DNA of 64,000 bases from Bacillus sp. 123MFChir2. GTDB taxonomy: Bacteria > Bacillota > Bacilli > Bacillales > Bacillaceae_G. Position 1 is the stretch's first letter, and each line of letters begins with the position of its first letter. The position numbers and the translations under genes are program-made. The stretch lies in NCBI RefSeq assembly GCF_000383235.1, contig NZ_KB910940.1, positions 1 to 64,000 on the forward strand. The letters run 5' to 3'. Positions 1-64,000 of the stretch are shown here, in pieces. Under the pieces are notes generated by a model, which made no database searches, had not been told where the DNA came from, and was given only the letters and a program-made list of their open reading frames with translations.

Positions 1-269
1 GAAAAGAATTTTCGTGTTATCAACGTGTAGAAAAAGATTTGGAAATCGCAGTGTTCTTTGCCGATCCTTATTCTTCCTGGCAACGTGGGAGTAACGAAAA
101 TGCAAATGGTCTATTACGTGAGTTTTACCCGAAAAAAACAGATTTGAGCCTTGTTTCACAAGAACAATTAAATCGAGCACTACTTCTTATAAATCAAAGA
201 CCAAGAAAATGTTTAGGTTGGAAAACTGCCCACGAAGCGTTTCAGGAGGAGCTGTCGCACTTAGATTGA
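1..269 (+). CDS. IS30-family transposase, C-terminal part (cut by window edge)
   Basis: The reading frame is open from base 3, so the gene starts outside the window; an internal TTG at 39 is not the true start. About 88 residues are visible. They contain the end of the DDE integrase core typical of IS30 transposases: FFADPYSSWQRGSNENANG, with the catalytic Glu in the NENANG stretch, then the INQRPRKCLGWKTAHEAF tail that closes the family. The enzyme would cut and rejoin IS ends. The C-terminus looks full length, and the gene is followed at once by a strong terminator. Whether the element is intact cannot be judged from here. Confidence 0.85.
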   Translation, partial: KEFSCYQRVEKDLEIAVFFADPYSSWQRGSNENANGLLREFYPKKTDLSLVSQEQLNRALLLINQRPRKCLGWKTAHEAFQEELSHLD

Positions 270-292
270 CAAACCGTCTCATATAAAAAGAG

Positions 293-340
293 GCGGCTAC
301 CAAAAGTTTGGTGATTCCCGAGTTTTTGGTAGCCGCATTT
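293..340. terminator. Bidirectional terminator between the IS30 transposase and yfkK
   Basis: A 13-bp perfect stem (GCGGCTACCAAAA at 293-305, TTTTGGTAGCCGC at 324-336) is followed by ATTTTATT. It lies between two convergent genes and can serve both. Confidence 0.85.
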
Positions 341-342
341 TA

Positions 343-567
343 TTATTTCTTGATTAGTGTGCCTAATTCTTCTGTAATAGCTTGCATTTCGCTAATGCTA
401 AATGTATCGCGTTTCATAACGTGTTCATAAATGTCACGTAAGTCTTCGTACATGTCTTCATTGAAGTTTGAAGCTCTCATTGCACCAGCGTTTACCATAC
501 GTAATTTTTCTTTAATTGCTTCTACCATATATTCAACGTTCTCTTGTGTTTTTACGGATAAATCCAC
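343..567 (-). CDS. yfkK: UPF0435 / DUF1128 family protein YfkK
   Basis: This 74-residue acidic, helical, soluble protein of unknown function is recognised from the conserved family sequence ([20 protein letters not shown], then the [12 protein letters not shown] and [14 protein letters not shown] segments). Its length matches the family. A good GGGGGACAC-type ribosome site precedes the ATG. It is transcribed away from yfkJ, as expected from the B. subtilis yfkK-yfkJ neighbourhood. No catalytic motif is visible and no function is known. Confidence 0.85.
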
Positions 568-698
568 GGAAGTGTCCCCCTTTAAAATAACATAGACTTA
601 TCTTAACATTTTTTTATCATTTCCGTTAACGGAAGTTTGTAATTTCCTTTATAAGTAATTGTTGATTGTTTATACTAAATATAAGTGAAAAAAACATA

Positions 699-832
699 AA
701 CCTGCTTTTTCTAAATGGTCGAGAGAGACTGGCCGTGCATAGGAGCTTTGCCACGTCCGATGTTTGAAACAAAAGGACGTGGCCAGAGCGGTGATTTGTG
801 GGTTGGAAAATTAAAATGGATATATAAATATA
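699..832 (+). repeat. Dispersed repeat, family B (copy 1)
   Basis: The copy shares the GAGAGAGACTGGCCGTGCATAG core and the GTTTGAAACAAAAGGA and GTTGGAAAATTAAAATGG tail with at least eight other copies in the window. It lies just upstream of yfkJ. Its middle is rearranged: a GCCACGTCC segment is mirrored by GGACGTGGC, making a strong hairpin. ORFs read across it are not coding. Confidence 0.7.
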
Positions 833-862
833 ACAAATGCATCATGAAGGGAAGAAACAAAT

Positions 863-1327
863 ATGGTTCGAGTTTTATTTGTTTGTCTAGGAAACATTTG
901 TCGTTCTCCGATGGCAGAAGCAATTTTTCGTGAGCTTGTCAAAAAAGAAAAATTAGAAACAGTAATTGCTGTTGATTCGGCTGGAACAGGGGATTGGCAT
1001 ATCGGCCATGCACCTCATCACGGCACACAGAAAATTTTAATGGAAAATGCAGTATCCTTTGAAGGAATTAAAGCTCGTCAAGTAGAAAAAGAAGACTTAA
1101 CAAAGTTTGATTATATTATTGCAATGGACAATAAAAACTTGGACGATTTAAAGGCTTTAGGTAAAGCAGGCGGCTATATCGGCAGGCTATCCGATTTTGT
1201 TCCAAACGGTGGTTGGACAGATGTTCCGGATCCATACTTTACAGGGAACTTTCAAGAAGTATATGACCTTGTAACAGAAGGATGTGCAAAATTGTTAGCG
1301 TTCATTCGAAATGAGCAAGGAATATAA
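863..1327 (+). CDS. yfkJ: Low-molecular-weight protein-tyrosine-phosphatase YfkJ
   Basis: The enzyme removes phosphate from phosphotyrosine in the cytoplasm through a cysteinyl-phosphate intermediate. The P-loop CLGNICRS sits at residues 8-15 (Cys8, Arg14). The general-acid Asp lies in the VPDPYF segment near residue 120. At 154 residues it has family length. The ribosome site GAAGGGAAG precedes the ATG at good spacing. It is first in the yfkJ-yfkI-yfkH block, an order shared with B. subtilis. The physiological substrate is unknown. A family B repeat lies directly upstream and may form part of the 5' leader. Confidence 0.92.
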   Translation: MVRVLFVCLGNICRSPMAEAIFRELVKKEKLETVIAVDSAGTGDWHIGHAPHHGTQKILMENAVSFEGIKARQVEKEDLTKFDYIIAMDNKNLDDLKALGKAGGYIGRLSDFVPNGGWTDVPDPYFTGNFQEVYDLVTEGCAKLLAFIRNEQGI

Positions 1328-1488
1328 GAATGTTAGTTCAGAAAGTAAAATGTGAAACTCTTATTGATGATGAGTTGAGCGAATCGAGCTCTTATGGTAA
1401 GTTTAATCTTAAATTTTTTCCTTTGGGATTTACTTGTTCGTTAGAGTGAGATAACTTTCTAACAAAATAGATGAAAGGGTGAAGGAAT

Positions 1489-1968
1489 ATGGCAAAGAAG
1501 GGAAATCTTGTACGAAATATTGCGATTGGTGTAGCAGCAGGTGTGGCGGTCTCTATGTTAAAGAAGGAAAATCGTGAAAAGGTAAAGCTGACAGCAGGAA
1601 AAGCAAAAACAAAAATGATTGAAATTGGTGAAAATGCAAAGCTGAAAGAAAAGGTACAAACAGTTACAGATAAAGGGCGTGAACTTGCTGATTTTAATGT
1701 TGTAAAAGCAAAGGTAGCGGAAATTAAAAAATTGACGCCAGCCGTTGTGGAAACATTAAAAGAGACGAAAGATATTTTTATGAAGAAAAACAATGTCAAA
1801 GAACAACCAGAGACAATTGAAATTCAGGCGATTGTACCAACAGAAGATTTAAAGGTAGAAGAAGTTGCATCGGAAGATCGCGGTATGAAGGAACCGATTG
1901 CAGAGGAGAAGAAATCAGAAGCGTATATTGAGTTAAAACAAAATAAAGAAGAAAAGCAAAGCGTTTAA
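1489..1968 (+). CDS. yfkI: YtxH-like protein YfkI
   Basis: The 159-residue protein begins with a short Gly/Ala-rich hydrophobic segment (NIAIGVAAGVAVSMLKKENR), as in YtxH-domain proteins. A long Lys/Glu-rich, probably coiled-coil tail with repeated KAK, VEE and EEK patterns follows. It is probably tethered to the membrane by the N-terminus with the charged tail in the cytoplasm. The position between yfkJ and yfkH, four bases before the latter, matches B. subtilis yfkI and suggests co-translation with the membrane protein. The biochemical role is unknown. Confidence 0.65.
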   Translation: MAKKGNLVRNIAIGVAAGVAVSMLKKENREKVKLTAGKAKTKMIEIGENAKLKEKVQTVTDKGRELADFNVVKAKVAEIKKLTPAVVETLKETKDIFMKKNNVKEQPETIEIQAIVPTEDLKVEEVASEDRGMKEPIAEEKKSEAYIELKQNKEEKQSV

Positions 1969-1972
1969 AAAG

Positions 1973-2836
1973 ATGAAAACATTTGTACAAAAGGCAAGAA
2001 CTCATCATGTTTTCACATTTGGAAAAGACTTGTATGATCGAACAATGCGAGATGATCTGGCGGGCTTAGCAGCACAGCTCGCTTATTTCTTCTTGCTTTC
2101 CCTTTTTCCAGCGCTCGTTTTTTTAATAACGCTTCTTGGATATATTCCAATTGAGACGGAAGATATATTAACCTTTATAAGAAATTATGCTCCTGAAGAT
2201 GCAATGAGTTTAATTGAAGCGAATGTACATACAATAATGAATAAACAAAATAGTGGATTATTATCGTTTGGTTTACTTGCCATGTTATGGTTTGCATCCA
2301 ACGGTGTCAATGCAGTGATGAAGGCATTTAACCGCGCCTATGATATCAATGAAACCCGCTCGTTTATTTTAACAAGAGCATTGTCAATTGTATTAACATT
2401 AGCAATGATTTTTATGATTGTTTTCGCTTTAATTTTACCTGTATTCGGCCAATTAATTGGCTCAGCGATTTTTAAAATTTTAGGTTTATCTGATGAATTT
2501 TCATTTGTGTGGAGTATTGTTCGATTATTACTAAGTTTTCTTGTATTGTTTAGTCTATTTTGCTTTTTGTATAAATTTGCCCCAAATCGTCATGTGAAGA
2601 GAAAAGAAGTGATGACAGGAGCATTATTTGCTACGATTGGATGGATTGTGGTATCGTATTCATTTGCGTTTTATGTCGATAACTTTGGGAATTACTCTAC
2701 TACATACGGTAGCCTAGGTGGTATTATTATTTTAATTTTATGGTTTTATTTAACAGGATGGGTAATTTTACTTGGTGGAGAAATTAACGCACTCTTGAAT
2801 TATTACCGAACGAGTGACAATAATTCCCGGAATTAA
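1973..2836 (+). CDS. yfkH: YihY/BrkB-family membrane protein YfkH
   Basis: This 287-residue integral membrane protein has about six hydrophobic segments and the family signatures LAAQLAYFFLLSLFP (residues ~27-41), FNRAYDINETRSF, and YGSLGGIIILILWFY with GGEINA near the C-terminus. The family was once called ribonuclease BN, but that activity belongs to another protein; the function here is unproven and the fold suggests transport. It starts 4 bp after yfkI with only a weak ribosome site, which points to translational coupling. Confidence 0.85.
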   Translation: MKTFVQKARTHHVFTFGKDLYDRTMRDDLAGLAAQLAYFFLLSLFPALVFLITLLGYIPIETEDILTFIRNYAPEDAMSLIEANVHTIMNKQNSGLLSFGLLAMLWFASNGVNAVMKAFNRAYDINETRSFILTRALSIVLTLAMIFMIVFALILPVFGQLIGSAIFKILGLSDEFSFVWSIVRLLLSFLVLFSLFCFLYKFAPNRHVKRKEVMTGALFATIGWIVVSYSFAFYVDNFGNYSTTYGSLGGIIILILWFYLTGWVILLGGEINALLNYYRTSDNNSRN

Positions 2837-2882
2837 AAAGAATCCTTTATTCCATACTAAGAGGGAATAGGGGGGATTATTC

Positions 2883-3002
2883 ATGGGTCAAAACAAGACT
2901 GGTAACAGCAAAAATGATAAAAATCAGCGTAAACAACACAGCAGCTCGCAGCCAAAACATAAAACGAGCAGCAGTGCGAACGGACATAATAGCTATCATT
3001 AA
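2883..3002 (+). CDS. Small His/Ser/Lys-rich hydrophilic protein (39 aa)
   Basis: The ORF begins MGQNKTGNSK and ends NGHNSYH. It is very rich in Lys, Asn, Gln, Ser and His and has no hydrophobic residues to speak of. A strong GGGGGG ribosome site lies about 6 bases before the ATG, and a terminator follows the stop directly, so the unit looks like a real gene. The composition recalls small spore or stress peptides, but I recognise no family. The function is unknown. Confidence 0.6.
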   Translation: MGQNKTGNSKNDKNQRKQHSSSQPKHKTSSSANGHNSYH

Positions 3003-3003
3003 A

Positions 3004-3034
3004 AAAAGGGTTCCCTATTGGAACCCTTTTAATT
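3004..3034. terminator. Bidirectional terminator
   Basis: AAAAGGGTTCC, a 5-base loop and GGAACCCTTTT form a symmetric stem flanked by A and T tracts. It separates the small ORF from the convergent ATPase gene, whose stop lies inside it. Confidence 0.85.
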
Positions 3035-4957
3035 ATTTGCTTTTAATAACCGTAATCCATTTAAAATAACGAGAATCGTACTTCCTTCATGACCGATGAC
3101 ACCTAACGGAAGTGCTAAAAATTGCAGGAAGTTTGAGCAAATGAGAAGCATGATAATAGTCAATGAAAAGATCACATTTTGCTTTACAATGCGATTCATT
3201 CGTTTAGATAAGCGAATGGCTTGTGCTAAGCGAGAGAGTTCACTTTTCATTAAGACAACGTCTGCCGTTTCTAATGCAACATCAGTTCCTTCTCCCATCG
3301 CAACGCCAATACTTGCTGTTGCTAAAGCAGGGGCATCATTGATCCCATCACCAACCATTGCCACTGTACCGTATTTTTCTTTTAATTGTTTAATCGTTTC
3401 TACTTTTGTTTCAGGTAAGCAAGATGCGTAATACTCTTTAATGTTACTTTCAGCAGCGATTGCTTTTGCTGTTTGTTCATTATCACCTGTAATCATAATT
3501 GCTTGGACGCCAAGAGTTTGCAGTTCACGAATAGCTGCAATGGTTTCTTGGCGCAATGTATCTTTTAAGGCAATCAGACCAAGAATACCGTTTTCATCGC
3601 TTACATATACAACTGTTTTTCCTTCTTGCTCTAAACGGACGGAAATGCCGTTATAAAACATTTTTGTTTCTTCTCCAATAAAATCAGCTTTCCCAATTTT
3701 GTAAGCTTTATTTTGCAGTGTACCTTTTAAGCCAAAGCCTGTTACATCTTCTACATTTTCTGGTTTTGTTAACGTAATTTCATATGCCTGCTTTGCATAG
3801 TTCACAATGGATTCCGCTAGAGGATGTGTAGAATGACTTTCAATGGACGCTGTAATGTGTAGTAATTGTTTTTCTGATATTCCATCACGCGTATATACAT
3901 CTGTTACTGTTGGCTTTCCTTGTGTTAATGTCCCTGTTTTATCAAAGGCAATGGCTTTTAACGAAGCTAATCTTTCTAAATGAACACCGCCTTTAAATAA
4001 AATGCCATGGCGTGCACCGTTTGAAATTGCCGACAACGTAGCTGGCGTAATCGCTGCAACAAGTGCACACGGTGAAGCAACAACGAGTAGAATCATCGCA
4101 CGGTAAAATGTTTCATTCCAGCTCCAGCCAAGCGCATAATGAGGAACGAACATCATAAGTGATACAACGAGAAGTACACCTTTCACATACGTTCCTTCAA
4201 ACTTTTCAATGAAAAGCTGTGAAGGAGATTTTTCGCTTTGGGCATTTTGCACGAGGCGAATAATTTTTTGGAACAATGTTTGATCGCTATGTTTTGTAAT
4301 TTCTACTTCAATGGCGCCGCGTAAGTTAACAGTTCCTGCGAATACTTCATCGCCAGGTTTCTTTTCATTTGGAATCGGCTCACCTGAAATAGCAGCTTCA
4401 TCAATATTCGTTTCACCTGTGCGAATCATGCCATCTGCCGGAACGCGTTCACCTGGTTTAATTAAAATGATGTCACCAATTTGTAGTTGTTCGACTGGAA
4501 TACGCTCTTCCGTCCCGTGCGAGATGCGCAGTGCTTCTTCAGGTTGTAAGTCGAGCAGTGCTGAAATTTCTTTTTGACTTTTGCTCATTGTGTAAGCTTC
4601 CAGCGCGCCGCTTAAAGCGAAGATAAAAATTAAGATGGCACCTTCTGTCCAATAGCCGATAATGGCTGAGCCGATTGCTGCAAATAGCATGAGCATTTCG
4701 ACGTTCAGCTCTTTTTCAGCGATTGTGTCTTCAATACCTTCTTTTGCTTTTGCATAACCTCCAATAATATAAGCGAATACGTAAAATATAGTTGCCGTTG
4801 TTGGCATGTCATTCTTTGTTAATAACCACCCGATCAAAATGAGAAATCCAGATGTAATTGCAAAAATGAGTTCATAATGCTTTTGAAATGTTGCAAGCCA
4901 AGATGAAGAGGGGGAAGTTCCTTGTTGCTTTGGTAAAGCCTTTACTTCAGAATTCAT
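3029..4957 (-). CDS. pfeT: P1B-4-type metal-transporting ATPase (PfeT/ZosA-like)
   Basis: This membrane pump exports a divalent metal using ATP. Start: ATG at 4957 with AGGAG upstream gives 642 aa; the longer frame up to 5077 has no ribosome site and reads through a repeat. Visible motifs are the actuator SGEP (~residues 191-194), SPC in the transport helix (~295-297), DKTGT with the phosphorylated Asp (~339) and GDGINDAPAL in the P domain. There is no N-terminal CxxC metal-binding domain. SPC rather than CPC marks the P1B-4 group. In B. subtilis the equivalent (formerly ZosA) exports Fe(II) under PerR, and a near-consensus PerR box lies about 325 bp upstream. Cobalt or zinc remain possible substrates. 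Confidence 0.8.
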   Translation of the reverse strand: MNSEVKALPKQQGTSPSSSWLATFQKHYELIFAITSGFLILIGWLLTKNDMPTTATIFYVFAYIIGGYAKAKEGIEDTIAEKELNVEMLMLFAAIGSAIIGYWTEGAILIFIFALSGALEAYTMSKSQKEISALLDLQPEEALRISHGTEERIPVEQLQIGDIILIKPGERVPADGMIRTGETNIDEAAISGEPIPNEKKPGDEVFAGTVNLRGAIEVEITKHSDQTLFQKIIRLVQNAQSEKSPSQLFIEKFEGTYVKGVLLVVSLMMFVPHYALGWSWNETFYRAMILLVVASPCALVAAITPATLSAISNGARHGILFKGGVHLERLASLKAIAFDKTGTLTQGKPTVTDVYTRDGISEKQLLHITASIESHSTHPLAESIVNYAKQAYEITLTKPENVEDVTGFGLKGTLQNKAYKIGKADFIGEETKMFYNGISVRLEQEGKTVVYVSDENGILGLIALKDTLRQETIAAIRELQTLGVQAIMITGDNEQTAKAIAAESNIKEYYASCLPETKVETIKQLKEKYGTVAMVGDGINDAPALATASIGVAMGEGTDVALETADVVLMKSELSRLAQAIRLSKRMNRIVKQNVIFSLTIIMLLICSNFLQFLALPLGVIGHEGSTILVILNGLRLLKANN

Positions 4958-4967
4958 AGCTTTGTTG

Positions 4968-5222
4968 CTCCTTTCTATTTGAGAAAAATTGATTATGAAA
5001 AGCCTTATATAACAGTGAAAGATGTATAGTAAATAAGTCCAGTTTAACTTTCCAACATATAAATTTTTGCTATGCAAAATACAATATGATCGCTAATGGC
5101 TTTCTTTTAAGTTGGAAGGTTCTTTTGCTTTGCGAATATTTTTACTAATAAATTCATCTCGTTTCACTCCTCTCTATTTGAGAAAAAGAATCATCATCGA
5201 AAGCCTTATAAAACGACGAAAG
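4968..5222 (-). repeat. Duplicated leader segment flanking a repeat fragment
   Basis: Positions 4968-5021 and 5167-5222 are ~55-bp direct repeats of roughly 80% identity (shared CTATTTGAGAAAAA and AAAGCCTTATA cores). Each carries a GGAG-type ribosome site at its 3' end on the minus strand. Between them, 5036-5096 resembles the 3' end of a family B repeat. The ATPase mRNA leader therefore contains two copies of the translation-initiation context. Confidence 0.6.
5107..5157 (-). other. Leader mini-ORF (16 codons) upstream of the metal ATPase
   Basis: The ORF reads MNLLVKIFAKQKNLPT then stop. It starts 8 bases after GAGAGGAG, in the upstream copy of the duplicated leader. It could be a translated leader peptide or the stub of a former start region left when the leader was duplicated. 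It is supported only by the ribosome site and position. Confidence 0.35.
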
Positions 5223-5281
5223 CTGCCATCCATACGGATAGCAGCATTTCTTAGAAAACACATTCTGTGTAGTTATTTACT

Positions 5282-5296
5282 TTATTATTATTCTAA
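5282..5296 (-). promoter_or_regulatory. Candidate PerR box
   Basis: TTATTATTATTCTAA matches the PerR consensus (TTATAAT-N-ATTATAA) at 12 of 14 defined positions. It lies upstream of the PfeT-like ATPase. A GCTGC-ATCC hairpin (5222-5243) follows on the transcript. PerR control of PfeT is known in B. subtilis; here it is inferred. Confidence 0.5.
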
Positions 5297-5425
5297 ATTG
5301 TAACATATGTTTCCTTATAGGGAAAGATTTTTACTCGTGAGTAGAAGTGAAAATACTTGTCTTTTTGACTTCGCTTTGTTATACATAAGTATTGTTCATA
5401 AAAAGTACGGAAAGGAAGACATCCA

Positions 5426-6376
5426 GTGAAGGCAGAAAGATTTTTTACACATCCGCTCGGTGTATTTGTTGCAGCATTAAGTGCAACTTTTCTATGGGGA
5501 AGTGCGTTTCCATTTATTAAATTAAGTTATGTCCAGTTAGACATTCAGCCTCATGAAGTAGGCGAGCAAATCCTATTTGCAGGTTACCGTTTTTTCTTAG
5601 CAGGAATGATGCTTTTATTCTTCTTTAAATTGTTAGGGAGAAATGTATCGTTTCAAAAAGGAACAACGAAGCAACTTGTTCAAATTGGTCTGTTTCAAAC
5701 GTTCTTACAATATGTTTGTTTTTATATCGGTTTAAGCTATAGTACGGGGATTGAAGGTGCAGTTATTTCTGGAACATCGTCATTTTTTCAAATTGTATTT
5801 GCGCATTTTCTATATAAAGATGATTCTTTAAATATGAGAAAAATTATTGGTGTCTCAATTGGTTTTTGCGGCGTTGTTCTTGTAAACATTCCAAAAGGGG
5901 ATATGAATTTTCACTTTGGTATTGGTGAACTGTTATTATTGGGTGCGGCAATGTTGTACTCATACGGTAACATTTTGGCGAAAGAAGGAAGTAAAACGAT
6001 GGATGTGGGCTATATGACCGCATATCAGATGATTATCGGTTCTCTAGGTTTATTGTTCATCGGAATTTTCCAAGTTGGATTGATGCCATTTACATTCCAT
6101 ATGCAAACGTTGCTTATGCTACTATACTTATCATTCTTATCAGCAGCGGGATTTTGCATTTGGAATACCGTGATGAAATACAACAAAATTGGAAAAGTAT
6201 CGATGTATATGTTTTTTATTCCGGTATTTGGTGTCATCTTATCAAGCTTGATTTTAGGTGAAGCCATTCATTCTTTCGTATTATTTGGGTTGGCGTGTGT
6301 AGCGACCGGAATTATTATCGTGAATCGTACACGTAGCGAAAGAAACACGGCGAATGCGAAAAGTAGCGTAGTATAA
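5426..6376 (+). CDS. DMT-superfamily transporter (EamA)
   Basis: The 316-residue membrane protein has about ten hydrophobic segments arranged as two EamA repeats. The first repeat carries ATFLWGSAFPFIK (~19-31) and the second AAMLYSYGNILAKEG (~176-190), a typical internal duplication. It starts with GTG after AAAGGAAG. The family exports amino acids or other small metabolites; the substrate cannot be read from sequence. It is monocistronic, with its own terminator. Confidence 0.85.
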   Translation: MKAERFFTHPLGVFVAALSATFLWGSAFPFIKLSYVQLDIQPHEVGEQILFAGYRFFLAGMMLLFFFKLLGRNVSFQKGTTKQLVQIGLFQTFLQYVCFYIGLSYSTGIEGAVISGTSSFFQIVFAHFLYKDDSLNMRKIIGVSIGFCGVVLVNIPKGDMNFHFGIGELLLLGAAMLYSYGNILAKEGSKTMDVGYMTAYQMIIGSLGLLFIGIFQVGLMPFTFHMQTLLMLLYLSFLSAAGFCIWNTVMKYNKIGKVSMYMFFIPVFGVILSSLILGEAIHSFVLFGLACVATGIIIVNRTRSERNTANAKSSVV

Positions 6377-6400
6377 AGAGGTTCATAAGAGCCTCTTTTT
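6377..6400 (+). terminator. Terminator after the EamA gene
   Basis: AGAGGTTC, loop ATAA, GAGCCTCT (one G-U pair), then a T run. Confidence 0.75.
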
Positions 6401-6525
6401 CATTTGGAAAGCGAAATTTGGTAGAGTTTGTAACAAATTTTTGATGAAAATTATAGGGAAAAGAAAGGAAAATGATGATTTTATATCGAATAAGATAGAA
6501 ATATTAATTCGTCAAGGAGAAAAAT

Positions 6526-7206
6526 ATGAATGGAATGTACGTACTGTTAATTGGACAAATAGTTTTATTTTTGTTCGGGACCGTTTATGCAATCAGACAA
6601 TCAGAACAAACAAAGAAAAATGAGCCATTACCCTTATTCGTTCGTTTACTCCTCACTTTCTCATTAACTGGAGCTGCGATATGGATGTGGGTACAGGACC
6701 CGGTAACACCTTATCGCCAGTGGGTTGCAATCGGGATGATTTTATCAACAATTGGTGATTTATTTATGGCGGGTTTAATTCCATTTGGGCATCGTCTCAT
6801 TGGTGGAATGGTGACATTTGCGATTGCACATTGCTTGTATGTCACTGCCTTTTTAGAAACGGGTATTTCGTGGAACGGCTTATACATTGGTTTGGCGGGA
6901 TATGGCTTGTTTTTAGTTATTGGATGGTTCTTTTTCATCCGAAACCATAAGCAAGATCAATTATTTACAATCGGAGCGCTTGTATATGGGCTTTGGGTTG
7001 GCGGAATGGCGTGTTTTGCGTTTGCACTTGCTTATTTGAATCAAGGAATGTGGTGGATACCAGCGTTTGGTGGTTTCCTATTTGTCATTTCTGACTTTAT
7101 TATTGGAATTACGGATATTGGTGGACGGAATGTAAAATATGATCCGCTTTTAGTTTGGGCAACATATGTGGGAGCGCAAATGTGTATTATTTATGTTGGA
7201 ATGTAA
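6526..7206 (+). CDS. YhhN/TMEM86-family membrane protein (lysoplasmalogenase-like)
   Basis: The 226-residue protein has about eight hydrophobic segments. It carries YhhN family features: IGMILSTIGDLFMAG with the conserved Asp (~81), GGMVTFAIAHCLYVTAF with the conserved His (~100), and the C-terminal PAFGGFLFVISDFIIG. The eukaryotic member hydrolyses lysoplasmalogen; in bacilli the substrate is untested. The start ATG has AAGGAG upstream. It stands alone with its own terminator. Confidence 0.8.
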   Translation: MNGMYVLLIGQIVLFLFGTVYAIRQSEQTKKNEPLPLFVRLLLTFSLTGAAIWMWVQDPVTPYRQWVAIGMILSTIGDLFMAGLIPFGHRLIGGMVTFAIAHCLYVTAFLETGISWNGLYIGLAGYGLFLVIGWFFFIRNHKQDQLFTIGALVYGLWVGGMACFAFALAYLNQGMWWIPAFGGFLFVISDFIIGITDIGGRNVKYDPLLVWATYVGAQMCIIYVGM

Positions 7207-7226
7207 ATGTTAATATATAAAATGTG

Positions 7227-7258
7227 AAAGAAGAACTGCTTAAGGGTAGTTCTTCTTT
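7227..7258 (+). terminator. Terminator after the YhhN gene
   Basis: AAAGAAGAACT (7227-7237) pairs with AGTTCTTCTTT (7248-7258). Confidence 0.75.
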
Positions 7259-7270
7259 GTTGTTAAACAA

Positions 7271-7442
7271 TATATAAATCCAATTTATTTTTTTTTTTTA
7301 CATATAGATTGCTACTATGAAAAAAGGAATCTGCACTTGTTTGCTCTTTTTGGTTTTCGCTGCGCATGTGGCAGAAATAGGCCCTGACCGCTTCTATTCA
7401 TGGCCAGTTGCTCTCGCCTACCGAAAAAGAAAAGGGTTTTTA
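7271..7442 (-). repeat. Dispersed repeat, family B (copy 2)
   Basis: On the minus strand it runs from TAAAAACCC with a T-rich loop, through GGCGAGAGCAACTGGCC and GAAGCGGTCAGGGCC, to the TAAATTGGATTTATAT tail. It fills most of the gap before the signal peptidase gene and contains no coding sequence. Confidence 0.75.
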
Positions 7443-7548
7443 TGTTAGATTTTCTTGGGTGAATTGTCCAGGTAATTTACTGATAATATAGAATTTATTT
7501 ACAAAAATATTTTATAATATAGATAATTGATAGGGAAGGGAGAGGCAT

Positions 7549-8082
7549 ATGAAGAAGAAAAGTCGTTTGCGGGAATTCATCGAAGTAGTTGCGATTGCAT
7601 GTGTGATTGCCTTTTTAATGAAAGTATTTGTCTTTTTTCCAACAACCGTGCAAGGAGCTTCCATGCAGCCTACTCTTTATGAAGGGGATAAGGTTATTGT
7701 AAATAAGTTAGCAAAGCAAATTGATAGTTACGATCATGGTGATGTCATTGTATTAAAAACGAATAATTATTATGTGAAGCGCATTATCGGTTTACCTGGA
7801 GATACGATTGAAATGAAAAATGATCGATTGTATATTAACAGCCAACTGCAAAATGAGTCTTATGTAGAAAAAAATAAGAAGTATGCAAAACAACTGATGG
7901 TGAATTTAACAGAAGATTTTGGTCCGATAAAAATTCCGGAAAATAAAATCTTTGTCATGGGAGATAATCGGTTAGTTAGTCGTGATAGTCGTAATGAATT
8001 AGGATTAATTGATAAAGATGATGTATTAGGAAGTTTAGTTGCAAGATACTACCCTTTTAACCGGTTGAAGATTATAGATTAG
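7549..8082 (+). CDS. sip: Signal peptidase I
   Basis: This membrane-anchored protease cleaves signal peptides of exported preproteins on the outer face. The 177 residues include one N-terminal membrane anchor (~10-31), box B GASMQPTL with nucleophile Ser38, box D YVKRIIGLPGD with general-base Lys77, and box E GDNRLVSRDSR. It is a single-anchor Gram-positive (SipS-type) form of usual length. The ribosome site is GGGAGAGG. The next gene follows after 13 bases, so the two are probably co-transcribed. B. cereus strains carry several sip paralogues; the exact one is not assigned. Confidence 0.93.
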   Translation: MKKKSRLREFIEVVAIACVIAFLMKVFVFFPTTVQGASMQPTLYEGDKVIVNKLAKQIDSYDHGDVIVLKTNNYYVKRIIGLPGDTIEMKNDRLYINSQLQNESYVEKNKKYAKQLMVNLTEDFGPIKIPENKIFVMGDNRLVSRDSRNELGLIDKDDVLGSLVARYYPFNRLKIID

Positions 8083-8095
8083 AAGGAGGCAATCT

Positions 8096-8503
8096 ATGGA
8101 AGAGATTGTTGGCCATATTTTAACTGGAATTGCACGGGGAGCAGTTGTACTTGGAGAAGTAGCGGCAGATACTGCTAAAGTGGTCGTTCGAGGAACAATT
8201 GGAGTTGGAAGAGTTGCACTAGAAGCCTTTGCAGAAGAAGTTGTAGAGTTAGTGCTAGAAGGTTTCGAAGGACGAGAACAGCGAAAACAAAAAAAATTTA
8301 AGCGTCATGTGGAAAAGTTAAAGGGACATGATTGGTTTAAAGTTATATATGAAAATGAAAAATGCCGAGATGTTATTCATACAGATAAACGTTATCTACA
8401 CTTATTGAGTAAAGGGCGGTATGTACAAAAATTGATTCGTAATGAAAAAGAACGTAAGCAATTTATCCAGCGAATCCGTGTTGAAGCAAAGGTGATGATG
8501 TAA
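8096..8503 (+). CDS. Hypothetical protein downstream of signal peptidase
   Basis: This 135-residue protein belongs to no family I recognise. The first ~55 residues are Gly/Ala/Val-rich and amphipathic (IARGAVVLGEVAADTAKVVV), suggesting peripheral membrane association. The rest is strongly basic with many Lys/Arg and a HDWFKVIYENEKCRDVI segment. A near-perfect ribosome site (AGGAGG) and 13-base spacing put it in an operon with sip. The function is unknown. Confidence 0.75.
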   Translation: MEEIVGHILTGIARGAVVLGEVAADTAKVVVRGTIGVGRVALEAFAEEVVELVLEGFEGREQRKQKKFKRHVEKLKGHDWFKVIYENEKCRDVIHTDKRYLHLLSKGRYVQKLIRNEKERKQFIQRIRVEAKVMM

Positions 8504-8542
8504 TTTGGGATATATAACAGGATGAATCACCTATAAGAAATG

Positions 8543-8705
8543 ATATAAATTTTAATGTTTCGACATGTAAGTTGCTGTTATGCAGATTGCAACACGACCT
8601 GTACTCGCTTTCTCGCCTTTGTTTAAAACCTCGCATGTGGCAGGAAATTGCCTTGACCGCTCCTATGCATCGCCAGTCCCTCTTGCCCATTTAAAAAATG
8701 CTTTC
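8543..8705 (-). repeat. Dispersed repeat, family B (copy 3)
   Basis: The minus strand shows GGGCAAGAGGGACTGGCGATGCATAGGAGC-like core blocks, GCCACATGCGAGGTTT and the GCATAACAGCAACTTACATG tail in degenerate form. It lies in the gap between 8503 and 8821. Confidence 0.7.
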
Positions 8706-8767
8706 TGCCTTTTTTTCATAAAGTGACTGAGTTGTTATGAAACTTTTATATCTTTTTTAACTTGGAT

Positions 8768-8809
8768 AAAACCAACAAAGCAACCAATATTGGCTGCTTT
8801 GTTGGTTTT
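8768..8809. terminator. Bidirectional terminator
   Basis: The stem CCAACAAAGCA-CCAATATTGG-TGCTTTGTTGG is flanked by AAAA and TTTT tracts. It ends the minus-strand GTPase transcript and probably the plus-strand one too. Confidence 0.85.
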
Positions 8810-8820
8810 GTTTATTACAA

Positions 8821-11619
8821 TTAATGCGTCGGCGTTTCCTCGATATTTGTTTCTAACGTTGACTCTGCATTAGGAGTTTCCTCATCTATATTTAAGACCA
8901 CTTCATATTGACGTAATCTTAATTCGAAGAGTGTGACAGGATCACGATAAATTTCAGGGTTTGATTTCATTTTATGCAATGTATTTTGATGTTCTTGTAT
9001 TTCTAAATGAGTCTGTTCGACAGCTTGTTTCAATGAACTAAACGGATCTCTAAAGAACATAGTAATATCCCTTTCTAGTGCACTTTCAAATAGCTCGAAC
9101 TGTAAGAAAAACTTGTTTATAATAGAAGTAGTTACATCGGTAAAATCTTCATTTTCTAAATACTGTTTGTATTTGTTATACAGCATTGTTTTATTTTTAG
9201 GAAGAGCACCGAATAATTTTCCTGCACTTTTTAGTAAAAATTGCGCAGGTGTAAAGCGGCGGAAGATATTTATTTTTTCCATCTGTATTCGACTCGTCAT
9301 CCGATCCGTATCACGTCGCCAATCATCGAGTATTTTAAAGTCGCATGCTAACTGGATTCGATTTTCTCCGCATAAAGAGTTAAGTCCTTCACTTATTTCT
9401 TCTAAGTATGCTTGACTTTGCAGGAACTCATGATTTGAAGTTTCAATCCAATTTCGCATGGATGAAGCGAAGTTTGGTAACACAGTTTGTTCTAAATAGT
9501 TGCGAATTCTCTCGTTCATTACTGTATTTAATTCCGTCTCCATGTGTCTAAAATCGCTGTCTTCATTAATGAGATCAGAGCAGCTTTGCAGTAACTTTGG
9601 AATATGCTCTGTAAGATCATTTGTAATGTTATGTTTCATTGTACGGTATGAATCTGCAATGAAATGAATTTTTTCTTTTTCAAAAGCAGTCAGATTATTA
9701 ATAAAGCCATTTAGTCTCATTAAAATATCTTCATTCCAATTAATAGAATCCACTAGGTTATTTTCCATCTCAACTCGTTTATCCAATAGATATTGAATTG
9801 CTTTTCGAATGAAAAGTAGTATTTTTTTCGTACGTTCTTGATCAAGATTTCTATACTCAAAGTTAAAATGAATAAAATCAGTTAACTCGTTTAGCTGTTG
9901 GCTGTTTGCATATAACGATGAATAAGGTAAAACTCTCGCCTGCGGAAAATATGTGTTTATTCTCGTTTGTGTATCATGTATCACTCGTTTTACTTCTGCT
10001 TCACTATAAATGTTATCAATTTTATTCAATAAGAAATGAATTTGTAAATCTGGTGCATGTTCTTGAATGCTTACTAAAATATCACGTTCTTTGTCAGTAA
10101 AAGGTGAATCTGCATTCAATACGAATAACAAACTGTCTACTGAGTCTAAATAGCCGAATGTTTCATTTCTCGTATCGTTGTTTCTATTAAAGCTAGGTGT
10201 AACAACGAATGCTAGTTTGTTTTTATTTAAAGGCTTGCAAGGTAATTTAAATTCAATACATGTTTTTTCTCTATATGTTTGTCGGTGCATAGACATCATG
10301 TTATGGAAATCAGAGAAATCATTAGTCGTTGAAATTGTCGTATCTGTTATAGCGTTAATTTCTGTATGAGTGTCATCTTTAAAAATAACTGTATTTGCGC
10401 TTGCGTTTTCTAATATATTTTCTCCTAGTATAGAGTTAACAAATGAAGATTTTCCGTTTCCAGAAGTTCCTGTGACTAAAAGACGATTTGTTCTTACATC
10501 TGCAAGTTCATAGACTAACCATCTAAAGCGATGTCCCATTTCTAAATCATTGTTTTGTGCCCACTGTGTAATAGAATCAAAAAGTTGTAAACTATAGTCT
10601 AAACCATCCATGTAATTGGTATAATGTAACAATAGTTTTTCTGCATGTTTCACGTCTGCTGAATCTATTTTAGCGGGGAAAATTTCATCCCATGCCAATA
10701 CTGCTGCAGATGGGAAGACAGAGCGAGAAGGATTGACCATTTTTAACCAATTCGTTAAAATATTCGGAACAATATCATGCAATTGTTTCAGCATATACGG
10801 ACCTTGAATTAATTCAAAATACGTTTCTTCGTAAAGAGAAGAAATGTCGTCCCATCCATCGGCTGAATGGATTTCGATATGTGAGAAAAAGTCATTCATT
10901 GTTTTAAGCCATAATAAATAAGTTTTCTCGTTCTTATAGCTGTGCCAAAGTGATGAAACCATCTGTGTAAATGGTTCTAAGTCGATATGATGTAATGTAA
11001 CTAGTACTTTATAAAAATAATCTGGTGAAATATTTTTCGTAAATCCGTTATCAATATATTCTCTTAAAATTTCAAACCATTGGAAGGACTCTGTTCGAAT
11101 TATTTCATTAATAGCAAGTTCAACCGCGCTGTCCCAATCTTGCTGTTCTTCATAAAAGGAACGAGCAATAGCTGTAACGTTTGGATAATCAGGATTTACA
11201 GAAACAGCTTCTTTAATAACTGTGAAAGCTAAATCAAGTTTGTTTTGTTCTATGTAAAGAGAGAGTAATTGCAATGAAATTTCGGTCATAAGTATTTTAT
11301 TATCAGTAGCAATGGACGTATAAACAGTTTCGGCAGCGGATAATTGATTGAGTTCGAAGTAAGCGTCTGCAATATTCTTTTGTGCCCATGGTTGTAATTC
11401 ATTATTGACTTTTTCCCATTTAAAAATGGCTGATTCGAAATCTTGATGGTGATAATAAAACTCACCTTGTGCAAAACGAATATAAGATCCATCCGAAAAT
11501 TCGTTTTTTTGCTCAGCTAAATAAGCTTCTCCAAGTACTTGAAGAGGCGGATGTGTTTCATTTTCCATTAGAAATGTTTCATAATATATTTTTTTTATTA
11601 ATTGTTTTTCTAGTGTCAT
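8821..11619 (-). CDS. Large TPR-GTPase, dynamin-like
   Basis: The 932-residue protein has two parts. Residues ~35-175 look like TPR helices (AQGEFYYHHQDFESAIFKWE, then KNIADAYFELNQLSAAETVY). A GTPase domain carries P-loop GTSGNGKSS (384-392) and NKID (532-535). The usual DxxG is replaced by a TPSFN segment around 474. A long helical C-terminus (~600-900) resembles the stalk of bacterial dynamin-like proteins. There is no clear membrane paddle, though FRRFTPAQFLLKSAGKLFGAL (~760-780) could bind membrane. It would be a membrane-remodelling or stress GTPase by family analogy. It is monocistronic; an acidic tail ends the protein. Confidence 0.75.
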   Translation of the reverse strand: MTLEKQLIKKIYYETFLMENETHPPLQVLGEAYLAEQKNEFSDGSYIRFAQGEFYYHHQDFESAIFKWEKVNNELQPWAQKNIADAYFELNQLSAAETVYTSIATDNKILMTEISLQLLSLYIEQNKLDLAFTVIKEAVSVNPDYPNVTAIARSFYEEQQDWDSAVELAINEIIRTESFQWFEILREYIDNGFTKNISPDYFYKVLVTLHHIDLEPFTQMVSSLWHSYKNEKTYLLWLKTMNDFFSHIEIHSADGWDDISSLYEETYFELIQGPYMLKQLHDIVPNILTNWLKMVNPSRSVFPSAAVLAWDEIFPAKIDSADVKHAEKLLLHYTNYMDGLDYSLQLFDSITQWAQNNDLEMGHRFRWLVYELADVRTNRLLVTGTSGNGKSSFVNSILGENILENASANTVIFKDDTHTEINAITDTTISTTNDFSDFHNMMSMHRQTYREKTCIEFKLPCKPLNKNKLAFVVTPSFNRNNDTRNETFGYLDSVDSLLFVLNADSPFTDKERDILVSIQEHAPDLQIHFLLNKIDNIYSEAEVKRVIHDTQTRINTYFPQARVLPYSSLYANSQQLNELTDFIHFNFEYRNLDQERTKKILLFIRKAIQYLLDKRVEMENNLVDSINWNEDILMRLNGFINNLTAFEKEKIHFIADSYRTMKHNITNDLTEHIPKLLQSCSDLINEDSDFRHMETELNTVMNERIRNYLEQTVLPNFASSMRNWIETSNHEFLQSQAYLEEISEGLNSLCGENRIQLACDFKILDDWRRDTDRMTSRIQMEKINIFRRFTPAQFLLKSAGKLFGALPKNKTMLYNKYKQYLENEDFTDVTTSIINKFFLQFELFESALERDITMFFRDPFSSLKQAVEQTHLEIQEHQNTLHKMKSNPEIYRDPVTLFELRLRQYEVVLNIDEETPNAESTLETNIEETPTH

Positions 11620-11976
11620 GTTTTTCCCCCACTATATCTTGAAAAGTGTATATTTCTTTATATGTCAACACCTTTTTGCATTGATGCTCTTTATTCTAGC
11701 AAAGATTTTCTTTTGAAAAATTTCATTTTCCTTTCATTTTTAGAGTAGGATTGAGTTTTCATGCATAAAGTTTCAGTTTTTTTTCAATTTCCTTTCAGTT
11801 CTGAAACAACATTAACTCTTCCTAATAACATAATAAGGCTATAATATTCTCCATGAAGTTGTAACATTGGATGTAGAGTTCGGCATAAAAACAATGTATA
11901 GTGAATATGTATACCATGTTTGCTTTATTGATGGAAAGGGTACAATGTGGAATAACGATAACGTATAGGATGTGTC
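11620..11976. other. Intergenic region between the GTPase gene and dedA
   Basis: This AT-rich gap of 357 bases carries the divergent promoters of both neighbours. It contains an inverted repeat (GTTTCAG at about 11768, CTGAAAC at about 11804) around a T-rich stretch, and two related TTTCCTTTCA blocks nearby. I see no gene in it. Confidence 0.4.
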
Positions 11977-12585
11977 GTGCGAATGGAAGAACATATTGGT
12001 GAATTAATCGCACACTACGGTTATTATGGAATTATTATTGCACTTGCTGGAGGAATTGTCGGATTACCAATACCAGATGAATTTCTACTTACATTTGTCG
12101 GATATAATATTTCAAGGGGATATATGTCAGGAACAGAAGCTTTTACGAGCGGCATGGCTGGGGCTATACTTGGGATTACATTAAGTTATATGCTTGGATT
12201 AAAACTAGGACTCCCTGTATTGAAAAAATATGGTTCTAAAGTTGGGATTAAAGAAGCTCAAATCGAGAAGACTCATATTTTATTTGAGAAATATGGTCCT
12301 TTTTTATTGGTGTTTGGCTATTTTATACCTGGTGTTAGACATTTAACTGCTTATTTTGCAGGAATGTCCGACTTAAAATGGAGTAAGTTTTGTTTATATG
12401 CGTATGGCGGTGCGCTCATTTGGGTGAGCGTTTTTATTGGACTCGGGTGGAAATTAGGAGAAAAGTGGCGAGATGTAGAGTACAATTTACATCGATACGG
12501 ATTTTGGATTGGTGTTGTTTCAATCATTATCGCTTTGATTGTTTATACATATGTAAAAATACAAAAAGATAAGAAAAACCGCTAA
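11977..12585 (+). CDS. DedA-family membrane protein
   Basis: The 202-residue SNARE-associated/DedA protein carries the family signatures GGIVGLPIPDEFLLTFVGY (~25-43, acidic residue in the first re-entrant region) and FGYFIPGVRHLTAYFAGM (~114-131, conserved Arg). DedA proteins are membrane flippases or proton-coupled transporters for lipid carriers such as undecaprenyl phosphate; which substrate applies is unknown. The start is uncertain: GTG at 11977 and ATG at 11983 share one AGGA site; I keep GTG. Confidence 0.87.
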   Translation: MRMEEHIGELIAHYGYYGIIIALAGGIVGLPIPDEFLLTFVGYNISRGYMSGTEAFTSGMAGAILGITLSYMLGLKLGLPVLKKYGSKVGIKEAQIEKTHILFEKYGPFLLVFGYFIPGVRHLTAYFAGMSDLKWSKFCLYAYGGALIWVSVFIGLGWKLGEKWRDVEYNLHRYGFWIGVVSIIIALIVYTYVKIQKDKKNR

Positions 12586-12604
12586 TGTATATAGCGGTTT
12601 TTTT
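12574..12604 (+). terminator. Terminator after dedA
   Basis: AAAACCGCTA, loop, TAGCGGTTTTTTTT overlaps the end of the coding region. Confidence 0.8.
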
Positions 12605-12759
12605 TTATCCCGCATTAACGGGCAGTAAGATCCCCACCGCAGGGTTCAGAGAGAAGTGAAGAGGATAGGTAGGGGATAACTGCCCGTAAAAGCCCGATTG
12701 GGCGGGCTTTCCATCAGTGGGGAATGAAGAACCCCCCACTGATGGAAGTTTCACTTTAT
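12604..12759 (+). repeat. bcr1-like repeat (family A, copy 1, complete)
   Basis: The 156-bp unit is flanked by TTTAT at both ends (12604-12608 and 12755-12759). It starts CCCGCATTAACGGG (hairpin), contains an AAGCCCGATTGGGCGGGCTT hairpin and a long CCATCAGTGGGG / CCCCACTGATGG hairpin, and ends GAAGTTTCAC. Length and TTTAT duplication agree with the bcr1 element of the B. cereus group. Confidence 0.75.
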
Positions 12760-12760
12760 G

Positions 12761-12916
12761 TTATTCTGCAATTTCCTCATATAAGAAGTACGTCACATTA
12801 TAAATATGTTCTACCTCGTCATCGGTCATATACATCAGTTCTTCACGTTCAATTCCTTTTTTCTTTTCAATAAATTCAATCATATTTTTCCGTTCTTCTC
12901 TTTTGATCATTTTCAT
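12761..12916 (-). CDS. BH0509-family small protein (51 aa)
   Basis: This small soluble protein starts MKMIKREERKNMIEF, followed by GIEREELMYMTDDEVEHIYN. The pattern (basic N-terminus, MTDEEVE motif) matches small Bacillus proteins named after BH0509. AGGAGGAG precedes the ATG. The function is unknown. A bcr1-like repeat starts immediately after the stop codon, with its TTTAT one base away. Confidence 0.65.
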   Translation of the reverse strand: MKMIKREERKNMIEFIEKKKGIEREELMYMTDDEVEHIYNVTYFLYEEIAE

Positions 12917-13164
12917 TTCTCCTCCTAATCTGTTTTAATACAGTTTATTTAAGTTAGTACTATTATATAACAGAATCTTTGGAAAGTTCCATCTTTTTCA
13001 ATTTTTTTTGGAAAAGAACTTTTCGACAAAACAAGACCTCGCGAAATATTAAGTATATATGTATGAGAAAAGTAAGGTAAGAATATGTTGTTTCTTACGA
13101 CACGGTGTAATACGAGAGATATCAATACCATCAGTTCCGTCTATTTTTGTGTGCAAAGAAAAGA

Positions 13165-13193
13165 TAAAAAAGCATCCGTTATTTCACGAATGC
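13165..13193 (-). terminator. Terminator after the ferredoxin-NADP reductase
   Basis: On the minus strand GCATTCGT pairs with ACGGATGC (one G-U), followed by a T run. Confidence 0.75.
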
Positions 13194-13196
13194 ACT

Positions 13197-14246
13197 TTAT
13201 CTCATCATTTGCTTAATAAGTTCCCGATTACGTTGTTTAAAAACATCATTATGGGAAGAAACCATGCCATATTCACTTGCATCCGGCTGAATAAATTGTT
13301 TTGCTTTATTCACGGCGTTCCCAGCATCTTGAAAAGCACCAGCAATTAAATGCAATTTACCCTCGTGTTTTAAAATGTCTCCCGCAGCATATAACCCTTC
13401 TATGGAAGATTCACTATTTGCATTACCTGCAATAAAGTAATCATCTATTATTTCAATATTTAGTTCACTATTCTTCAATAATGTCATATCATGTTCGTAT
13501 CCATGATTAATAATGACTTCATCAATTGGTAAATATGAAACTTCTCCTGTTTCATGATTTGTTAATTCCACACGCTCAATTGCTTTATGATTATCACCTG
13601 CAATTAACTTTGTAATTGTTGTATGCAAGAAGCATGTTGCAGAGCTATTCATAAGTTGGGTTACTTGTGCTTCATGAGCAGACAAAGTATCTTTTCTATA
13701 TGTTACATACACTTTTTTTGCAATCGGCTCCAATTCATTAGCCCAATCGATTGCAGAATTGCCTCCGCCTGAAACAATGACCGTTTTATCCTGAAAATGT
13801 TTTAAAGATTTTACAGTATAATTTAAATTCGATACTTCGAATCTTTCAGCACCTGCAATTGCTAATTTTTGTGGCTTTAATATTCCGCTCCCTGTTGCTA
13901 CAATAACAGTCTTTGAAAAATGTCTTTTTCCAGAGGATGTCTTTAACACAAAGATTCCCTCCTCATTGCGAGTTATCGATTCTACTTTTTCATTTAATAC
14001 TACTTCTGGATGGAATGTTAGTCCTTGCTCTACAAGTTGATCAATTAACTTAGCCCCCATAACTGGTGGCAATCCTCCAATATCCCAAATCATTTTTTCA
14101 GGATAAACATGTATCTTTCCACCTAATTGTGGCTGAAATTCAATAATCTTCGTTTTCATTTCTCTTAATCCACTATAAAACGCTGAATAAAGCCCTGCAG
14201 GTCCACCACCAATCACAGTTACATCAAATAATTCCTCTTGATTCAT
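13197..14246 (-). CDS. Ferredoxin--NADP+ reductase, thioredoxin-reductase-like (YumC type)
   Basis: This FAD- and NADPH-binding oxidoreductase of 349 residues passes electrons to ferredoxin or flavodoxin. The FAD site GGGPAGLYSAFYSG is at ~13-26, the NADPH site SGGGNSAIDWA at ~159-169 and the C-terminal FAD motif GLYAAGDI at ~284-291. There is no CxxC, which separates it from thioredoxin reductase. It diverges from a siderophore-binding gene, with Fur boxes between them, so an iron-starvation role such as supplying electrons for iron release is likely but inferred. The start ATG has GAGGAGTG upstream. Confidence 0.87.
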   Translation of the reverse strand: MNQEELFDVTVIGGGPAGLYSAFYSGLREMKTKIIEFQPQLGGKIHVYPEKMIWDIGGLPPVMGAKLIDQLVEQGLTFHPEVVLNEKVESITRNEEGIFVLKTSSGKRHFSKTVIVATGSGILKPQKLAIAGAERFEVSNLNYTVKSLKHFQDKTVIVSGGGNSAIDWANELEPIAKKVYVTYRKDTLSAHEAQVTQLMNSSATCFLHTTITKLIAGDNHKAIERVELTNHETGEVSYLPIDEVIINHGYEHDMTLLKNSELNIEIIDDYFIAGNANSESSIEGLYAAGDILKHEGKLHLIAGAFQDAGNAVNKAKQFIQPDASEYGMVSSHNDVFKQRNRELIKQMMR

Positions 14247-14277
14247 TCGCGATCACTCCTCACTTTTTAATATATAT

Positions 14278-14292
14278 TGATTATCATTCTCA
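14278..14292. promoter_or_regulatory. Candidate Fur box (reductase side)
   Basis: TGATTATCATTCTCA matches the 7-1-7 Fur consensus at 12 of 14 positions. It lies 32 bp upstream of the reductase start. Confidence 0.7.
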
Positions 14293-14383
14293 ATAAAATA
14301 TAACCTGTTTCAATTAGATTTACAATCCAAATTACTATTGACAATATGTAAAGATAAAATTATATTATTAAATGATTGAAACT

Positions 14384-14398
14384 GATAATCATTTTCAA
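14384..14398. promoter_or_regulatory. Candidate Fur box (transporter side)
   Basis: TGATAATCATTTTCA matches the Fur consensus at 13 of 14 positions. It lies about 180 bp upstream of the siderophore-binding protein. Confidence 0.78.
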
Positions 14399-14580
14399 AT
14401 TATGAATTATTAACAAAATTGGAGGGAATGTAACGTTTCATTGACTTATAAATCATTCAAGTACTTTTATTACAATAAATCTCGAGATCAAAATTTATAA
14501 GTCCAATGTAGAACGAATTGTGAGATTTCATCCTGTTAGAAAGCTATATATTACATTCACTTTATAAAAGGAGAAGACGA

Positions 14581-15504
14581 ATGAAAAAATTATTCATTTC
14601 ACTTACATTTCTATTTGTGCTTGTTATGAGTGCTTGTAGCAACGGATCAACAAATAAGAAAGAAGATTCAAGTGCAAAGGGAAGTAAATCAGAAACAATT
14701 ACATACCAATCTGAAAATGGTAAAGTTGAAGTCCCTGCAAACCCAAAACGCGTCGTTGTATTATCATCATTCGCAGGTAACGTAATGTCTTTAGGTGTAA
14801 ATCTTGTTGGGGTAGATTCATGGTCCAAACAAAATCCACGTTTTCAAGAGAAATTAAAAGATGTTGCTGAAGTATCAGATGAAAATATCGAAAAAATTAT
14901 TGAATTAAACCCAGACTTAATTATTGGTTTATCTAATATCAAAAACGTTGATAAGTTAAAGAAAATTGCTCCAACTGTTACATTCACATACGGAAAAGTA
15001 GATTACTTAACTCAACATTTAGAAATCGGTAAATTACTAAATAAAGAAAAAGAAGCAAAAGCTTGGGTGGATGATTTCAAGAAACGCGCACAAGTAGCAG
15101 GGAAAGATATTAAAGCAAAAATCGGAGAAGACGCAACTGTTTCTGTTATTGAAAACTTCAACAAGCAAATTTATGTATACGGCGAGAACTGGGGCCGTGG
15201 AACAGAAATTCTTTATCAAGAAATGAAATTAAAAATGCCTGAAAAAGTAAAAGAAAAAGCATTAAAACCAGGTTATTATGCATTATCTACTGAGGTCTTA
15301 CCTGAGTATGCTGGGGATTACTTAATTGTAAGTAAAAATAAAGATACTGATAACTCATTCCAAGAAACAGAATCATACAAAAACATTCCAGCTGTGAAAA
15401 ATAATAGAGCATTCGAAGTAAACATGATGGAATTCTACTTTAATGATCCACTTACATTAGATTTCCAACTAGACTTCTTCAAGAAAAGTTTTCTTGGTCA
15501 ATAA
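14581..15504 (+). CDS. Iron-siderophore ABC transporter, substrate-binding lipoprotein
   Basis: This 307-residue class III (FhuD/FepB-like) binding protein captures a ferric siderophore outside the cell. The signal peptide ends in lipobox VMSAC with lipidated Cys19, then a Ser/Lys/Gly linker. The mature part contains VPANPKRVVVLSSFAGNVMS and NPDLIIGLSN, usual in the family. The start ATG follows AAAAGGAGAAG. It heads a cluster with two FecCD permeases. Fur boxes upstream indicate iron repression. The ligand (hydroxamate, catecholate or citrate) cannot be decided from sequence alone. Confidence 0.88.
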   Translation: MKKLFISLTFLFVLVMSACSNGSTNKKEDSSAKGSKSETITYQSENGKVEVPANPKRVVVLSSFAGNVMSLGVNLVGVDSWSKQNPRFQEKLKDVAEVSDENIEKIIELNPDLIIGLSNIKNVDKLKKIAPTVTFTYGKVDYLTQHLEIGKLLNKEKEAKAWVDDFKKRAQVAGKDIKAKIGEDATVSVIENFNKQIYVYGENWGRGTEILYQEMKLKMPEKVKEKALKPGYYALSTEVLPEYAGDYLIVSKNKDTDNSFQETESYKNIPAVKNNRAFEVNMMEFYFNDPLTLDFQLDFFKKSFLGQ

Positions 15505-15513
15505 TTCAACAAT

Positions 15514-15540
15514 GAGGGATTCTTATTTTAAGAATTCCTC
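15514..15540 (+). terminator. Intercistronic hairpin, partial terminator
   Basis: GAGGGATTCTT (15514-15524) pairs with AAGAATTCCTC (15530-15540), followed by a broken T tract (TTCCTTTATTCT). It sits between the binding-protein and permease genes, where partial termination or mRNA protection would give more binding protein than permease. Confidence 0.6.
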
Positions 15541-15552
15541 TTCCTTTATTCT

Positions 15553-16587
15553 ATGAAAAGAAATGATGTGAAACAAATGACAAAAAACAATCTACGGTCT
15601 GCTTCCTTTACGTACAAATTTATTTTAGGAATTATTGCGTTTTCCCTTATTTTTATAATCGCGATGTTGTTTGGTGCGGCAGATACGACTGTAAAGGATG
15701 TATGGTTAGCGCTTACTTCTTCAGCCAAAGGAGAAAAGCTTTCCATAATCCGTGAACTACGCTTACCACGTGAAGTTGCAGCTATTTTTGTTGGGGCCGG
15801 TCTCGCTGTTTCTGGTGCAATTATGCAAGGACTAACTCGCAATCCACTTGCGGATCCAGGTCTACTTGGTCTAACTGGTGGCGCTAACGCTGCACTTGCT
15901 ATTACCATTGCCTTTGTACCCTCTGTAAATTACTTTTATATGATGATTGCCTGCTTTATTGGAGCAGCAATCGGTGCAATGATGGTTTTTGGCATTGGGT
16001 TGATGAAAAAGGGAGGGCTTTCTCCCTTTCGAATCGTCCTTGCTGGATCGGCAGTTTCAGCATTCTTAGTCGCGGTTTCAGAAGGGATTGGGATTTACTT
16101 CAAGATCTCGCAAGACGTATCTATGTGGACAGCAGGCGGCGTAATTGGAACAACATGGAGCCAGCTACAAATCATTATTCCAGTCATTTCAGTAAGTATA
16201 TTTATTGCCATTTTATTTTCAAAGAAATTAACGATTTTAAGTCTAAGTGAAGAAGTCGCAATTGGACTTGGTCAAAAAATCATCGTCATTAAAACCGTTC
16301 TTTTTATTGTTATTATTTTGCTTGCAGGTGCCTCTGTTGCACTTGTTGGAAACATGGCATTCGTAGGTTTAATGGTGCCCCATATGGTACGACCAATCGT
16401 CGGGCCAGATTATCGCTTTGTTGTCCCGATGTCTGCAATTGTTGGTGCTTCTTTTATGCTATTGGCTGACACAATCGGACGTACAATGAATGCTCCATAT
16501 GAAACACCACTTGTTGCCATTGTTTCCATTGTAGGTTTACCATTCTTCCTATTCATTGTACGTAAAGGAGGAAGAACATTCTCATGA
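15553..16587 (+). CDS. FecCD-family iron-siderophore permease, subunit 1
   Basis: This integral membrane subunit of an ABC importer has 344 residues and about nine membrane helices. Family motifs are RELRLPREVAAIFVGAGLAV (~62-81), TRNPLADPGLLG (~95-106), the ATPase-coupling segment SEEVAIGLGQ (~233-242) and GLMVPHMVR (~273-281). Start: ATG 15553 is used here, but neither it nor ATG 15577 has a strong ribosome site. It overlaps the next permease by four bases (ATGA), so they are translated together and form a heterodimer. Confidence 0.9.
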   Translation: MKRNDVKQMTKNNLRSASFTYKFILGIIAFSLIFIIAMLFGAADTTVKDVWLALTSSAKGEKLSIIRELRLPREVAAIFVGAGLAVSGAIMQGLTRNPLADPGLLGLTGGANAALAITIAFVPSVNYFYMMIACFIGAAIGAMMVFGIGLMKKGGLSPFRIVLAGSAVSAFLVAVSEGIGIYFKISQDVSMWTAGGVIGTTWSQLQIIIPVISVSIFIAILFSKKLTILSLSEEVAIGLGQKIIVIKTVLFIVIILLAGASVALVGNMAFVGLMVPHMVRPIVGPDYRFVVPMSAIVGASFMLLADTIGRTMNAPYETPLVAIVSIVGLPFFLFIVRKGGRTFS

Positions 16588-17591
16588 TTCAACAATCAAT
16601 TTTAAAAAAACAACGACTCATTATAATGGCTTTACTTATACTTATTATCGCAACAATCATAGTCGGTATGGGATTAGGAGCTGCTTCACTCTCCTACGAT
16701 AGGTTGCTTCCAACATTATTTGGACAAGGAACATTTAAAGAAGAATTTGTTTTATTCTCTCTTAGATTGCCTAGAATTACAATTACACTATTAGCCGGCA
16801 TGGCACTTGCCTTATCAGGGGCTATATTACAAGGGATTACTCGAAACGATTTAGCTGAACCTGGAATTATCGGTATTAATTCAGGAGCAGGTGTAGCGAT
16901 TGCGATTTTCTTTTTGTATTTTCCAATTGATGCAGGTTCATTTGTATACTTACTACCAGTTGTTGGATTTATGGGGGCTTTTATTACGGCTTGCTTGATT
17001 TATGTCTTTTCATATAGAAAGGATACGGGAATTCAGCCGATAAATTTAACTTTAACGGGGATTGGATTCTCATTCGCACTCTCAGGAACAATGATTGTAA
17101 TTATCTCCTCTGCTGAACGTGCTAAAGTAGATTTTATCGCAAAATGGATTGCCGGAAATATTTGGGGAGATGATTGGGTCTTTGTATTGGCTATCCTTCC
17201 ATGGTTAGCTATACTGATTCCGTTCACATTATATAAGGCAAACCGTCTAAACATTCTTGCCTTAAACGAATCCGTAGCGATTGGCGTCGGGATTGAAATT
17301 GAAAAAGAACGCCGCTCTCTACTACTAGCAGCCGTTGCATTAGCAGCCGCTGCAGTTTCAGTTACAGGGGGAATCGCCTTTATTGGGCTTATGGCCCCGC
17401 ACATTGCAAAATCTTTAGTTGGACCAAGACATCAAATATTTGTCCCTGTAGCCATTCTAATCGGTGGATGGCTATTATTACTTGCAGATACAATTGGTCG
17501 GCATATTGTAGAACCAAGTGGAATTCCTGCAGGTATTATGGTTGCTTTTATTGGTGCTCCTTATTTTATGTATTTGTTACTGAAAAAGTAG
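16584..17591 (+). CDS. FecCD-family iron-siderophore permease, subunit 2
   Basis: The second permease half has 335 residues with the same architecture: FSLRLPRITITLLAGMALAL, TRNDLAEPGIIGI, the coupling helix NESVAIGVGIEIEKER, and FIGLMAPHIAK. ATG overlaps the TGA of subunit 1. No ABC ATPase follows; a terminator comes directly after, so the energising subunit must be encoded elsewhere, as with shared FhuC-type ATPases in Bacillus. Confidence 0.9.
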   Translation: MIQQSILKKQRLIIMALLILIIATIIVGMGLGAASLSYDRLLPTLFGQGTFKEEFVLFSLRLPRITITLLAGMALALSGAILQGITRNDLAEPGIIGINSGAGVAIAIFFLYFPIDAGSFVYLLPVVGFMGAFITACLIYVFSYRKDTGIQPINLTLTGIGFSFALSGTMIVIISSAERAKVDFIAKWIAGNIWGDDWVFVLAILPWLAILIPFTLYKANRLNILALNESVAIGVGIEIEKERRSLLLAAVALAAAAVSVTGGIAFIGLMAPHIAKSLVGPRHQIFVPVAILIGGWLLLLADTIGRHIVEPSGIPAGIMVAFIGAPYFMYLLLKK

Positions 17592-17634
17592 GAAAAGCCT
17601 TCGAGAATCTCCTTTCTCAAGGCTTTTTCTATTT
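17592..17634 (+). terminator. Terminator after the iron permease genes
   Basis: AAAAGCCTTCGAGAA, loop, TTTCTCAAGGCTTTTT (with small mismatches), then a T-rich tract. Confidence 0.8.
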
Positions 17635-17695
17635 TTTATTATTGACTATATCCTTCAAACTATATTTAAAATCTAACGAAGTCTTGTTTTGTTTG

Positions 17696-18112
17696 TTAGA
17701 GACGTAAAAACTCTGGTTGTGTTGTACCAGCACTATCAATGTAATAAATAGTATCAGGATTGATTTTGATTAACACGTAATTTGGATCTTCAGGACCAAG
17801 TAACCAACGTTTTAAACTATTTGTCCAAAATTTATTTTTTAACGTACTGTCTTCTTCAATGGAAGCAATGCCTTCTATTTCAAGATATTCTTCTTCCCAG
17901 TGTTTTCCTTCGCGACCAAGTAAAACGTGAACATTTGTATTTTGTTCGATATCTGTTATTTTTTTTGATTGCCGATCTGTTGCAGCGTACAATACGAAAT
18001 CTTCATGAAAAAACATCATAAAGCAGCTATACGGTTTGTTGTCACGAATGGTTGCGAGAACACCAATTTGTTGGTTTTGGATAATCTTTTCGATTTTTTC
18101 TTTTAGATGCAT
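17696..18112 (-). CDS. Pyridoxamine 5'-phosphate oxidase-like flavin-binding protein
   Basis: This 138-residue split-barrel protein resembles the Bacillus general stress protein 26 (YdaG) group. It shows GVLATIRDNKPYSCFMMFF (~17-35) and LYAATDRQSKKITDIEQN (~41-58), the FMN-binding half of the fold, and a C-terminal YYIDSAGTTQPEFLRL. It may bind FMN or another flavin; true pyridoxamine oxidase activity is unlikely for this short type. AAAGGAGC precedes the ATG. I could not find a convincing sigma-B promoter. Confidence 0.78.
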   Translation of the reverse strand: MHLKEKIEKIIQNQQIGVLATIRDNKPYSCFMMFFHEDFVLYAATDRQSKKITDIEQNTNVHVLLGREGKHWEEEYLEIEGIASIEEDSTLKNKFWTNSLKRWLLGPEDPNYVLIKINPDTIYYIDSAGTTQPEFLRL

Positions 18113-18312
18113 TTGTTTCTGCTCCTTTCGAGTGTAACACTCCTGTTTTTCTGAAGCGGAATGTCCTGTAAGAGTTCAATTGTTTATGCTCGCTCTTATT
18201 ATTTTCTTCAATACATCTTTTAAAACGTAATAATGATAAAAATTGGGTAAATTAGAAGAAGAATAATGATAGAATAAAAAATAATTGATAAAGAAATGGA
18301 AGGATGAAAAGG

Positions 18313-19368
18313 ATGTTCAATAAGATTTTTTTAATTGTTGCGGTAATCGGTGTGCCTCTTTCTGTTCTTGGTAACGTAATGCATTGGCAGCAAACAATTA
18401 TGTTTGCTGTATATTGCGTTACAATTATTGCACTTGCCGGTTTTATGGGAAGAGCAACGGAAAGTTTGGCGGTTGTGTCAGGACCTCGTATAGGCGGCTT
18501 GTTAAACGCAACATTTGGTAACGCAGTTGAGCTTATTATTTCTATTTTTGCCTTGCAAGCTGGGTTAACGGAAGTCGTACTCGCTTCGTTAACAGGTTCT
18601 GTTCTTGGTAACTTATTGTTAGTGGGTGGACTTTCCTTTTTTGTAGGTGGTCTAAAGTATAAACGTCAAACCTTTAATGTATATGATGCGAGGCATAATT
18701 CATCTTTATTAATTTTTGCAGTCGTTGTTGCTTTTGTGATTCCCGAAATATTTTCAATGAAAATGAACGTCGAGAAGACGTTCCAACTTAGTATCGGCAT
18801 TGCTATTATTATGATTGTTTTATATTTAGCAGCATTGTTTTTCAAACTTGTTACGCACCGCGGCGTATATCAGCATAAAGAAGAAGTAGTAGAGCATGAT
18901 GAAGAGCCAGAATGGTCAAAAGGAAAAGCGTTGCTTATTTTAGCGATTGCAACAGTAGCAGTTGCCTATGTATCAGAGGCACTTGTACATACAATTGAAA
19001 CAGTTGCTAAGACATTTGGCTGGAGTGAATTATTTATCGGGATTATCATTGTGGCGATTGTCGGAAATGCAGCAGAGCATGCATCGGCTATAGTTATGGC
19101 TTATAAAAATAAAGTTAATATTGCTGTTGAAATTGCAGTTGGTTCAACTTTACAAATTGCCATGTTTGTTGCGCCTGTACTTGTCATTATTTCTATGTTC
19201 TTTGCGGTAAATATGCCTCTTGTATTCACTATTCCAGAATTGGTAGCAATGATTACGGCTGTATTTTTGACAATTGCCATATCAAATGATGGCGATACAA
19301 ACTGGTTTGAAGGTTTAACATTACTTGCCGCTTATTTCATTATGGGAATCGGTTTTTATTTATTATAA
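18313..19368 (+). CDS. chaA: Ca2+/H+ exchanger (Cax family, YfkE/ChaA)
   Basis: This membrane antiporter exports Ca2+ for H+. Two homologous halves each carry the cation-binding signature: GNAVELIISIFAL (~66-78) and GNAAEHASAIVMA (~254-266), with the key Glu residues in NAVE and NAAE. About eleven helices are predicted. An acidic loop EEVVEHDEEPEW separates the halves. Start: ATG 18313 is 9 bases after GGAAGG and gives 351 aa, equal to B. subtilis YfkE; the upstream ATG at 18304 touches the ribosome site. yfkD follows, as in B. subtilis. Confidence 0.9.
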   Translation: MFNKIFLIVAVIGVPLSVLGNVMHWQQTIMFAVYCVTIIALAGFMGRATESLAVVSGPRIGGLLNATFGNAVELIISIFALQAGLTEVVLASLTGSVLGNLLLVGGLSFFVGGLKYKRQTFNVYDARHNSSLLIFAVVVAFVIPEIFSMKMNVEKTFQLSIGIAIIMIVLYLAALFFKLVTHRGVYQHKEEVVEHDEEPEWSKGKALLILAIATVAVAYVSEALVHTIETVAKTFGWSELFIGIIIVAIVGNAAEHASAIVMAYKNKVNIAVEIAVGSTLQIAMFVAPVLVIISMFFAVNMPLVFTIPELVAMITAVFLTIAISNDGDTNWFEGLTLLAAYFIMGIGFYLL

Positions 19369-19440
19369 AAAGTTTGGATAACAATAGAGAGCAGGGAAAA
19401 GAATATAACCGTATAGTCCCATTAGGAAGGAGCTTTACGG

Positions 19441-20238
19441 ATGAAACGAGTGTGCAATATTTATATCACCATTATGTTCTCGTTTATCTTTTTATTTCCT
19501 TGCAGTAGTTTTGCGAAGACAGAATTGAATGTGAAAGTTCCATCATCTGTTTTAAACGTTTCAAAAGAAAATACGTATCCAAATCCAACAGAGGATCTGC
19601 CGCGCTTACAACCGAGTGAACTAGCAAAAACGTTGCTTGAGACATCGTCAATAAAGATTGAAAATCCCGATTTAATTCGCATGTTTAATGAAACATCTAT
19701 TTCTAATGCACCACTTGCAGTTGGATATCGCGCGAAAATTTATTTAGGACAATGGCCTTTAAATTATGAATCGATTGAAACAACAATGAACTGGGAATAC
19801 AGGCAAGTCAATCGGAATGTTCATGATAATCGCGGTGGACAGGGATTTTATCCACTTCGCTATAAACAAGAAGCACAAAAGCTAGTAGAAGGTGGGCTTA
19901 CTTCTTATATTAAGGATGCAGAAGATGTGAAGAAGATGATGCTGTTAAAAGCGATGGAAAAAATACGTTTACCTCTTTCGTTTAAAACAATTATTGGTTA
20001 TGGAACTCAGCATGAACGAGTATATAATATTAGTCCAAAACAACTTGGATATTTATATGCATATACGCCAGCAGTTAACGAAAAAGGAAAAGTAACATTT
20101 GGCGAAGTATACCTTGTCTTAAAAGGGAATCAGCGAAAATTGATGATTAAAAATATTACATCACAAGGAATTGGAGCATCTATACCAATTCAAGATCATA
20201 TTTCCTTTAAGTTTATTTCATCTCCTGATCCAAGGTAA
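19441..20238 (+). CDS. yfkD: YfkD-like secreted protein
   Basis: The 265-residue protein has a clear Sec signal peptide: a KR N-terminus, hydrophobic core ~8-20 and SSFAKT cleavage around residue 25. The mature protein is soluble, with GQWPLNYESIETTMNWEYRQ and RGGQGFYPLRYKQ, matching the YfkD family by content and by position after the Ca2+/H+ exchanger. The ribosome site is GGAAGGAG. The molecular role is unknown. It is terminated by a hairpin shared with the convergent yfkAB. Confidence 0.82.
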   Translation: MKRVCNIYITIMFSFIFLFPCSSFAKTELNVKVPSSVLNVSKENTYPNPTEDLPRLQPSELAKTLLETSSIKIENPDLIRMFNETSISNAPLAVGYRAKIYLGQWPLNYESIETTMNWEYRQVNRNVHDNRGGQGFYPLRYKQEAQKLVEGGLTSYIKDAEDVKKMMLLKAMEKIRLPLSFKTIIGYGTQHERVYNISPKQLGYLYAYTPAVNEKGKVTFGEVYLVLKGNQRKLMIKNITSQGIGASIPIQDHISFKFISSPDPR

Positions 20239-20249
20239 AGGTTCATACA

Positions 20250-20286
20250 AAAAACGTCAGCATGATAATAGGCTGACGTTTTTTCT
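20250..20286. terminator. Bidirectional terminator between yfkD and yfkAB
   Basis: AAAACGTCAGC, loop, GCTGACGTTTTTT lies between convergent genes. Confidence 0.8.
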
Positions 20287-21476
20287 TATAACGTGATGTT
20301 TGATTGTTTTGTTAAGAAATTTTCTGTTGGATAATAACTATTTTTTACAAGAATGTTTGGTCCAAGGCATTTTACAGCTGGACAATGGCAGCTTAAGTCT
20401 TTTGCTGTTTTTGAGGCGCTCCACTTGTCATAAGCTTCTTGCAGTGTATTCGTTTGGACATTTCCAAGCATTGGAACGTCACCGAAATCTGTAACAATAA
20501 TACTGCCGTCAAAAATATTTACATTTAAGCGAGAACGACCGTCAGGGTCATTACGTACTGTTACATTTTTACTTGTGTGCAGCTTTTTGAATACTTCTAA
20601 ATCACGTTCGTCATCGCTGCATGCATAGAATGGCAATGTTCCAAATAACATCCAGACATTTTCATCACGAACATCGAGAAGGTGTGAAATGGCACTGCGA
20701 ATTTCCTCTTTCGTTAAAATTTCAAGATTTTTAGCGAAGTCACTTGGATATATGTTTTGTAATGAATCCTTCATCTCAGGAGAATCTGTCATACTAACAA
20801 ATCCACTATCATACATAGGATGAATCTCATGCCTTTTACAGCCCATTTCCTCTACTACCTGCTTATGAATCTTTTCTAAGTGAGGTACTGTCCTACTATT
20901 TAGCATTGTCTCAGCAGATACTAAAACTCCCATATCAGATAGAGCCTTAGAGTTACTTATCATCCTGTCAAATAATGCTTTTCTTTGCTCTCTAGTAGGC
21001 TTTCTTTCCATCATAGCAAAGCCTGTATCTATAAACTCATCCTCTGTTACCCAGTTATGAGAGATATGTAATACATCTAAATAGGGAGCTATGAGCTTAT
21101 ATCTGTCTAGGTCTAATGTTAGGTTAGAATTTATCTGAGTATAAATGCCTCTCTCATTAGCATATTTCAATAGTGGTAATACATAGTTTTCTACTGACTT
21201 TAAGGACATCATAGGCTCTCCACCTGTAATGCTCATAGTCCTCAATGTAGAAACCTCATCTAATCTTTGCAGTAATAGCTCTAGAGGTAATGCCTCAGAG
21301 TCCTTAGTTACAAGAGTATGTCCTACAGCACAATGTCTACATCTCATATTACAGAGGTGAGTGGTAGTAAATTCAATACTGGATAGAGTTGTTTTACCAT
21401 ACTTCTTTACATCTAGATAAGCCTCCCAAGCATCATTTTGGGGAGTGCTGTTAGATTTGATTATTTGTTTATTCAT
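20286..21476 (-). CDS. yfkAB: Radical SAM protein YfkAB, hybrid of element-encoded 5' part and host 3' part
   Basis: This radical SAM enzyme of 396 residues has CNMRCRHC (~43-50, 4Fe-4S), SITGGEPMMS (~83-92) and a C-terminal Cys-rich SCHCPAVKC tail; its reaction is unknown. The gene is a chimera. Codons 1-242 are element-borne and use GAG, AGG and CTA-type codons like the recombinase. Codons 243-396 (from 20750 down) have normal host usage. Residues 223-242 are a 20-aa insertion between HPMY and YPSDFA. The host remnant at 23411 ends ...HEVHSMY, which joins directly to YPSDFA, showing that the insertion is a scar. The start ATG has GGAG upstream and an element-borne promoter. Confidence 0.88.
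   Translation of the reverse strand: MNKQIIKSNSTPQNDAWEAYLDVKKYGKTTLSSIEFTTTHLCNMRCRHCAVGHTLVTKDSEALPLELLLQRLDEVSTLRTMSITGGEPMMSLKSVENYVLPLLKYANERGIYTQINSNLTLDLDRYKLIAPYLDVLHISHNWVTEDEFIDTGFAMMERKPTREQRKALFDRMISNSKALSDMGVLVSAETMLNSRTVPHLEKIHKQVVEEMGCKRHEIHPMYDSGFVSMTDSPEMKDSLQNIYPSDFAKNLEILTKEEIRSAISHLLDVRDENVWMLFGTLPFYACSDDERDLEVFKKLHTSKNVTVRNDPDGRSRLNVNIFDGSIIVTDFGDVPMLGNVQTNTLQEAYDKWSASKTAKDLSCHCPAVKCLGPNILVKNSYYPTENFLTKQSNITL
20735..20766 (-). other. attL junction (element | host yfkAB 3' part)
   Basis: On the minus strand ATTACAAAACATA (element) leads into TATCCAAGTGACTTC (host). The host arm contains ACTTC, which pairs as an inverted arm with GAAGT at attR. Confidence 0.7.
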
Positions 21477-21508
21477 GTCAATTACTCCAATCTTATTAGT
21501 ACCTCATT

Positions 21509-21538
21509 ATTATGAGAAGTTGGTATAACTTATGTCAA
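21509..21538 (-). promoter_or_regulatory. Element-borne promoter for yfkAB
   Basis: On the minus strand a perfect -35 TTGACA (21533-21538) is followed after 18 bases by CATAAT (21509-21514). Transcription would start about 25 bases before the yfkAB ribosome site. The spacer holds AAGTT-ATACC-AACTT, a small inverted repeat. Confidence 0.65.
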
Positions 21539-21568
21539 TGTAAATGCCTTTATATATCACCTAAAGAC

Positions 21569-21603
21569 AAAAAATAGCCTCAAACCATTACAGGCTCAAG
21601 GCT
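21569..21603 (-). terminator. Terminator between recombinase and yfkAB
   Basis: On the minus strand AGCCTTGAGCC pairs with GGTTTGAGGCT (three wobble pairs), followed by ATTTTTTG. It insulates yfkAB from recombinase transcription. Confidence 0.65.
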
Positions 21604-21786
21604 TTTCTAATCAGCTTATCAATGTCAAGCTTACCTATTTCTGTTACAATAACTCCTTTATCAGTAACTGTAATATTATCAGGCTGAGGAGAGTAGCTCT
21701 AGTATTTTTTATCTTGATGTAAGTAATTCCTAGTAATTATTTTTGGCAAAGGGAAAAATAAAAGAGCCAGTGCATCAGCATCCTAC
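21588..21786 (-). pseudogene. Decayed short ORF in the recombinase element
   Basis: A frame without its own start, with one in-frame TAG at 21699-21701, ends ...DNITVTDKGVIVTEIGKLDI and DKLIRKALSL before the stop. It may be the tail of a lost cargo or phage gene. I recognise no family. Its last bases form part of the terminator stem. Confidence 0.35.
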
Positions 21787-21794
21787 TCAATCTC

Positions 21795-23330
21795 TTACAA
21801 GGTATCTCTGTATTCTATTCTAATCTCAAATGGTTGAGATTTGCCAACTCTGTCTGATTGCTCTTTCCAATAGTAGACCTTATCAATAACCTCAAGTAAG
21901 AGGCTATTAGCCTTTGTAGGATTAGCATTAGTATCCATTGACAAGAGTATCTCAATCTTTTTCTTAATCTTTTTATGCTTGTCTACCTCAGACTTAGCAT
22001 CAGCTCCATCTATACCCTTTAGCTCCTGCTGTATCTTTAGCTGTTGCTCCTTAATGTCCTTAATAATGTCCATAGCCTCATCCTCATTATCCTCATAAAA
22101 GCCTTTTCTAACCATCTCTAAGACTTTCTTTCTTTCCTGCTCTAGCTTGTTATGCTGTAGAGTCAGCTCCTGCTGTTTATTAGCTACAGAGGATAGAAAG
22201 GATGTATCCCCTGCTACAATTGACTCAATCCTTACATCTAGGTCAGTAAGGTGCTCTCTGAGCTTAATAAAGACAGCCTCCTCAACTCTAGAGGCTTTAG
22301 TAGCATTATTAGAGCATCTTTTTCCTGTAAATTCCTGCTTAGCTCTCTGAGACATAGAGGAGTAACAGTTAAGGAGGTACAGCTCTCTTTCATCCTTATT
22401 AAGAGTCTTTCTAGATGACCTGCTAACATATTTGTTACAAAAGGATAATGTTTGATGACACTTAGGACATTCTAGCAATCTAGACAAGGTATACACTCCT
22501 CTTTGTAACTTTTGAGGTACTTTCCTTTTGTCTGCTCTGATTAACTGAGCCTTATTCCATGTATCAGCATCTACTAAAGCAGGATGAGCCTCCTCTACAG
22601 TTATAGGATCCTCTCCTTGTAGCTCATAATGTACAATCCCTCTGTAAGCTACATTGGATAGGATAAGGGAGGTAGCTCTAGGAGTAAATGCTTTGCCTGA
22701 CCTTGTTACAATCCCTCTCAGAGTTAATTGCTCACATATCTCAGCCTGATTTAATCCATCAGTAACATACATCCTGTAAATATCCTCTACAGTCTTAGCC
22801 TCAGCAGGATGAGGGAGGAGATGCTTATCATCATCTTTTGAATAGCCATAAGGAGCAATACCAAAATACACTCCCTTTTGAATAGCCTGTATTCTTCCTC
22901 TCCTTAGCTTTCTCTTAGTCATCCTCATGAAATGGTTATCCATCTCTGACTGCATACCTGAAACAAATATGTCATCATCATTCATAAAGTTATAAGTCTT
23001 ATTCAAGGTAAAGAGCTGTAAAGCCTCAGCTTTGGCAAACCTTTGAAACAACCCAAAATCTGTCCTATCTCTTGTCAATCTGTCTTGGTCAGTCACTAGG
23101 ACTCCATCATAAATATTTCTTTTCAGCTCCATGAGCATCTTTTGTAGCTCAGCTCTACCATACCAATCCTCTGAGCTACCTTCCTCAGAGAATACTTCAT
23201 AGTCCATGTTATTTTTTTCTGCATAGTCAGTCAGTAGCTCAAGTTGTCTGTCAATCTCAATAGCATCAGCATCCTTTAACCTTGACTTTCTGACATAAAT
23301 GCAGACTTTCTTTTTTGAAACTTTTGCCAT
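21795..23330 (-). CDS. Large serine recombinase (site-specific integrase)
   Basis: The 511-residue protein shows the full large-serine-recombinase layout. The resolvase domain (~8-150) has Ser16 in YVRKSR and the arginines in DQDRLTRDR. The recombinase domain (~165-270) includes GIAPYGYSKDD and TLRGIVTRSGKAFT. A zinc ribbon has CPKC near 300 and the later Cys pair in LNCYSS and KRCSN. A coiled coil spans ~390-450. It would integrate and excise the surrounding element by recombining att sites. GGAGGGAG lies 9 bases before ATG and a TATAAT -10 at 23368-23373. Codon use differs from the neighbouring host genes and matches the 5' part of yfkAB. Confidence 0.9.
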   Translation of the reverse strand: MAKVSKKKVCIYVRKSRLKDADAIEIDRQLELLTDYAEKNNMDYEVFSEEGSSEDWYGRAELQKMLMELKRNIYDGVLVTDQDRLTRDRTDFGLFQRFAKAEALQLFTLNKTYNFMNDDDIFVSGMQSEMDNHFMRMTKRKLRRGRIQAIQKGVYFGIAPYGYSKDDDKHLLPHPAEAKTVEDIYRMYVTDGLNQAEICEQLTLRGIVTRSGKAFTPRATSLILSNVAYRGIVHYELQGEDPITVEEAHPALVDADTWNKAQLIRADKRKVPQKLQRGVYTLSRLLECPKCHQTLSFCNKYVSRSSRKTLNKDERELYLLNCYSSMSQRAKQEFTGKRCSNNATKASRVEEAVFIKLREHLTDLDVRIESIVAGDTSFLSSVANKQQELTLQHNKLEQERKKVLEMVRKGFYEDNEDEAMDIIKDIKEQQLKIQQELKGIDGADAKSEVDKHKKIKKKIEILLSMDTNANPTKANSLLLEVIDKVYYWKEQSDRVGKSQPFEIRIEYRDTL

Positions 23331-23395
23331 CTCCTTAGCTCCCTCCTGATAATATTGTTTAAATCCTATTATAGCAGGGAATTAGAAAGTGGCGA

Positions 23396-23430
23396 TATTT
23401 ATTACAAAGTATACATTGAATGTACTTCAT
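23396..23430 (-). other. attR junction (host yfkAB 5' remnant | element)
   Basis: On the minus strand GAAGTACATTCAATG (host) leads into TATACTTTGTAATAAA (element). The element arm TTTGTAA mirrors TTACAAA at attL. Confidence 0.7.
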
Positions 23431-23511
23431 GACATTTACAAACCATCTCTTCAAGGTCCATATAATCCCATAAGAAGGAGTGATCGGCTTCATTTTTTGT
23501 GATGTATTCAT
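23411..23511 (-). pseudogene. yfkAB: Displaced, internally deleted 5' end of host yfkAB
   Basis: An ATG at 23511, with GGAGT 9 bases upstream, starts MNTSQKMKPITPSY (to 23470), a plausible native YfkAB N-terminus. The frame then breaks; in the next frame LEEMVCKCHEVHSMY follows to 23411. This parallels VEEMGCKRHEIHPMY of the intact protein (residues 208-222). About 190 codons between the two pieces are deleted, and Cys/Ser replacements show decay. The native promoter and ribosome site now read into the recombinase gene. Confidence 0.72.
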
Positions 23512-23583
23512 TTATGAAATACTCCTTTGACTATTGAAATAACAATTTGTCCATCCTCTATGATAGAAGAAGATTGCTTATTT

Positions 23584-23735
23584 ATAAAGTGAAACTTCTA
23601 TCAGCGGGGAGTTTTTTCCCCACTGATGGTTAGCCCTCACCAATCGGGCTTTTACGGACAGTTATCCCCGCCTATCTTCTTTGCTTCTCTCTTCATCCTA
23701 GGAAGGGGATTTACTGCACGTTAATGCGGGGTAAA
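23584..23735 (-). repeat. bcr1-like repeat (family A, copy 2)
   Basis: It runs ATAAAGTGAAACTTC ... CATCAGCGGGG / CCCCACTGATGG hairpin ... GTTAATGCGGGGTAAA, in minus orientation relative to copy 1. The distal flank has changed from ATAAA to GTAAA. Confidence 0.72.
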
Positions 23736-23786
23736 GTGAAAAAATCAAAATGAATGATATATAAATGTAAATTGAAAAACCGACAT

Positions 23787-23960
23787 AAAAACCCCATTTT
23801 TTAGGGGAGGGCGAGAGCATCTGGCCATGCATAGGAGCGGTCAGGGCCTATTTCTGCCACATGCGATGTTTGAAACAAAAGGAGCAGGCTAGTAGCAGGG
23901 CATGTTGTGTTCTGCATAGTAGCGATTTTTGTATTGAAAAATCGAAGTGGATGTATATAA
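23787..23960 (+). repeat. Dispersed repeat, family B (copy 4, near complete)
   Basis: It begins AAAAACCCCATTTTTTAGGGG (hairpin), then GGGCGAGAGCATCTGGCC, AGGAGCGGTCAGGGCC, GTTTGAAACAAAAGGAG, and ends GAAGTGGATGTATATAA. The 23861-24106 ORF across it is not coding. Confidence 0.75.
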
Positions 23961-24144
23961 CTGAACCAGTCGGACTTTTACTGTCTGTGAATAGCGGGAT
24001 GAACCATTTTACACAAATTGATGGAAAAATTCATGACCGTAATAATTGTTTTTGCTGTATAATAAAAGAAAGATTCAACAAGTACACAAATGAGTATTCT
24101 AGATAGGAAATTAGGATAACTCGAATAAAAAGGAGAGAGCACCT

Positions 24145-24327
24145 ATGGGAAATGCTACTTACGATAAGGATTCACAATTAGTATATTTGAAAGAACGTTT
24201 AAATATGTTTATAGAGGTTATTGATACAATTGAACCAGAAGACGTGGAACTAGAAGATGTGGATCGCCTTCTTGAAATGTTAGATGATATTGAGTTTAAG
24301 TGTGAGCAATTTAAAAAGAGTGAGTAA
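24145..24327 (+). CDS. SE1561-family small protein (60 aa)
   Basis: This acidic, helical, soluble 60-residue protein contains YLKERLNMFIEVIDTIEPED and the DVDRLLEMLDDIEFK segment, matching a small conserved Bacillales family named SE1561. GGAGAGAG precedes the ATG and a terminator follows. The function is unknown. Confidence 0.6.
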   Translation: MGNATYDKDSQLVYLKERLNMFIEVIDTIEPEDVELEDVDRLLEMLDDIEFKCEQFKKSE

Positions 24328-24329
24328 AG

Positions 24330-24356
24330 GATCAGCGAACTGCTGATTCTTTTTTG
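24330..24356 (+). terminator. Terminator after the SE1561-family gene
   Basis: GATCAGC, loop GAACT, GCTGATT, then TCTTTTTT. Confidence 0.8.
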
Positions 24357-24445
24357 TTAGAAGCAATGCCCAAAAAGAGGTATAATCAAATTGTGAAATT
24401 TTGAAATGCGTTTTGGTAGCGTTCACAATTGAGGGGGAAGTAATC

Positions 24446-25972
24446 ATGAAAAAGCTTCAAGAAAGCATGTATAAACTAATTGTTGAAACGTCAACAAATT
24501 TACCGAAAGATGTAAGGCGTGTGATTCAACAAGCGAAAGAACGAGAAAATGCAGGGACTCGTTCAGCGATGGCGCTTGGCACAATTACAAATAACATTAA
24601 AATGGCAGATGATAATATTTCGCCAATTTGCCAAGACACAGGGATGCCAACTTTTAAAGTGTACACACCAGTTGGGGTAAACCAATTACACATGAAAGAA
24701 GCAATTTATAAAGCAATCGAACAAGCGACGAAAGACGGGAAGCTTCGTCCGAACTCTGTAGATTCTCTGTTTGGTGATAATAGCGGAAATAACTTAGGAC
24801 CAGGAACACCTGTTATTAAGTTTGAACAATGGGAAAAAGATTATATCGATGCACGCCTTATTTTAAAAGGCGGTGGCTGTGAAAATAAAAATATTCAATA
24901 CAGCTTACCTTGTGAAATTGAAGGACTAGGACGAGCTGGCCGCGATTTAGAAGGAATTCGTAAATGCCTTCTTCATGCGGTATATCAAGCACAAGGTCAA
25001 GGATGTAGCGCTGGCGTAATTGGCGTTGGTATCGGAGGAGATCGCACGTCAGGTTATGAGCTTGCGAAAAACCAATTGTTCCGTTCATTAGATGATGAAA
25101 ATCCAATTCCAGAATTGAAGCAGCTTGAAGATTATATTATGGAAAATGCGAATAAGCTTGGGATTGGAACGATGGGATTTGGCGGCGAAACATCATTACT
25201 TGGCTGTAAAATTGGTGTATACAACCGTCTGCCAGCTAGCTTCTATGTTTCTGTTGCGTATAACTGCTGGGCATATCGCCGCCTAGGTGTAACAATTCAC
25301 CCAGAATCAGGTGAAATTATTGAGTGGTTATATCAAGAAGGTGAAGATACGTTAAAACACGAAGAATCAAACGAAGAAGCAAATACGCAACGTGAAATCG
25401 TCTTACAAGCTCCAATTACTGAGGAACAAATTCGCGAACTTCGCGTTGGTGACGTTGTAACGATTAACGGTATGATGTATACAGGCCGTGATGCAATTCA
25501 TAAACATTTAATGGATAACGACTGCCCAGTTGATTTAAATGGACAAGTTATTTATCACTGCGGACCAGTTGTTGTGAAAGATGAAAACGACAATTGGAAA
25601 ATTAAAGCAGCAGGACCAACAACAAGTATTCGTGAAGAACCGTACCAAGGCGATATTATGAAGAAATTCGGTATTCGCGCTGTTATTGGTAAAGGCGGCA
25701 TGGGTGCAAAAACATTGGCGGCATTAAATGAACATGGCGGCGTATACTTAAATGCAATCGGCGGTGCAGCGCAGTACTACGCAGAGTGTATTAAAGAAGT
25801 AAAAGACGTTGATTTCTTACAATTTGGTATTCCAGAAGCAATGTGGCATTTACGTATAGAAGGATTTAAAGCGGTTGTAACGATGGATTCTCACGGTAAT
25901 AGCTTACATGCTGACGTGGATAAATCATCTTTAGAGAAATTAGCAACGTTTAAAGAACCAGTTTTTAAATAA
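24446..25972 (+). CDS. fumA: Fumarate hydratase, class I (iron-sulfur)
   Basis: The enzyme interconverts fumarate and malate in the TCA cycle using an oxygen-sensitive 4Fe-4S cluster. Start ATG 24446 follows GAGGGGGAAG and gives 508 aa; an upstream in-frame extension lacks a ribosome site. The N-terminal alpha domain has SPICQDTGMPTF, KGGGCENKN and GGETSLLGCKIG, with the likely cluster cysteines. The C-terminal beta domain has HCGPVV, GPTTSIREEPY and GKGGMGAKT. A TATAAT -10 is visible near 24382. Single-polypeptide alpha-beta fusion of normal length. Confidence 0.92.
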   Translation: MKKLQESMYKLIVETSTNLPKDVRRVIQQAKERENAGTRSAMALGTITNNIKMADDNISPICQDTGMPTFKVYTPVGVNQLHMKEAIYKAIEQATKDGKLRPNSVDSLFGDNSGNNLGPGTPVIKFEQWEKDYIDARLILKGGGCENKNIQYSLPCEIEGLGRAGRDLEGIRKCLLHAVYQAQGQGCSAGVIGVGIGGDRTSGYELAKNQLFRSLDDENPIPELKQLEDYIMENANKLGIGTMGFGGETSLLGCKIGVYNRLPASFYVSVAYNCWAYRRLGVTIHPESGEIIEWLYQEGEDTLKHEESNEEANTQREIVLQAPITEEQIRELRVGDVVTINGMMYTGRDAIHKHLMDNDCPVDLNGQVIYHCGPVVVKDENDNWKIKAAGPTTSIREEPYQGDIMKKFGIRAVIGKGGMGAKTLAALNEHGGVYLNAIGGAAQYYAECIKEVKDVDFLQFGIPEAMWHLRIEGFKAVVTMDSHGNSLHADVDKSSLEKLATFKEPVFK

Positions 25973-25977
25973 GAATG

Positions 25978-26007
25978 AGGAGCTGACGTTTGTCAGCTCT
26001 TTTTTGT
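25978..26007 (+). terminator. Terminator after fumA
   Basis: GAGCTGACG, short loop, TGTCAGCTC, then a T run. Confidence 0.85.
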
Positions 26008-26158
26008 GCATTTGGTATGTCGAATCGCCGATATATTGCAAAGAGAGGTCGATATAATGATTTCTTTGTATTGGTATAAATGGAAAAACGTGTTCAGCAT
26101 GAAAAAATTATAGACACAGAAACTACAAGTACGATTCTATATGAAAAGGAGCTTAGAA

Positions 26159-26941
26159 ATGAAGCGTAATTGGTTCTACATTGGTATTATCTTTTCAATT
26201 ATGATGGTACTTGTTCCAGCTTCTGTTCTTGCTTATGTGAATACACCAAACCACTGGGGAATTCCGCGTGCGAAGAACGAAACTCCTCCTGATGCTGGTC
26301 AGAAATTTACAGAACTATTGCAGAAAAATGGAGGATTTTATTTAGGGGATACAAAGAAAAAGGATATTTATTTAACGTTTGATAATGGATATGAAAATGG
26401 CTTTACCGGAAAAATTCTTGATGTGTTAAAAGAAAAGAAAGTACCGGCAACCTTCTTTGTCACAGGACACTATATTAAAACTCAAGAAGATTTATTAAAA
26501 CGAATGGTAAATGAAGGGCATATTGTTGGAAACCATTCACAGACTCATCCAGATTTTACAACGGTAAACGATGCAAAGCTTCGTGAAGAATTGCAAACTG
26601 TAACAGATGAAATTCAAAAGGTAACTGGGCAAAAAGAAGTACGATATGTTCGGCCGCCGCGCGGAATTTTCAGTGAACGTACATTGGCACTCGCGAAAGA
26701 TATGGGCTATTATAATGTCTTTTGGTCGCTTGCTTTTCTCGATTGGAAAGTAGATCAACAAAGAGGATGGCAGTATGCTCATAATAATGTAATGAATATG
26801 GTTCACCCCGGGGCGATTATTTTGCTGCACTCTGTTTCGAAGGATAACACAGAAGCACTTGCGAAAATCATTGATGATTTACGCGAGAAGGGGTATCATT
26901 TTAAAAGCTTAGATGATTTAGTAAAAGGCAATCAACCGTAA
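26159..26941 (+). CDS. pdaA: PdaA-type N-acetylmuramic acid deacetylase
   Basis: The enzyme deacetylates muramic acid in spore cortex peptidoglycan, the step before muramic-delta-lactam formation needed for germination. ATG 26159 follows AAGGAG at 8 bases and gives 260 aa, close to B. subtilis PdaA; ATG 26141 upstream lacks a site. A signal sequence spans ~5-25. The polysaccharide deacetylase fold shows TFDNGYENG (with the Asp-Asn change typical of PdaA), NHSQTHPDF (metal histidines), RPPRG and LLHSVS. Sporulation control is likely from the family but no promoter was identified. Confidence 0.9.
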   Translation: MKRNWFYIGIIFSIMMVLVPASVLAYVNTPNHWGIPRAKNETPPDAGQKFTELLQKNGGFYLGDTKKKDIYLTFDNGYENGFTGKILDVLKEKKVPATFFVTGHYIKTQEDLLKRMVNEGHIVGNHSQTHPDFTTVNDAKLREELQTVTDEIQKVTGQKEVRYVRPPRGIFSERTLALAKDMGYYNVFWSLAFLDWKVDQQRGWQYAHNNVMNMVHPGAIILLHSVSKDNTEALAKIIDDLREKGYHFKSLDDLVKGNQP

Positions 26942-26961
26942 GCATGTATGCTTGCGGTTTT
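26936..26961 (+). terminator. Terminator after pdaA
   Basis: CCGTAAGC and GCTTGCGG flank a short loop, then TTTTC. A TATAAT for the next gene starts a few bases later. Confidence 0.7.
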
Positions 26962-26999
26962 CTCATGCTATAATGATGTGTAAAAAGGATGAGGAATAC

Positions 27000-27863
27000 A
27001 TGTGGAGCGAACAAATTACGTTAGACTATCCATATCGGTTTGAGGAAGTATTAAAACGTTTATCTTTTGACCCGTTACATATCATTCATTTAGAAGATAA
27101 AACAATTCATGTTCCGCTTACCATAGATGGAGAACAAATGATTGTCCGTGTACAAGGGAAGGGGACAACTGAGGAGCCGCAATTTTGGGTTTCTAGCCAA
27201 AGCGATAAACAAGCTGAAATTATGAAGCGCATTTCTTTTATTTTTCAATGGAATCAACCTTTTTATGAGATCCAGCATCATTTTTTAAACACATCATTAC
27301 GTCCGCTTTTTGAAACATTTGCATATACTCCAATTATTTTAGAGTTCGATTATTTTGCTTGTCTTCTACGCTGTATTATTCATCAACAAGTTCATTTGAA
27401 ATTTGCGACAGCACTTACAGAACAATTTGTAAAAACATATGGAACGGAAAAACAGGGTGTTTTCTTTTTTCCCACACCTGAACAAGTAGTGAACATTACA
27501 GTAGAAGAATTGAGAAATCAAAAATTTAGTCAGCGGAAAGCAGAATATATCATTGGACTTGCGCAGCATATTGTGGACGGAAGGCTAAACTTAGAAGAGT
27601 TAGAGGGAAAAACAGACGAAGAAATCGCAGAAATGCTATTACCAATACGAGGTATTGGAGCATGGACTGTACAAAATTTCTTATTGTTTGCTCTTGGACG
27701 TCAAAATATGTTTCCAAAAGCAGATATCGGGATTCAACGTGCGCTTCAACAGTTATTTCAATTAGAACAAAAGCCAGATGACGTATTTTTAGAACAAATG
27801 AAAGAAGAGTGTGAACCATATTGCAGTTATGCATCATTGTATTTATGGAAAAGTATAGAGTAG
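27000..27863 (+). CDS. yfjP: DNA-3-methyladenine glycosylase II-like protein (YfjP)
   Basis: This 287-residue HhH-GPD base-excision glycosylase of the AlkA type removes alkylated bases. The N-terminal beta domain spans ~1-100. The helix-hairpin-helix [20 protein letters not shown] (~218-237) is followed by [12 protein letters not shown] with the catalytic Asp. There are no Fe-S cysteines. Start ATG 27000 follows GGATGAGG. The rRNA methyltransferase gene begins 10 bases after the stop, the same yfjP-yfjO pairing as in B. subtilis, so the two form an operon. Confidence 0.87.
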
Positions 27864-27873
27864 AGGTGTAACA

Positions 27874-29259
27874 ATGATACAAAAACAACATGAGAGTAAG
27901 TTAGAAGTTGGACAAACGTTTCCTGTGACAATAAAGCGTCTTGGGATTAACGGAGAGGGCGTAGGTTATTTTAAAAGACAAGTTGTCTTCATTCCAGGAG
28001 CGCTTCCAGGAGAAGAAGTTGTTGCAGAAACAACGAAAATTCAGCGTGGTTTTGCTGAAGCAAAAGTGAAAAAGATTCGTAAAGCTTCGCCGCATCGCGT
28101 AAAACCGCCATGTGCTGTATATGAGAAATGCGGTGGTTGTCAGCTTCAGCATTTAGATTATCAAGAACAATTAAATCAAAAGCGCGATATCGTCCTGCAA
28201 GCATTTGAGAAGTACATGAACGGAAGTATGGAAGATAAGATTCGCAAGACACTTGGAATGGGAGATCCATGGCATTATCGTAATAAAAGTCAATTACAAG
28301 TTGGTCGTAAAGATGAAAAAGTAATTACAGGATTATTTGAACAAAATTCACACCGCTTAATTGATATTTCTCATTGTATGATTCAACATAAAGCAACAAA
28401 CGAAGCAACAAAAGTGGTAAGACGTATATTAGAAAAACTGAACATTTCTATTTACAATGAAAGAAAACAAAAAGGTCTTGTACGGACAATTGTGACGCGT
28501 GCTGCTGTGCAAACGGGCGAAGTGCAAGTCACATTAATTACGACAAAAGAAGAATTGCCAAATAAAGAACAGTTTATTGCGGAAGTGCAAAAACAAATGC
28601 CATCTGTAAAATCGATTATGCAAAATGTGAACTGGCGTAAAACATCTGTCATTTTTGGTGATAAAACATTCCGTTTAGCTGGAAAAGAAGTGATTCAAGA
28701 AACACTGGGTGATTTATCATTTGAATTATCTGCACGTGCATTCTTCCAGTTAAATCCTGAACAAACCGTTGTGTTATATAACGAAGCGAAAAAAGCAGCT
28801 GCTTTAACAGGAAAAGAAAAAATTGTAGATGCGTATTGCGGCGTTGGGACAATTGGACTGTGGCTTGCAAAAGATGCAGCAGAAGTGCGCGGTATGGATG
28901 TTATTCCAGAAGCGATTGAAGATGCGAAGAAAAATGCAAAGCGTCACGGTTTCACAAATACAAAGTACGAGGCTGGAAAAGCGGAACAATGGCTGCCAAA
29001 ATGGGTAAAAGAAGGCTGGCGTCCAGATGTTATCGTTGTGGATCCACCGCGCACAGGTTGTGATGATAAACTACTCGAAACGATTTTAAAAGTAAAACCG
29101 AAAACAGTTGTGTATGTATCTTGTAACCCATCATCGCTTGCGCGTGATGTGAAAACGTTAATGAAGAGTTATGACGTGGAGTATGTACAGCCAGTTGATA
29201 TGTTCCCGCATACGGCGCATGTGGAGAATGTTGTTAGGCTTGTTAGAAAAGAAAAGTAA
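27874..29259 (+). CDS. rlmD: 23S rRNA (uracil-C5)-methyltransferase, RlmD/TrmA family
   Basis: This 461-residue SAM-dependent enzyme makes 5-methyluridine in RNA. The TRAM domain is at ~8-66 ([20 protein letters not shown]). A 4Fe-4S motif has [14 protein letters not shown] (~78-91) with a distal Cys in SHCMIQ. The methyltransferase domain has [14 protein letters not shown] (SAM), [10 protein letters not shown], and catalytic Cys in [13 protein letters not shown]. Position next to yfjP makes it the YfjO counterpart; B. cereus also has a paralogue (YefA/RlmCD), so the exact uridine target is uncertain. Confidence 0.88.
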
Positions 29260-29310
29260 ATGAATGAGGCTGAACTATACCATAAGTAAATAGCATAAAT
29301 AATAAAAACA

Positions 29311-29352
29311 AAGAAGCAGACAATCACTTACGATTGCCTGCTTCTTTATTTT
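29311..29352. terminator. Bidirectional terminator
   Basis: AAGAAGCAGACAATC pairs with GATTGCCTGCTTCTT around a 6-base loop, then TATTTTTT. It separates convergent rlmD and the L,D-transpeptidase gene. Confidence 0.85.
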
Positions 29353-29385
29353 TTATAAAGAAAATACTTGAGATGCAGCTATTTA

Positions 29386-30831
29386 CTAGTACACGATAAC
29401 CGGTTCATGAGTACTGAGGTTATCATACACAGTTTTCGCAACACTAGGAGGAAGGTTAACACATCCGCCCGAACCTCCCGTTAAATAGGCGTTATTTGCC
29501 CAGTTCGTCCGCCAAGCGGCATCGTGGAATCCTTGTCCGCCGTTTGTGAACGGAGCCCAGTAATCTACCTTAACGGAATAATCAGGTTTACCTACTGCGC
29601 TGCCTTTAAGTGTGTACGGTGATCGTTTATAAAGGACGTACCACACTCCTGGTGATGTATCTTCACTCGTGCTATGTTTACCAGTTACTACATTTGTTGA
29701 GACTGCCAATTGTCCATTTTTGTAAATCCAAATTTGCTGTTCGGCAATTGACACTTCCGCATACGTGTCTCCAATTCCATTATTCGCTGTTGTTTCATAA
29801 CCGATGCCTTCATTATCCCAGCCATTTCCGCGAATATTAGAAGCAGAAAGAGACTTTTCGCCTTTTTCAAAGGCTTGTTGGACTTGCTTTGTTTCTTTTT
29901 CAACATCTAGTGCCCAGCCGTAGCCTTGGCCTTTTACTGATATGACCGAGCCAGAATGGGTTTTAAATGTGAAGTCTTTATTTAATGTTGCTTTAGCATC
30001 ATTAATTTCAGCAACCTTATTCTTAATGTCGCTCGCATCGATTGTAACTTTCATATCTTTTGACATAGAGGCATTTTGAATTACATCTTTCGCTTTTAAA
30101 GAGTAAACTTCATTTTGTACCTTATAATCAACAGACTGTTGAAGAAGATCTTGTAGTGCCTTCTCCTCTTTTTTTACAATCGGATCGTTTTCTTTAATAG
30201 GCTGTATGTGTACAGGCTTTAGGTGAATTTCACTTTTATGCTTTTGCTTGTCGTAATCTTTTAAGAGACTAGCAACATCATACTGTTTTCCATCAACGCC
30301 TTTTGAGATAACAACTTTGCCCTGTTCAAGCTTTGCCATAGCATCTTGAGGAGCTTTTAAATCTTTATTCATAGATAAGAGCTTTTCTTCTACAATTTTT
30401 TTCATTGTTTCGCTTCGATACTGATTTGCCTTTTCTGGTAGCAGTGAATAACTTTTTTCCTTTGAGGAAGGGAAAAATGTCCACTGGTTTTTTAATAGTT
30501 TCTTAACTTGAGGCAAATCTTTTTCTGTAAGTTCCGTTTGTGTATCTTTTTCATCTAGAATTTGTTGTTGGCCGACATAGACTTTGTTTTCTAATCCAGA
30601 TGTTTTTAATTTTTGTATTGCCTGATCAGCAGTCATCCCGCCGACTTTTGTGTCATTAATCGTAACATTTGAATTGAAGTGGGTTGTCTGATAATAACTC
30701 ATTCCCCCAAGGAGAAGTGCAATTATACCGCCGCTCACTGTAATAAACTTCCAGTTTGTGGAACGCTTGCGTGAGTTTACCCGTTTTTTATCAACTTCTT
30801 CAACTGATTCATTTAACGTATTGTTATCCAT
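29386..30831 (-). CDS. L,D-transpeptidase with peptidoglycan-binding repeats (YkuD/ErfK type)
   Basis: This membrane-anchored cell-wall enzyme forms 3-3 crosslinks or attaches partners to peptide stems. ATG 30831 follows GGAGGAAAG and gives 481 aa; the upstream extension has no site. A cytoplasmic basic N-terminus is followed by a single anchor at ~31-50, two PG_binding_4-like segments (TINDTKVGGMTADQAIQKL, and a second around 220-320), and the C-terminal YkuD domain (~350-480) with GFHDA and SGGCVNLPP containing the catalytic Cys. It is monocistronic. Confidence 0.88.
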   Translation of the reverse strand: MDNNTLNESVEEVDKKRVNSRKRSTNWKFITVSGGIIALLLGGMSYYQTTHFNSNVTINDTKVGGMTADQAIQKLKTSGLENKVYVGQQQILDEKDTQTELTEKDLPQVKKLLKNQWTFFPSSKEKSYSLLPEKANQYRSETMKKIVEEKLLSMNKDLKAPQDAMAKLEQGKVVISKGVDGKQYDVASLLKDYDKQKHKSEIHLKPVHIQPIKENDPIVKKEEKALQDLLQQSVDYKVQNEVYSLKAKDVIQNASMSKDMKVTIDASDIKNKVAEINDAKATLNKDFTFKTHSGSVISVKGQGYGWALDVEKETKQVQQAFEKGEKSLSASNIRGNGWDNEGIGYETTANNGIGDTYAEVSIAEQQIWIYKNGQLAVSTNVVTGKHSTSEDTSPGVWYVLYKRSPYTLKGSAVGKPDYSVKVDYWAPFTNGGQGFHDAAWRTNWANNAYLTGGSGGCVNLPPSVAKTVYDNLSTHEPVIVY

Positions 30832-31243
30832 AAATCTTTCCTCCGTATATATCAACGTCAACCAATTTAAAACTAAAACCATTGACTAGTTTACCTTATT
30901 ATTCTTAAATTTTCATTATTTTTGATTAGATTTTATTGTGTTAAATTGGTTTAATTTGGATTTTTCAATAGAATGACACATAAAAAACAATGGCCAAACT
31001 CATTCCACTCACAATGAATAGCCCCTTTCAATCCCCTTGTAAGCCCATTATAAGCCCCTTACAAGTAATAAATCATTACAAAAACAAAATAAAAAAACTA
31101 CTACTACAAGAATCACCCCTGAGAGAAATCAAACCGTAGTAGTCATTTTTTAAAAATCAAATTGCCAAATTTCCTCATTCGTCCTTATATCTATTGAGGG
31201 AACGGAAATTTCATATGTGCGGGGAAAGATGGGAGGAATTAAT
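30832..31243. other. Intergenic region with two hairpins, possible small RNA
   Basis: This 412-base gap holds an 8-bp perfect palindrome arm pair (CTTGTAAG 31036-31043, CTTACAAG 31058-31065) inside a CCCC-rich stretch. A terminator-like hairpin follows (ACTACTAC 31098-31105, GTAGTAGT 31136-31143, then CATTTTTT). No protein gene is seen before 31244. The second hairpin would end a plus-strand transcript that starts in this gap. Confidence 0.4.
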
Positions 31244-32083
31244 ATGGCAGTATACCGAACTATACAGGTGAATTTTTGGCAGGATGATTTTGTATTGGAG
31301 TTAACACCGGAGGAGCGATATTTTTACATATACTTGCTGACATGTTCTAAAACGACGCAATGCGGCATTTATTCCTTGCCGAAGCGTTTGGCGGAGATGG
31401 AAACAGGCTATAACCGAGAGACTGTTGAGAAGCTGCTGCAGCGGTTCATTGACTATGGAAAAATAGTATATGATCCAGAAACGAAGGAGTTATACATTAA
31501 GAATTGGTTACGCTATAACCCAGTTACAAACACGAACGTTGAGAAATGTGTGCTGCGTGAGTTAAAGACTGTGAAAAGCAGACAGTTTGTACATATGTTT
31601 TTGCAAAAATGTTTGGAGGAAGAGATGAATATCCCGCTATTATTAGAGTATTTTGGCATGCCTGCTAAGAATCCTCAAGCTGACGTTGAAAGCTGTGAAG
31701 CAGATGAAGAAATGCCTTCTGATGGCAATGTATTCACGTTTTATGAACAAAACTTTGGCAGCTTGTCACCGTATACAAAGGAGGAACTGAATGCGTGGAT
31801 GGGTGATTTGTCAGATGGACTTGTATTAAAAGCACTTCAGATTGCCCATGAAAATAATAAACATACGCTTGCCTATGTGAAGGGAATTCTGCGGGACTGG
31901 CATGAAAAAGGATATACAAAGCTTTGTGAAGTAGAGGAAGCAGAAGTGAGGTTTCGGAAGAAGGAACCGTCTGTGGCCTGTGAGACTGAGAAGTTTCTAA
32001 AGGAGTGTGAAGAGTGGGAGAAACATGTCCCGTCTGAAGAAGAACTCCAGAAGTTTTTGCAGGAACATGGATGGCATCCATGA
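31244..32083 (+). CDS. DnaD-domain protein
   Basis: The 279-residue protein resembles DnaD/phage replisome-organiser proteins. The N-terminal winged helix (~5-110) has NFWQDDFVLELTPEERYFYI and GIYSLPKRLAEMETGY. After an acidic linker, a DnaB_2/DnaD domain (~165-225) has FYEQNFGSLSPYTKEELNAW and the conserved YVKGILRDWHEKGY. The C-terminus is charged and coiled. ATG 31244 follows GGGAGGAA. Such proteins help load helicase at origins; a free-standing copy may be chromosomal or an old phage gene, and its role is unknown. Confidence 0.82.
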   Translation: MAVYRTIQVNFWQDDFVLELTPEERYFYIYLLTCSKTTQCGIYSLPKRLAEMETGYNRETVEKLLQRFIDYGKIVYDPETKELYIKNWLRYNPVTNTNVEKCVLRELKTVKSRQFVHMFLQKCLEEEMNIPLLLEYFGMPAKNPQADVESCEADEEMPSDGNVFTFYEQNFGSLSPYTKEELNAWMGDLSDGLVLKALQIAHENNKHTLAYVKGILRDWHEKGYTKLCEVEEAEVRFRKKEPSVACETEKFLKECEEWEKHVPSEEELQKFLQEHGWHP

Positions 32084-32176
32084 ATGAGATTGTAAATTGC
32101 TAATTCCATTAATTGTATTTACAAAAGTAAAGAAAAATGAGATAATATAGAAAATTTCGAAGGAGGAAAGTAAGTT

Positions 32177-32197
32177 ATGACGCCAACTAATTGCTAA
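32177..32197 (+). other. Leader ORF 1 (MTPTNC)
   Basis: Six codons follow AAGGAGGAAAG at 7-8 bases, a near-ideal ribosome site. The start lies inside the outer helix of the leader. Confidence 0.5.
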
Positions 32198-32389
32198 TAT
32201 TGATTTTAATTTAAAAATTAATATGGATTTTATAACGAGTATCAATTTTCCTAATTTAGTTAGGTTTATTTCGTTATGCTCTTTATGGAATCAAGGCAAT
32301 TTAGAAGGTAACTTACTTTACTAAAATCGAGATTATAATTTATAAGATATATCACTGCTGTTTAGGAGGCGGGGTATATAGGCATAACA

Positions 32390-32452
32390 ATGTATTTTTG
32401 TCGTACACATTTTTTGCTTATAAATTATATTCACAGATTATTTAGGCTGTAA
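32390..32452 (+). other. Leader ORF 2 (20 codons) running into the terminator
   Basis: It reads MYFCRTHFLLINYIHRLFRL, and its stop TAA (32450-32452) falls inside the 5' arm of the terminator. A translating ribosome would cover that arm. The ribosome site (AGGAGG at 32364) is about 20 bases away, so translation is uncertain. Confidence 0.35.
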
Positions 32453-32480
32453 GAAGACATCATCTTCTTACAGCCTTTTT
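32444..32480 (+). terminator. Attenuating terminator upstream of the ABC-F gene
   Basis: AGGCTGTAAGAAGA (32444-32457) and TCTTCTTACAGCCT (32463-32476) form a 14-bp perfect stem with loop CATCA, followed by T's. It lies between promoter region and coding start. Confidence 0.85.
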
Positions 32481-32567
32481 ATTTGAAAAATAAAATAGTA
32501 TTGAAGGTCTTCTTTGTCCTGTCCATAAAATGCGTAACTTGTATTATGGATGAAAGAAGGGAATTGC

Positions 32568-34496
32568 ATGTTTGAGTTAACGTTAAATGGTGTTAAGAAA
32601 TATATGGATGCTACGCTTGTTCTTAAAAATATAAGCTTTGAAGTTTATGCAGGAGAGAAAGTTGGTATTGTTGGCGCAAATGGCAGCGGAAAGAGTACGA
32701 TCTTGAAGTTAATTGCAGGGATAGAGCTTATGCATTACTATCCAGGTTATCCACAAACCTCAAGCTATGGATATGATGAGGGTCTTATTCATTTTCCGAG
32801 AGGGGCAACTTGTGCATATCTTGAGCAAACGCCTTCGTATCCACAGGGCTTAAAGGTTATTGATGTTTTAAACATGGCTTTTGAGGAAGTTCATTGTATA
32901 GAGAAAGAAATGCGAGGATTAGAAGAACAAATGAAGATGTTAGCAGATAGTGATTTAGAAAAAGCTCTGCAAAAGTACAGTGACTTGGTTCAATTATATG
33001 AAGTGAAGGGCGGATATGATATAGAAGAAAAATTAGGAAAGGTTTGCACAGGGCTGAAATTTGATGAAAGCTTTTTAAGTAAGGATTTCGATTTATTGAG
33101 CGGCGGTGAAAAAACGACCGTTGTACTTGGAAAACTGTTGATTCATGATCCAGACATCTTGCTGCTTGATGAACCGACAAATCACTTAGATATGGATTCC
33201 GTTGAATGGCTCGAAGGCTATTTGAAGAGCTACAAAGGAGTTGTCATTATCGTATCCCATGATCGATATTTTTTGGACAATGTAGTCACAAAGATTGTAG
33301 AAATAGAGGATATGGAGTCTATTACCTATAAGGGTAACTATTCATCTTATGTGAATCAAAAGGAAGAAAATTTACGCATTCAATACGAACATTTTAGAGA
33401 ACAGCAAAAAAAGATCAATTCCATGGAAAAGACCGTAACAGATTTGAGAGATTGGGCGATGAGAGCTGATAATAATAAGTTCTTTAGAAGAGCTGCTAGT
33501 ATACAAAAAAAGCTCGATAAAATGGAGCGGATTGAAAAACCTGTTTTTGAAAGACAAAATATGAAGTTGCATGTAAAAGCTGCGCAAAGATCCGGAAATG
33601 AAACCATTAAGGCAGTAGGACTTTCTAAGAGCTATGGAGAGAAAGTAATTTTAAAGGATGCTGATGTAATGGTTCATTACGGGGAAAGAGTCGGGTTAAT
33701 TGGTTCGAATGGCAGCGGAAAAACTACGTTTTTAAAGATGCTTTTAGGTGAAGAGCAGCCGGATCATGGTGTGGTAGAATTAGGTGCTAATGTGATGGCG
33801 GCATATTTACCACAGAAAATCATCTTCAAAGATGAAGAGCTTACGGTGCTTGAATGCTTTAGAGAGGATATCTCGATACTGGAAGGAAAAGCGCGGGAAT
33901 ATTTATCAAAATTCATGTTTTATAAAAATAGCGTCTTTAAAAAAGTAAAACATTTATCAGGAGGAGAGAGAATTAGGCTCAAGCTTGGTATGTTGTTATA
34001 TCAAGATGTAAATTTATTAATACTGGATGAGCCGACAAATCATCTTGATATTGATTCAATCGAAACTCTTGAGGAAGCGCTGGAAGACTTTAAAGGAACA
34101 ATATTTTTTATATCTCACGACAGATATTTTATTAATAAATTCGGTGAAAGAGTGATTGTTATTGAGGAGCATTCTTGTAAAAGCTACTTTGGAAATTACG
34201 ATTATTATAAAAGTGTAAAAGAGGAGTTAAGCTTACAGAATGTGAAGGAGCCGGTTAAAAATAGCGTGAAGGTGAAGAAACAAAGAAATGGTTCTGAAGG
34301 TATAAACCAGGAAGCAGCAAAAGCTAAGGCATTAACAAAGATTGAAAGGATTGAAGAGGAAATCAGGCAGTTAGATATAGCGATGGCTGCTGATCGTATC
34401 GAGTATGAGGAACTTAATCAGCTATATAGTAGGAAACTTGAATTACATCATGAACTAGATTCGGCGATGGAGTTGTGGTTAGGTTTTGAGGATTAA
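32568..34496 (+). CDS. ABC-F family ATPase
   Basis: This soluble 642-residue protein has two ABC domains and no membrane segments. Domain 1 has GANGSGKST and LSGGEKTTV with [14 protein letters not shown]. Domain 2 has GSNGSGKTT and LSGGERIRL with [14 protein letters not shown]. The linker (~265-340) contains [15 protein letters not shown] and KKLDKMERI, the ribosome-reaching helices. The C-terminal extension is basic and coiled (~555-642). ABC-F proteins act on the ribosome E site; some remove antibiotics. Which class applies is undecided, but the attenuator leader favours antibiotic-inducible protection. ATG 32568 follows AAGAAGGG. Confidence 0.87.
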
Positions 34497-34510
34497 CTTT
34501 AATAATTAAG

Positions 34511-34552
34511 CGTGAATACAAAAGATCGAGTAAAATCGGTCTTTTTGTATTC
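34511..34552 (+). terminator. Terminator after the ABC-F gene
   Basis: GAATACAAAAGATCG and CGGTCTTTTTGTATTC form a long stem with inner T run. Confidence 0.75.
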
Positions 34553-34636
34553 ATTATCTACCGCAGTACGCTGTGGCGTGGTATTTTTTCACATGAAGGT
34601 GTATATTTAGGTACAGGTACAAGAAAGGCGGTGAAT

Positions 34637-34669
34637 CTGTTACTAAAAACAGAATAAGTTTAGTAGCAG
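34637..34669 (+). promoter_or_regulatory. Hairpin and mini-ORF just before truA
   Basis: CTGTTACTAAA (34637-34647) and TTTAGTAGCAG (34659-34669) form an 11-bp stem (one G-U) ending 6 bases before the truA ATG. A GTG mini-ORF (MNLLLKTE, 34631-34657) overlaps the 5' arm. truA itself has no clear Shine-Dalgarno site, so initiation may be structure-controlled. Confidence 0.4.
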
Positions 34670-34675
34670 AAAACA

Positions 34676-35413
34676 ATGAATAACTACAAATTAACAATTC
34701 AATATGACGGTGGCCGCTATAAAGGTTGGCAGCGTCTTGGGAATAACGATAATACCATTCAAGGAAAAATTGAAAGTATATTATCAGAAATGATCGGAAG
34801 AGAAATTGAAATTATTGGCTGCAGCAGAACCGATGCGGGTGTACATGCTCTGAATCAAGTCGCTAACTTTAAAAGTGATGAAAATTTGGTAGAACATAAA
34901 GTGAAAAAATATTTAAATCAACACTTACCAAATGATATTAGTATTACGAACGTGGAATTAGTTCCGGAGCGTTTCCATGCCCGCTACAATTCAAAAGCGA
35001 AAACGTATTTATATAAAATTTGGAACGAAGAACATACGAATCCATTCATGCGTAAATACAGCATGCATGTTGGGAAAATGTTAAATGTTGAACGCATGAA
35101 AAAAGCAGCTCAATATTTAATCGGTTCGCATGATTTTACGGCTTTCTCTAATGCAAAGTCGAAGAAAAAATCCATGGTTCGTGAAATCTACTCGTTAGAT
35201 GTAACGGAAAAGGATGGCTTCGTTCAAATTAGAGTGAGTGGAAACGGCTTTCTTCACAATATGGTGAGAAAGATTGTCGGAGCGTTAATAGAGGTTGGAT
35301 TAGGTCAGTTAGACGCTGAAGCAATACCGCAAATTTTAGAGGGAAAACAACGAAATCAAATCAATTGTCTTGCGGATGCGAGCGGGTTGTATTTGGAGAA
35401 GGTTGATTTTTAG
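34676..35413 (+). CDS. truA: tRNA pseudouridine(38-40) synthase TruA, second paralogue
   Basis: The enzyme isomerises U38-U40 in the tRNA anticodon arm. The 245 residues include YDGGRYKGWQR (~10-20), the catalytic GCSRTDAGVHA with Asp53, FHARYNSKAKTYLYKI, FTAFSNAK and the C-terminal GNGFLHNMVRKIVGAL. Length is normal. B. cereus-group genomes carry a ribosomal-protein-linked truA plus an extra copy; this one stands alone next to an ABC-F gene, so it is probably the extra copy. The ribosome site is poor; see the hairpin before it. Confidence 0.9.
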   Translation: MNNYKLTIQYDGGRYKGWQRLGNNDNTIQGKIESILSEMIGREIEIIGCSRTDAGVHALNQVANFKSDENLVEHKVKKYLNQHLPNDISITNVELVPERFHARYNSKAKTYLYKIWNEEHTNPFMRKYSMHVGKMLNVERMKKAAQYLIGSHDFTAFSNAKSKKKSMVREIYSLDVTEKDGFVQIRVSGNGFLHNMVRKIVGALIEVGLGQLDAEAIPQILEGKQRNQINCLADASGLYLEKVDF

Positions 35414-35421
35414 GAGGAGAT

Positions 35422-35456
35422 AAAGGCTGTTTTTTATGAACAGCCTTTATTTTTTA
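35422..35456 (+). terminator. Terminator after truA
   Basis: AAAGGCTGTT, loop, AACAGCCTTTATTTTTT. Confidence 0.85.
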
Positions 35457-35595
35457 TGTGGAATGAGCTATTCTTCTTTCTTTGATTTGTTCTTCATATC
35501 AAGTAATTTTTCTTTTGCCAATTCTACTGCAATTGCATATGTCGACGAACTTTTATTTATACTAACATAGACTTTAGTTAAAGGAAGGTGTTAGT

Positions 35596-35754
35596 ATGGG
35601 ACGCGGTAAATCCTTTGATCATAAGAAAAAAGGACATGATCATCAGCCTCCAAAAGGTGCGTATATTCATAAAGATGTAAATGAACATACGTTAGAAGAG
35701 GAAGAATTACCAGTAAATATTGAAACGTATAAAAATAGTTTGAAAAAACATTAA
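35596..35754 (+). CDS. Small hydrophilic protein (52 aa)
   Basis: The ORF MGRGKSFDHKKKGHDHQPPK... has a His/Lys-rich first half and an acidic second half (EEEELPVNIETYKNSLKKH). AAGGAAGG precedes the ATG and a terminator follows the stop, so it is probably expressed. The composition resembles small spore or stress proteins of the YfhD sort, but the similarity is not firm. The function is unknown. Confidence 0.6.
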   Translation: MGRGKSFDHKKKGHDHQPPKGAYIHKDVNEHTLEEEELPVNIETYKNSLKKH

Positions 35755-35780
35755 AAAGCACCTGAAAAGGTGCTTTTTTC
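35755..35780. terminator. Bidirectional terminator
   Basis: AAAAGCACCT, loop GAAA, AGGTGCTTTTTT between convergent small genes. Confidence 0.85.
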
Positions 35781-35783
35781 TAC

Positions 35784-36125
35784 TTATCGAATATCCTCAA
35801 ATAGTTGTTTCGTTTCTTCATACATTTCATAGTCGCTTAATGCTTGAATACAGCGCCATTTTAACTCTTCGATATTTTGTTCTAAATCTTCTGGGATTAA
35901 ATTTTGAATGTCTTCTAATTCGATGCCGAAATGGACGATTTCTAATACTTTATCATCAATACTGCGGTCCATTAACAATTCCAGTACATCTAGATTAAAT
36001 ATGTATCGATAGGCTTCATCAAGGGAAACAACTTTTAATTTTAAACTTTCAACGATGCTTAATACAAAAAGAAGGATGGTCTTCTCGAGAACTGCCTGAT
36101 CTTCTGTTTGAAGGATGAGTTTCAT
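35784..36125 (-). CDS. DUF3969-like small protein
   Basis: A 113-residue, acidic, helical protein. ATG 36125 follows GGAGGTG; the frame could extend four codons further without a site. The pattern MKLILQTEDQAVLEKTILLF ... LIPEDLEQNIEELKWRC resembles uncharacterised Bacillus proteins grouped as DUF3969, recalled rather than checked. There are no membrane segments or catalytic motifs. The function is unknown. Confidence 0.65.
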   Translation of the reverse strand: MKLILQTEDQAVLEKTILLFVLSIVESLKLKVVSLDEAYRYIFNLDVLELLMDRSIDDKVLEIVHFGIELEDIQNLIPEDLEQNIEELKWRCIQALSDYEMYEETKQLFEDIR

Positions 36126-36254
36126 GAGCACCTCCATTTTATTCAGGATACTTTCCGTAAGAACAAGTTAGTTAACCATTTAGAACCCTAAATGGAAATA
36201 CACTAGGCTGTACTATACTATTCGGAGATGCATGGTGAATATGCACAATTATAT

Positions 36255-36286
36255 TGAAAAAAAAGCGTCGTTTCCGACGCTTTTTA
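36255..36286. terminator. Terminator after glsA
   Basis: AAAAAGCGTCG, loop, CGACGCTTTTT; symmetric and overlaps the glsA stop. Confidence 0.85.
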
Positions 36287-37213
36287 GAAAATACTCCAAC
36301 CTTGTTGTTCAGAAAGTAATTCTAATATTTTAAATCCAGCAAGGCTATTTCCGTTTGCATCTAGTGCAGGGCCAAAAATACCAATACCCATTTCACCTTT
36401 TACACATCCTAAAATCCCGCCAGCTACACCACTTTTCGCTGGGATTCCAACGCGAATTGCAAATTCTCCAGATTCGTTGTACATACCACATGTCACCATA
36501 AATGTTTTACAAATTTTTGTAATGTGTTTTGGGATAATTTGCTTCTTATAATATGGATCGTAACCATCCATTGCAAAAATGAGCCCAATACGAGCTAAGT
36601 CGATGCAGCTTACTTCGATTGCGCATTGGCGTGTGTATAGGTCCATTAACTCTTCGATATCGCCGTCAATGATGTTGTTTTGCTTCATATAATAACAAAG
36701 AGAACGATTTAAATAAGCTGTTTCTAATTCAGAGATGGCCACTTTAGAAGAGTAGTTAATGGAAGGATTATCTGTAATATCACGAACAAATTGAAGGATA
36801 CGTTCCATTTTCTCTTCATTAGAATTTCCTGCAATCATACTTGTAATCGCTAATGCCCCGGCATTAATCATTGGATTTAATGGTTTAGATGGGCTTGTTG
36901 TTTCTAGCTTAATAATAGAATTAAAAGGATCACCAGTCGGTTCCATGCCAACTTTAGAAAATACATATTCCTCGCCGCAATCTAAAAGTGCGAGCGCAAG
37001 TGTAATTACTTTTGAAATACTCTGAAGTGTAAAGAGTGTCTGGGATTTCCCGGCGTGAACGTAATGGCCGTCTATATGATAAATTGCAATTCCTAAGTCA
37101 TCGGGATTTGCGTTTCCTAACTCAGGAATATACGTTGCAAGCTTACCTTGTTTCGTATAGGGCTGAACTTGATCTAATAATTGTTGTAAGTTGTTAGTCT
37201 CGATACACTGCAT
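36284..37213 (-). CDS. glsA: Glutaminase
   Basis: The enzyme hydrolyses glutamine to glutamate and ammonia. The 309 residues have the serine beta-lactamase-like fold: FTLQSISKV with Ser65 and Lys68 (SxxK), [10 protein letters not shown] (~111-120), and [20 protein letters not shown] with GVAGGI in the C-terminal part. Length is typical for the 310-residue bacterial type. AGGGGTG lies before the ATG. It is monocistronic; a family B repeat and PTS relic lie upstream. Confidence 0.95.
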
Positions 37214-37317
37214 AATAAAACACCCCTAGTTGTATTAGTCATTAAATTTAACTTGCCCGACAAGTGTGGAAATAAATAATAACATGAAATAGAGGAATGA
37301 TAAAATGAAAAAACAAC

Positions 37318-37437
37318 ATAAAAACCCCTTTTTTAGGGGAGGGCGAGAGCATCTGGCCATGCATAGAAGCGGTCAGTACCTTTTCCTGCCACGTGCGAGG
37401 TTTGAAACAAAAGGAGGAAGTGAGAGCAGGTTATGTT
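37318..37437 (+). repeat. Dispersed repeat, family B (copy 5, 3'-truncated)
   Basis: It begins ATAAAAACCCCTTTTTTAGG and carries GGGCGAGAGCATCTGGCC, GAAGCGGTCAGTACC and GTTTGAAACAAAAGGAGG. The usual GCATAA tail is replaced by the PTS pseudogene fragment. Confidence 0.72.
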
Positions 37438-37618
37438 TATGACAGGTTTCTTCCCAATTATGATGTTTGGTTTACCAGCAGCAAAACCAGAAAAGTGTAA
37501 AGCAGTTACAGGTATGTTAATTGGTCTTGCCTTAACTTCATTTTTAGATACAAGTGTACAAGTTATCATTAGAATAAACGTTGAGTCTGTTGCTGATGAT
37601 ATGAAGAAACACGTATAA
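37433..37618 (+). pseudogene. Relic of a glucose/GlcNAc-type PTS EIICB gene
   Basis: The fragment [35 protein letters not shown] is a piece of a PTS EIIC domain, missing the residues that normally lie between GLPAA and KPEK. It then jumps to [20 protein letters not shown] and a stop, which looks like the end of an EIIB domain. Several hundred codons are missing on both sides of the join. The 5' end is overwritten by a family B repeat. It cannot encode a transporter. Confidence 0.65.
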
Positions 37619-37684
37619 GTATCATATAAACATAAGAAACGGTATGTTTTTTATCATTTTGCAACCTAAAAGTAAATCCGTTAG

Positions 37685-37728
37685 ATAAAGTGAAACTTCT
37701 GTCAGTGGAGACGTTAATGCGGGATAAA
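37685..37728 (-). repeat. bcr1-like repeat (family A, copy 3, internally deleted)
   Basis: ATAAAGTGAAACTTCTGTCAG joins directly to GTTAATGCGGGATAAA. Both ATAAA ends are kept while about 110 bp of the middle are gone. Confidence 0.65.
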
Positions 37729-37880
37729 AATGAGGTTTTTTCATTACAAATATAACGGCTATCTTGCATTTTTGGTGATCTTTTTTATTTTTTTTGTGCA
37801 TGGCATTGGTAAAATACTGGTTGCGTGATAAAGTAAGATGTGAAATGAGCAACTATGTAAAAAGGCAGGTTTTTATCGTT

Positions 37881-39065
37881 ATGAAATCTCGCAGACCGAT
37901 TGTATATATCAAACGAACGATTATTCTTAGTCTGTTGTTTGCCCTTGTGTATTGGGGATATACGAAAGTTACTTCCCATGATAAAGAAAAGGCAACGTTA
38001 CAAGCAGTAAAAGAAGAAAAAAGAGAAGTGAAAAAAGGAGTAAAGAAAGCAGAAGTAAAGAAAGAGGTTGTAGAGAAACCAAAAGAAGAAGTGGTAGTTG
38101 AGCAACCTCCGCAAGAAATCAATAATAATGCCCAGTTAGATGAGTATATGAAAAGTAAAAACTTTAGCGGTACAGCGGTTGTTGTAAAAAACGGAAAGGT
38201 TCTTTTGAACAAAGGATATGGACTTGCCAATCAAGAAAAAAATGTTGCTAATAATTCAGAGACATCCTACTATATTGGTTCCATTACAAAAGCTTTTGTC
38301 GCAACTGCTATTATGCAATTGAAAGAACAAAATAAGTTAAACATAGAAGATACTGTCGCGAAATATATTCCTGATTTTCCAAGGGGTGAAGAAATTAAAT
38401 TAGTACACCTTCTTACGCATACGTCAGGGATTCCAGAGTACAGCGAAGGATCGGAGAATATCACCCATGAGGAATTAATTAAGAGAATAGGAAAGCAAAA
38501 GCTGGCATTCCCGCCCGGATCAAAATGGAAATACTCGGATTCCAATTATTCCGTGCTTGCGTATATTGCCGAGAAAGTGAGCGGACAATCCCTTCAAGAT
38601 TATATTCAAAAGAATATCTTTGAAGTAGTCGGTATGAAACGTTCAGGATTTGGTGATCAATTTCAACAAGGAAAATATCCATCTACCGGTTATAAAATTG
38701 TAGATAATCAAATGACAACACCAGATTTACCAAGCATGGCGCAATTATTTGGCTGTGGTGATATATATACAACTGCATATGATTTATATTTATTTGATCA
38801 AGCTTTATTTACTGGAAAGCTTATTTCAAGTGATAGTTATCATCAAATGTTTACAGCGGTTAAAAAGGATTATGGTTTTGGTTGGTATGTGGACCCTGGC
38901 AGTTACTCAAATCATGGCGTTATGCCAGGATGGAATTGTTTAAATAGTTTTAGTAAGGATGGAAATACGTATGTTGTGTTATTGTCTAATATTCAAAATA
39001 ACATTAAGTCGTTTGGTGTTGTAAGTAATGATATTTATACGATGGTGCGGCATGTGGAAGGTTAG
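37881..39065 (+). CDS. Membrane-anchored serine hydrolase, beta-lactamase class C / PBP-like
   Basis: The 394-residue protein has one N-terminal anchor (~14-27) followed by a long Lys/Glu/Val linker (~35-78), then a beta-lactamase-fold domain. Motifs are YIGSITKAFVA (SxxK nucleophile), KYSDSNYSVLA (YxN-type) and the late NHGVMPGW (HxG, replacing KTG). Substrates in this family range from peptidoglycan peptides to esters; resistance activity is not implied. Start ATG 37881 with AGGCAGG about 10 bases upstream is preferred; earlier Met codons (37794, 37845) lack sites. Confidence 0.82.
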   Translation: MKSRRPIVYIKRTIILSLLFALVYWGYTKVTSHDKEKATLQAVKEEKREVKKGVKKAEVKKEVVEKPKEEVVVEQPPQEINNNAQLDEYMKSKNFSGTAVVVKNGKVLLNKGYGLANQEKNVANNSETSYYIGSITKAFVATAIMQLKEQNKLNIEDTVAKYIPDFPRGEEIKLVHLLTHTSGIPEYSEGSENITHEELIKRIGKQKLAFPPGSKWKYSDSNYSVLAYIAEKVSGQSLQDYIQKNIFEVVGMKRSGFGDQFQQGKYPSTGYKIVDNQMTTPDLPSMAQLFGCGDIYTTAYDLYLFDQALFTGKLISSDSYHQMFTAVKKDYGFGWYVDPGSYSNHGVMPGWNCLNSFSKDGNTYVVLLSNIQNNIKSFGVVSNDIYTMVRHVEG

Positions 39066-39066
39066 A

Positions 39067-39094
39067 AAGCTATCTTACGAGATAGCTTTTTTTG
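39067..39094 (+). terminator. Terminator after the serine hydrolase gene
   Basis: AGCTATCT, loop TACG, AGATAGCTTTTTTT. Confidence 0.85.
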
Positions 39095-39123
39095 TAGAAA
39101 ACTAAAGACCTAAAACCTTAAAA

Positions 39124-39298
39124 CCCTAAAACCCTAAAATCTCTTTTTTTAGGTGGGCGAGAGCAACTGGCCGCGGATAGAAGCGGTCGGTGCCTGTTGC
39201 TGCCACGTGCGAGATTTGAAACAAAAGGAGAATATGAGAGCAGGGCATGTTGTATTATGCATAACCGCGATTTATATGTTGGGGATTTAAAATGAATA
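39124..39298 (+). repeat. Dispersed repeat, family B (copy 6, first of tandem pair)
   Basis: Core GGGCGAGAGCAACTGGCCGC, then GAAGCGGTCGGTGCC, GAAACAAAAGGAG, GCATGTTGTATTATGCATAA and GTTGGGGATTTAAAATGAAT. A short telomere-like TTAAAACCC/TAAAACCC run (39113-39140) precedes it. Confidence 0.8.
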
Positions 39299-39450
39299 TT
39301 TAGGGCAGGCGAGAGCAACTGGCCGCGGATAGAAGCGGTCGGTGCCTGTTGCTGCCACGTGCGAGGTTTGAAACAAAAGGAGAATATGAGAGCAGGGCAT
39401 GTTGTATTATGCATAACCGGGACTTATATGTTGGGGATTTAAAATGAATT
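39299..39450 (+). repeat. Dispersed repeat, family B (copy 7, second of tandem pair)
   Basis: It is nearly identical to copy 6, offset by exactly 152 bp (core at 39157 and 39309). Only a few substitutions separate the two copies, so the duplication is recent. Confidence 0.85.
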
Positions 39451-39517
39451 TATACCTTTGGAAAAAGCATGAGGAAATGAGATAATAATAAAGATATGTA
39501 AAAAAGAGGAGGAGAAA

Positions 39518-40336
39518 ATGGGGATTCATGAGCATCATGCACGGAATGGAAAAAGGTTATTTCTTCTTTCTATTTTTATATTTTCACTTGCTATTATAGC
39601 GTTTATCTTTGAGTATGTTCGAACGCCGCGTTTCCAGTGGAACAAAGATACGATGACTTTTATTAGTATAATTATAACGGCCTTTATTTTTATGATTTAT
39701 AGCTTTGTAGAAAGAGAGAGGGCGAAGAAAATTGGTACAACAATTCGAATCGAAGGGAAATCGATGCTCTTGCATCATCATCGATTTGTTGTACGAAGAG
39801 AAGTAGCTTTCGTGACTACAGTTACATACTTTTCGATGGATGGAAATACAATGGGGATTTTAAAAGAAGAATATGAAACAAACCTACAAAAACTATGGAA
39901 GATTTTCGTATCGTTTTTTTTGAGCGCATTGATTGAAAAACGCTTTGTTTTGTATAACGAACTGGGCGAAGCGATGCTGATTATAAAACAAAAAGCCGGC
40001 ATGTCCTATTTTTATACGTTTCATGACTTGGCAGGGAATAAGATTGGTGGATTGAAACAAATCTTAAGCTTAAAAAAATTGAAGTGGCTCTTACTGTCTG
40101 AGCATGATGAAGAAGTTGGTGAGATTAACGGAGATTTGTATGCGAATATCCAAAAAGGAAAATGGAATGATGGTAGTTCTATTGAAGTAAAAGAAGATGC
40201 AATTCCGATAGAAGCCATTGAATACTTTTCGGCTAGCGGCGGCTCGCTTGTTAATTTATCAGTCGTGGAAAAACCGATGTACGAGAAAGCTCTGTATTAT
40301 GCGGCAGCTGCAGTATTGACGTTGAAAAATAGTTAA
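39518..40336 (+). CDS. Hypothetical two-helix membrane protein
   Basis: The 272-residue protein has two N-terminal membrane segments (~13-31 and ~45-62) and a cytoplasmic domain. The stretch around 142-185 (FVLYNELGEAMLIIKQKAGM, FYTFHDLAGNKIGGLK) has the strand-turn-strand look of tubby/LURP-one-like folds, a weak impression only. AGGAGGAG lies before the ATG. It is monocistronic between repeats. The function is unknown. Confidence 0.72.
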   Translation: MGIHEHHARNGKRLFLLSIFIFSLAIIAFIFEYVRTPRFQWNKDTMTFISIIITAFIFMIYSFVERERAKKIGTTIRIEGKSMLLHHHRFVVRREVAFVTTVTYFSMDGNTMGILKEEYETNLQKLWKIFVSFFLSALIEKRFVLYNELGEAMLIIKQKAGMSYFYTFHDLAGNKIGGLKQILSLKKLKWLLLSEHDEEVGEINGDLYANIQKGKWNDGSSIEVKEDAIPIEAIEYFSASGGSLVNLSVVEKPMYEKALYYAAAAVLTLKNS

Positions 40337-40349
40337 ACATGGTAAAGTA

Positions 40350-40387
40350 AAAGAAGGTAGATGACATGGTGCATCTGCCTTTTTTTA
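40350..40387 (+). terminator. Terminator after the 39518 gene
   Basis: AGGTAGATG, loop, CATCTGCCT, then TTTTTT. Confidence 0.75.
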
Positions 40388-40403
40388 CTCTACTAGTAGA
40401 TAG

Positions 40404-40548
40404 AGATATAAATCCATTTTCATTTTGCGCCATAGAAATTACGATAATGCAGAATACAACATGATCTTTTAAACTTCGCATGTGGCAGGAAAGGGAACTG
40501 ACCGCTTCTACGCGCGGCCAGATGCTCTCGTCTCCCCGAGGGGGGTAT
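40404..40548 (-). repeat. Dispersed repeat, family B (copy 8)
   Basis: The minus strand reads CCCCTCGGGGAGACGAGAGC, CTGGCC, GAAGCGGTCAG, GCCACATGCGAAG, and then GTTGTATTCTGCATTATCG with the usual ATGGATTTATATC end. Confidence 0.72.
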
Positions 40549-40569
40549 TGTTTATTTATAAGTTTTTCT

Positions 40570-41985
40570 TTACTTCACAACTTCAATTTTCAGCAGATTT
40601 GTTGTTCCGCGTTCGTTAACAGGGACGCCTGCTGTTACAATGATGAGATCTTTCATTGCGACAAGTTGCTGTTCTTTAGCGTTACTTATTGCTTGTTCAA
40701 TTACTTCATCTGTCGTTTGTTTTGGGGCAGTGAAAAATGGGTGTACTCCCCATACGAGTGCGAGTTGCTGCATAACATATTGTTCAGATGTTGTTGCAAT
40801 AATCGGTGTGCGTGGACGGTATTTGGAAATCATTTGTGCTGTATAACCGCTTTTGGTTGGTGTTAAAATTGCCTTTGCTTGTAAGGAATAAGCGGCTTGG
40901 ACAGCAGCAGCACCAATTGTTTCTGTTATTTGTTTGTAGTCATTGTGAAGTGATTGCGTTTGGTTTTGGAATAAAGCAGATTCTTCTACTTGCAGAGCAA
41001 TTTTATCCATCATTTGTACGGCTTCCACCGGATATTCACCGGCAGCTGTCTCTCCTGAAAGCATAATCGCATCTGTTCCATCAAAGATGGCGTTTGCTAC
41101 ATCGGATGCTTCCGCTCTTGTTGGTCTTGGGTTTCTTTGCATAGAATCGAGCATTTGTGTTGCTGTAATGACGGGTTTTCCTAACATATTACAAGTGTGA
41201 ATCAACTCTTTTTGAATGATTGGTACATATTCTGCTGGGATTTCAATTCCCATATCACCGCGTGCAACCATAATCGCATCCACAACTTCTACGATTTCTT
41301 TTATATTATCAATTCCTTCTTGGTTTTCAATTTTTGCGATAATACGAATGTGCGAGGCGTTATGCGCTGCTAATATATCGCGTACTTCTAAAATATCTGC
41401 AGCTTTACGGACGAAAGAAACTGCGATGTAATCAACCTGTTGCTGTATGCCAAACAGAATGTCTTGTTTATCTTTTTCAGTAATACCTGGCAAGCGAATT
41501 TTTACATTTGGTACGTTTACACCTTTATGATCTTTAATGATTCCACCGTGTATAACTTTCGTTTGTAATTCACCATTATCTTTCTTTGTTACTTCTAGTT
41601 CTAATAAGCCATCATCGAGTAATAGATGAGATCCTATTTCTACATCATCATATAGGCCTTCATAAGTGACAGAAAAACATTTAGATGTTCCGAGCACTTT
41701 TTTCATGGAAACAGTAACTGTTTCCGCTTCAAGTAATTTTGCTTGTCCCCCTTCAAATTCATCTGTACGAATTTTTGGTCCTTTAATATCTTGTAAAAGC
41801 GCAATGTTCTTTTTGGAGGCTGCTGCTGCTTTTCGGAGTGTGTTAATTCGTACTTGATGTTCTTCGTGCGTTCCATGAGAGAAATTTAACCGAGCCACAT
41901 TCATTCCAGATTCTAGTAAAGAAAGCAGTGTTTCGTATTGTTCACTTGCAGGTCCAATCGTGCAAACAATTTTTGTTTTTCGCAT
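40570..41985 (-). CDS. pyk: Pyruvate kinase, short form
   Basis: The enzyme converts PEP and ADP to pyruvate and ATP. The 471 residues include KIVCTIGPAS (~4-13), NFSHGTHEEH, the signature IAKIENQEGIDNI (~216-228), MVARGDMGIEIP (~241-252) and ITATQMLDSM. It lacks the ~110-residue C-terminal PEP-utiliser-like extension of the main Bacillus pyruvate kinase, so it is probably a second isozyme. AGGAGGAA precedes the ATG. It diverges from pflB, which uses its product, across a 480-base control region. Confidence 0.93.
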   Translation of the reverse strand: MRKTKIVCTIGPASEQYETLLSLLESGMNVARLNFSHGTHEEHQVRINTLRKAAAASKKNIALLQDIKGPKIRTDEFEGGQAKLLEAETVTVSMKKVLGTSKCFSVTYEGLYDDVEIGSHLLLDDGLLELEVTKKDNGELQTKVIHGGIIKDHKGVNVPNVKIRLPGITEKDKQDILFGIQQQVDYIAVSFVRKAADILEVRDILAAHNASHIRIIAKIENQEGIDNIKEIVEVVDAIMVARGDMGIEIPAEYVPIIQKELIHTCNMLGKPVITATQMLDSMQRNPRPTRAEASDVANAIFDGTDAIMLSGETAAGEYPVEAVQMMDKIALQVEESALFQNQTQSLHNDYKQITETIGAAAVQAAYSLQAKAILTPTKSGYTAQMISKYRPRTPIIATTSEQYVMQQLALVWGVHPFFTAPKQTTDEVIEQAISNAKEQQLVAMKDLIIVTAGVPVNERGTTNLLKIEVVK

Positions 41986-42465
41986 ATCAAATTCCTCCTA
42001 CTTATAGAAGTTTCACCTTATTATGTTGGCACAGGGGTGTGTACTTCATGTATAGGTATGTGATTTGTTTTATTTAATGTCAAAAGATTTGCTTGGTGTA
42101 TGATGAAGGACGTAAGCGAAAATGAAAAAAGGTGTATCGAAACAGCTACAGATTTTTTAATTCTGTTTCAAAAATATTGTAACAGAATGGAGTTTTAGAG
42201 TATTACAGTTTGTAATAGGTATGACTCGTATATTACAGGAAAGGATGCCTTTATTAGAACGTCAAAAAAACAAAATTACTAAAATAGGGTTAATTTAACA
42301 ATGTTTGCAGTAGTATTTACACTACGCAGATAGTAGTTTGCTCAATTATTCACAAACATGTCACAACTTAAACGTTCACTTTTTTAAAAAAGTAGTATTC
42401 TAAATACGTAAGCTGTTATATAAAAAATCTAAGTCCTGTACTAATCAAAAATGGAGGAGATTAGG
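41986..42465. promoter_or_regulatory. Divergent control region pyk / pflB
   Basis: This 480-base AT-rich gap contains an inverted repeat TTCTGTT (42161-42167) / AACAGAA (42181-42187), a GTAGT-atttac-ACTAC hairpin near 42310, and a direct repeat TCACAAACATGTCACAA near 42350 that recalls half-sites of Crp/Fnr or Rex operators. No full consensus operator was found. AGAAGTTTCACCTTAT near 42006 may be a stub of a bcr1-like end. No gene is seen. Confidence 0.4.
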
Positions 42466-44715
42466 ATGACTGAAGTATTAGAAAATGTAAAAAATGCATG
42501 GGGAAATTTTAAAGGTGAAAAGTGGAAAGCAGAGATTGATGTCCGCGACTTCATTTTAAATAATGTAAACGTTTACGAAGGCGATGATTCCTTCTTAGCG
42601 GGAGCAACAGAAGCAACGAAACAACTTTGGGATCAAGTAATGGATTTAACAACACAAGAACGTGACAATGGCGGAGTCCTTGACATGGATACGAAAATTG
42701 TTTCTTCTATTACATCACATGGCCCAGGATATTTAAATAAAGATATTGAAAAAGTAGTTGGTTTCCAAACTGACAAGCCATTTAAGCGTTCATTACAACC
42801 ATTCGGTGGTATTCGTATGGCAGAGCAAGCTTGTGAGTCTTATGGATATGAAATGGACAAAGAATTAAGCCGTATTTTCAGAGACTATCGTAAAACGCAT
42901 AACCAAGGTGTATTCGATGCTTATACTCCTGAAATGAGAGCAGCTCGCAAATCAGGCGTTATTACGGGTCTTCCAGATGCATATGGCCGTGGTCGTATTA
43001 TCGGTGACTATCGCCGTGTTGCATTATACGGTGTAGATCGTTTAATCGAAGCGAAAAAAGAAGATTTAAATTTAACTGGCGGTGTAATGAGCGAAGATAC
43101 AATGCGTTTACGCGAAGAATTATCTGAGCAAGTTCGTGCCCTTCAAGAATTAAAACAAATGGCAGCTTCTCACGGTTTTGATATTTCTAAGCCAGCAGAA
43201 AATGCACAAGAAGCATTCCAATGGTTATATTTTGCTTATCTTGCAGCAATTAAAGAACAAAATGGTGCAGCAATGAGTCTTGGCCGTACGTCTACTTTCT
43301 TAGATATCTTTATTGAAAGAGATTTAGTAAACGGTACATTAACAGAAGAAGAAGCACAAGAAATTGTAGATCACTTCATTATGAAATTACGTCTTGTGAA
43401 ATTTGCAAGAACACCTGATTATAATGAATTATTCTCTGGTGATCCAACTTGGGTAACAGAATCTATTGGTGGTATTTCACTTGATGGTCGTCCATTAGTA
43501 ACGAAAAACTCATTCCGTTTCTTGCATACATTAGACAACTTAGGACCAGCTCCAGAACCAAACTTAACAGTTCTTTGGTCTAAACAATTACCACAGGGCT
43601 TTAAAAACTACTGTGCAAAAATGTCTATTAAAACATCTGCAATTCAATATGAAAATGATGACATTATGCGCCCAGAGTACGGTGATGATTACGGTATTGC
43701 ATGTTGTGTATCTGCAATGAGAATCGGTAAGCAAATGCAGTTCTTCGGAGCTCGTGCAAACTTAGCTAAGACACTATTATATGCAATTAATGGTGGTAAA
43801 GATGAAAAATCAAAAGAACAAATTGGACCTGAATTTGCACCTATCACTTCTGAAGTGTTAGATTATGAAGAAGTAATGCGTAAATTTGATGTGACAATGG
43901 AATGGCTAGCAGGTTTATATTTAAATACATTAAATGTAATTCATTATATGCATGATAAATATAGCTATGAACGCATTGAAATGGCACTTCATGATACAGA
44001 GATTCTTCGTACAATGGCAACAGGTATCGCTGGGTTATCTGTAGTAGCTGACTCTTTAAGTGCAATTAAATACGCGAAAGTAAAACCAATTCGCGACGAA
44101 AACGGAGTTGCAGTAGACTTTGAAATCGAAGGCGATTTCCCTAAATACGGTAACAACGATGATCGCGTTGATGAAATTGCGGTAAATCTTGTGAAAACAT
44201 TCATGAACAAACTTCGTAAACATAAAACATACCGTAATTCTGTTCATACAATGTCAATCTTAACGATTACTTCTAACGTTGTATACGGTAAGAAAACTGG
44301 TAATACTCCAGATGGCCGTCGTGCTGGCGAACCATTCGCACCAGGTGCAAACCCAATGCACGGTCGCGATACAAAAGGAGCACTAGCATCATTATTATCT
44401 GTTGCAAAATTACCATATGAAGATGCACAAGATGGTATTTCTAATACATTCTCTATTATTCCAAAAGCGCTTGGAAAAGAAGAAGATGTACAAATTAAAA
44501 ACTTAGTATCTATGCTTGATGGATATGCAGTAAAAGAAGGACATCATTTAAATATTAACGTATTTAACCGTGACACATTAATGGATGCAATGGAACATCC
44601 TGAAAAATATCCACAATTAACAATTCGTGTATCTGGTTATGCAGTTAACTTCATTAAATTAACTCGTGAACAACAAATTGACGTTATTAACCGTACAATG
44701 CACGAAAGCATGTAA
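42466..44715 (+). CDS. pflB: Formate acetyltransferase (pyruvate formate-lyase)
   Basis: This glycyl-radical enzyme splits pyruvate with CoA into acetyl-CoA and formate in anaerobic growth. ATG 42466 follows GGAGGAGATTAGG and gives 749 aa. The adjacent active-site cysteines are in GIACCVSAM. The radical Gly is in the C-terminal [28 protein letters not shown] is a family block. The activase gene pflA follows after 65 bases with a hairpin between. Anaerobic control is expected from the family; operator candidates lie upstream. Confidence 0.96.
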
Positions 44716-44726
44716 GGAAAAAGATT

Positions 44727-44752
44727 CCCTCTGTTTTTATAAAGACAGAGGG
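44727..44752 (+). terminator. pflB-pflA intercistronic hairpin
   Basis: CCCTCTGT pairs with ACAGAGGG around a 10-base loop, with only a weak T tract after it. It probably protects the pflB 3' end or reduces pflA expression rather than ending transcription fully. Confidence 0.55.
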
Positions 44753-44780
44753 GAGCTGTTTTAATAGAGGAGGAAGTAAC

Positions 44781-45512
44781 ATGGTAAAAGGAAGAATTCA
44801 TTCTGTTGAGTCTTGTGGTACTGTTGACGGTCCAGGAATCCGTTATGTCATATTTACACAAGGGTGTTTACTACGCTGTCAATATTGTCATAATGCGGAT
44901 ACATGGGAGATTGGTAAAGGGAAAGAAATAACAGTTGAAGAAGTGATGCAGGATGTTACATGCTACCTTCCTTTTATTGAAGCTTCTGGCGGTGGTATTA
45001 CAGTAAGTGGCGGTGAGCCGCTATTACAGTTAGACTTTTTAATTGAGTTGTTTAAGAAATGTAAAGGGATCGGCATTCATACAACAATTGACTCTTCAGG
45101 AGGGTGCTATTCTGAAGATGAAGAATTCCAAAGAAAACTAGATATTTTGATGGAATATACAGATTTAGTATTACTTGACTTAAAACATATTGATTCAAAA
45201 AAGCATCGTAAATTAACAGGCAAACCGAACGAACATATTTTGCAATTTGCTCGTTATTTATCAGATAAAAAGAAATCAATTTGGGTGCGTCATGTACTTG
45301 TACCTGGAGTTACTGATAGTACAGAGGACTTAGAAAAGCTCGGAGCCTTTATTCAAAGTCTTGATAATGTACAAAAGGTAGAAGTATTGCCGTATCATAA
45401 ATTAGGGGTCTATAAATGGGAGGCACTAGGTCATAAATATCCTCTTGAAGGAGTAGAGCCTCCAACGGAAGAAAGTATTCAAAAAGCAAAGAATATTTTA
45501 GCAGCAGTCTAA
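44781..45512 (+). CDS. pflA: Pyruvate formate-lyase activating enzyme
   Basis: This radical SAM enzyme puts the glycyl radical on PflB. The 243 residues have [16 protein letters not shown] with the CxxxCxxC cluster motif (~30-37), [14 protein letters not shown] (SAM site) and [22 protein letters not shown] precedes the ATG. It is co-transcribed with pflB and followed by a terminator, the usual two-gene unit. Confidence 0.95.
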
Positions 45513-45535
45513 TCCAATTGTGGATTAGACTTTTT
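45507..45535 (+). terminator. Terminator after pflA
   Basis: AGTCTAATCC, loop AATTGT, GGATTAGACTTTTT. Confidence 0.85.
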
Positions 45536-45600
45536 GCTTTCTTTCGATAAATAGTAGAGCAAAGATAAGGAAAAGAGTATACTTATATTATAAATGACTA

Positions 45601-45637
45601 TTTTTGTAAAGAAATGATATGGATAAATTTACAAAAA
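45601..45637. promoter_or_regulatory. 10-bp inverted repeat upstream of ugtP
   Basis: TTTTTGTAAA (45601-45610) and TTTACAAAAA (45628-45637) are perfect inverted copies, 17 bases apart. They could be an operator or an RNA hairpin in the ugtP leader; no known box matches. Confidence 0.35.
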
Positions 45638-45782
45638 TGTAAAGGGAAAACGAAACAATAGAAAGAATTAAGAAATAGTGTAGTGCGTATCATGAAGTAT
45701 AGATGCCAAGTTATTGCGAAAGCAGTTATAGGAAAGTATAATGTTAAGATATGAGCAGATGGGATTAAGGGGTCAATAACAT

Positions 45783-45926
45783 ATGCTTTGTATATCCACG
45801 ACAGGTACACATCCAGCGGAAATTCGTTGGAGTTCAAACTTGCAAAATTATAAGGAAATTGTTTTTTATATTGTACATATGCAATATAAAGGACCGAAAA
45901 AGCTAGGAGTGGATTTGTTTGATTAA
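45783..45926 (+). CDS. Small ORF overlapping the ugtP start (47 aa)
   Basis: The ORF begins [16 protein letters not shown] and ends [17 protein letters not shown] precedes the ATG. It overlaps the TTG start of ugtP by 8 bases and contains the ugtP ribosome site AGGAG, so its translation would couple to ugtP. I recognise no family; it may be a leader peptide or a small conserved protein. Confidence 0.5.
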
Positions 45927-47082
45927 AAACCCCAAGGTTTTAATATTAACAGCACATTACGGTAACGGTCATGTACAAGTGGCAAAAACATTAGAACAAA
46001 CATTTCGTCAAAGAGGACTTAAGGATGTAATTGTATGCGATCTTTTTAGTGAATCACATCCTGTCATAACAGACATTACAAAATATTTATATTTAAAAAG
46101 TTATACAATTGGGAAAGAGCTATACCGCTTATTTTATTATGGTGTTGAAAAAATTTACGATAAAAAAATCGCATCATGGTATGCCAATTTTGGGCGAAAA
46201 CGTTTAAAAGCGATATTACAGGCTGAAAAACCCGATATTGTTATTAATACATTTCCAATCATTGCAGTGCCAGAGTTAAAAAAACAAACAGGAATTTCTA
46301 TTCCTGTTTATAATGTACTTACTGATTTTTGCTTGCATAAAATATGGATTCACGGAGAAGTGGATCGTTATTTTGTCGCAACAGATTATGTAAAGAACAT
46401 TATGATAGAAGTAGGGGTACCTGCTGAGCAAATTGTAGAGACAGGAATTCCGATTCGGAAAAACTTTGAAGCATCTGTTAATGTAGAGGCCCTGTATGAT
46501 AAGTATAATTTGTCACGAGACAAAAAGACTTTACTTATTGTGGCAGGGGCACATGGAGTACTAGGAAGTGTAAAAGAGTTATGTCAGTCCTTTCTATTAG
46601 TTCCTAATCTGCAGATAGCCGTAGTTTGTGGGAAAAATAAAGCATTGCAAGACGGTTTGCTACAACTACAAGAAAGCAATCCAGATGCATTAAAAGTATT
46701 CGGTTATATAGAGAATATTGATGAGCTGTTTCGTATTACCTCTTGTATGATTACAAAACCAGGAGGAATTACATTAAGTGAAGCAGCAGCTTTGCAAGTA
46801 CCTGTCGTTTTATATAAACCAGTACCAGGACAAGAAAATGAAAATGCGAAGTATTTTGAAAAACAAGGTGCAGCAGTTGTTATTCGTGAAGATCATGAAA
46901 TCATTCCGAAAACGAAAGAATTATTGCAAGATGATATGAAGTTATTGCAAATGAAAGAAGCGATGAAACGCATTTATCGTCCGGAACCAGCGTTTCATAT
47001 TGTGGATTCTATTTTAGAGGAAAATCACGTGCGGGTACATTCACCGGTACGTTCAACAGCCCTTGTACAGTCTTTTACTTAA
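45919..47082 (+). CDS. ugtP: Processive diacylglycerol beta-glucosyltransferase UgtP
   Basis: This membrane-associated family-28 glycosyltransferase adds glucose from UDP-glucose to diacylglycerol. It makes the glycolipid anchor of lipoteichoic acid and, in B. subtilis, links nutrition to cell size through FtsZ. The 387 residues have [14 protein letters not shown] (~10-23) and the UDP-sugar motif [16 protein letters not shown] (~275-290), followed by [12 protein letters not shown]. The TTG start follows AGGAG at 9 bases and overlaps a small upstream ORF. Confidence 0.93.
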
Positions 47083-47087
47083 TATAA

Positions 47088-47120
47088 GAACCTCTTTTCT
47101 ATGTAGAAGGAGGTTTTTTT
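47088..47120 (+). terminator. Terminator after ugtP
   Basis: AACCTCTTTTCTA, short loop, TAGAAGGAGGTT, then TTTTT. Immediately after (47131-47168) lies a fragment resembling the tail of a family B repeat. Confidence 0.75.
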
Positions 47121-47179
47121 GTTATTTCGTTTATATAAATCCATTTTAACTTTTCAACATAGGTTTGTAGAATTACACT

Positions 47180-47370
47180 TTATCCACAAAAGAATTCGCT
47201 TTCAATATCCAGTAAACTTAAAATATTAACAAGATTATCCACAATATCCACAAGTTTTAGTAAAAATATCCACAAATTATACAAGCCAGCTGTGGTTAAA
47301 TTCCTCCTTTATAGGAAAGATATTTTGATTTATACACATTTTTTGTTTTCTGTGGATAAAGTTTTCCACA
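47180..47370. promoter_or_regulatory. DnaA-box cluster
   Basis: Three perfect DnaA boxes (TTATCCACA at 47180 and 47235, reverse TGTGGATAA at 47351) lie with four one-mismatch boxes (47244, 47266, 47291 reverse, 47362) in 190 bp of non-coding DNA. The boxes at 47235 and 47244 abut with no spacer. Clusters of this kind outside oriC bind DnaA and tune replication initiation in B. subtilis. No origin genes lie nearby, so it is not oriC. Confidence 0.7.
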
Positions 47371-47376
47371 AAAAAA

Positions 47377-47406
47377 GCTACCTCTTCTGAACAAGAGGTA
47401 GCTTTA
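47377..47406. terminator. Terminator after yfhE
   Basis: AGCTACCTCTT, loop, AAGAGGTAGCT flanked by A and T tracts; ends the minus-strand yfhE transcript. Confidence 0.8.
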
Positions 47407-47408
47407 TG

Positions 47409-47531
47409 TTAAAAAATTCCTTTTGACTTATATCCAGCGGCACGATCTGCTCTTTTAAATTCGCGTTGATAGAGAACTTCTTGTGTGCTAGATAATTTAC
47501 TTTTCATTTTTTCACGTCTTTTCTTATCCAT
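47409..47531 (-). CDS. yfhE: YfhE-like small protein (40 aa)
   Basis: The ORF begins MDKKRREKMKSKLSSTQEVL, followed by YQREFKRADRAAGYKSKGIF. The LSSTQEVLYQREFKRAD core with the AAGYK end matches the YfhE family of short basic Bacillus proteins, as recalled. GAGGTGA lies 6 bases before the ATG. The function is unknown; family members lie near sporulation genes. Confidence 0.62.
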   Translation of the reverse strand: MDKKRREKMKSKLSSTQEVLYQREFKRADRAAGYKSKGIF

Positions 47532-47598
47532 TCCAGTTCACCTCATGTCATAAAGTCATTACCTATCGTTACCAATGACAGAGGGAGATATACATAGA

Positions 47599-48156
47599 TT
47601 ACGCTTCTTTTAAATGGTGAGTGTCTTGGAATGTTGCTTCGCGCATTGTGTGCAACGTGTATTGATCTTTTGGAATTTCATATAAGTTATATACTTCACC
47701 GTTTGCATTAATTTGATCGTATACACATTTACGAGTTTCATTTGCTAGATTGACGTATGGTAGTTTTTCGGCAGCTTTAATAGAACGAGTATTTAATTTG
47801 CGAATTCGCATGAAAATAGTATCAATATCTAATTCGTAGAAAAGCTCACTAAAGAAAGCATCTTTTGCTGGCTTATTATAACCTTTTCCATGATAGGGTT
47901 TACCGAGCCAAGTGCCAAGAAAACCTGCTTTTTCTTGGATGTCGAATAAAGTTATGGTTCCGATTGGATTTCCCCATTCATCAACAATTGCGCGCGAAAT
48001 TAATTCTCCACGTTCTTCCGCTTCAATTGTTTGTTTTGTTAAAAATAAAAATTCATCATAAGAAGATGCCTTCTGACGCACAAAGGGGAAGACATCAGGG
48101 TGAATCATCAAATCATATAGAACGTGGCTGTCATGTAGGTCACGTTTTTTAAGCAT
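47599..48156 (-). CDS. GNAT-family N-acetyltransferase
   Basis: The 185-residue acyl-CoA-dependent acetyltransferase is of the RimJ/ribosomal-protein type. It has the acceptor-side start VLYDLMIHPDVFPFVRQ, the core IGTITLFDIQEKAGFLGTWL and the CoA loop GKPYHGKGYNKPAKDAFF, then TIFMRIRKLNTRSIKAAEKL, a typical C-terminal block. The substrate is unknown. AGGAGGAG precedes the ATG. Confidence 0.87.
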   Translation of the reverse strand: MLKKRDLHDSHVLYDLMIHPDVFPFVRQKASSYDEFLFLTKQTIEAEERGELISRAIVDEWGNPIGTITLFDIQEKAGFLGTWLGKPYHGKGYNKPAKDAFFSELFYELDIDTIFMRIRKLNTRSIKAAEKLPYVNLANETRKCVYDQINANGEVYNLYEIPKDQYTLHTMREATFQDTHHLKEA

Positions 48157-48189
48157 ACTATCTCCTCCTAAAAAGAGGGCAGCATGACG

Positions 48190-48248
48190 AAAAAAAACAT
48201 CCCACCCTCGAAATTTTTATATAAAACTTTAAAAAATTTCGGGGTGGG
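48190..48248 (-). terminator. Terminator sharing sequence with the tRNA-like RNA
   Basis: On the minus strand CCCACCCCGAAATTTTT (48248-48232) pairs with AAAAATTTCGAGGGTGGG (48218-48201), 17 bp with one bulged base, then ATGTTTTTTTT. Its 5' arm includes the 3' strand of the tRNA-like T-stem. Confidence 0.75.
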
Positions 48249-48307
48249 AATCGAACCCACTAGAACCAGTCTATAATGCTGGTGGCGCACCATTTGCCTT
48301 CCCCATT
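48237..48307 (-). ncRNA. tRNA-like small RNA (candidate tRNAOther type)
   Basis: On the minus strand the 71 nt fold as D-arm GGC-AAATGGTGC-GCC, anticodon arm CCAGC-ATTATAG-ACTGG (last pair C-A; triplet UAU after U33), a 5-nt variable loop, and a perfect T-arm GTGGG-TTCGATT-CCCAC. The acceptor stem is poor (4 of 7 pairs) and CCA is not encoded. This is not a normal tRNA. B. cereus is known to make a stationary-phase tRNA-like RNA (tRNAOther) charged by a LysRS1-LysRS2 complex; identity with that RNA is plausible, not shown. Confidence 0.6.
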
Positions 48308-48406
48308 CATCAATTTGAAATTACTTAACACGACACAAATTGATCATGGTTTCATTCAGTTTATAATCGTATAATACTTCATCTAGTCAAAAAAATAAAC
48401 TAGTTT

Positions 48407-49531
48407 TTATGAATTTTTTGTATAGATAATTTTTCCATCTATCATGGTTAATACAGGCTTGGCTAAATAGTGAAAAGGGTGATGAGTCCATAGGACAAGG
48501 TCAGCGTCTTTTTTCGTCTCTATGCTGCCAATTTTCTTTTCTAATCGTAAATTACGAGCGGGTAAAATTGTAATTCCTTCTAGAGCTTTATGTTCATCTA
48601 ATCCTTCTCGAACGGCGATAGCCGCACAAACATTTAAATATTGAATGGGTGTATAGGGGTGGTCTGTCGTAATAGAAACTTCAATCCCATGAGTAGATAA
48701 ATTATGATATGTTTGCCAAGATTTGTTTTTAATTTCAATTTTTGAACGGCGTGTTAATGTTGGTCCGACAGATACTTTTAAATCGTGGCCTGTTAATTTA
48801 TCAGCAATAAGATGGCCTTCTGTACAATGTTCAATACGTAAGTCGAGATTAAATTCTTTAGCGAAGCGAAGAGCAGATAAAATATCATCTGCACGATGAG
48901 CGTGGGCACGTATAGGGATTTCGCGGCGAAGCGCTTGCAAAATAGGAATCATTCGAAAATCGGTATCATGTCCATAGTACTTTGCTTCATAAAATACTTC
49001 TCGAAGCATTCCCATAATTCCCATACGGGTAATAGATTCTTTGTTTCCGTTGCTGTGCATTCGTTTTGGATTTTCTCCAAAAGCAATTTTTAAACCAGCG
49101 GGTTCTTGAATGACCATATGATCAATACTATTTCCTGCTGTTTTTATGACGCATGTTGTTCCGCCGATTACATTTTGACTTCCAGGCATAACATGCACAG
49201 TTGTAATACCGCTTTGCAAGGCGTCTCGAAAAGCCACATCAAAAGGATGAATACCGTCAAGAGAACGAATATGAGGTGTTAATACCTCCGCTGTTTCATT
49301 TGCGTCATTTCCAGCCCAACCAGTTCCTTCGTCATATAATCCAAGGTGCGTATGCACATCGATAAAGCCTGGAAGTAGATGAAGGCCGCGTGCATCAATA
49401 ACAATCATATCTTTGCTAGCCTCAATAAATTGTTCTAACGCAATGATTTTGTCGTTTTCTACTAATACATCACCTTGCAATTTAGGAGATGTAATAGGAT
49501 AAACAGTCGCTTGCTTAAATAATGTTTTCAT
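48407..49531 (-). CDS. Amidohydrolase (imidazolonepropionase-like)
   Basis: The 374-residue metal-dependent hydrolase has the composite beta/TIM-barrel fold. It shows LLPGFIDVHTHLG (~52-64, metal histidines), HAHRADDI (~211-218), IEHCTEGHL (~234-242) and TTDHPYTP (~292-299, catalytic Asp), then ILPARNLRLEKKIGSIETKK, the typical C-terminal block. It acts on a cyclic amide or amine substrate, not identifiable here. AGAGGT precedes the ATG. There is no pathway neighbour. Confidence 0.85.
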   Translation of the reverse strand: MKTLFKQATVYPITSPKLQGDVLVENDKIIALEQFIEASKDMIVIDARGLHLLPGFIDVHTHLGLYDEGTGWAGNDANETAEVLTPHIRSLDGIHPFDVAFRDALQSGITTVHVMPGSQNVIGGTTCVIKTAGNSIDHMVIQEPAGLKIAFGENPKRMHSNGNKESITRMGIMGMLREVFYEAKYYGHDTDFRMIPILQALRREIPIRAHAHRADDILSALRFAKEFNLDLRIEHCTEGHLIADKLTGHDLKVSVGPTLTRRSKIEIKNKSWQTYHNLSTHGIEVSITTDHPYTPIQYLNVCAAIAVREGLDEHKALEGITILPARNLRLEKKIGSIETKKDADLVLWTHHPFHYLAKPVLTMIDGKIIYTKNS

Positions 49532-49580
49532 AAGAACCTCTTTAGTTTTCCTGCAAGTTTTTTCTAGCGGAATTTAGAAA

Positions 49581-50486
49581 TTATGAATGTAATACAATAT
49601 TTTGAAGCGCATGTTCTAAAGTAGCATAAGAATGTGTATATCCATGTTGTATTGCCTTTTGAGGTAAAACTTTTTGTCCTTCTAAAACAAGGATACTCTT
49701 TTCACCGAGAAGGGTTTTAAGTGCAAACTCAGGTACTGGTAACCAATGTGGGCGATGCAGCACTTTCGCGATTGTGCTTCCAAATTCCATCATTGTTACA
49801 GGATGAGGAGCTGTAATATTGAATGCACCGCTTATTTCTTTTGTATGAATCGCAAAATCGATCATTCGAACAACATCTTCAAGGTGAACCCAAGAAAGCA
49901 ATTGGTTTCCTGAACCGATTGTTCCTCCAATAAAGAATTGATAGGGAAGTAACATTTTCGGTAGTGCTCCTCCATCTTTCCCAAGAACAATACCAAAGCG
50001 CGTATAAACCGTACGAATACCAAGATCGTCTGCTTTACTCGCTTCTTCTTCCCATAATTGCACGGTAGTGGCTAAAAAATCATTCCCTTTCTTAGCATGA
50101 TCTTCTGCAAATGTGTCTGTCTTTGATGTACCGTAATAGCCAATCGCACTTGCATTTATAAACGCGCTTGGGGATTGGGGTAACGTTTGTAGTTGTTTAA
50201 TTAAGCTTTTTGTTGTGTGTAAACGACTATTTATAATTTTTTCTTTCTGTTGTTTCGTCCAGCGACCATTATTAATGGATTCTCCGGCAAGATTAATAAC
50301 GATATCAACGGAAGAAAGCGGAAATTCTGAAGCGCTAGCATCCCAATGTATATACCGTATATTTGCAGGGGAATGATTTTCTCTTACTTGACGTGTCAGG
50401 ATGTACACGGTATGTCCGTTGCTTGCTAAATATAAAGTGAGTGCTTTTCCAATAAAACCAGTTCCTCCAGTAATAGCAATTTCCAA
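49581..50486 (-). CDS. yfhF: TIGR01777-type NAD-dependent epimerase (YfhF)
   Basis: This extended-SDR protein has the Rossmann motif GGTGFIGKALTLYL right at the start, NLAGESINNGRWT (~80-92), a YYGTSKT-type region, FGIVLGKDGGALPKM, and the C-terminal DUF1731 part ending QHGYTHSYATLEHAL. TTG 50486 follows AAGGAGGG at 7 bases and gives 301 aa; the longer frame from 50525 adds 13 unlikely residues. The substrate is unknown. It diverges from recX, as in B. subtilis. Confidence 0.85.
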   Translation of the reverse strand: MEIAITGGTGFIGKALTLYLASNGHTVYILTRQVRENHSPANIRYIHWDASASEFPLSSVDIVINLAGESINNGRWTKQQKEKIINSRLHTTKSLIKQLQTLPQSPSAFINASAIGYYGTSKTDTFAEDHAKKGNDFLATTVQLWEEEASKADDLGIRTVYTRFGIVLGKDGGALPKMLLPYQFFIGGTIGSGNQLLSWVHLEDVVRMIDFAIHTKEISGAFNITAPHPVTMMEFGSTIAKVLHRPHWLPVPEFALKTLLGEKSILVLEGQKVLPQKAIQHGYTHSYATLEHALQNIVLHS

Positions 50487-50566
50487 GAGAAATCCCTCCT
50501 TATTATGTATATTCAAGAAACTCAAATTTGTTTCATATATGTTAAAATGATATTGAGGTGAAATGT

Positions 50567-51379
50567 ATGGCTGTCATTACAAAAATAGAAGTACAAAAAC
50601 GAACGAAAGAAAGATTTAATATTTACATTGATAAAGGTCATGGGGAAGAATATGGCTTTAGTGTTGATCAAGTGACCTTAATAAAACATGGGCTTCAAAA
50701 AGGGTTGGAATTTGATGATGTTGAATTAGCAAACGTTTTATATGATGAAGAAGTACAAAAAGCATATTTATATGCAATTACTTATTTATCGCATCAAATG
50801 AGAACGAAGCAAGAAGTAGAAGAGCAATTACGGAAAAAAGAAATTGGACAAGCCATCATCTCTGAAGTTATTTCAAAACTATTACGTGATCGTTATATTA
50901 ATGATAAAGAGTATGCAATTGCCTATGTGCGTACGCATAGCAATGTGAATCAAAAAGGCCCAATTGTCATTAGGCGTGAACTGTTCAGTAAAGGGATTTC
51001 GGATGTAATGATTACCCATAGTTTACAGGAGTATCCCGAGGAGAAGCAAATTGAAAATGCTCTTATACTTATAGAAAAAAAGAAAAAGTCTTATCAAAAA
51101 CATTCTTTTCTACAAATGAAACAAAAACTAGAGGAGATGTTAGTGCGGAAAGGGTATGGGCGTGATATCATTCAAATTTGTTTAGAAGAACTAAAAGATG
51201 AAAAGGATGATAAACAGCAAGAAGAAGCCCTTATATATCACGGTAATAAGTATCATGAAAAATATAAGAAATATGATGGTTGGACGTATGAAAGTAAGAT
51301 GAAGCAAGCGTTATATCGGAAGGGTTTTTCGATTGATGAAATAGAAGTATTTATTCAAATGAAACGTGAAGAGGGATGA
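50567..51379 (+). CDS. recX: Regulatory protein RecX
   Basis: RecX binds RecA filaments and modulates recombination. The 270 residues are helical repeats: LYAITYLSHQMRTKQEVEEQ, LRDRYINDKEYAIAYVRTHS and KGPIVIRRELFSKGIS. ATG 50567 follows GAGGTGAA and gives the usual MAVITKIEVQ start; a GTG three codons earlier lacks spacing. The next gene, yfhH, starts 7 bases after the stop. Confidence 0.92.
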   Translation: MAVITKIEVQKRTKERFNIYIDKGHGEEYGFSVDQVTLIKHGLQKGLEFDDVELANVLYDEEVQKAYLYAITYLSHQMRTKQEVEEQLRKKEIGQAIISEVISKLLRDRYINDKEYAIAYVRTHSNVNQKGPIVIRRELFSKGISDVMITHSLQEYPEEKQIENALILIEKKKKSYQKHSFLQMKQKLEEMLVRKGYGRDIIQICLEELKDEKDDKQQEEALIYHGNKYHEKYKKYDGWTYESKMKQALYRKGFSIDEIEVFIQMKREEG

Positions 51380-51386
51380 GGGAAAA

Positions 51387-51707
51387 ATGAGAAACATGCC
51401 AAAGCGCTATAGTGAGATGACACCACATGAGCTAAGGGAAGAAATAGGCGTTTTAAAAGAACAGGCAGTAAAAGCAGAACAACTTGGCATTGTAAATGAA
51501 TTTGATGTTTTGATGAGAAAAATTGCGATGGCACGTGCTTATATGACAGATATCAATGACTTTCAGATTGGCGAAACATATGAGCTTATAGAAGAGCCAG
51601 GTGCATCGTTTACGATTACGTATTTTAATGGCGTATTTGCTTGGGGACATAAACAAAATGATACAGAGGAAATGGGTATTCCTATTTCGTTATTGCAAAA
51701 GAAGTGA
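51387..51707 (+). CDS. yfhH: YfhH family protein (DUF1811)
   Basis: A 106-residue soluble protein with KRYSEMTPHELREEIGVLKE, ARAYMTDINDF and the small SH3-like barrel end ITYFNGVFAWGHK. It matches YfhH in sequence pattern and in position after recX. ATG 51387 follows GAGGG. The function is unknown. Confidence 0.87.
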   Translation: MRNMPKRYSEMTPHELREEIGVLKEQAVKAEQLGIVNEFDVLMRKIAMARAYMTDINDFQIGETYELIEEPGASFTITYFNGVFAWGHKQNDTEEMGIPISLLQKK

Positions 51708-51747
51708 AAACTAGAGAGCCTTGGCTGCTCTAGTTTTCACTTTTTGT
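51706..51747. terminator. Terminator after yfhH
   Basis: GTGAAAACTAGAG and CTCTAGTTTTCAC form a 13-bp stem followed by TTTTTG. Confidence 0.85.
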
Positions 51748-51769
51748 AATTGTTAAAGGAGATAGGCGT

Positions 51770-51922
51770 TTAAAATTGGCGTTTTTTCGTTTCATTTGCC
51801 AAAATAATGAGAGACTGCGTTTGCTGCGTTTGTCCATTCACTTGTGCTTTCGCGTGTTTTGGACGAGCCCATGTTGGAGCGAATAATTCAGAATGACGGT
51901 CTAAACGGTTACGATAGCTCAT
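51770..51922 (-). CDS. YpzG-family small protein (50 aa)
   Basis: The ORF begins MSYRNRLDRHSELFAPTWAR, then PKHAKAQVNGQTQQTQSLII. The WARPKHAKAQVNGxTQQTQ core marks the YpzG family of small, probably spore-associated Bacillus proteins. A GAGGTGAT site precedes the ATG. It lies beside sspK with a complete bcr1-like repeat between them. Confidence 0.75.
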   Translation of the reverse strand: MSYRNRLDRHSELFAPTWARPKHAKAQVNGQTQQTQSLIILANETKKRQF

Positions 51923-51949
51923 TTTATCACCTCGTATAAGAAGTTATCG

Positions 51950-52103
51950 ATAAAGTGAAACTTCCATCAGTGGGGTTTTTTTCATCCCCCACTGATGGTT
52001 AGTTGAACCAATCGGGCTTTTACGGGCAGTTATCCCCCACCTATCTTCTTCGATTTTCTCAATTTTGAGGTGGGGGTCTTACTGCCCGTTAATGCGGGAT
52101 AAA
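51950..52103 (-). repeat. bcr1-like repeat (family A, copy 4, complete)
   Basis: The 154-bp unit carries identical ATAAA ends (51950-51954 and 52099-52103), consistent with a 5-bp target duplication. It has the same three hairpins as copy 1 in the opposite orientation. It sits between ypzG and sspK. Confidence 0.78.
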
Positions 52104-52109
52104 CAGTTG

Positions 52110-52268
52110 TTATGCTTCTTCTTGATTAGCGGCACGCATTCGTTCTTGTGGATGCGTATTAATAGTGCCGTTAGGTCGTTTCGAAGCAAAGCGAGCTTTT
52201 GCTCGCGGTTGACCGTTGATTTTGCTGTTGTTTTTGGATTCAGACCAAACTTCAGATTGTTTGCCCAA
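52110..52268 (-). CDS. sspK: Small acid-soluble spore protein K
   Basis: A 52-residue minor spore core protein. It shows [20 protein letters not shown] followed by the [17 protein letters not shown] end typical of SspK. The start is TTG at 52268, 6 bases after GGGGGAG; no ATG fits. Expression in the forespore under sigma G is known for the family; no promoter was defined here. The preceding bcr1-like repeat lies just after its stop codon. Confidence 0.88.
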
Positions 52269-52392
52269 GAGGAACTCCCCCTCGCTACAATTTGATACAA
52301 GAAGTATCACTTATAGATTGTGCAATGTGAGAGAAAATATTCTAGAGAAATACAAATAAAAAACGGTTAAAAATCCTTTGAAAACCTTTGAA

Positions 52393-52540
52393 AAACCTAG
52401 GGGTGGGAGAGAGCGTCTGGCCGTGCGTAGAAGCGGTCGGTGCTTTTTTCTGCCACTTGCCATGTTAAACCAAAGGGAGGAAGCAAGTAGCGGTTATGTT
52501 GTGTTTGGTATAGCCGTGATTTATATGTTAAAAAATGAAT
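52393..52540 (+). repeat. Dispersed repeat, family B (copy 9)
   Basis: GGGGTGGGAGAGAGCGTCTG, GCCGTGCGTAGAAGCGGTCG, a diverged GCCACTTGCCATGTT middle, then GTTATGTTGTGTTTGGTATA and a TTTATATGTT tail. It fills the gap before yfhJ. Confidence 0.72.
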
Positions 52541-52563
52541 GAATTGATTAAAGGAGATATAAC

Positions 52564-52830
52564 ATGAACGATATTTTTGAAAAATTAACGAAAGAACTTC
52601 TTGAAAAAAACCCTTCTCTTTCTTATTCTCAAGCGCGTACTTGGGTTGAGTTGTTATGGGAGGACTTTGGCGCGGCATATGCAAAAATAGGGACGTATCA
52701 AGGGACTGAAATGACAGAGAAAGTTGTACGAGCGTGGATTAACAACCAAGGGGCACGTTTGCATGAAATTCAAACGAATAATCCAAAGTATAGTCATTTA
52801 ATTAACAAAGACGATCACGTTAAACATTAA
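52564..52830 (+). CDS. yfhJ: YfhJ family protein (WVELL domain)
   Basis: This 88-residue soluble protein is recognised by QARTWVELLWEDFGAAYAKI, the WVELL signature at ~29-33. Length and position after sspK fit B. subtilis YfhJ. AAAGGAG precedes the ATG. The function is unknown. Confidence 0.85.
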   Translation: MNDIFEKLTKELLEKNPSLSYSQARTWVELLWEDFGAAYAKIGTYQGTEMTEKVVRAWINNQGARLHEIQTNNPKYSHLINKDDHVKH

Positions 52831-52860
52831 AAAAACGACCAATTTTGGTCGTTTTTTTTA
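52831..52860. terminator. Bidirectional terminator between yfhJ and yfhP
   Basis: AAAAACGACCAA, loop, TTGGTCGTTTTTTT. Confidence 0.85.
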
Positions 52861-53838
52861 ATGCGGGATTAATTCTAATTTTTTGCGCAGTTTTTCTTCG
52901 CTGAAAATCCACCCTGTGTAGGAACTCATAATCTCAAAATCTTTACCTAGCTGAACAATTGCAACAAATGGATAATAGTCTTTGCTGCGATAGCGCAGAT
53001 CGATAAATCGAACCTCATAATAATCGTTGTATTCAAAAATATCCCAGCGATAGACAGGAGAAAATGATAAGAATGCTGCAATGTTTTCATCTTTTTGAGC
53101 GGCACGAATGACATCGTTATCAGGTAATGGAATGCGCTCGAATTTATCATGAACCATAATACTACCGCGATGCCAACGGGCAACATAATAATGGTCTTTT
53201 GTCACAATGGCTAAGTGATAATGATAAAAGCGGTATGACGGTGAAATAATGACTTGTTCAACGCTACGAAATCGTTTTTTTACGACATTTTTTACATTTT
53301 GGCGCATCATAATTCGACCAATATAATAAACGGCCATTAAGATATAAGCGGCTACTCCGGCATAACCTTTATTTGCACCGACAAGGATACAGGCAATTGC
53401 TAATGTATGAATGAAGAAAATCACTGCATCAAATGTATTAATAACACCTAGTGCCACCCATTTCTTAGTGAAAGGCCGCAGTGCTTGGGTACCGTATGCG
53501 TTGAAAATATCAACGAAAACATGAAGAAACACAGCGATAAATGCCCATAGAAGAAGGTGGAGATAGGGAGGACTTTGAAATACTGCAAAAGTAATCCCGC
53601 TCACAAGAAATGCCCAAAGAATAACAGCTGGGATCGAATGAGTAATCCCACGATGATTTCGAATATATTTTGCATTGTTTCTTAATTTTAAAACTGTATC
53701 AATATCAGGGATATTTGAACCGACAATTGTTGCAAACATTACAGCTTGTGGTCCGAAGTTACTTTGACTGAGCGCTGGATCTAGCGTGGCTAAGCTTCCT
53801 AATGTAACGCCCATTACAAGATGAGTGGCTGTGTCCAT
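52858..53838 (-). CDS. yfhP: Metal-dependent hydrolase-type membrane protein YfhP
   Basis: The 326-residue membrane protein of the YdjM/LexA-binding hydrolase group (DUF457) has HLVMGVTLG at the start, VGSNIPDIDTVL (~43-54), NHRGITHSIPAV (~63-74) with the metal-binding His/Asp pattern, and about four membrane helices in the first 190 residues, then a soluble C-terminal domain. ATG 53838 follows GGAGGTGG. It diverges from mutY, as in B. subtilis. The enzymatic activity is unproven. Confidence 0.83.
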   Translation of the reverse strand: MDTATHLVMGVTLGSLATLDPALSQSNFGPQAVMFATIVGSNIPDIDTVLKLRNNAKYIRNHRGITHSIPAVILWAFLVSGITFAVFQSPPYLHLLLWAFIAVFLHVFVDIFNAYGTQALRPFTKKWVALGVINTFDAVIFFIHTLAIACILVGANKGYAGVAAYILMAVYYIGRIMMRQNVKNVVKKRFRSVEQVIISPSYRFYHYHLAIVTKDHYYVARWHRGSIMVHDKFERIPLPDNDVIRAAQKDENIAAFLSFSPVYRWDIFEYNDYYEVRFIDLRYRSKDYYPFVAIVQLGKDFEIMSSYTGWIFSEEKLRKKLELIPH

Positions 53839-53984
53839 AAAAACCACCTCCGTTTTTTATTAATGTAACTCTTTTTATTCTATATCACAAGGCATTTGCC
53901 TTTTATTTCTTATGTCATCATACTTAAGTTTTCTCCTAAATTCATTATAATAGTACGTATATGCAAAAATGAGGGGGATCAAGT

Positions 53985-55079
53985 TTGAAACTTGAGATAT
54001 TAGATGAATTTAACATAGAAAAATTTGGGCATGACTTAATCAGTTGGTTTGAAACAGAGCAGCGTGATTTGCCATGGCGCATGAATAAAGACCCATATCG
54101 CGTTTGGGTTTCGGAAATTATGCTTCAGCAAACGCGGGTTGAAGCTGTAAAACCATATTACGCAAACTTTATGGAAAAGTTCCCAACATTAGAAGCGTTA
54201 GCTGATGCAGAAGATGAAGAAGTGTTAAAAGCGTGGGAAGGCCTTGGTTATTATTCAAGAGCGCGTAACTTACATGCTGCCGTAAAAGAAGTAAAGGAAC
54301 AGTACGGCGGAAAAGTTCCGAATGATGTAAAAAAAATTGAAAAGTTAAAAGGCGTAGGGCCCTATACAAAAGGGGCGATTTTGAGTATTGCTTACGGAGT
54401 TCCAGAGCCGGCTGTCGATGGAAATGTGATGCGTGTCTTATCGCGCATTTTGTCAATTTGGGATGATATCGCCAAACCAAAAACACGTAAAGTATTTGAA
54501 GAGGTTGTGCGTCAAATTATCTCAAAAGAAAATCCATCTTATTTTAATCAAGGATTGATGGAACTCGGGGCACTGATTTGTGTTCCGAAAAATCCTGCGT
54601 GTTTGCTATGTCCTGTTCGGGAGCATTGCCGCGCATTTGCAGAAGGTGTGCAAAAGGAATTACCAGTGAAAAGTAAAGCGAAGGCACCGAAAATGGTTCC
54701 AATAGTGGCTGGAGTATTGCGTACAGAAGATGGAAGATACGTAGTGAATAAACGAGCGAGCACAGGTTTACTCGCTAACATGTGGGAATTTCCGAATGTA
54801 GAGATTGGAGAAGGAATTCGTAATCATAAACAGCAATTAACAGATTATATGAAAGAGAATTTTTCTCTTTCTGTTGCTATTGATGACTATGCGATGAATG
54901 TTCAGCATACATTTACGCATAGAACGTGGGATATCTTTGTATTTTATGGTACCGCGTTGCAACCAATTGTTGAAACGGGTCATTTAAAAATAATTACTAC
55001 TGAAGAATTTGAACAATTACCTATTTCAAAATCACATCGAACAATTTATGAAGAGTGCGTGAAAAGACTCCAGCCGTAG
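53985..55079 (+). CDS. mutY: Adenine DNA glycosylase MutY
   Basis: The enzyme removes adenine mispaired with 8-oxoguanine. The 364 residues include [20 protein letters not shown] (~25-44, with QQTR following), the helix-hairpin-helix [23 protein letters not shown] with the catalytic Asp, the Fe-S loop C-x6-C-x2-C-x5-C (~197-213), and a NUDIX-like C-terminal domain with NMWEFPNVE. The TTG start follows GAGGGGGATC. It is monocistronic. Confidence 0.95.
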
Positions 55080-55090
55080 TGGCTGGAGCT
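55062..55090 (-). terminator. Terminator after yfhS (minus strand)
   Basis: CTCCAGCC, loop ACTAC, GGCTGGAG, followed on the minus strand by TCTTTTC; it overlaps the end of mutY. Confidence 0.7.
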
Positions 55091-55091
55091 C

Positions 55092-55313
55092 TTAATCATG
55101 AGGTATTTCTGTACTATGCATCCAATCAGCTTGCTGCTGTAGGCCGCCACGTACTTCAATTTCTTTTATAATTTCTTTATAAATGGTTTGTCCTTCTACG
55201 TTTAAGTAGGGCATCATTTGTTGTAAAGAATGATGAAAATAAGCGAGTTCTTCTTGATTCCATTGACCTTTCGGAGTCATTGATAACTCTGTCATATCAC
55301 GTCCAACATACAT
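55092..55313 (-). CDS. yfhS: YfhS-like small protein (73 aa)
   Basis: The protein reads MYVGRDMTELSM ... ELAYFHHSLQQMMPYLNVEG ... EIEVRGGL. Pattern, length and place between mutY and sspE agree with B. subtilis YfhS, which is sporulation-associated. GGAGGTG precedes the ATG. No catalytic motif; the function is unknown. Confidence 0.72.
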   Translation of the reverse strand: MYVGRDMTELSMTPKGQWNQEELAYFHHSLQQMMPYLNVEGQTIYKEIIKEIEVRGGLQQQADWMHSTEIPHD

Positions 55314-55449
55314 CGTGTAACACCTCCATCATGATTAGTTTGAATGAACGTTTTTATCTGTATACGTAAAAAAATATTTTTCTTTTCACGTTTTTAACGG
55401 ATAGGTTCAAGTAAGGATGGTTACATTATTTGTTGTGGAGGTGAGAAAG

Positions 55450-55725
55450 ATGAACAACAAACAACAAAGTTTAGGTAAAACAACTTCTGGTGCTAGCATT
55501 CAAAGCGCAAAACAACAAAGCGCTAGCTATGGCACAGAATTTGCAACAGAAACAAATGTACAAGCAGTAAAGCAACAAAACGCTCAAGCAGAAGCTAAGA
55601 AATCACAAGCTTCTAGTGCTAGCGCTCAAAGTGCAAATGCTGGCTATGGTACAGAGTTTGCAACAGAAACAAATGTACAAGCAGTAAAACAACAAAACGC
55701 AAAATCAGCAGCAAAGAAATTTTAG
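55450..55725 (+). CDS. sspE: Gamma-type small acid-soluble spore protein
   Basis: This 91-residue abundant spore storage protein is degraded at germination to supply amino acids. It has two repeats of [19 protein letters not shown] (~28-46 and ~68-86), each with the TEFATE germination-protease cleavage motif, in a Gln/Ala/Ser-rich context. ATG 55450 follows GGAGGTGAG; an in-frame ATG at 55417 lacks a site. Forespore expression is expected; the TGAATGA upstream near 55338 hints at a sigma-G -35 but the -10 is unclear. Confidence 0.95.
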
Positions 55726-55736
55726 TACGAACCAAT

Positions 55737-55781
55737 AAGAAAAACACTCTTCTAAATGTAAGGGGAGTGTTTTTCTTTGTG
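55737..55781 (+). terminator. Terminator after sspE
   Basis: AAGAAAAACACTC and GAGTGTTTTTCTT flank a loop, then T's. Confidence 0.85.
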
Positions 55782-55878
55782 TAAGCCGACATAACTTCTA
55801 ATAAGTCAACAAATAAAGTCAAAGGAGACAAAGCGGTTTTATTCGAAAATATGTAATAGGATTTTTAGGAGGGATATA

Positions 55879-56139
55879 ATGAAACTGTTTGATGAATTGG
55901 TTGAGGAGCAATTACGGACGATGGATGAATTATTAAAGTTACAAGTTCATTTAGAAAAATATCAACATCTTGAAATGAATGAGCAAGATGCGAAAGAACT
56001 TCATTTCATTCGTCAAGAAATTCAAAGAACAGAAAAAGTATTAAAGGGTTTACAATTAAAGTTTGAGCAACAAACGGCTGCGGTCATTCATTCTTTTGAA
56101 AATGAGAAGATGCTTTCAAGTGAAGAGACGATTTCATGA
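55879..56139 (+). CDS. ygaB: YgaB-like coiled-coil protein
   Basis: An 86-residue helical, coiled-coil protein (VEEQLRTMDELLKLQVHLEK, EIQRTEKVLKGLQLKFEQQ). Its place between sspE and the DUF402 gene matches B. subtilis ygaB. AGGAGGG precedes the ATG. The function is unknown. Confidence 0.75.
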   Translation: MKLFDELVEEQLRTMDELLKLQVHLEKYQHLEMNEQDAKELHFIRQEIQRTEKVLKGLQLKFEQQTAAVIHSFENEKMLSSEETIS

Positions 56140-56290
56140 ATCGGCTCTTTTGTTTTAAAATTTCGACAAAAACGTTATAATAAAAAGAAAAGTGAATTCG
56201 GCTCAATATGTTTGAAAAAGAGTAAAAAAATGAACGGCATTTCAAATAACAACTTTAGAAGAGCATTCACGGCGAAAGAAGGGAGAAAGT

Positions 56291-56821
56291 ATGGGGTTTC
56301 CCAGAGAAGGAGAAAAAATACAAATACATAGTTATAAACATAATGGTTCCATTCATAGAATGTGGGAAGAAACAACAGTTTTAAAAGGAACACAAAGTTT
56401 TGTGATTGGAGCAAATGATCGAACGGTCGTAACGGAAGCTGACGGACGAACGTGGATTACTCGTGAACCGGCTGTTTGCTATTTTCACTCGAATTATTGG
56501 TTTAATGTTATTGGCATGCTAAGGCAGGAAGGTGTGTACTATTATTGTAATTTAAGTTCACCATTTGCCTATGATTATGAAGCATTAAAATATATTGACT
56601 ATGATTTAGACATTAAAGTGTATCCCGATATGACGTATACATTGTTAGATGAAGATGAGTACGAAAAACATCGTGAGCTTATGAATTATCCGGCTGTTAT
56701 TGACACGATTTTACAACGAAATGTTGAATATTTAACGCAATGGATTCATCAGCGAAAGGGTCCGTTTGCTCCTGATTTTATTGATATGTGGTATGAACGA
56801 TATTTAATGTATAGAGATTAA
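56291..56821 (+). CDS. ygaC: DUF402 nucleoside tri-/diphosphate phosphatase (YgaC)
   Basis: The 176-residue protein of the FomD-like barrel family hydrolyses nucleoside tri- and diphosphates in Staphylococcus and Streptomyces relatives. It has [12 protein letters not shown] (~16-27), [17 protein letters not shown] (~58-74), and the metal-binding acidic run [20 protein letters not shown] with DEDEYEKH (~100-130). AAGAAGGGAG lies before the ATG. The activity is inferred from the family. Confidence 0.85.
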
Positions 56822-56828
56822 AGAAAAA

Positions 56829-56856
56829 ACCTGCTAGGGCGTCCAGCAGGTTTTAT
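56829..56856 (+). terminator. Terminator between ygaC and ygaD
   Basis: AAACCTGCT, loop, AGCAGGTTTTAT. Confidence 0.75.
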
Positions 56857-56884
56857 CCTTTTAACATGCTGGGAGGGGAGATGT

Positions 56885-58642
56885 ATGAAAGGAATCAAAC
56901 GGTATCTCCAATTCGTAACGCCGTATCGGTGGCTCATTACGATTACTATTGTAATCGGTCTTATTAAATTTGGGATTCCGCTTATTATGCCGTGGCTATT
57001 AAAGTATATTATTGATGATATTATTCAAGGTGGAAGTTCACTAGAACAGAAAACATCTCAATTATTTGTGGCTATCGGGATTGCTATGTTTATTTTTGCG
57101 GTATTGCGTCCGCCGATTGAATATTATCGCCAATACTTTGCGCAGCGTATTGGAAATGCAGTGTTGTATGATTTGAGGAAATACATTTTCGCGCACTTAC
57201 AAAAATTAAGTTTACGATTTTATTCTAATACAAAGACGGGTGAAGTAATTTCTCGTGTAATAAACGATGTTGAGCAGACGAAAGACTTCGTTATTACTGG
57301 ATTAATGAATGTGTGGCTTGATATGGCAACGATTTTTATTGCGATTACAGTTATGTTTTCAATGAATGTGAAATTAACGCTTGTTTCCTTACTAGTACTA
57401 CCTGTGTATGTAGTTGCAGTGAAGTATTTTTTCAGTCGTCTTCGAACATTAACACGCGAGCGTTCGCAAGCGTTGGCAACGATGCAAGGTTATTTACACG
57501 AACGTATTCAAGGTATGCAAGTCACGCGAAGCTTTGCTTTAGAGGAGTATGAAAAAGAGAAATTCCAAGAGAAAAACGGTGCATTTTTAACAAAGGCATT
57601 AACTCATACGAGCTGGACAGCAAGGACATTTTCTACTGTAAACACATTAACGGATCTTGGACCTTTAATCGTAATTGCTTTTGCTGCTTATGAAGTCATT
57701 CATGGATCGTTAACGCTTGGTACAATGGTAGCTTTTGTTGGATATATGGATAGTTTATATAGTCCGCTGCGCCGCCTTGTAAACTCTTCGACGACACTTA
57801 CACAAGCTTTTGCCTCTATGGACCGCGTTTTTGAATTACTAGATGAAGAGTATGATATTGTAGATTGTCCCAATGCGATTACAAAGAAGTCGCTTCGAGG
57901 TGAGATTATATTTGAAAATGTTTCATTTCGCTATAATGAAAAGGAACAAGATGTACTCCGAAATATTTCTTTATCTATTTCACCAGGTGAGAAAGTAGCA
58001 CTTGTTGGTTTAAGCGGGGGTGGAAAGTCTTCGCTTGCCAGTTTAATTCCGCGCTTTTATGACGTTTCTAAAGGAGCAATTTATGTAGATGAGATTGACG
58101 TTAGAAACTATAATGCGCGGAATTTACGCAGTCATATTGGTCTTGTCTTGCAAGATAATATTTTATTTAGCGATACAATTGGTGCCAATATTTTATATGG
58201 AAGACCAGAAGCGGCAGATGAAGAGGTAGTCGAAGCAGCTAAAGCCGCACATATTCATGATTTTATTATGAGTTTACCGGACGGATATGAAACGGTGGTC
58301 GGGGAAAGAGGTGTGAAATTGTCTGGTGGTCAAAGGCAACGCATCGCGATTGCGCGTGTATTTTTAAAAAATCCGTCGTTGCTTATTTTAGACGAAGCTA
58401 CATCTGCGCTTGATTTAGAAAATGAACGTTATATTCAATTTGCGTTGCAAACGTTAGCGGCTGATCGAACTACAATTATGATTGCGCATCGATTATCGAC
58501 AATTACACACGTAGATACAATCATTTATTTAGAAGACGGTGAAATAAAAGAAAAGGGTTCGCATGAGCAATTAATGCAAAAGCGCGGTTATTACTATAAT
58601 TTATATCAAATTCAAAATATAAAAGAAACGACCCCTTCATAA
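56885..58642 (+). CDS. ygaD: ABC exporter, fused membrane-ATPase half-transporter (YgaD)
   Basis: A 585-residue type IV ABC exporter half, acting as a homodimer. Six membrane helices lie within ~1-310. The nucleotide-binding domain has Walker A GLSGGGKSS (~379-387), signature LSGGQRQRIAIAR, Walker B LLILDEATSALD and the H-loop IAHRLS. GGGAGGGGAG precedes ATG 56885. The family exports lipids or drugs; the substrate is unknown. It is followed by a terminator shared with the convergent gene. Confidence 0.9.
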   Translation: MKGIKRYLQFVTPYRWLITITIVIGLIKFGIPLIMPWLLKYIIDDIIQGGSSLEQKTSQLFVAIGIAMFIFAVLRPPIEYYRQYFAQRIGNAVLYDLRKYIFAHLQKLSLRFYSNTKTGEVISRVINDVEQTKDFVITGLMNVWLDMATIFIAITVMFSMNVKLTLVSLLVLPVYVVAVKYFFSRLRTLTRERSQALATMQGYLHERIQGMQVTRSFALEEYEKEKFQEKNGAFLTKALTHTSWTARTFSTVNTLTDLGPLIVIAFAAYEVIHGSLTLGTMVAFVGYMDSLYSPLRRLVNSSTTLTQAFASMDRVFELLDEEYDIVDCPNAITKKSLRGEIIFENVSFRYNEKEQDVLRNISLSISPGEKVALVGLSGGGKSSLASLIPRFYDVSKGAIYVDEIDVRNYNARNLRSHIGLVLQDNILFSDTIGANILYGRPEAADEEVVEAAKAAHIHDFIMSLPDGYETVVGERGVKLSGGQRQRIAIARVFLKNPSLLILDEATSALDLENERYIQFALQTLAADRTTIMIAHRLSTITHVDTIIYLEDGEIKEKGSHEQLMQKRGYYYNLYQIQNIKETTPS

Positions 58643-58660
58643 TAGGAAAGGGGCGTTTTC
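58626..58660. terminator. Terminator between ygaD and ygaE
   Basis: AACGACCCCTT, loop, AAGGGGCGTTTT. Confidence 0.8.
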
Positions 58661-59749
58661 TTATTCGTCCTCTTGTTTTTCGTGAATTTGTAGTTCATTT
58701 TCTGGGTTGTGATACGTATAGAAACTGTCTACAAGTAGATCTAAATGTTCTACTTCTTCGCTATAATTAATAATAGCTGAAACGAGAGGAAACAGATGAA
58801 GCCATATTCGATAGCTCTCTTCATCATCTTTATTTTGATAGTTCATAAATATATCAATTAGTTGTTGTTTCCCAATAGAAACTTCGTCAAGAATTTCAAC
58901 AGATTGTTGTTTCTTTGCTTTCCCAATAAATTTGAGCAATACTTGCTCATGATAATGAGTTAATGAATCCAGCTCATCTTGAATCGATTCTTGAAATGTT
59001 TCTGGCATATATCGTAACTCGTTCTCTGTTCGATGGAGCGCCTTTAATGTACTTAAAGCGCGACTTGTTGTTGCTAACATTTGTCTAAATAGGACTAGTT
59101 TACGAATTTTAGCAACTTGTACTTTTTTTGTATAACTTCTTTCTTCTTTATACAACAAATAATAATGGTTTAAACGAATCATTCTTTCTTTCATACGGTC
59201 AATATCTGTTTTCAATGTTGTGAAATCAGATGCTTGCCTACTGCTCATTCGAATCCATTTTACAATTTCTTCTGTACTATCCACGATTTTATGATAGAGT
59301 TTTGTTTCGTATTTTGGCGGCATAAATATTAAATTTACGAGAGATGCCGCAATAATCCCGATCATAATTGTTGCGAATCGTAATAGGGCAAAATCAAAAA
59401 AATTTGCTCCTTGATATTCCATAATCGCAATAACCGTTACGAGCGCAATAGAAATGGTATTTTCTAGATTTAATTTTAAAGCAAGTGCAATAACTAATAT
59501 GCACGTTAATCCAATAGTAAGAGGATTACTTCCAAAAGCAAATACAAAGACAATTGCAAAAATTGCTCCCATTACATTTGCTTGAATTTGTTCTAGAGCT
59601 GTTAAATATGAGCGGTACACAGAAGGTTGTACAGCAAAAATTGCTGAGATTCCCGCAAATACAGGGCTTGGTAATCCAAGCAGTACACATGTAAATAAAG
59701 CTAGTGTGATGGCAATACCCGTTTTTAAAACGCGAGCACCAAGTTTCAT
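58661..59749 (-). CDS. ygaE: Aromatic acid exporter-family membrane protein (YgaE, FUSC-like)
   Basis: The 362-residue protein has an N-terminal membrane domain of six helices (~8-150), including FAGISAIFAVQPSVYRSY and ALEQIQANVMGAIFAIV as in the ArAE/FUSC family. A charged helical cytoplasmic domain follows (~155-340) with an acidic end. The family exports aromatic carboxylates; this member is uncharacterised. The ribosome site is modest (AAAAAAGAG). Position after ygaD and opposite orientation match B. subtilis. Confidence 0.8.
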   Translation of the reverse strand: MKLGARVLKTGIAITLALFTCVLLGLPSPVFAGISAIFAVQPSVYRSYLTALEQIQANVMGAIFAIVFVFAFGSNPLTIGLTCILVIALALKLNLENTISIALVTVIAIMEYQGANFFDFALLRFATIMIGIIAASLVNLIFMPPKYETKLYHKIVDSTEEIVKWIRMSSRQASDFTTLKTDIDRMKERMIRLNHYYLLYKEERSYTKKVQVAKIRKLVLFRQMLATTSRALSTLKALHRTENELRYMPETFQESIQDELDSLTHYHEQVLLKFIGKAKKQQSVEILDEVSIGKQQLIDIFMNYQNKDDEESYRIWLHLFPLVSAIINYSEEVEHLDLLVDSFYTYHNPENELQIHEKQEDE

Positions 59750-59842
59750 ACTCTTTTTTATATCCTTTCTTTCTTGTCAGAATGAATGTACAATATGATA
59801 CTATACATTCATTAACTTATGTTAGCAAGTAGTATTTTAATG

Positions 59843-59874
59843 AAAAAACCTGCTGAATTTCAGCAGGTTTTTTT
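59843..59874. terminator. Terminator after glutamate synthase
   Basis: AAAACCTGCTGAA and TTCAGCAGGTTTT pair perfectly, flanked by A and T tracts; serves the minus-strand glt transcript. Confidence 0.85.
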
Positions 59875-59931
59875 AATTTGTTATAGAGTACTATGAGAAT
59901 GAAAAGTCGTCAATAAGAAAACTGTTATTCG

Positions 59932-59990
59932 TTTGTCCCCCATTAACGGACAGTAAGATCCCTCACCGACTGATGGAGGTTTCACTTTAT
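59932..59990 (+). repeat. bcr1-like repeat (family A, copy 5, truncated)
   Basis: CCCCCATTAACGGACAGTAAG joins ACTGATGGAGGTTTCACTTTAT; about 95 bp of the middle are missing. It ends two bases before the glutamate synthase stop. Confidence 0.68.
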
Positions 59991-59991
59991 T

Positions 59992-62900
59992 TTACTCTGT
60001 TGAAACAGATGGATCGGCTTGCTCTTTTGTTGGAATTACTTCGTAGAAATGAGAATTTAGATTGGTTAACAAAGGTGAGAGGAGCAGGGCCTCTTCGTAT
60101 TGTTCATGCTCCTTTAATATACGAAGGTAATCTAATAATAATTCTTTTACATCAGATTCTCCTATTTTGCTAAGCGGCCGAAGTGTAACATTCGCTCCTT
60201 TTGCAATTCGTCGTCTTAATGATTGTTCTGTTAAGCCAAAATCAGGATGATGACGTAAGTAGACAACTCCGCCTGTCATTCCGGCGCAAATCCACGGGCC
60301 AGGGTCACCGAGGACGAGCGCGCGGCCGTTTGTCATATATTCAAAAGCAAATCCTTTTATATTGGAGTGAACACCAATATTTCCATGCTCTTCTTTCGGG
60401 AGTGGTTTTGTCATTCTTCCGCCAATAATCATATCAGCTCCTGATAGACGAATTCCTGCTCTAGCGTCAGCATTTCCTTGTACATATAATGCTCCTTTTT
60501 GTGCGCCGTATCCAAATCCTTTTCCAACAGAACCGTTATAGTATTTATCATCTTTTCCTTTTGTTTTTGTAATATAAATCCCACCGCCAAAAGCTGTTTT
60601 TCCAATGCCGTCTTGTGCACCGCCGTTGACGTGAATAAAAAGATTTTCGCTATTATAGGCACCTAGCCCATTTCCAGGAACAGAACCGTTTGTGTATTTT
60701 AATGTGATCGGCTCTAATACGCGATTTTCATATAGCTTACTGCGAGTGCGGTAGCAAGATTCCTTGCCGCCCATCACACGCTGATCGACGCCAACGCTAA
60801 TAAGTTCTTTAGATGTAATAGAATAATGAGTTTTACTACCTTTTTGATGTGCTGCTGTTTGCACGGCATTGTATGTTACATCTTCTAATGTTTGTAATAA
60901 GTAATGTAAATTTAGTAGATGCTGACCGTGTGTTTGTTCTAATAGATCAGAACGGCCGACAATTTCCTGTAAGTTGTTATAACCAAGGTGCGCTGTTAAT
61001 CGTTTTAATTCTGTTCCAAAAGCTGTGAATAAATGTAACAATCCTTCTACAGCACTTTCGAAATTTCGCGGTACGAAGCGGCGCAGACCATGTTCTTTCG
61101 CTTGTGCTTCGGATTCAATTTGCGTTGCGATCCCGACATGACAAGTATCTAAATGACAGCCTCGGCATGTTGTACAACCAATCGCAATCATAGACAGTGT
61201 TCCGAAACCAATACGGTTTGCACCAAGAAGCATAATTTTTAATGCATCTGCTGCACTGCGGATGCCGCCATCGGCCCAAATTTCTACACGCTCTCTCATT
61301 CCTGCTTCTAACAAGGCGTTATGAGCAGCTTTCACACCAATTTCAACAGGAAGACCAACGTGCTGCAGGGCATGAATACGCGCGGCACCTGTTCCGCCGT
61401 CAAAACCACTAATATTAATAAAATCAGCACCAGCTTTGGCGATGCCTACTGCGATGGTTCCGATATTAGGGACAACAGGAACTTTAACAGCTACTTTTGC
61501 GTGTTGGTTGGCAGTTTTAATTTCAGTAATAATTTGCGCTAAATCTTCAATTGAATAAATGTCATGATTATTGGAAGGTGAGATTAAATCCGAGCCAATT
61601 GTTGCGTTTCGCGCTTCTGCAATTTTTGCTGTTACTTTTGAACCTGGTAAATGTCCGCCTTCTCCTGGCTTTGCTCCTTGCCCAATTTTAATTTCAATTA
61701 AATTAGATGAATTCAGGAGTTCAGCGTTAACACCGAAACGTCCTGATGCAATTTGTTGCCCGCGTGTATGTGGATATTTACCAATCATATCTTTTATTTC
61801 GCCGCCTTCACCGTTTAAACTGATCATATTTAATCGATCAGCAGCCTCGGCATAAGCACGGAAGGCAATTTCATTTTGTGAGCCAAATGACATCGAGCTA
61901 ATAATAAATGGTAGACTATGATTGTTTATTGCAATTGAAACTTTTTCAATTGGCGTTTTATGATTTGTTTCTTTTATTTTGATAAGGTGACGAATTGCCG
62001 TTGGAGTCTTTTCTTCTAATTCATTTAGTTTTTCACGGTAGTCATCGTATACATTTCCTTTGGCAATATCTCCAATTGCTTTCCAAATGCGCGGGAATAG
62101 ATGAAACGTTTTTCGTATGTTTGCTTTTTCATTTGTATAATCGATTTCCCGGGCTTTTGCATCTTCTGCTAGTGTTTTTAGTGAAAAAGCCAACCTACTA
62201 GATCCAAGGAAATTTGTAATATCCAATATCTGTGCAATTTCTTCGTGTAGACCGATGGAAGAGAAGAGGCGACCATAACCACGTAATTCATGAATTCCAA
62301 GTGTTGAAATTACTTTTTCAATTCCTTTATTTAATGCCTTATATAAATTGAGAAGAGGCGTTTCTGTTCCGTCGTTTACTGTTGCAAATGTAAGGTATGG
62401 ATTGATAACATCCGCCCCTAAACCATATAAAGTCACAATGTCGTGCAGGGAACGAAGTGCTCCGGAACGTACGACAATTGCACAATCACGGCGGAGTTTA
62501 TGCCTCACGAGTTCTTGATGAATTTTGGCTGTAAGTAAGTGTGGATCAATCCATAATTGGCCGTTTTGATGAGCGCTTGCATCATCAATGATAAGAAGTG
62601 ATGAGCCTTTTTTTATTGCGAGTGCAGCTTCCACTCCAAGTCGATTTAGCGCCGCACCCAAAGTTTCATCCTCTGTAAACGTTCCAGGCAATTTATAGAC
62701 AGTGCTGTGCAGAGCGAACATACGGATGAGTTGTTCATAAGATACTGTGTCTAGCTGCCCGGCAGCTTGTTGTCCAGATAGCCCTTCTAAGACAACTGGA
62801 CTTGGAAGTTCTACAATAAATGGTTGGTCGTTTGATGCGTGCAGATTTGGCCTTTTCCCTACAATTGTACGTGTAGAAAAGTGCTCTACTTCTCGGTCGC

Positions 62901-64000
62901 GATCAATTGCAGGGTTTGTTACTACAGCAACGCTTTCCTTTATAAAATCAGCGATATTTCGTCTTCCTACATCGAGTGCTGCAAGAGGGGCATCATGCCC
63001 GAGGGAGCGAATTGGTTCAGCGCCTTTTTTAGCCATTTGCTCGAGAAGCTGAATATGTTCGCGGTCCCAGCCGAAAGCCGCGTATTGCTCCGTTTTTACT
63101 TCTGTAATTGAAACAAGATGATCTAATTCATCGGTTGCCGGAGCTTGTAGATGATGACGATAGTCAACAAATTCCATTCGTTGTTTCATACGTGCATATA
63201 CTTCTTTTTGATAGGCATCGTATTCGTATAAGACGAGATTACCTTCTAGGTCTCGCCTTAGTCCTATTTTTTCCCCTGGAGCAAGTGATTTTGGTTCTGC
63301 GACATATTCAGCCGGAGAAATAACACCTGGTTCAGAGGAAAAAATATAAGAGCTTTCCGTTTCTACTTTCCAAACGGGGCGTAAACCAAGGGAGTCTACG
63401 CTAAAAACAGCTTCATCTTTATGGCGTGAAATAATTCCAGCGGGCCCCTGCGCAAAATGTCCCCATACTTCACGTATATACGTATATAAGTCCTGCATAT
63501 GCGGCTTATATAATTTAATCTCATTAATAATTGGTGGAAATAATATATCCATTGCTTCGAATAGGCTATAGTTGTAATGGGTGAGAAGTGTTTCTAGCGT
63601 TCGGTTTAAGTCTTGCGAGTCGCTGCCGCCGTTTGTAAGTGGCACATCAATCATTTCAGCTTGATCTCGCAGCTTAGCGATTGTATTAATTTCTCCGTTA
63701 TGTCCAAGAATGCTAAACGGTTGAACGCGAAAAAAATTAGATAATGTATTAGTAGAATAACGGTTATGTCCAAGGGTCATTGTAGATGCGATGAGTGGAT
63801 GATGCAGGTCATCGTAATAGGATATAAGTGTATCGCCAGCTCCGAGCACCTTATAAACAACATAATCCGGACTGAATGACGCGACATGAATTGCTTCATT
63901 TTTTTCGATTTCTATCGTTAGCAAGAATAATAATTGATCGATGTTGTTATGATGCTTTTCTGGAATAACGGCAATTTGCCAAAATAGCGGTTCTTCTTGT
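59992..64000 (-). CDS. gltB: Glutamate synthase large subunit (N-terminus outside window)
   Basis: The enzyme makes two glutamates from glutamine and 2-oxoglutarate. The frame is open to the window end (QEEPLFWQIAVIPEKHHNN precedes the internal TTG at 63924), so the amidotransferase start with the catalytic Cys lies beyond. Visible are the end of the glutaminase domain (LGHNRYSTNTLSNFFRVQPF, LGHNGEINTI), the central domain, the FMN barrel (GAKPGEGGHLPGSKV, DFINISGFDGGTGAA), the 3Fe-4S loop CTTCRGCHLDTCHVG, and the C-terminal beta-helix ending IGESDVKELLLDYL. It is named gltA in B. subtilis. Confidence 0.93.
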   Translation of the reverse strand, partial: QEEPLFWQIAVIPEKHHNNIDQLLFLLTIEIEKNEAIHVASFSPDYVVYKVLGAGDTLISYYDDLHHPLIASTMTLGHNRYSTNTLSNFFRVQPFSILGHNGEINTIAKLRDQAEMIDVPLTNGGSDSQDLNRTLETLLTHYNYSLFEAMDILFPPIINEIKLYKPHMQDLYTYIREVWGHFAQGPAGIISRHKDEAVFSVDSLGLRPVWKVETESSYIFSSEPGVISPAEYVAEPKSLAPGEKIGLRRDLEGNLVLYEYDAYQKEVYARMKQRMEFVDYRHHLQAPATDELDHLVSITEVKTEQYAAFGWDREHIQLLEQMAKKGAEPIRSLGHDAPLAALDVGRRNIADFIKESVAVVTNPAIDRDREVEHFSTRTIVGKRPNLHASNDQPFIVELPSPVVLEGLSGQQAAGQLDTVSYEQLIRMFALHSTVYKLPGTFTEDETLGAALNRLGVEAALAIKKGSSLLIIDDASAHQNGQLWIDPHLLTAKIHQELVRHKLRRDCAIVVRSGALRSLHDIVTLYGLGADVINPYLTFATVNDGTETPLLNLYKALNKGIEKVISTLGIHELRGYGRLFSSIGLHEEIAQILDITNFLGSSRLAFSLKTLAEDAKAREIDYTNEKANIRKTFHLFPRIWKAIGDIAKGNVYDDYREKLNELEEKTPTAIRHLIKIKETNHKTPIEKVSIAINNHSLPFIISSMSFGSQNEIAFRAYAEAADRLNMISLNGEGGEIKDMIGKYPHTRGQQIASGRFGVNAELLNSSNLIEIKIGQGAKPGEGGHLPGSKVTAKIAEARNATIGSDLISPSNNHDIYSIEDLAQIITEIKTANQHAKVAVKVPVVPNIGTIAVGIAKAGADFINISGFDGGTGAARIHALQHVGLPVEIGVKAAHNALLEAGMRERVEIWADGGIRSAADALKIMLLGANRIGFGTLSMIAIGCTTCRGCHLDTCHVGIATQIESEAQAKEHGLRRFVPRNFESAVEGLLHLFTAFGTELKRLTAHLGYNNLQEIVGRSDLLEQTHGQHLLNLHYLLQTLEDVTYNAVQTAAHQKGSKTHYSITSKELISVGVDQRVMGGKESCYRTRSKLYENRVLEPITLKYTNGSVPGNGLGAYNSENLFIHVNGGAQDGIGKTAFGGGIYITKTKGKDDKYYNGSVGKGFGYGAQKGALYVQGNADARAGIRLSGADMIIGGRMTKPLPKEEHGNIGVHSNIKGFAFEYMTNGRALVLGDPGPWICAGMTGGVVYLRHHPDFGLTEQSLRRRIAKGANVTLRPLSKIGESDVKELLLDYLRILKEHEQYEEALLLSPLLTNLNSHFYEVIPTKEQADPSVSTE

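Follow-up and report, generated by a model that had tools for sequence, protein, structure and literature searches.

The window analysed here, a stretch of 64,000 nucleotides from Bacillus sp. 123MFChir2, contains an integrative element that entered the radical SAM gene yfkAB, replaced more than half of it in frame, and is almost free of CpG. The near-total absence of CpG in a gene-rebuilding element, together with scarce GGCC, GGWCC and GATC, is the new observation. The best explanation of the whole, which we hold as probable, is a stripped gene-rebuilding element with a captured yfkAB front, under restriction-type selection against CpG. In the proposed mechanism, the window would hold a stripped copy from a family of integrative elements of Bacillaceae-type genomes, and the large serine recombinase would insert the element into yfkAB past codon ~222, where the radical SAM half meets the YfkB half. 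The element would carry its own yfkAB start region and first 222 codons, and its attachment arm would be read in frame as a 21-residue linker, shorter in some members. Since the 5' codons and the in-frame arm are both carried, integration would give a whole chimeric gene at once. The host 5' end, left on the far side, decays, as was observed, and this decay would make loss of the element costly. The window copy appears to have lost its cargo, inverted its interior with the recombinase, and truncated a small end gene; because this gene is perhaps an excision factor, the copy is probably locked in. In the weakest step, restriction-type defences would select against CpG, GGCC, GGWCC and GATC in unmodified DNA entering new hosts.

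Integration into yfkAB

The integrated element extends from crossover to crossover at 20751..23413, as placed by comparing the hybrid and displaced junctions with native genes that carry no interruption, and by the CpG-free run. The left crossover core ATATAT, read from the sequence, lies at 20748..20753 on the minus strand; TAT at 20748-20750 is common to the left and right sides, and the crossover point was set by eye. The right core ATGTAT (23411..23416, minus strand) is followed by the element arm ACTTTGTAATAAAT, and by-eye comparison found similar arms in five other genomes (G010, G002, G001, G007 and G008). The edges originally proposed (20748..23413) were correct within a few bases. Inside the element only the recombinase gene, an end-gene remnant and the yfkAB half were found, with no structural or conjugation genes, and Rfam (gathering thresholds) and tRNA scans of the window gave no matches.

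The chimeric yfkAB (20286..21476, minus strand, 396 aa) is open, as had been predicted, and scores 610 bits against TIGR04478, above its cut-off of 250. All of its parts lie on the minus strand. Codons 1-222 (20811..21476), delimited by alignment and the CpG table, are supplied by the element, encode the radical SAM half with CxxxCxxC, and contain no CpG. They are followed by a 21-codon linker (20748..20810), which is the translated element attachment arm DSGFVSMTDSPEMKDSLQNIY and is absent from the aligned native genes. The host 3' part (20286..20747), recognised by codon statistics and domain search, carries the YfkB-like domain PF08756 at residues 242-391. The linker adds 21 residues at the boundary between the radical SAM and YfkB domains, and the structure model of the chimeric YfkAB has pLDDT <50 at residues 226-250. 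In-frame 5' coding sequence, start codon and ribosome site, amounting to ~60% of the gene, are supplied by the element as claimed. The claim of promoter supply stood in part: a promoter-like TTGACA-N18-CATAAT lies upstream (21509..21538, minus strand, 11 of 12 positions matching), but such sites are no more frequent in that region than in shuffles (2 found versus 1.9). About 63 bp upstream of the chimeric gene are conserved among elements, and the element likely brings a predicted promoter. The sequence, frame and retained cluster motif of the chimeric gene were directly observed, while its promoter and enzyme activity we infer from sequence.

Uninterrupted native yfkAB genes were found in other genomes, all from species other than that of the window: 8 natives, and 27 of 28 further rows by motif, the 28th (L095) being native and uninterrupted without a motif match. 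The original prediction expected a contiguous yfkAB across the insertion site at empty sites, and all 35 native rows are unbroken there. On the far side of the element, a decayed host 5' end of 98 bp (23414..23511, minus strand) was identified by blastn to native genes, with codons 1 to ~22 joined to ~209-222. The displaced host 5' end is therefore present on the side where it was predicted, but ~187 codons are missing. Of the 13 other genomes with the recombinase, four (G001, G002, G007 and G010) still have a displaced 5' copy of native type, and decayed remnants were found in G003 and G008 and, by eye, in G006. The native genes, together with the displaced copies in these four genomes, bear out the predicted entry of a serine-recombinase element into yfkAB.

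Chimeras and natives in two match lists were separated by score and span, and 26 of the other matches of one list were then motif-checked. In the tree, the chimeric 5' halves (19 rows) were split by one branch, with an SH-aLRT of 99.4, from 35 native rows and 3 displaced copies (L095 was excluded for its motif mismatch, and L078 and L103 represent a single gene). The nucleotide identity of the window to 18 chimeras was 73-93% in the 5' half versus 60-67% in the 3' part, and that of fumA was 70-75% in the 15 chimera genomes read. The dS of the recombinase was 0.27-0.97 in 7 pairs, whereas that of the yfkAB 3' part was 1.48 in one pair and saturated in six. Because identity and dS differ between the element and host parts, these comparisons show, as far as sequence divergence can, that the elements were transferred between genera. 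Joint entry of the serine recombinase and the first 222 yfkAB codons as a single element is likewise confirmed, as judged from the aligned genomes. Because it brings the front half of a conserved gene, and because its recombination arm is translated as a domain-boundary linker, such an element can integrate inside that gene and still leave it whole.

CpG and restriction-word composition

A single CpG occurs in the 2,661 bp of the element, whereas flanking windows contain 58-136. Its CpG-free run (20736-23392) is the longest of the window, the next longest being 333 bp, and outlines the element within ~20 bases; the element thus marks its own DNA, and similar elements could therefore be findable by composition alone. 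A codon style shared by the recombinase and the yfkAB 5' part, and unlike the 3' part, had been predicted. The per-codon log ratio (recombinase versus host style) agreed with this: it was +0.23 for codons 1-222, higher than in any of 48 equal-length host segments or 34 host genes, and unequal to that of the 3' part (-0.41), which was within the range of 79 host segments. This codon style is a near-total absence of CpG, previously overlooked. The recombinase and codons 1-222 have zero CGN and zero NCG codons, and the loss spans all codon phases and intergenic DNA. Back-translation with host codons (2,000 draws) gave a mean of 64 CpG (minimum 43) for the recombinase and 26 (minimum 12) for the 5' half, both of which have 0, and 18 for the 3' part, which has 18.

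The CpG loss is common to most members and to the cargo of two islands. The cargo of G001 and G002 alone (15,150 bp) contains 15 CpG versus 476 expected from composition, GATC 8 versus 48, GGCC 1 versus 15, and GGWCC 0 versus 10. Higher CpG counts were found in the recombinases of G008 (77), G010 (62), G224 (21) and G006 (17). The 12.9 kb cargo of G010 is low in GATC (15 versus 43 expected), GGCC (6 versus 15) and GGWCC (1 versus 9) with normal CpG (497 versus 434), so that CpG loss and restriction-word loss can come apart. GGCC, GGWCC and GATC are scarce in most members, and CTAG, AGCT, TTAA and CATG showed no depletion in the pooled elements or cargo counts. On its own, the window element offers too little sequence to assess words of 4-6 bp, with 0.3-8.7 expected for the scarce ones. 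The pool (41,920 bp) omits G006, G008, G010, G224 and the five chimeras with no recombinase. Its stretches were bounded by CpG-free runs, which biases it to low CpG, and its word counts are not independent because homologous genes of 11 genomes are repeated; the unselected figures are those of the per-gene table and the cargo count. Stretches of two phages and one plasmid that carry relatives of the islands' replication-like gene were considered as a source of the composition, and their high CpG ruled them out.

The favoured, though unproven, cause of the CpG loss is selection by restriction-type defences. It is somewhat unlikely that CpG was instead lost by mutation, stamped on the element by a former host with CpG methylation or extreme composition. 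DNA can carry the composition of a long-term host, the loss acts at the DNA level, in every codon phase and between genes, and the G010 cargo suggests that CpG loss may have a separate cause from the loss of restriction-type words. However, native CpG positions read TG or CA in only 113 of 490 cells, against AG or CT in 263 (from 14 of the 19 chimeras, those with <=1 CpG, and 7 natives), and native NCG positions read NCT in 100 and NCA in 34, as states compared irrespective of the direction of change. The element shows no excess of TG or CA either (1.01 and 1.10, compared with 1.08 and 1.10 in the flank), and ten recombinases keep 0-4 CpG despite pairwise dS up to ~1. The near-absence of CG suggests long travel between different bacteria under DNA-cutting defences. 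We propose tentatively, at somewhat less than even confidence, that two tricks are linked: the larger part of a conserved enzyme gene would be captured and rebuilt via the translated arm, and the whole DNA, cargo included, would stay near-free of CpG and several restriction sites even as the recombinases come to differ by as much as about a third, which would let unmodified DNA cross genera. If this is true, an undescribed, widespread CpG-acting defence would be the selecting agent. The near-complete removal of CpG in hosts with normal CpG poses a testable question on DNA defence or mutation.

The recombinase and the larger islands

The predicted recombinase gene is present as an ORF at 21795..23330 (minus strand, 511 aa), which has no CpG. 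The domain search placed Resolvase (PF00239) before Recombinase (PF07508), the correct order for a large serine recombinase. YxRxS is the N-terminal motif bearing the catalytic serine of serine recombinases, and Y12, R14 and S16 are invariant in 14 recombinase sequences. The best PDB profile match was YokA (123.5 bits) and the best NCBIfam match was CcrB (103.8 bits, below the CcrB cut-off of 900). Matches in the phage collection (142 records) and the plasmid collection (29 records) were all <60% identical, and the 40 and 20 listed, respectively, were all <30%. In IMG/VR, a recombinase match was confirmed for none, and five YfkAB matches were set aside as distant fragments (27-43% identity). 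The G379 family (19 genomes) had no recombinase at 1e-60, an empty result that, without a known positive, shows nothing.

Larger islands were found in G001, G002 and G010, that of G010 being ~15 kb; those of G001 and G002 are split over contigs, and parts may be unseen. Family members include an island in Niallia taxi, an element in Peribacillus cavernae and a short form in Fictibacillus norfolkensis. Searches of 16 island proteins, each against one to four libraries, recognised no structural or conjugation genes. The window retains a remnant of the islands' small end gene (21569..21689, minus strand), whose reading frame ends in ..VTEIGKLDIDKLIRKALSL and has lost its N-terminus, with 87.6% nucleotide identity to L043:12249-12369. 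The end gene, whose product has 50-56 aa, is perhaps a directionality or excision factor; the 56-aa end ORF had no PDB match. A terminator-like hairpin with a T tail was found at 21576..21603 (minus strand; 1 versus 0.2 in shuffles). The interior of the window element, recombinase included, is inverted relative to the larger islands. The description of a 2.66 kb unit with no other cargo was not supported in that form: rather than a clear case of a minimal element, the unit resembles a derivative of larger islands that has been stripped and inverted internally. Its small size is most likely secondary, because the truncated end gene was kept and the interior inverted.

That the 2.66 kb unit is a complete mobile element, consisting of recombinase and gene-rebuilding arm and nothing else, is accordingly unlikely. 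In its favour, the unit has two crossover cores, each with an element-specific arm, the matched recombinase stretch has no stop in 14 of 14 sequences and is under purifying selection (dN/dS 0.06-0.19), and the window copy is still nearly without CpG, from which recent arrival or continued selection follows. G003, G004, G005, G006, G224 and G573 likewise carry short forms, in which 68-625 bp separate the recombinase from the adjacent gene or remnant of yfkAB. Against this stand the truncated end gene and inverted interior, the known larger islands, and traces of the small resolvase next to the recombinase, seen by eye in G004, G009 and G345, which point to cargo loss. A domesticated switch, with the recombinase altering yfkAB by reversible inversion or excision, would fit the purifying selection on the recombinase and its opposite orientation in the window and G008 versus 12 others; such a switch is very improbable, since excision in the window, where the host 5' end on the far side has lost codons, would give no whole gene, and no second attachment pair was seen. 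Least credible of all is an ordinary inherited yfkAB variant with the recombinase as a chance neighbour: a search at E<=1e-80 matched no recombinase in five of the chimeras (G056, G097, G345, G372 and G561), but G345 keeps a recombinase remnant, native-type displaced 5' copies occur in the same genomes as chimeras, the chimeric gene adjoins the recombinase in 13 of 13 relatives in other genomes, and its 5' and 3' halves have different histories.

Comparison with known systems

Among literature titles and abstract openings, with most subscription journals outside the scope, neither a yfkAB element in Bacillaceae nor a CpG-free bacterial element was found. The SPbeta integrase YokA/SprA and the SCC recombinase CcrB are large serine recombinases like that of the yfkAB element, which has 23-27% identity to YokA-type phage integrases and a different target. 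Ccr/SCC elements insert at rlmH, whereas 14 of 14 recombinases, including that of the window, lie at yfkAB. The gene replacement by SXT at prfC is far shorter than that by the yfkAB element. Two staphylococcal phages (L011 and L012) differ in their integrase, annotated 'integrase' and 'xerC' and presumably of the tyrosine type, in adjoining yfkAB without a linker, and in normal CpG. These relatives of phage phiSA169 share with it the target yfkAB, and integration of phiSA169 creates a new yfkAB start codon, according to PMC11852059.

The original prediction stated that target genes are restored mostly at 3' ends, which is understated: SXT at prfC and IMEVchUSA3 at dusA supply 5' ends, as described in PMC8409611, and 5'-end rebuilding as such is already known. 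The integration of the ICE SXT at prfC is treated in PMC8409611 and PMC4489591, and SXT, unlike the yfkAB element, is a conjugative element of ~100 kb (abstract of PMC2654960). The dusA elements similarly integrate within the 5' part of their target and provide a promoter and an in-frame N-terminus, with 35 residues reported as replaced (PMC8409611). The rebuilt 5' end of the yfkAB element is six times longer, and the element differs in its 222 codons plus 21-residue linker, serine recombinase and near-absent CpG. Small broad-host-range plasmids lose restriction targets by mutation, a likeness in small mobile DNA with a wide host range (PMC10359461). Their targets are of 4-6 bp, and 'CpG' is absent from the text of that paper, whereas in the yfkAB element a dinucleotide is almost absent over kilobases.

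The interrupted yfkAB locus and its relatives

The window element (20751..23413) carries a gene for a recombinase of 511 residues (21795-23330, minus strand) with Resolvase and Recombinase domains (Pfam), beside an open yfkAB frame of 396 codons (20286-21476, minus strand) that matched TIGR04478 (NCBIfam YfkAB) with 610 bits. In the YfkAB product, Pfam placed a radical SAM domain at residues 38-186 and a YfkB-like domain from residue 242 on. One flank of the locus holds yfkE- and yfkD-like genes, and the opposite flank a small SE1561-like gene, fumA and pdaA.

The original prediction that yfkAB is contiguous where the insert is absent was borne out in species other than that of the window: native yfkAB was unbroken as HE(V/I)HPMY-(P/A)SDFA in eight genes and, by motif, in 27 of 28 further rows, the 28th being also uninterrupted with a mismatch to the motif. 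The fumA region of the window found a best match of 80% among 397 genomes of the order. The window junction reads HEIHPMY-DSGFVSMTDSPEMKDSLQNIY-PSDFA, which is 21 residues longer than the natives in the alignment. A structural model of the chimera, built on a 23-row alignment, gave a pTM of 0.79 and a mean pLDDT of 75, with a drop below 50 for residues 226-250, which lie between two domains of better quality; the region of the cluster-binding motif (residues 41-58) was also weak. The model is compatible with the linker forming a loop, short of proof.

A scan of genome contigs yielded ten recombinases with 61-78% identity, from records whose titles span nine genus names. A whole-genome draw at 1e-80 detected the recombinase in 10 of 397 genomes, eight of them already known (new, G180 and G224), and a second draw in 3 of 193, two already known (new, G573). 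The chimeric yfkAB with its linker adjoins the recombinase in all 13 other members, and at least one neighbour among yfkD, SE1561 and fumA is kept, within the stretches read, in 11 of the 13 (in those of G003 and G008, none is). The recombinase points away from yfkAB in 12 members; only the window and G008 have both genes reading the same way. G008 is a mosaic (stretch L053, 8254-11366), in which a CpG-free chimeric 5' half, 93% like that of the window, accompanies a recombinase of window-like unusual orientation, only 63% identical to the window's and with normal CpG. In G007 (L052, 9893-10978) and G180 (L066, 7794-8952), genes judged by eye to be IS3-like transposases separate the recombinase from the element's far end.

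Separate histories, probable cargo loss and decay

At the DNA level, the window was 73-93% identical to 18 other chimeras in the first 222 codons, as against 60-67% in the 3' part; its fumA was 70-75% identical to those of 15 chimeras. In the tree of the 5' half, one branch (SH-aLRT 99.4) split the 19 chimeras from 35 native rows and three displaced copies of the host's own 5' end. The dS of the recombinase was 0.27-0.97 in seven pairs, with dN/dS of 0.06-0.19, whereas that of the yfkAB 3' part was 1.48 in one of these pairs and saturated in six. The identity gap, the tree, the dS contrast and the low dN/dS together indicate that the half-gene and the recombinase crossed genera and were maintained by selection.

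The host's 5' end was originally described as displaced to the far side of the window element. A remnant does lie there, but only 98 bp survives, made up of the first 22 or so codons and of roughly codons 209-222. G010 and G007 have a large native-type 5' piece on the other side of the element, G001 and G002 have one on a second contig, and G003 and G008 keep decayed bits; in G006, the start codons appeared by eye to be fused to the crossover by a deletion closely resembling the window's. No host 5' piece was recognised in the remaining six of the 13 members.

The original reading of a 2.66 kb unit with no other cargo described the present size, but not the whole content. Positions 21569-21689 (minus strand) match the G001 island's far end at 87.6% identity and include what is left of a small end gene, its C-terminal half. 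In the window the segment running from the recombinase to this gene is therefore inverted, and the DNA once between the two has probably been lost. The end gene, intact in G001, G009 and G010, codes for 50-56 aa and by size and place could be a candidate directionality factor, a role backed by no sequence match of its product; SPbeta possesses a small factor of this kind. The -35 box of a promoter-like site ahead of the chimeric gene (21509-21538, TTGACATAAG) resembles the islands' inverted attachment arm (CTTATGTCA), and this resemblance (21509-21538, 23411-23430) sits near the inversion point of the interior.

Among the larger members, the G010 element (about 15 kb) codes for a resolvase, an MrcB-HNH protein and a GmrSD-like protein, the last matched below Pfam's cut-off. 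The G001 island, on two contigs, includes a replication-like gene with matches of 32-33% in Bacillus phages 268TH002 and phi18-2, a small resolvase that directly follows the recombinase, and more; the G002 island has the resolvase as well as hits to PDC-M68 defence models. CpG-free cargo of G002 (L046, 1-4401) matched PADLOC PDC-M68A and PDC-M68B (an HNH-like and a DUF2326 protein) and also codes for a 290-residue protein without match; the set looks defence-like.

Two yfkAB draws added eight chimeras beyond the contig scan, three with a recombinase (G180, G224 and G573) and five without one at 1e-80 (G561, G345, G372, G056 and G097, the last a more divergent chimera). In the family of G008, YfkAB matched at 1e-40 in 161 of 193 genomes, four of which were set apart as chimeras by score and span. 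G345 keeps a 49-residue recombinase remnant and appears to be an element caught mid-decay. Judged from these sequences, the element decays and the chimeric gene persists. In L112 (9089-9377) of G345, this C-terminal recombinase remnant stands beside the chimeric yfkAB, together with what looks by eye like a remnant of the small resolvase.

Loss of CpG and of other words

The recombinase and the yfkAB 5' codons were originally seen to share a style unlike the host 3' part, and this was confirmed: neither the recombinase nor codons 1-222 contains a CGN or NCG codon. Back-translation with host codons gave 64 expected CpG (minimum 43) for the recombinase and 26 (minimum 12) for the 5' half, against none observed in either, while the 3' part had 18 observed and 18 expected. 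The intergenic 318 bp also has none. The whole element has 1 CpG in its 2,661 bp, whereas 294 flank windows of that size, which overlap one another, have 58-136 (58-135 in the 281 not crossing the site). Among 14 recombinases, the count was 0 in five and 1-4 in five, with 17 in G006, 21 in G224, 62 in G010 and 77 in G008; among 19 chimeric 5' halves, it was 0 in ten, 1 in four and 3-11 in five.

The window element by itself is too short for judging words of 4-6 bp. The G001 and G002 cargo (15,150 bp, unselected for CpG) had 15 CpG where its composition predicts 476; GATC stood at 8 against 48, GGCC at 1 against 15 and GGWCC at 0 against 10, with CTAG, TTAA and CATG at normal level; GATC was 0 in the CpG-free stretches of G001. 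A 41,920 bp pool, which was selected by low CpG and counts homologous genes repeatedly, had GGCC 1 against 47, GGWCC 0 against 30, GATC 16 against 141, GAATTC and GATATC each 0 against 14, CCWGG 5 against 30, and GCWGC 6 against about 70 by flank ratio. That GGCC, GGWCC and GATC are so rare suggests restriction as the cause. PMC10359461 describes stronger target avoidance in small plasmids with broad host range.

The G010 cargo (L042, 4262-17111) has normal CpG (497 against 434 expected), yet low GATC, GGCC and GGWCC. The two losses are therefore separable, and a distinct cause may be needed for that of CpG; candidates are numerous enzymes whose sites contain CG, a single CG-reading agent, or a past mutational regime. 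Simple deamination is expected to leave TG and CA where CpG once stood; of the 490 cells at native CpG positions in the low-CpG chimeras, 263 read AG or CT, and 113 TG or CA. CpG stays near zero across recombinases with dS up to about 1, which suggests that it is kept out, beyond mere inheritance.

Relation to known 5'-end-rebuilding elements

According to PMC8409611, a promoter and N-terminus are brought in by SXT, which enters prfC, and by IMEVchUSA3, which enters dusA and alters the first 35 residues of its product; according to PMC11852059, S. aureus phage phiSA169 targets yfkAB and provides a new start codon. In Staphylococcus phages phiST9-A and phiSabovST1 (L011 and L012), a different integrase type adjoins yfkAB, so that this gene was picked as a target at least twice; unlike the window element, their yfkAB has no linker and normal CpG. 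The window replacement is six times longer than the dusA figure of PMC8409611, and it differs from the prfC and dusA elements by its in-frame linker and nearly CpG-free DNA. The window element is a variant of the known elements that rebuild a 5' end, and what is new is the length of the replacement, the linker and the near-absence of CpG.
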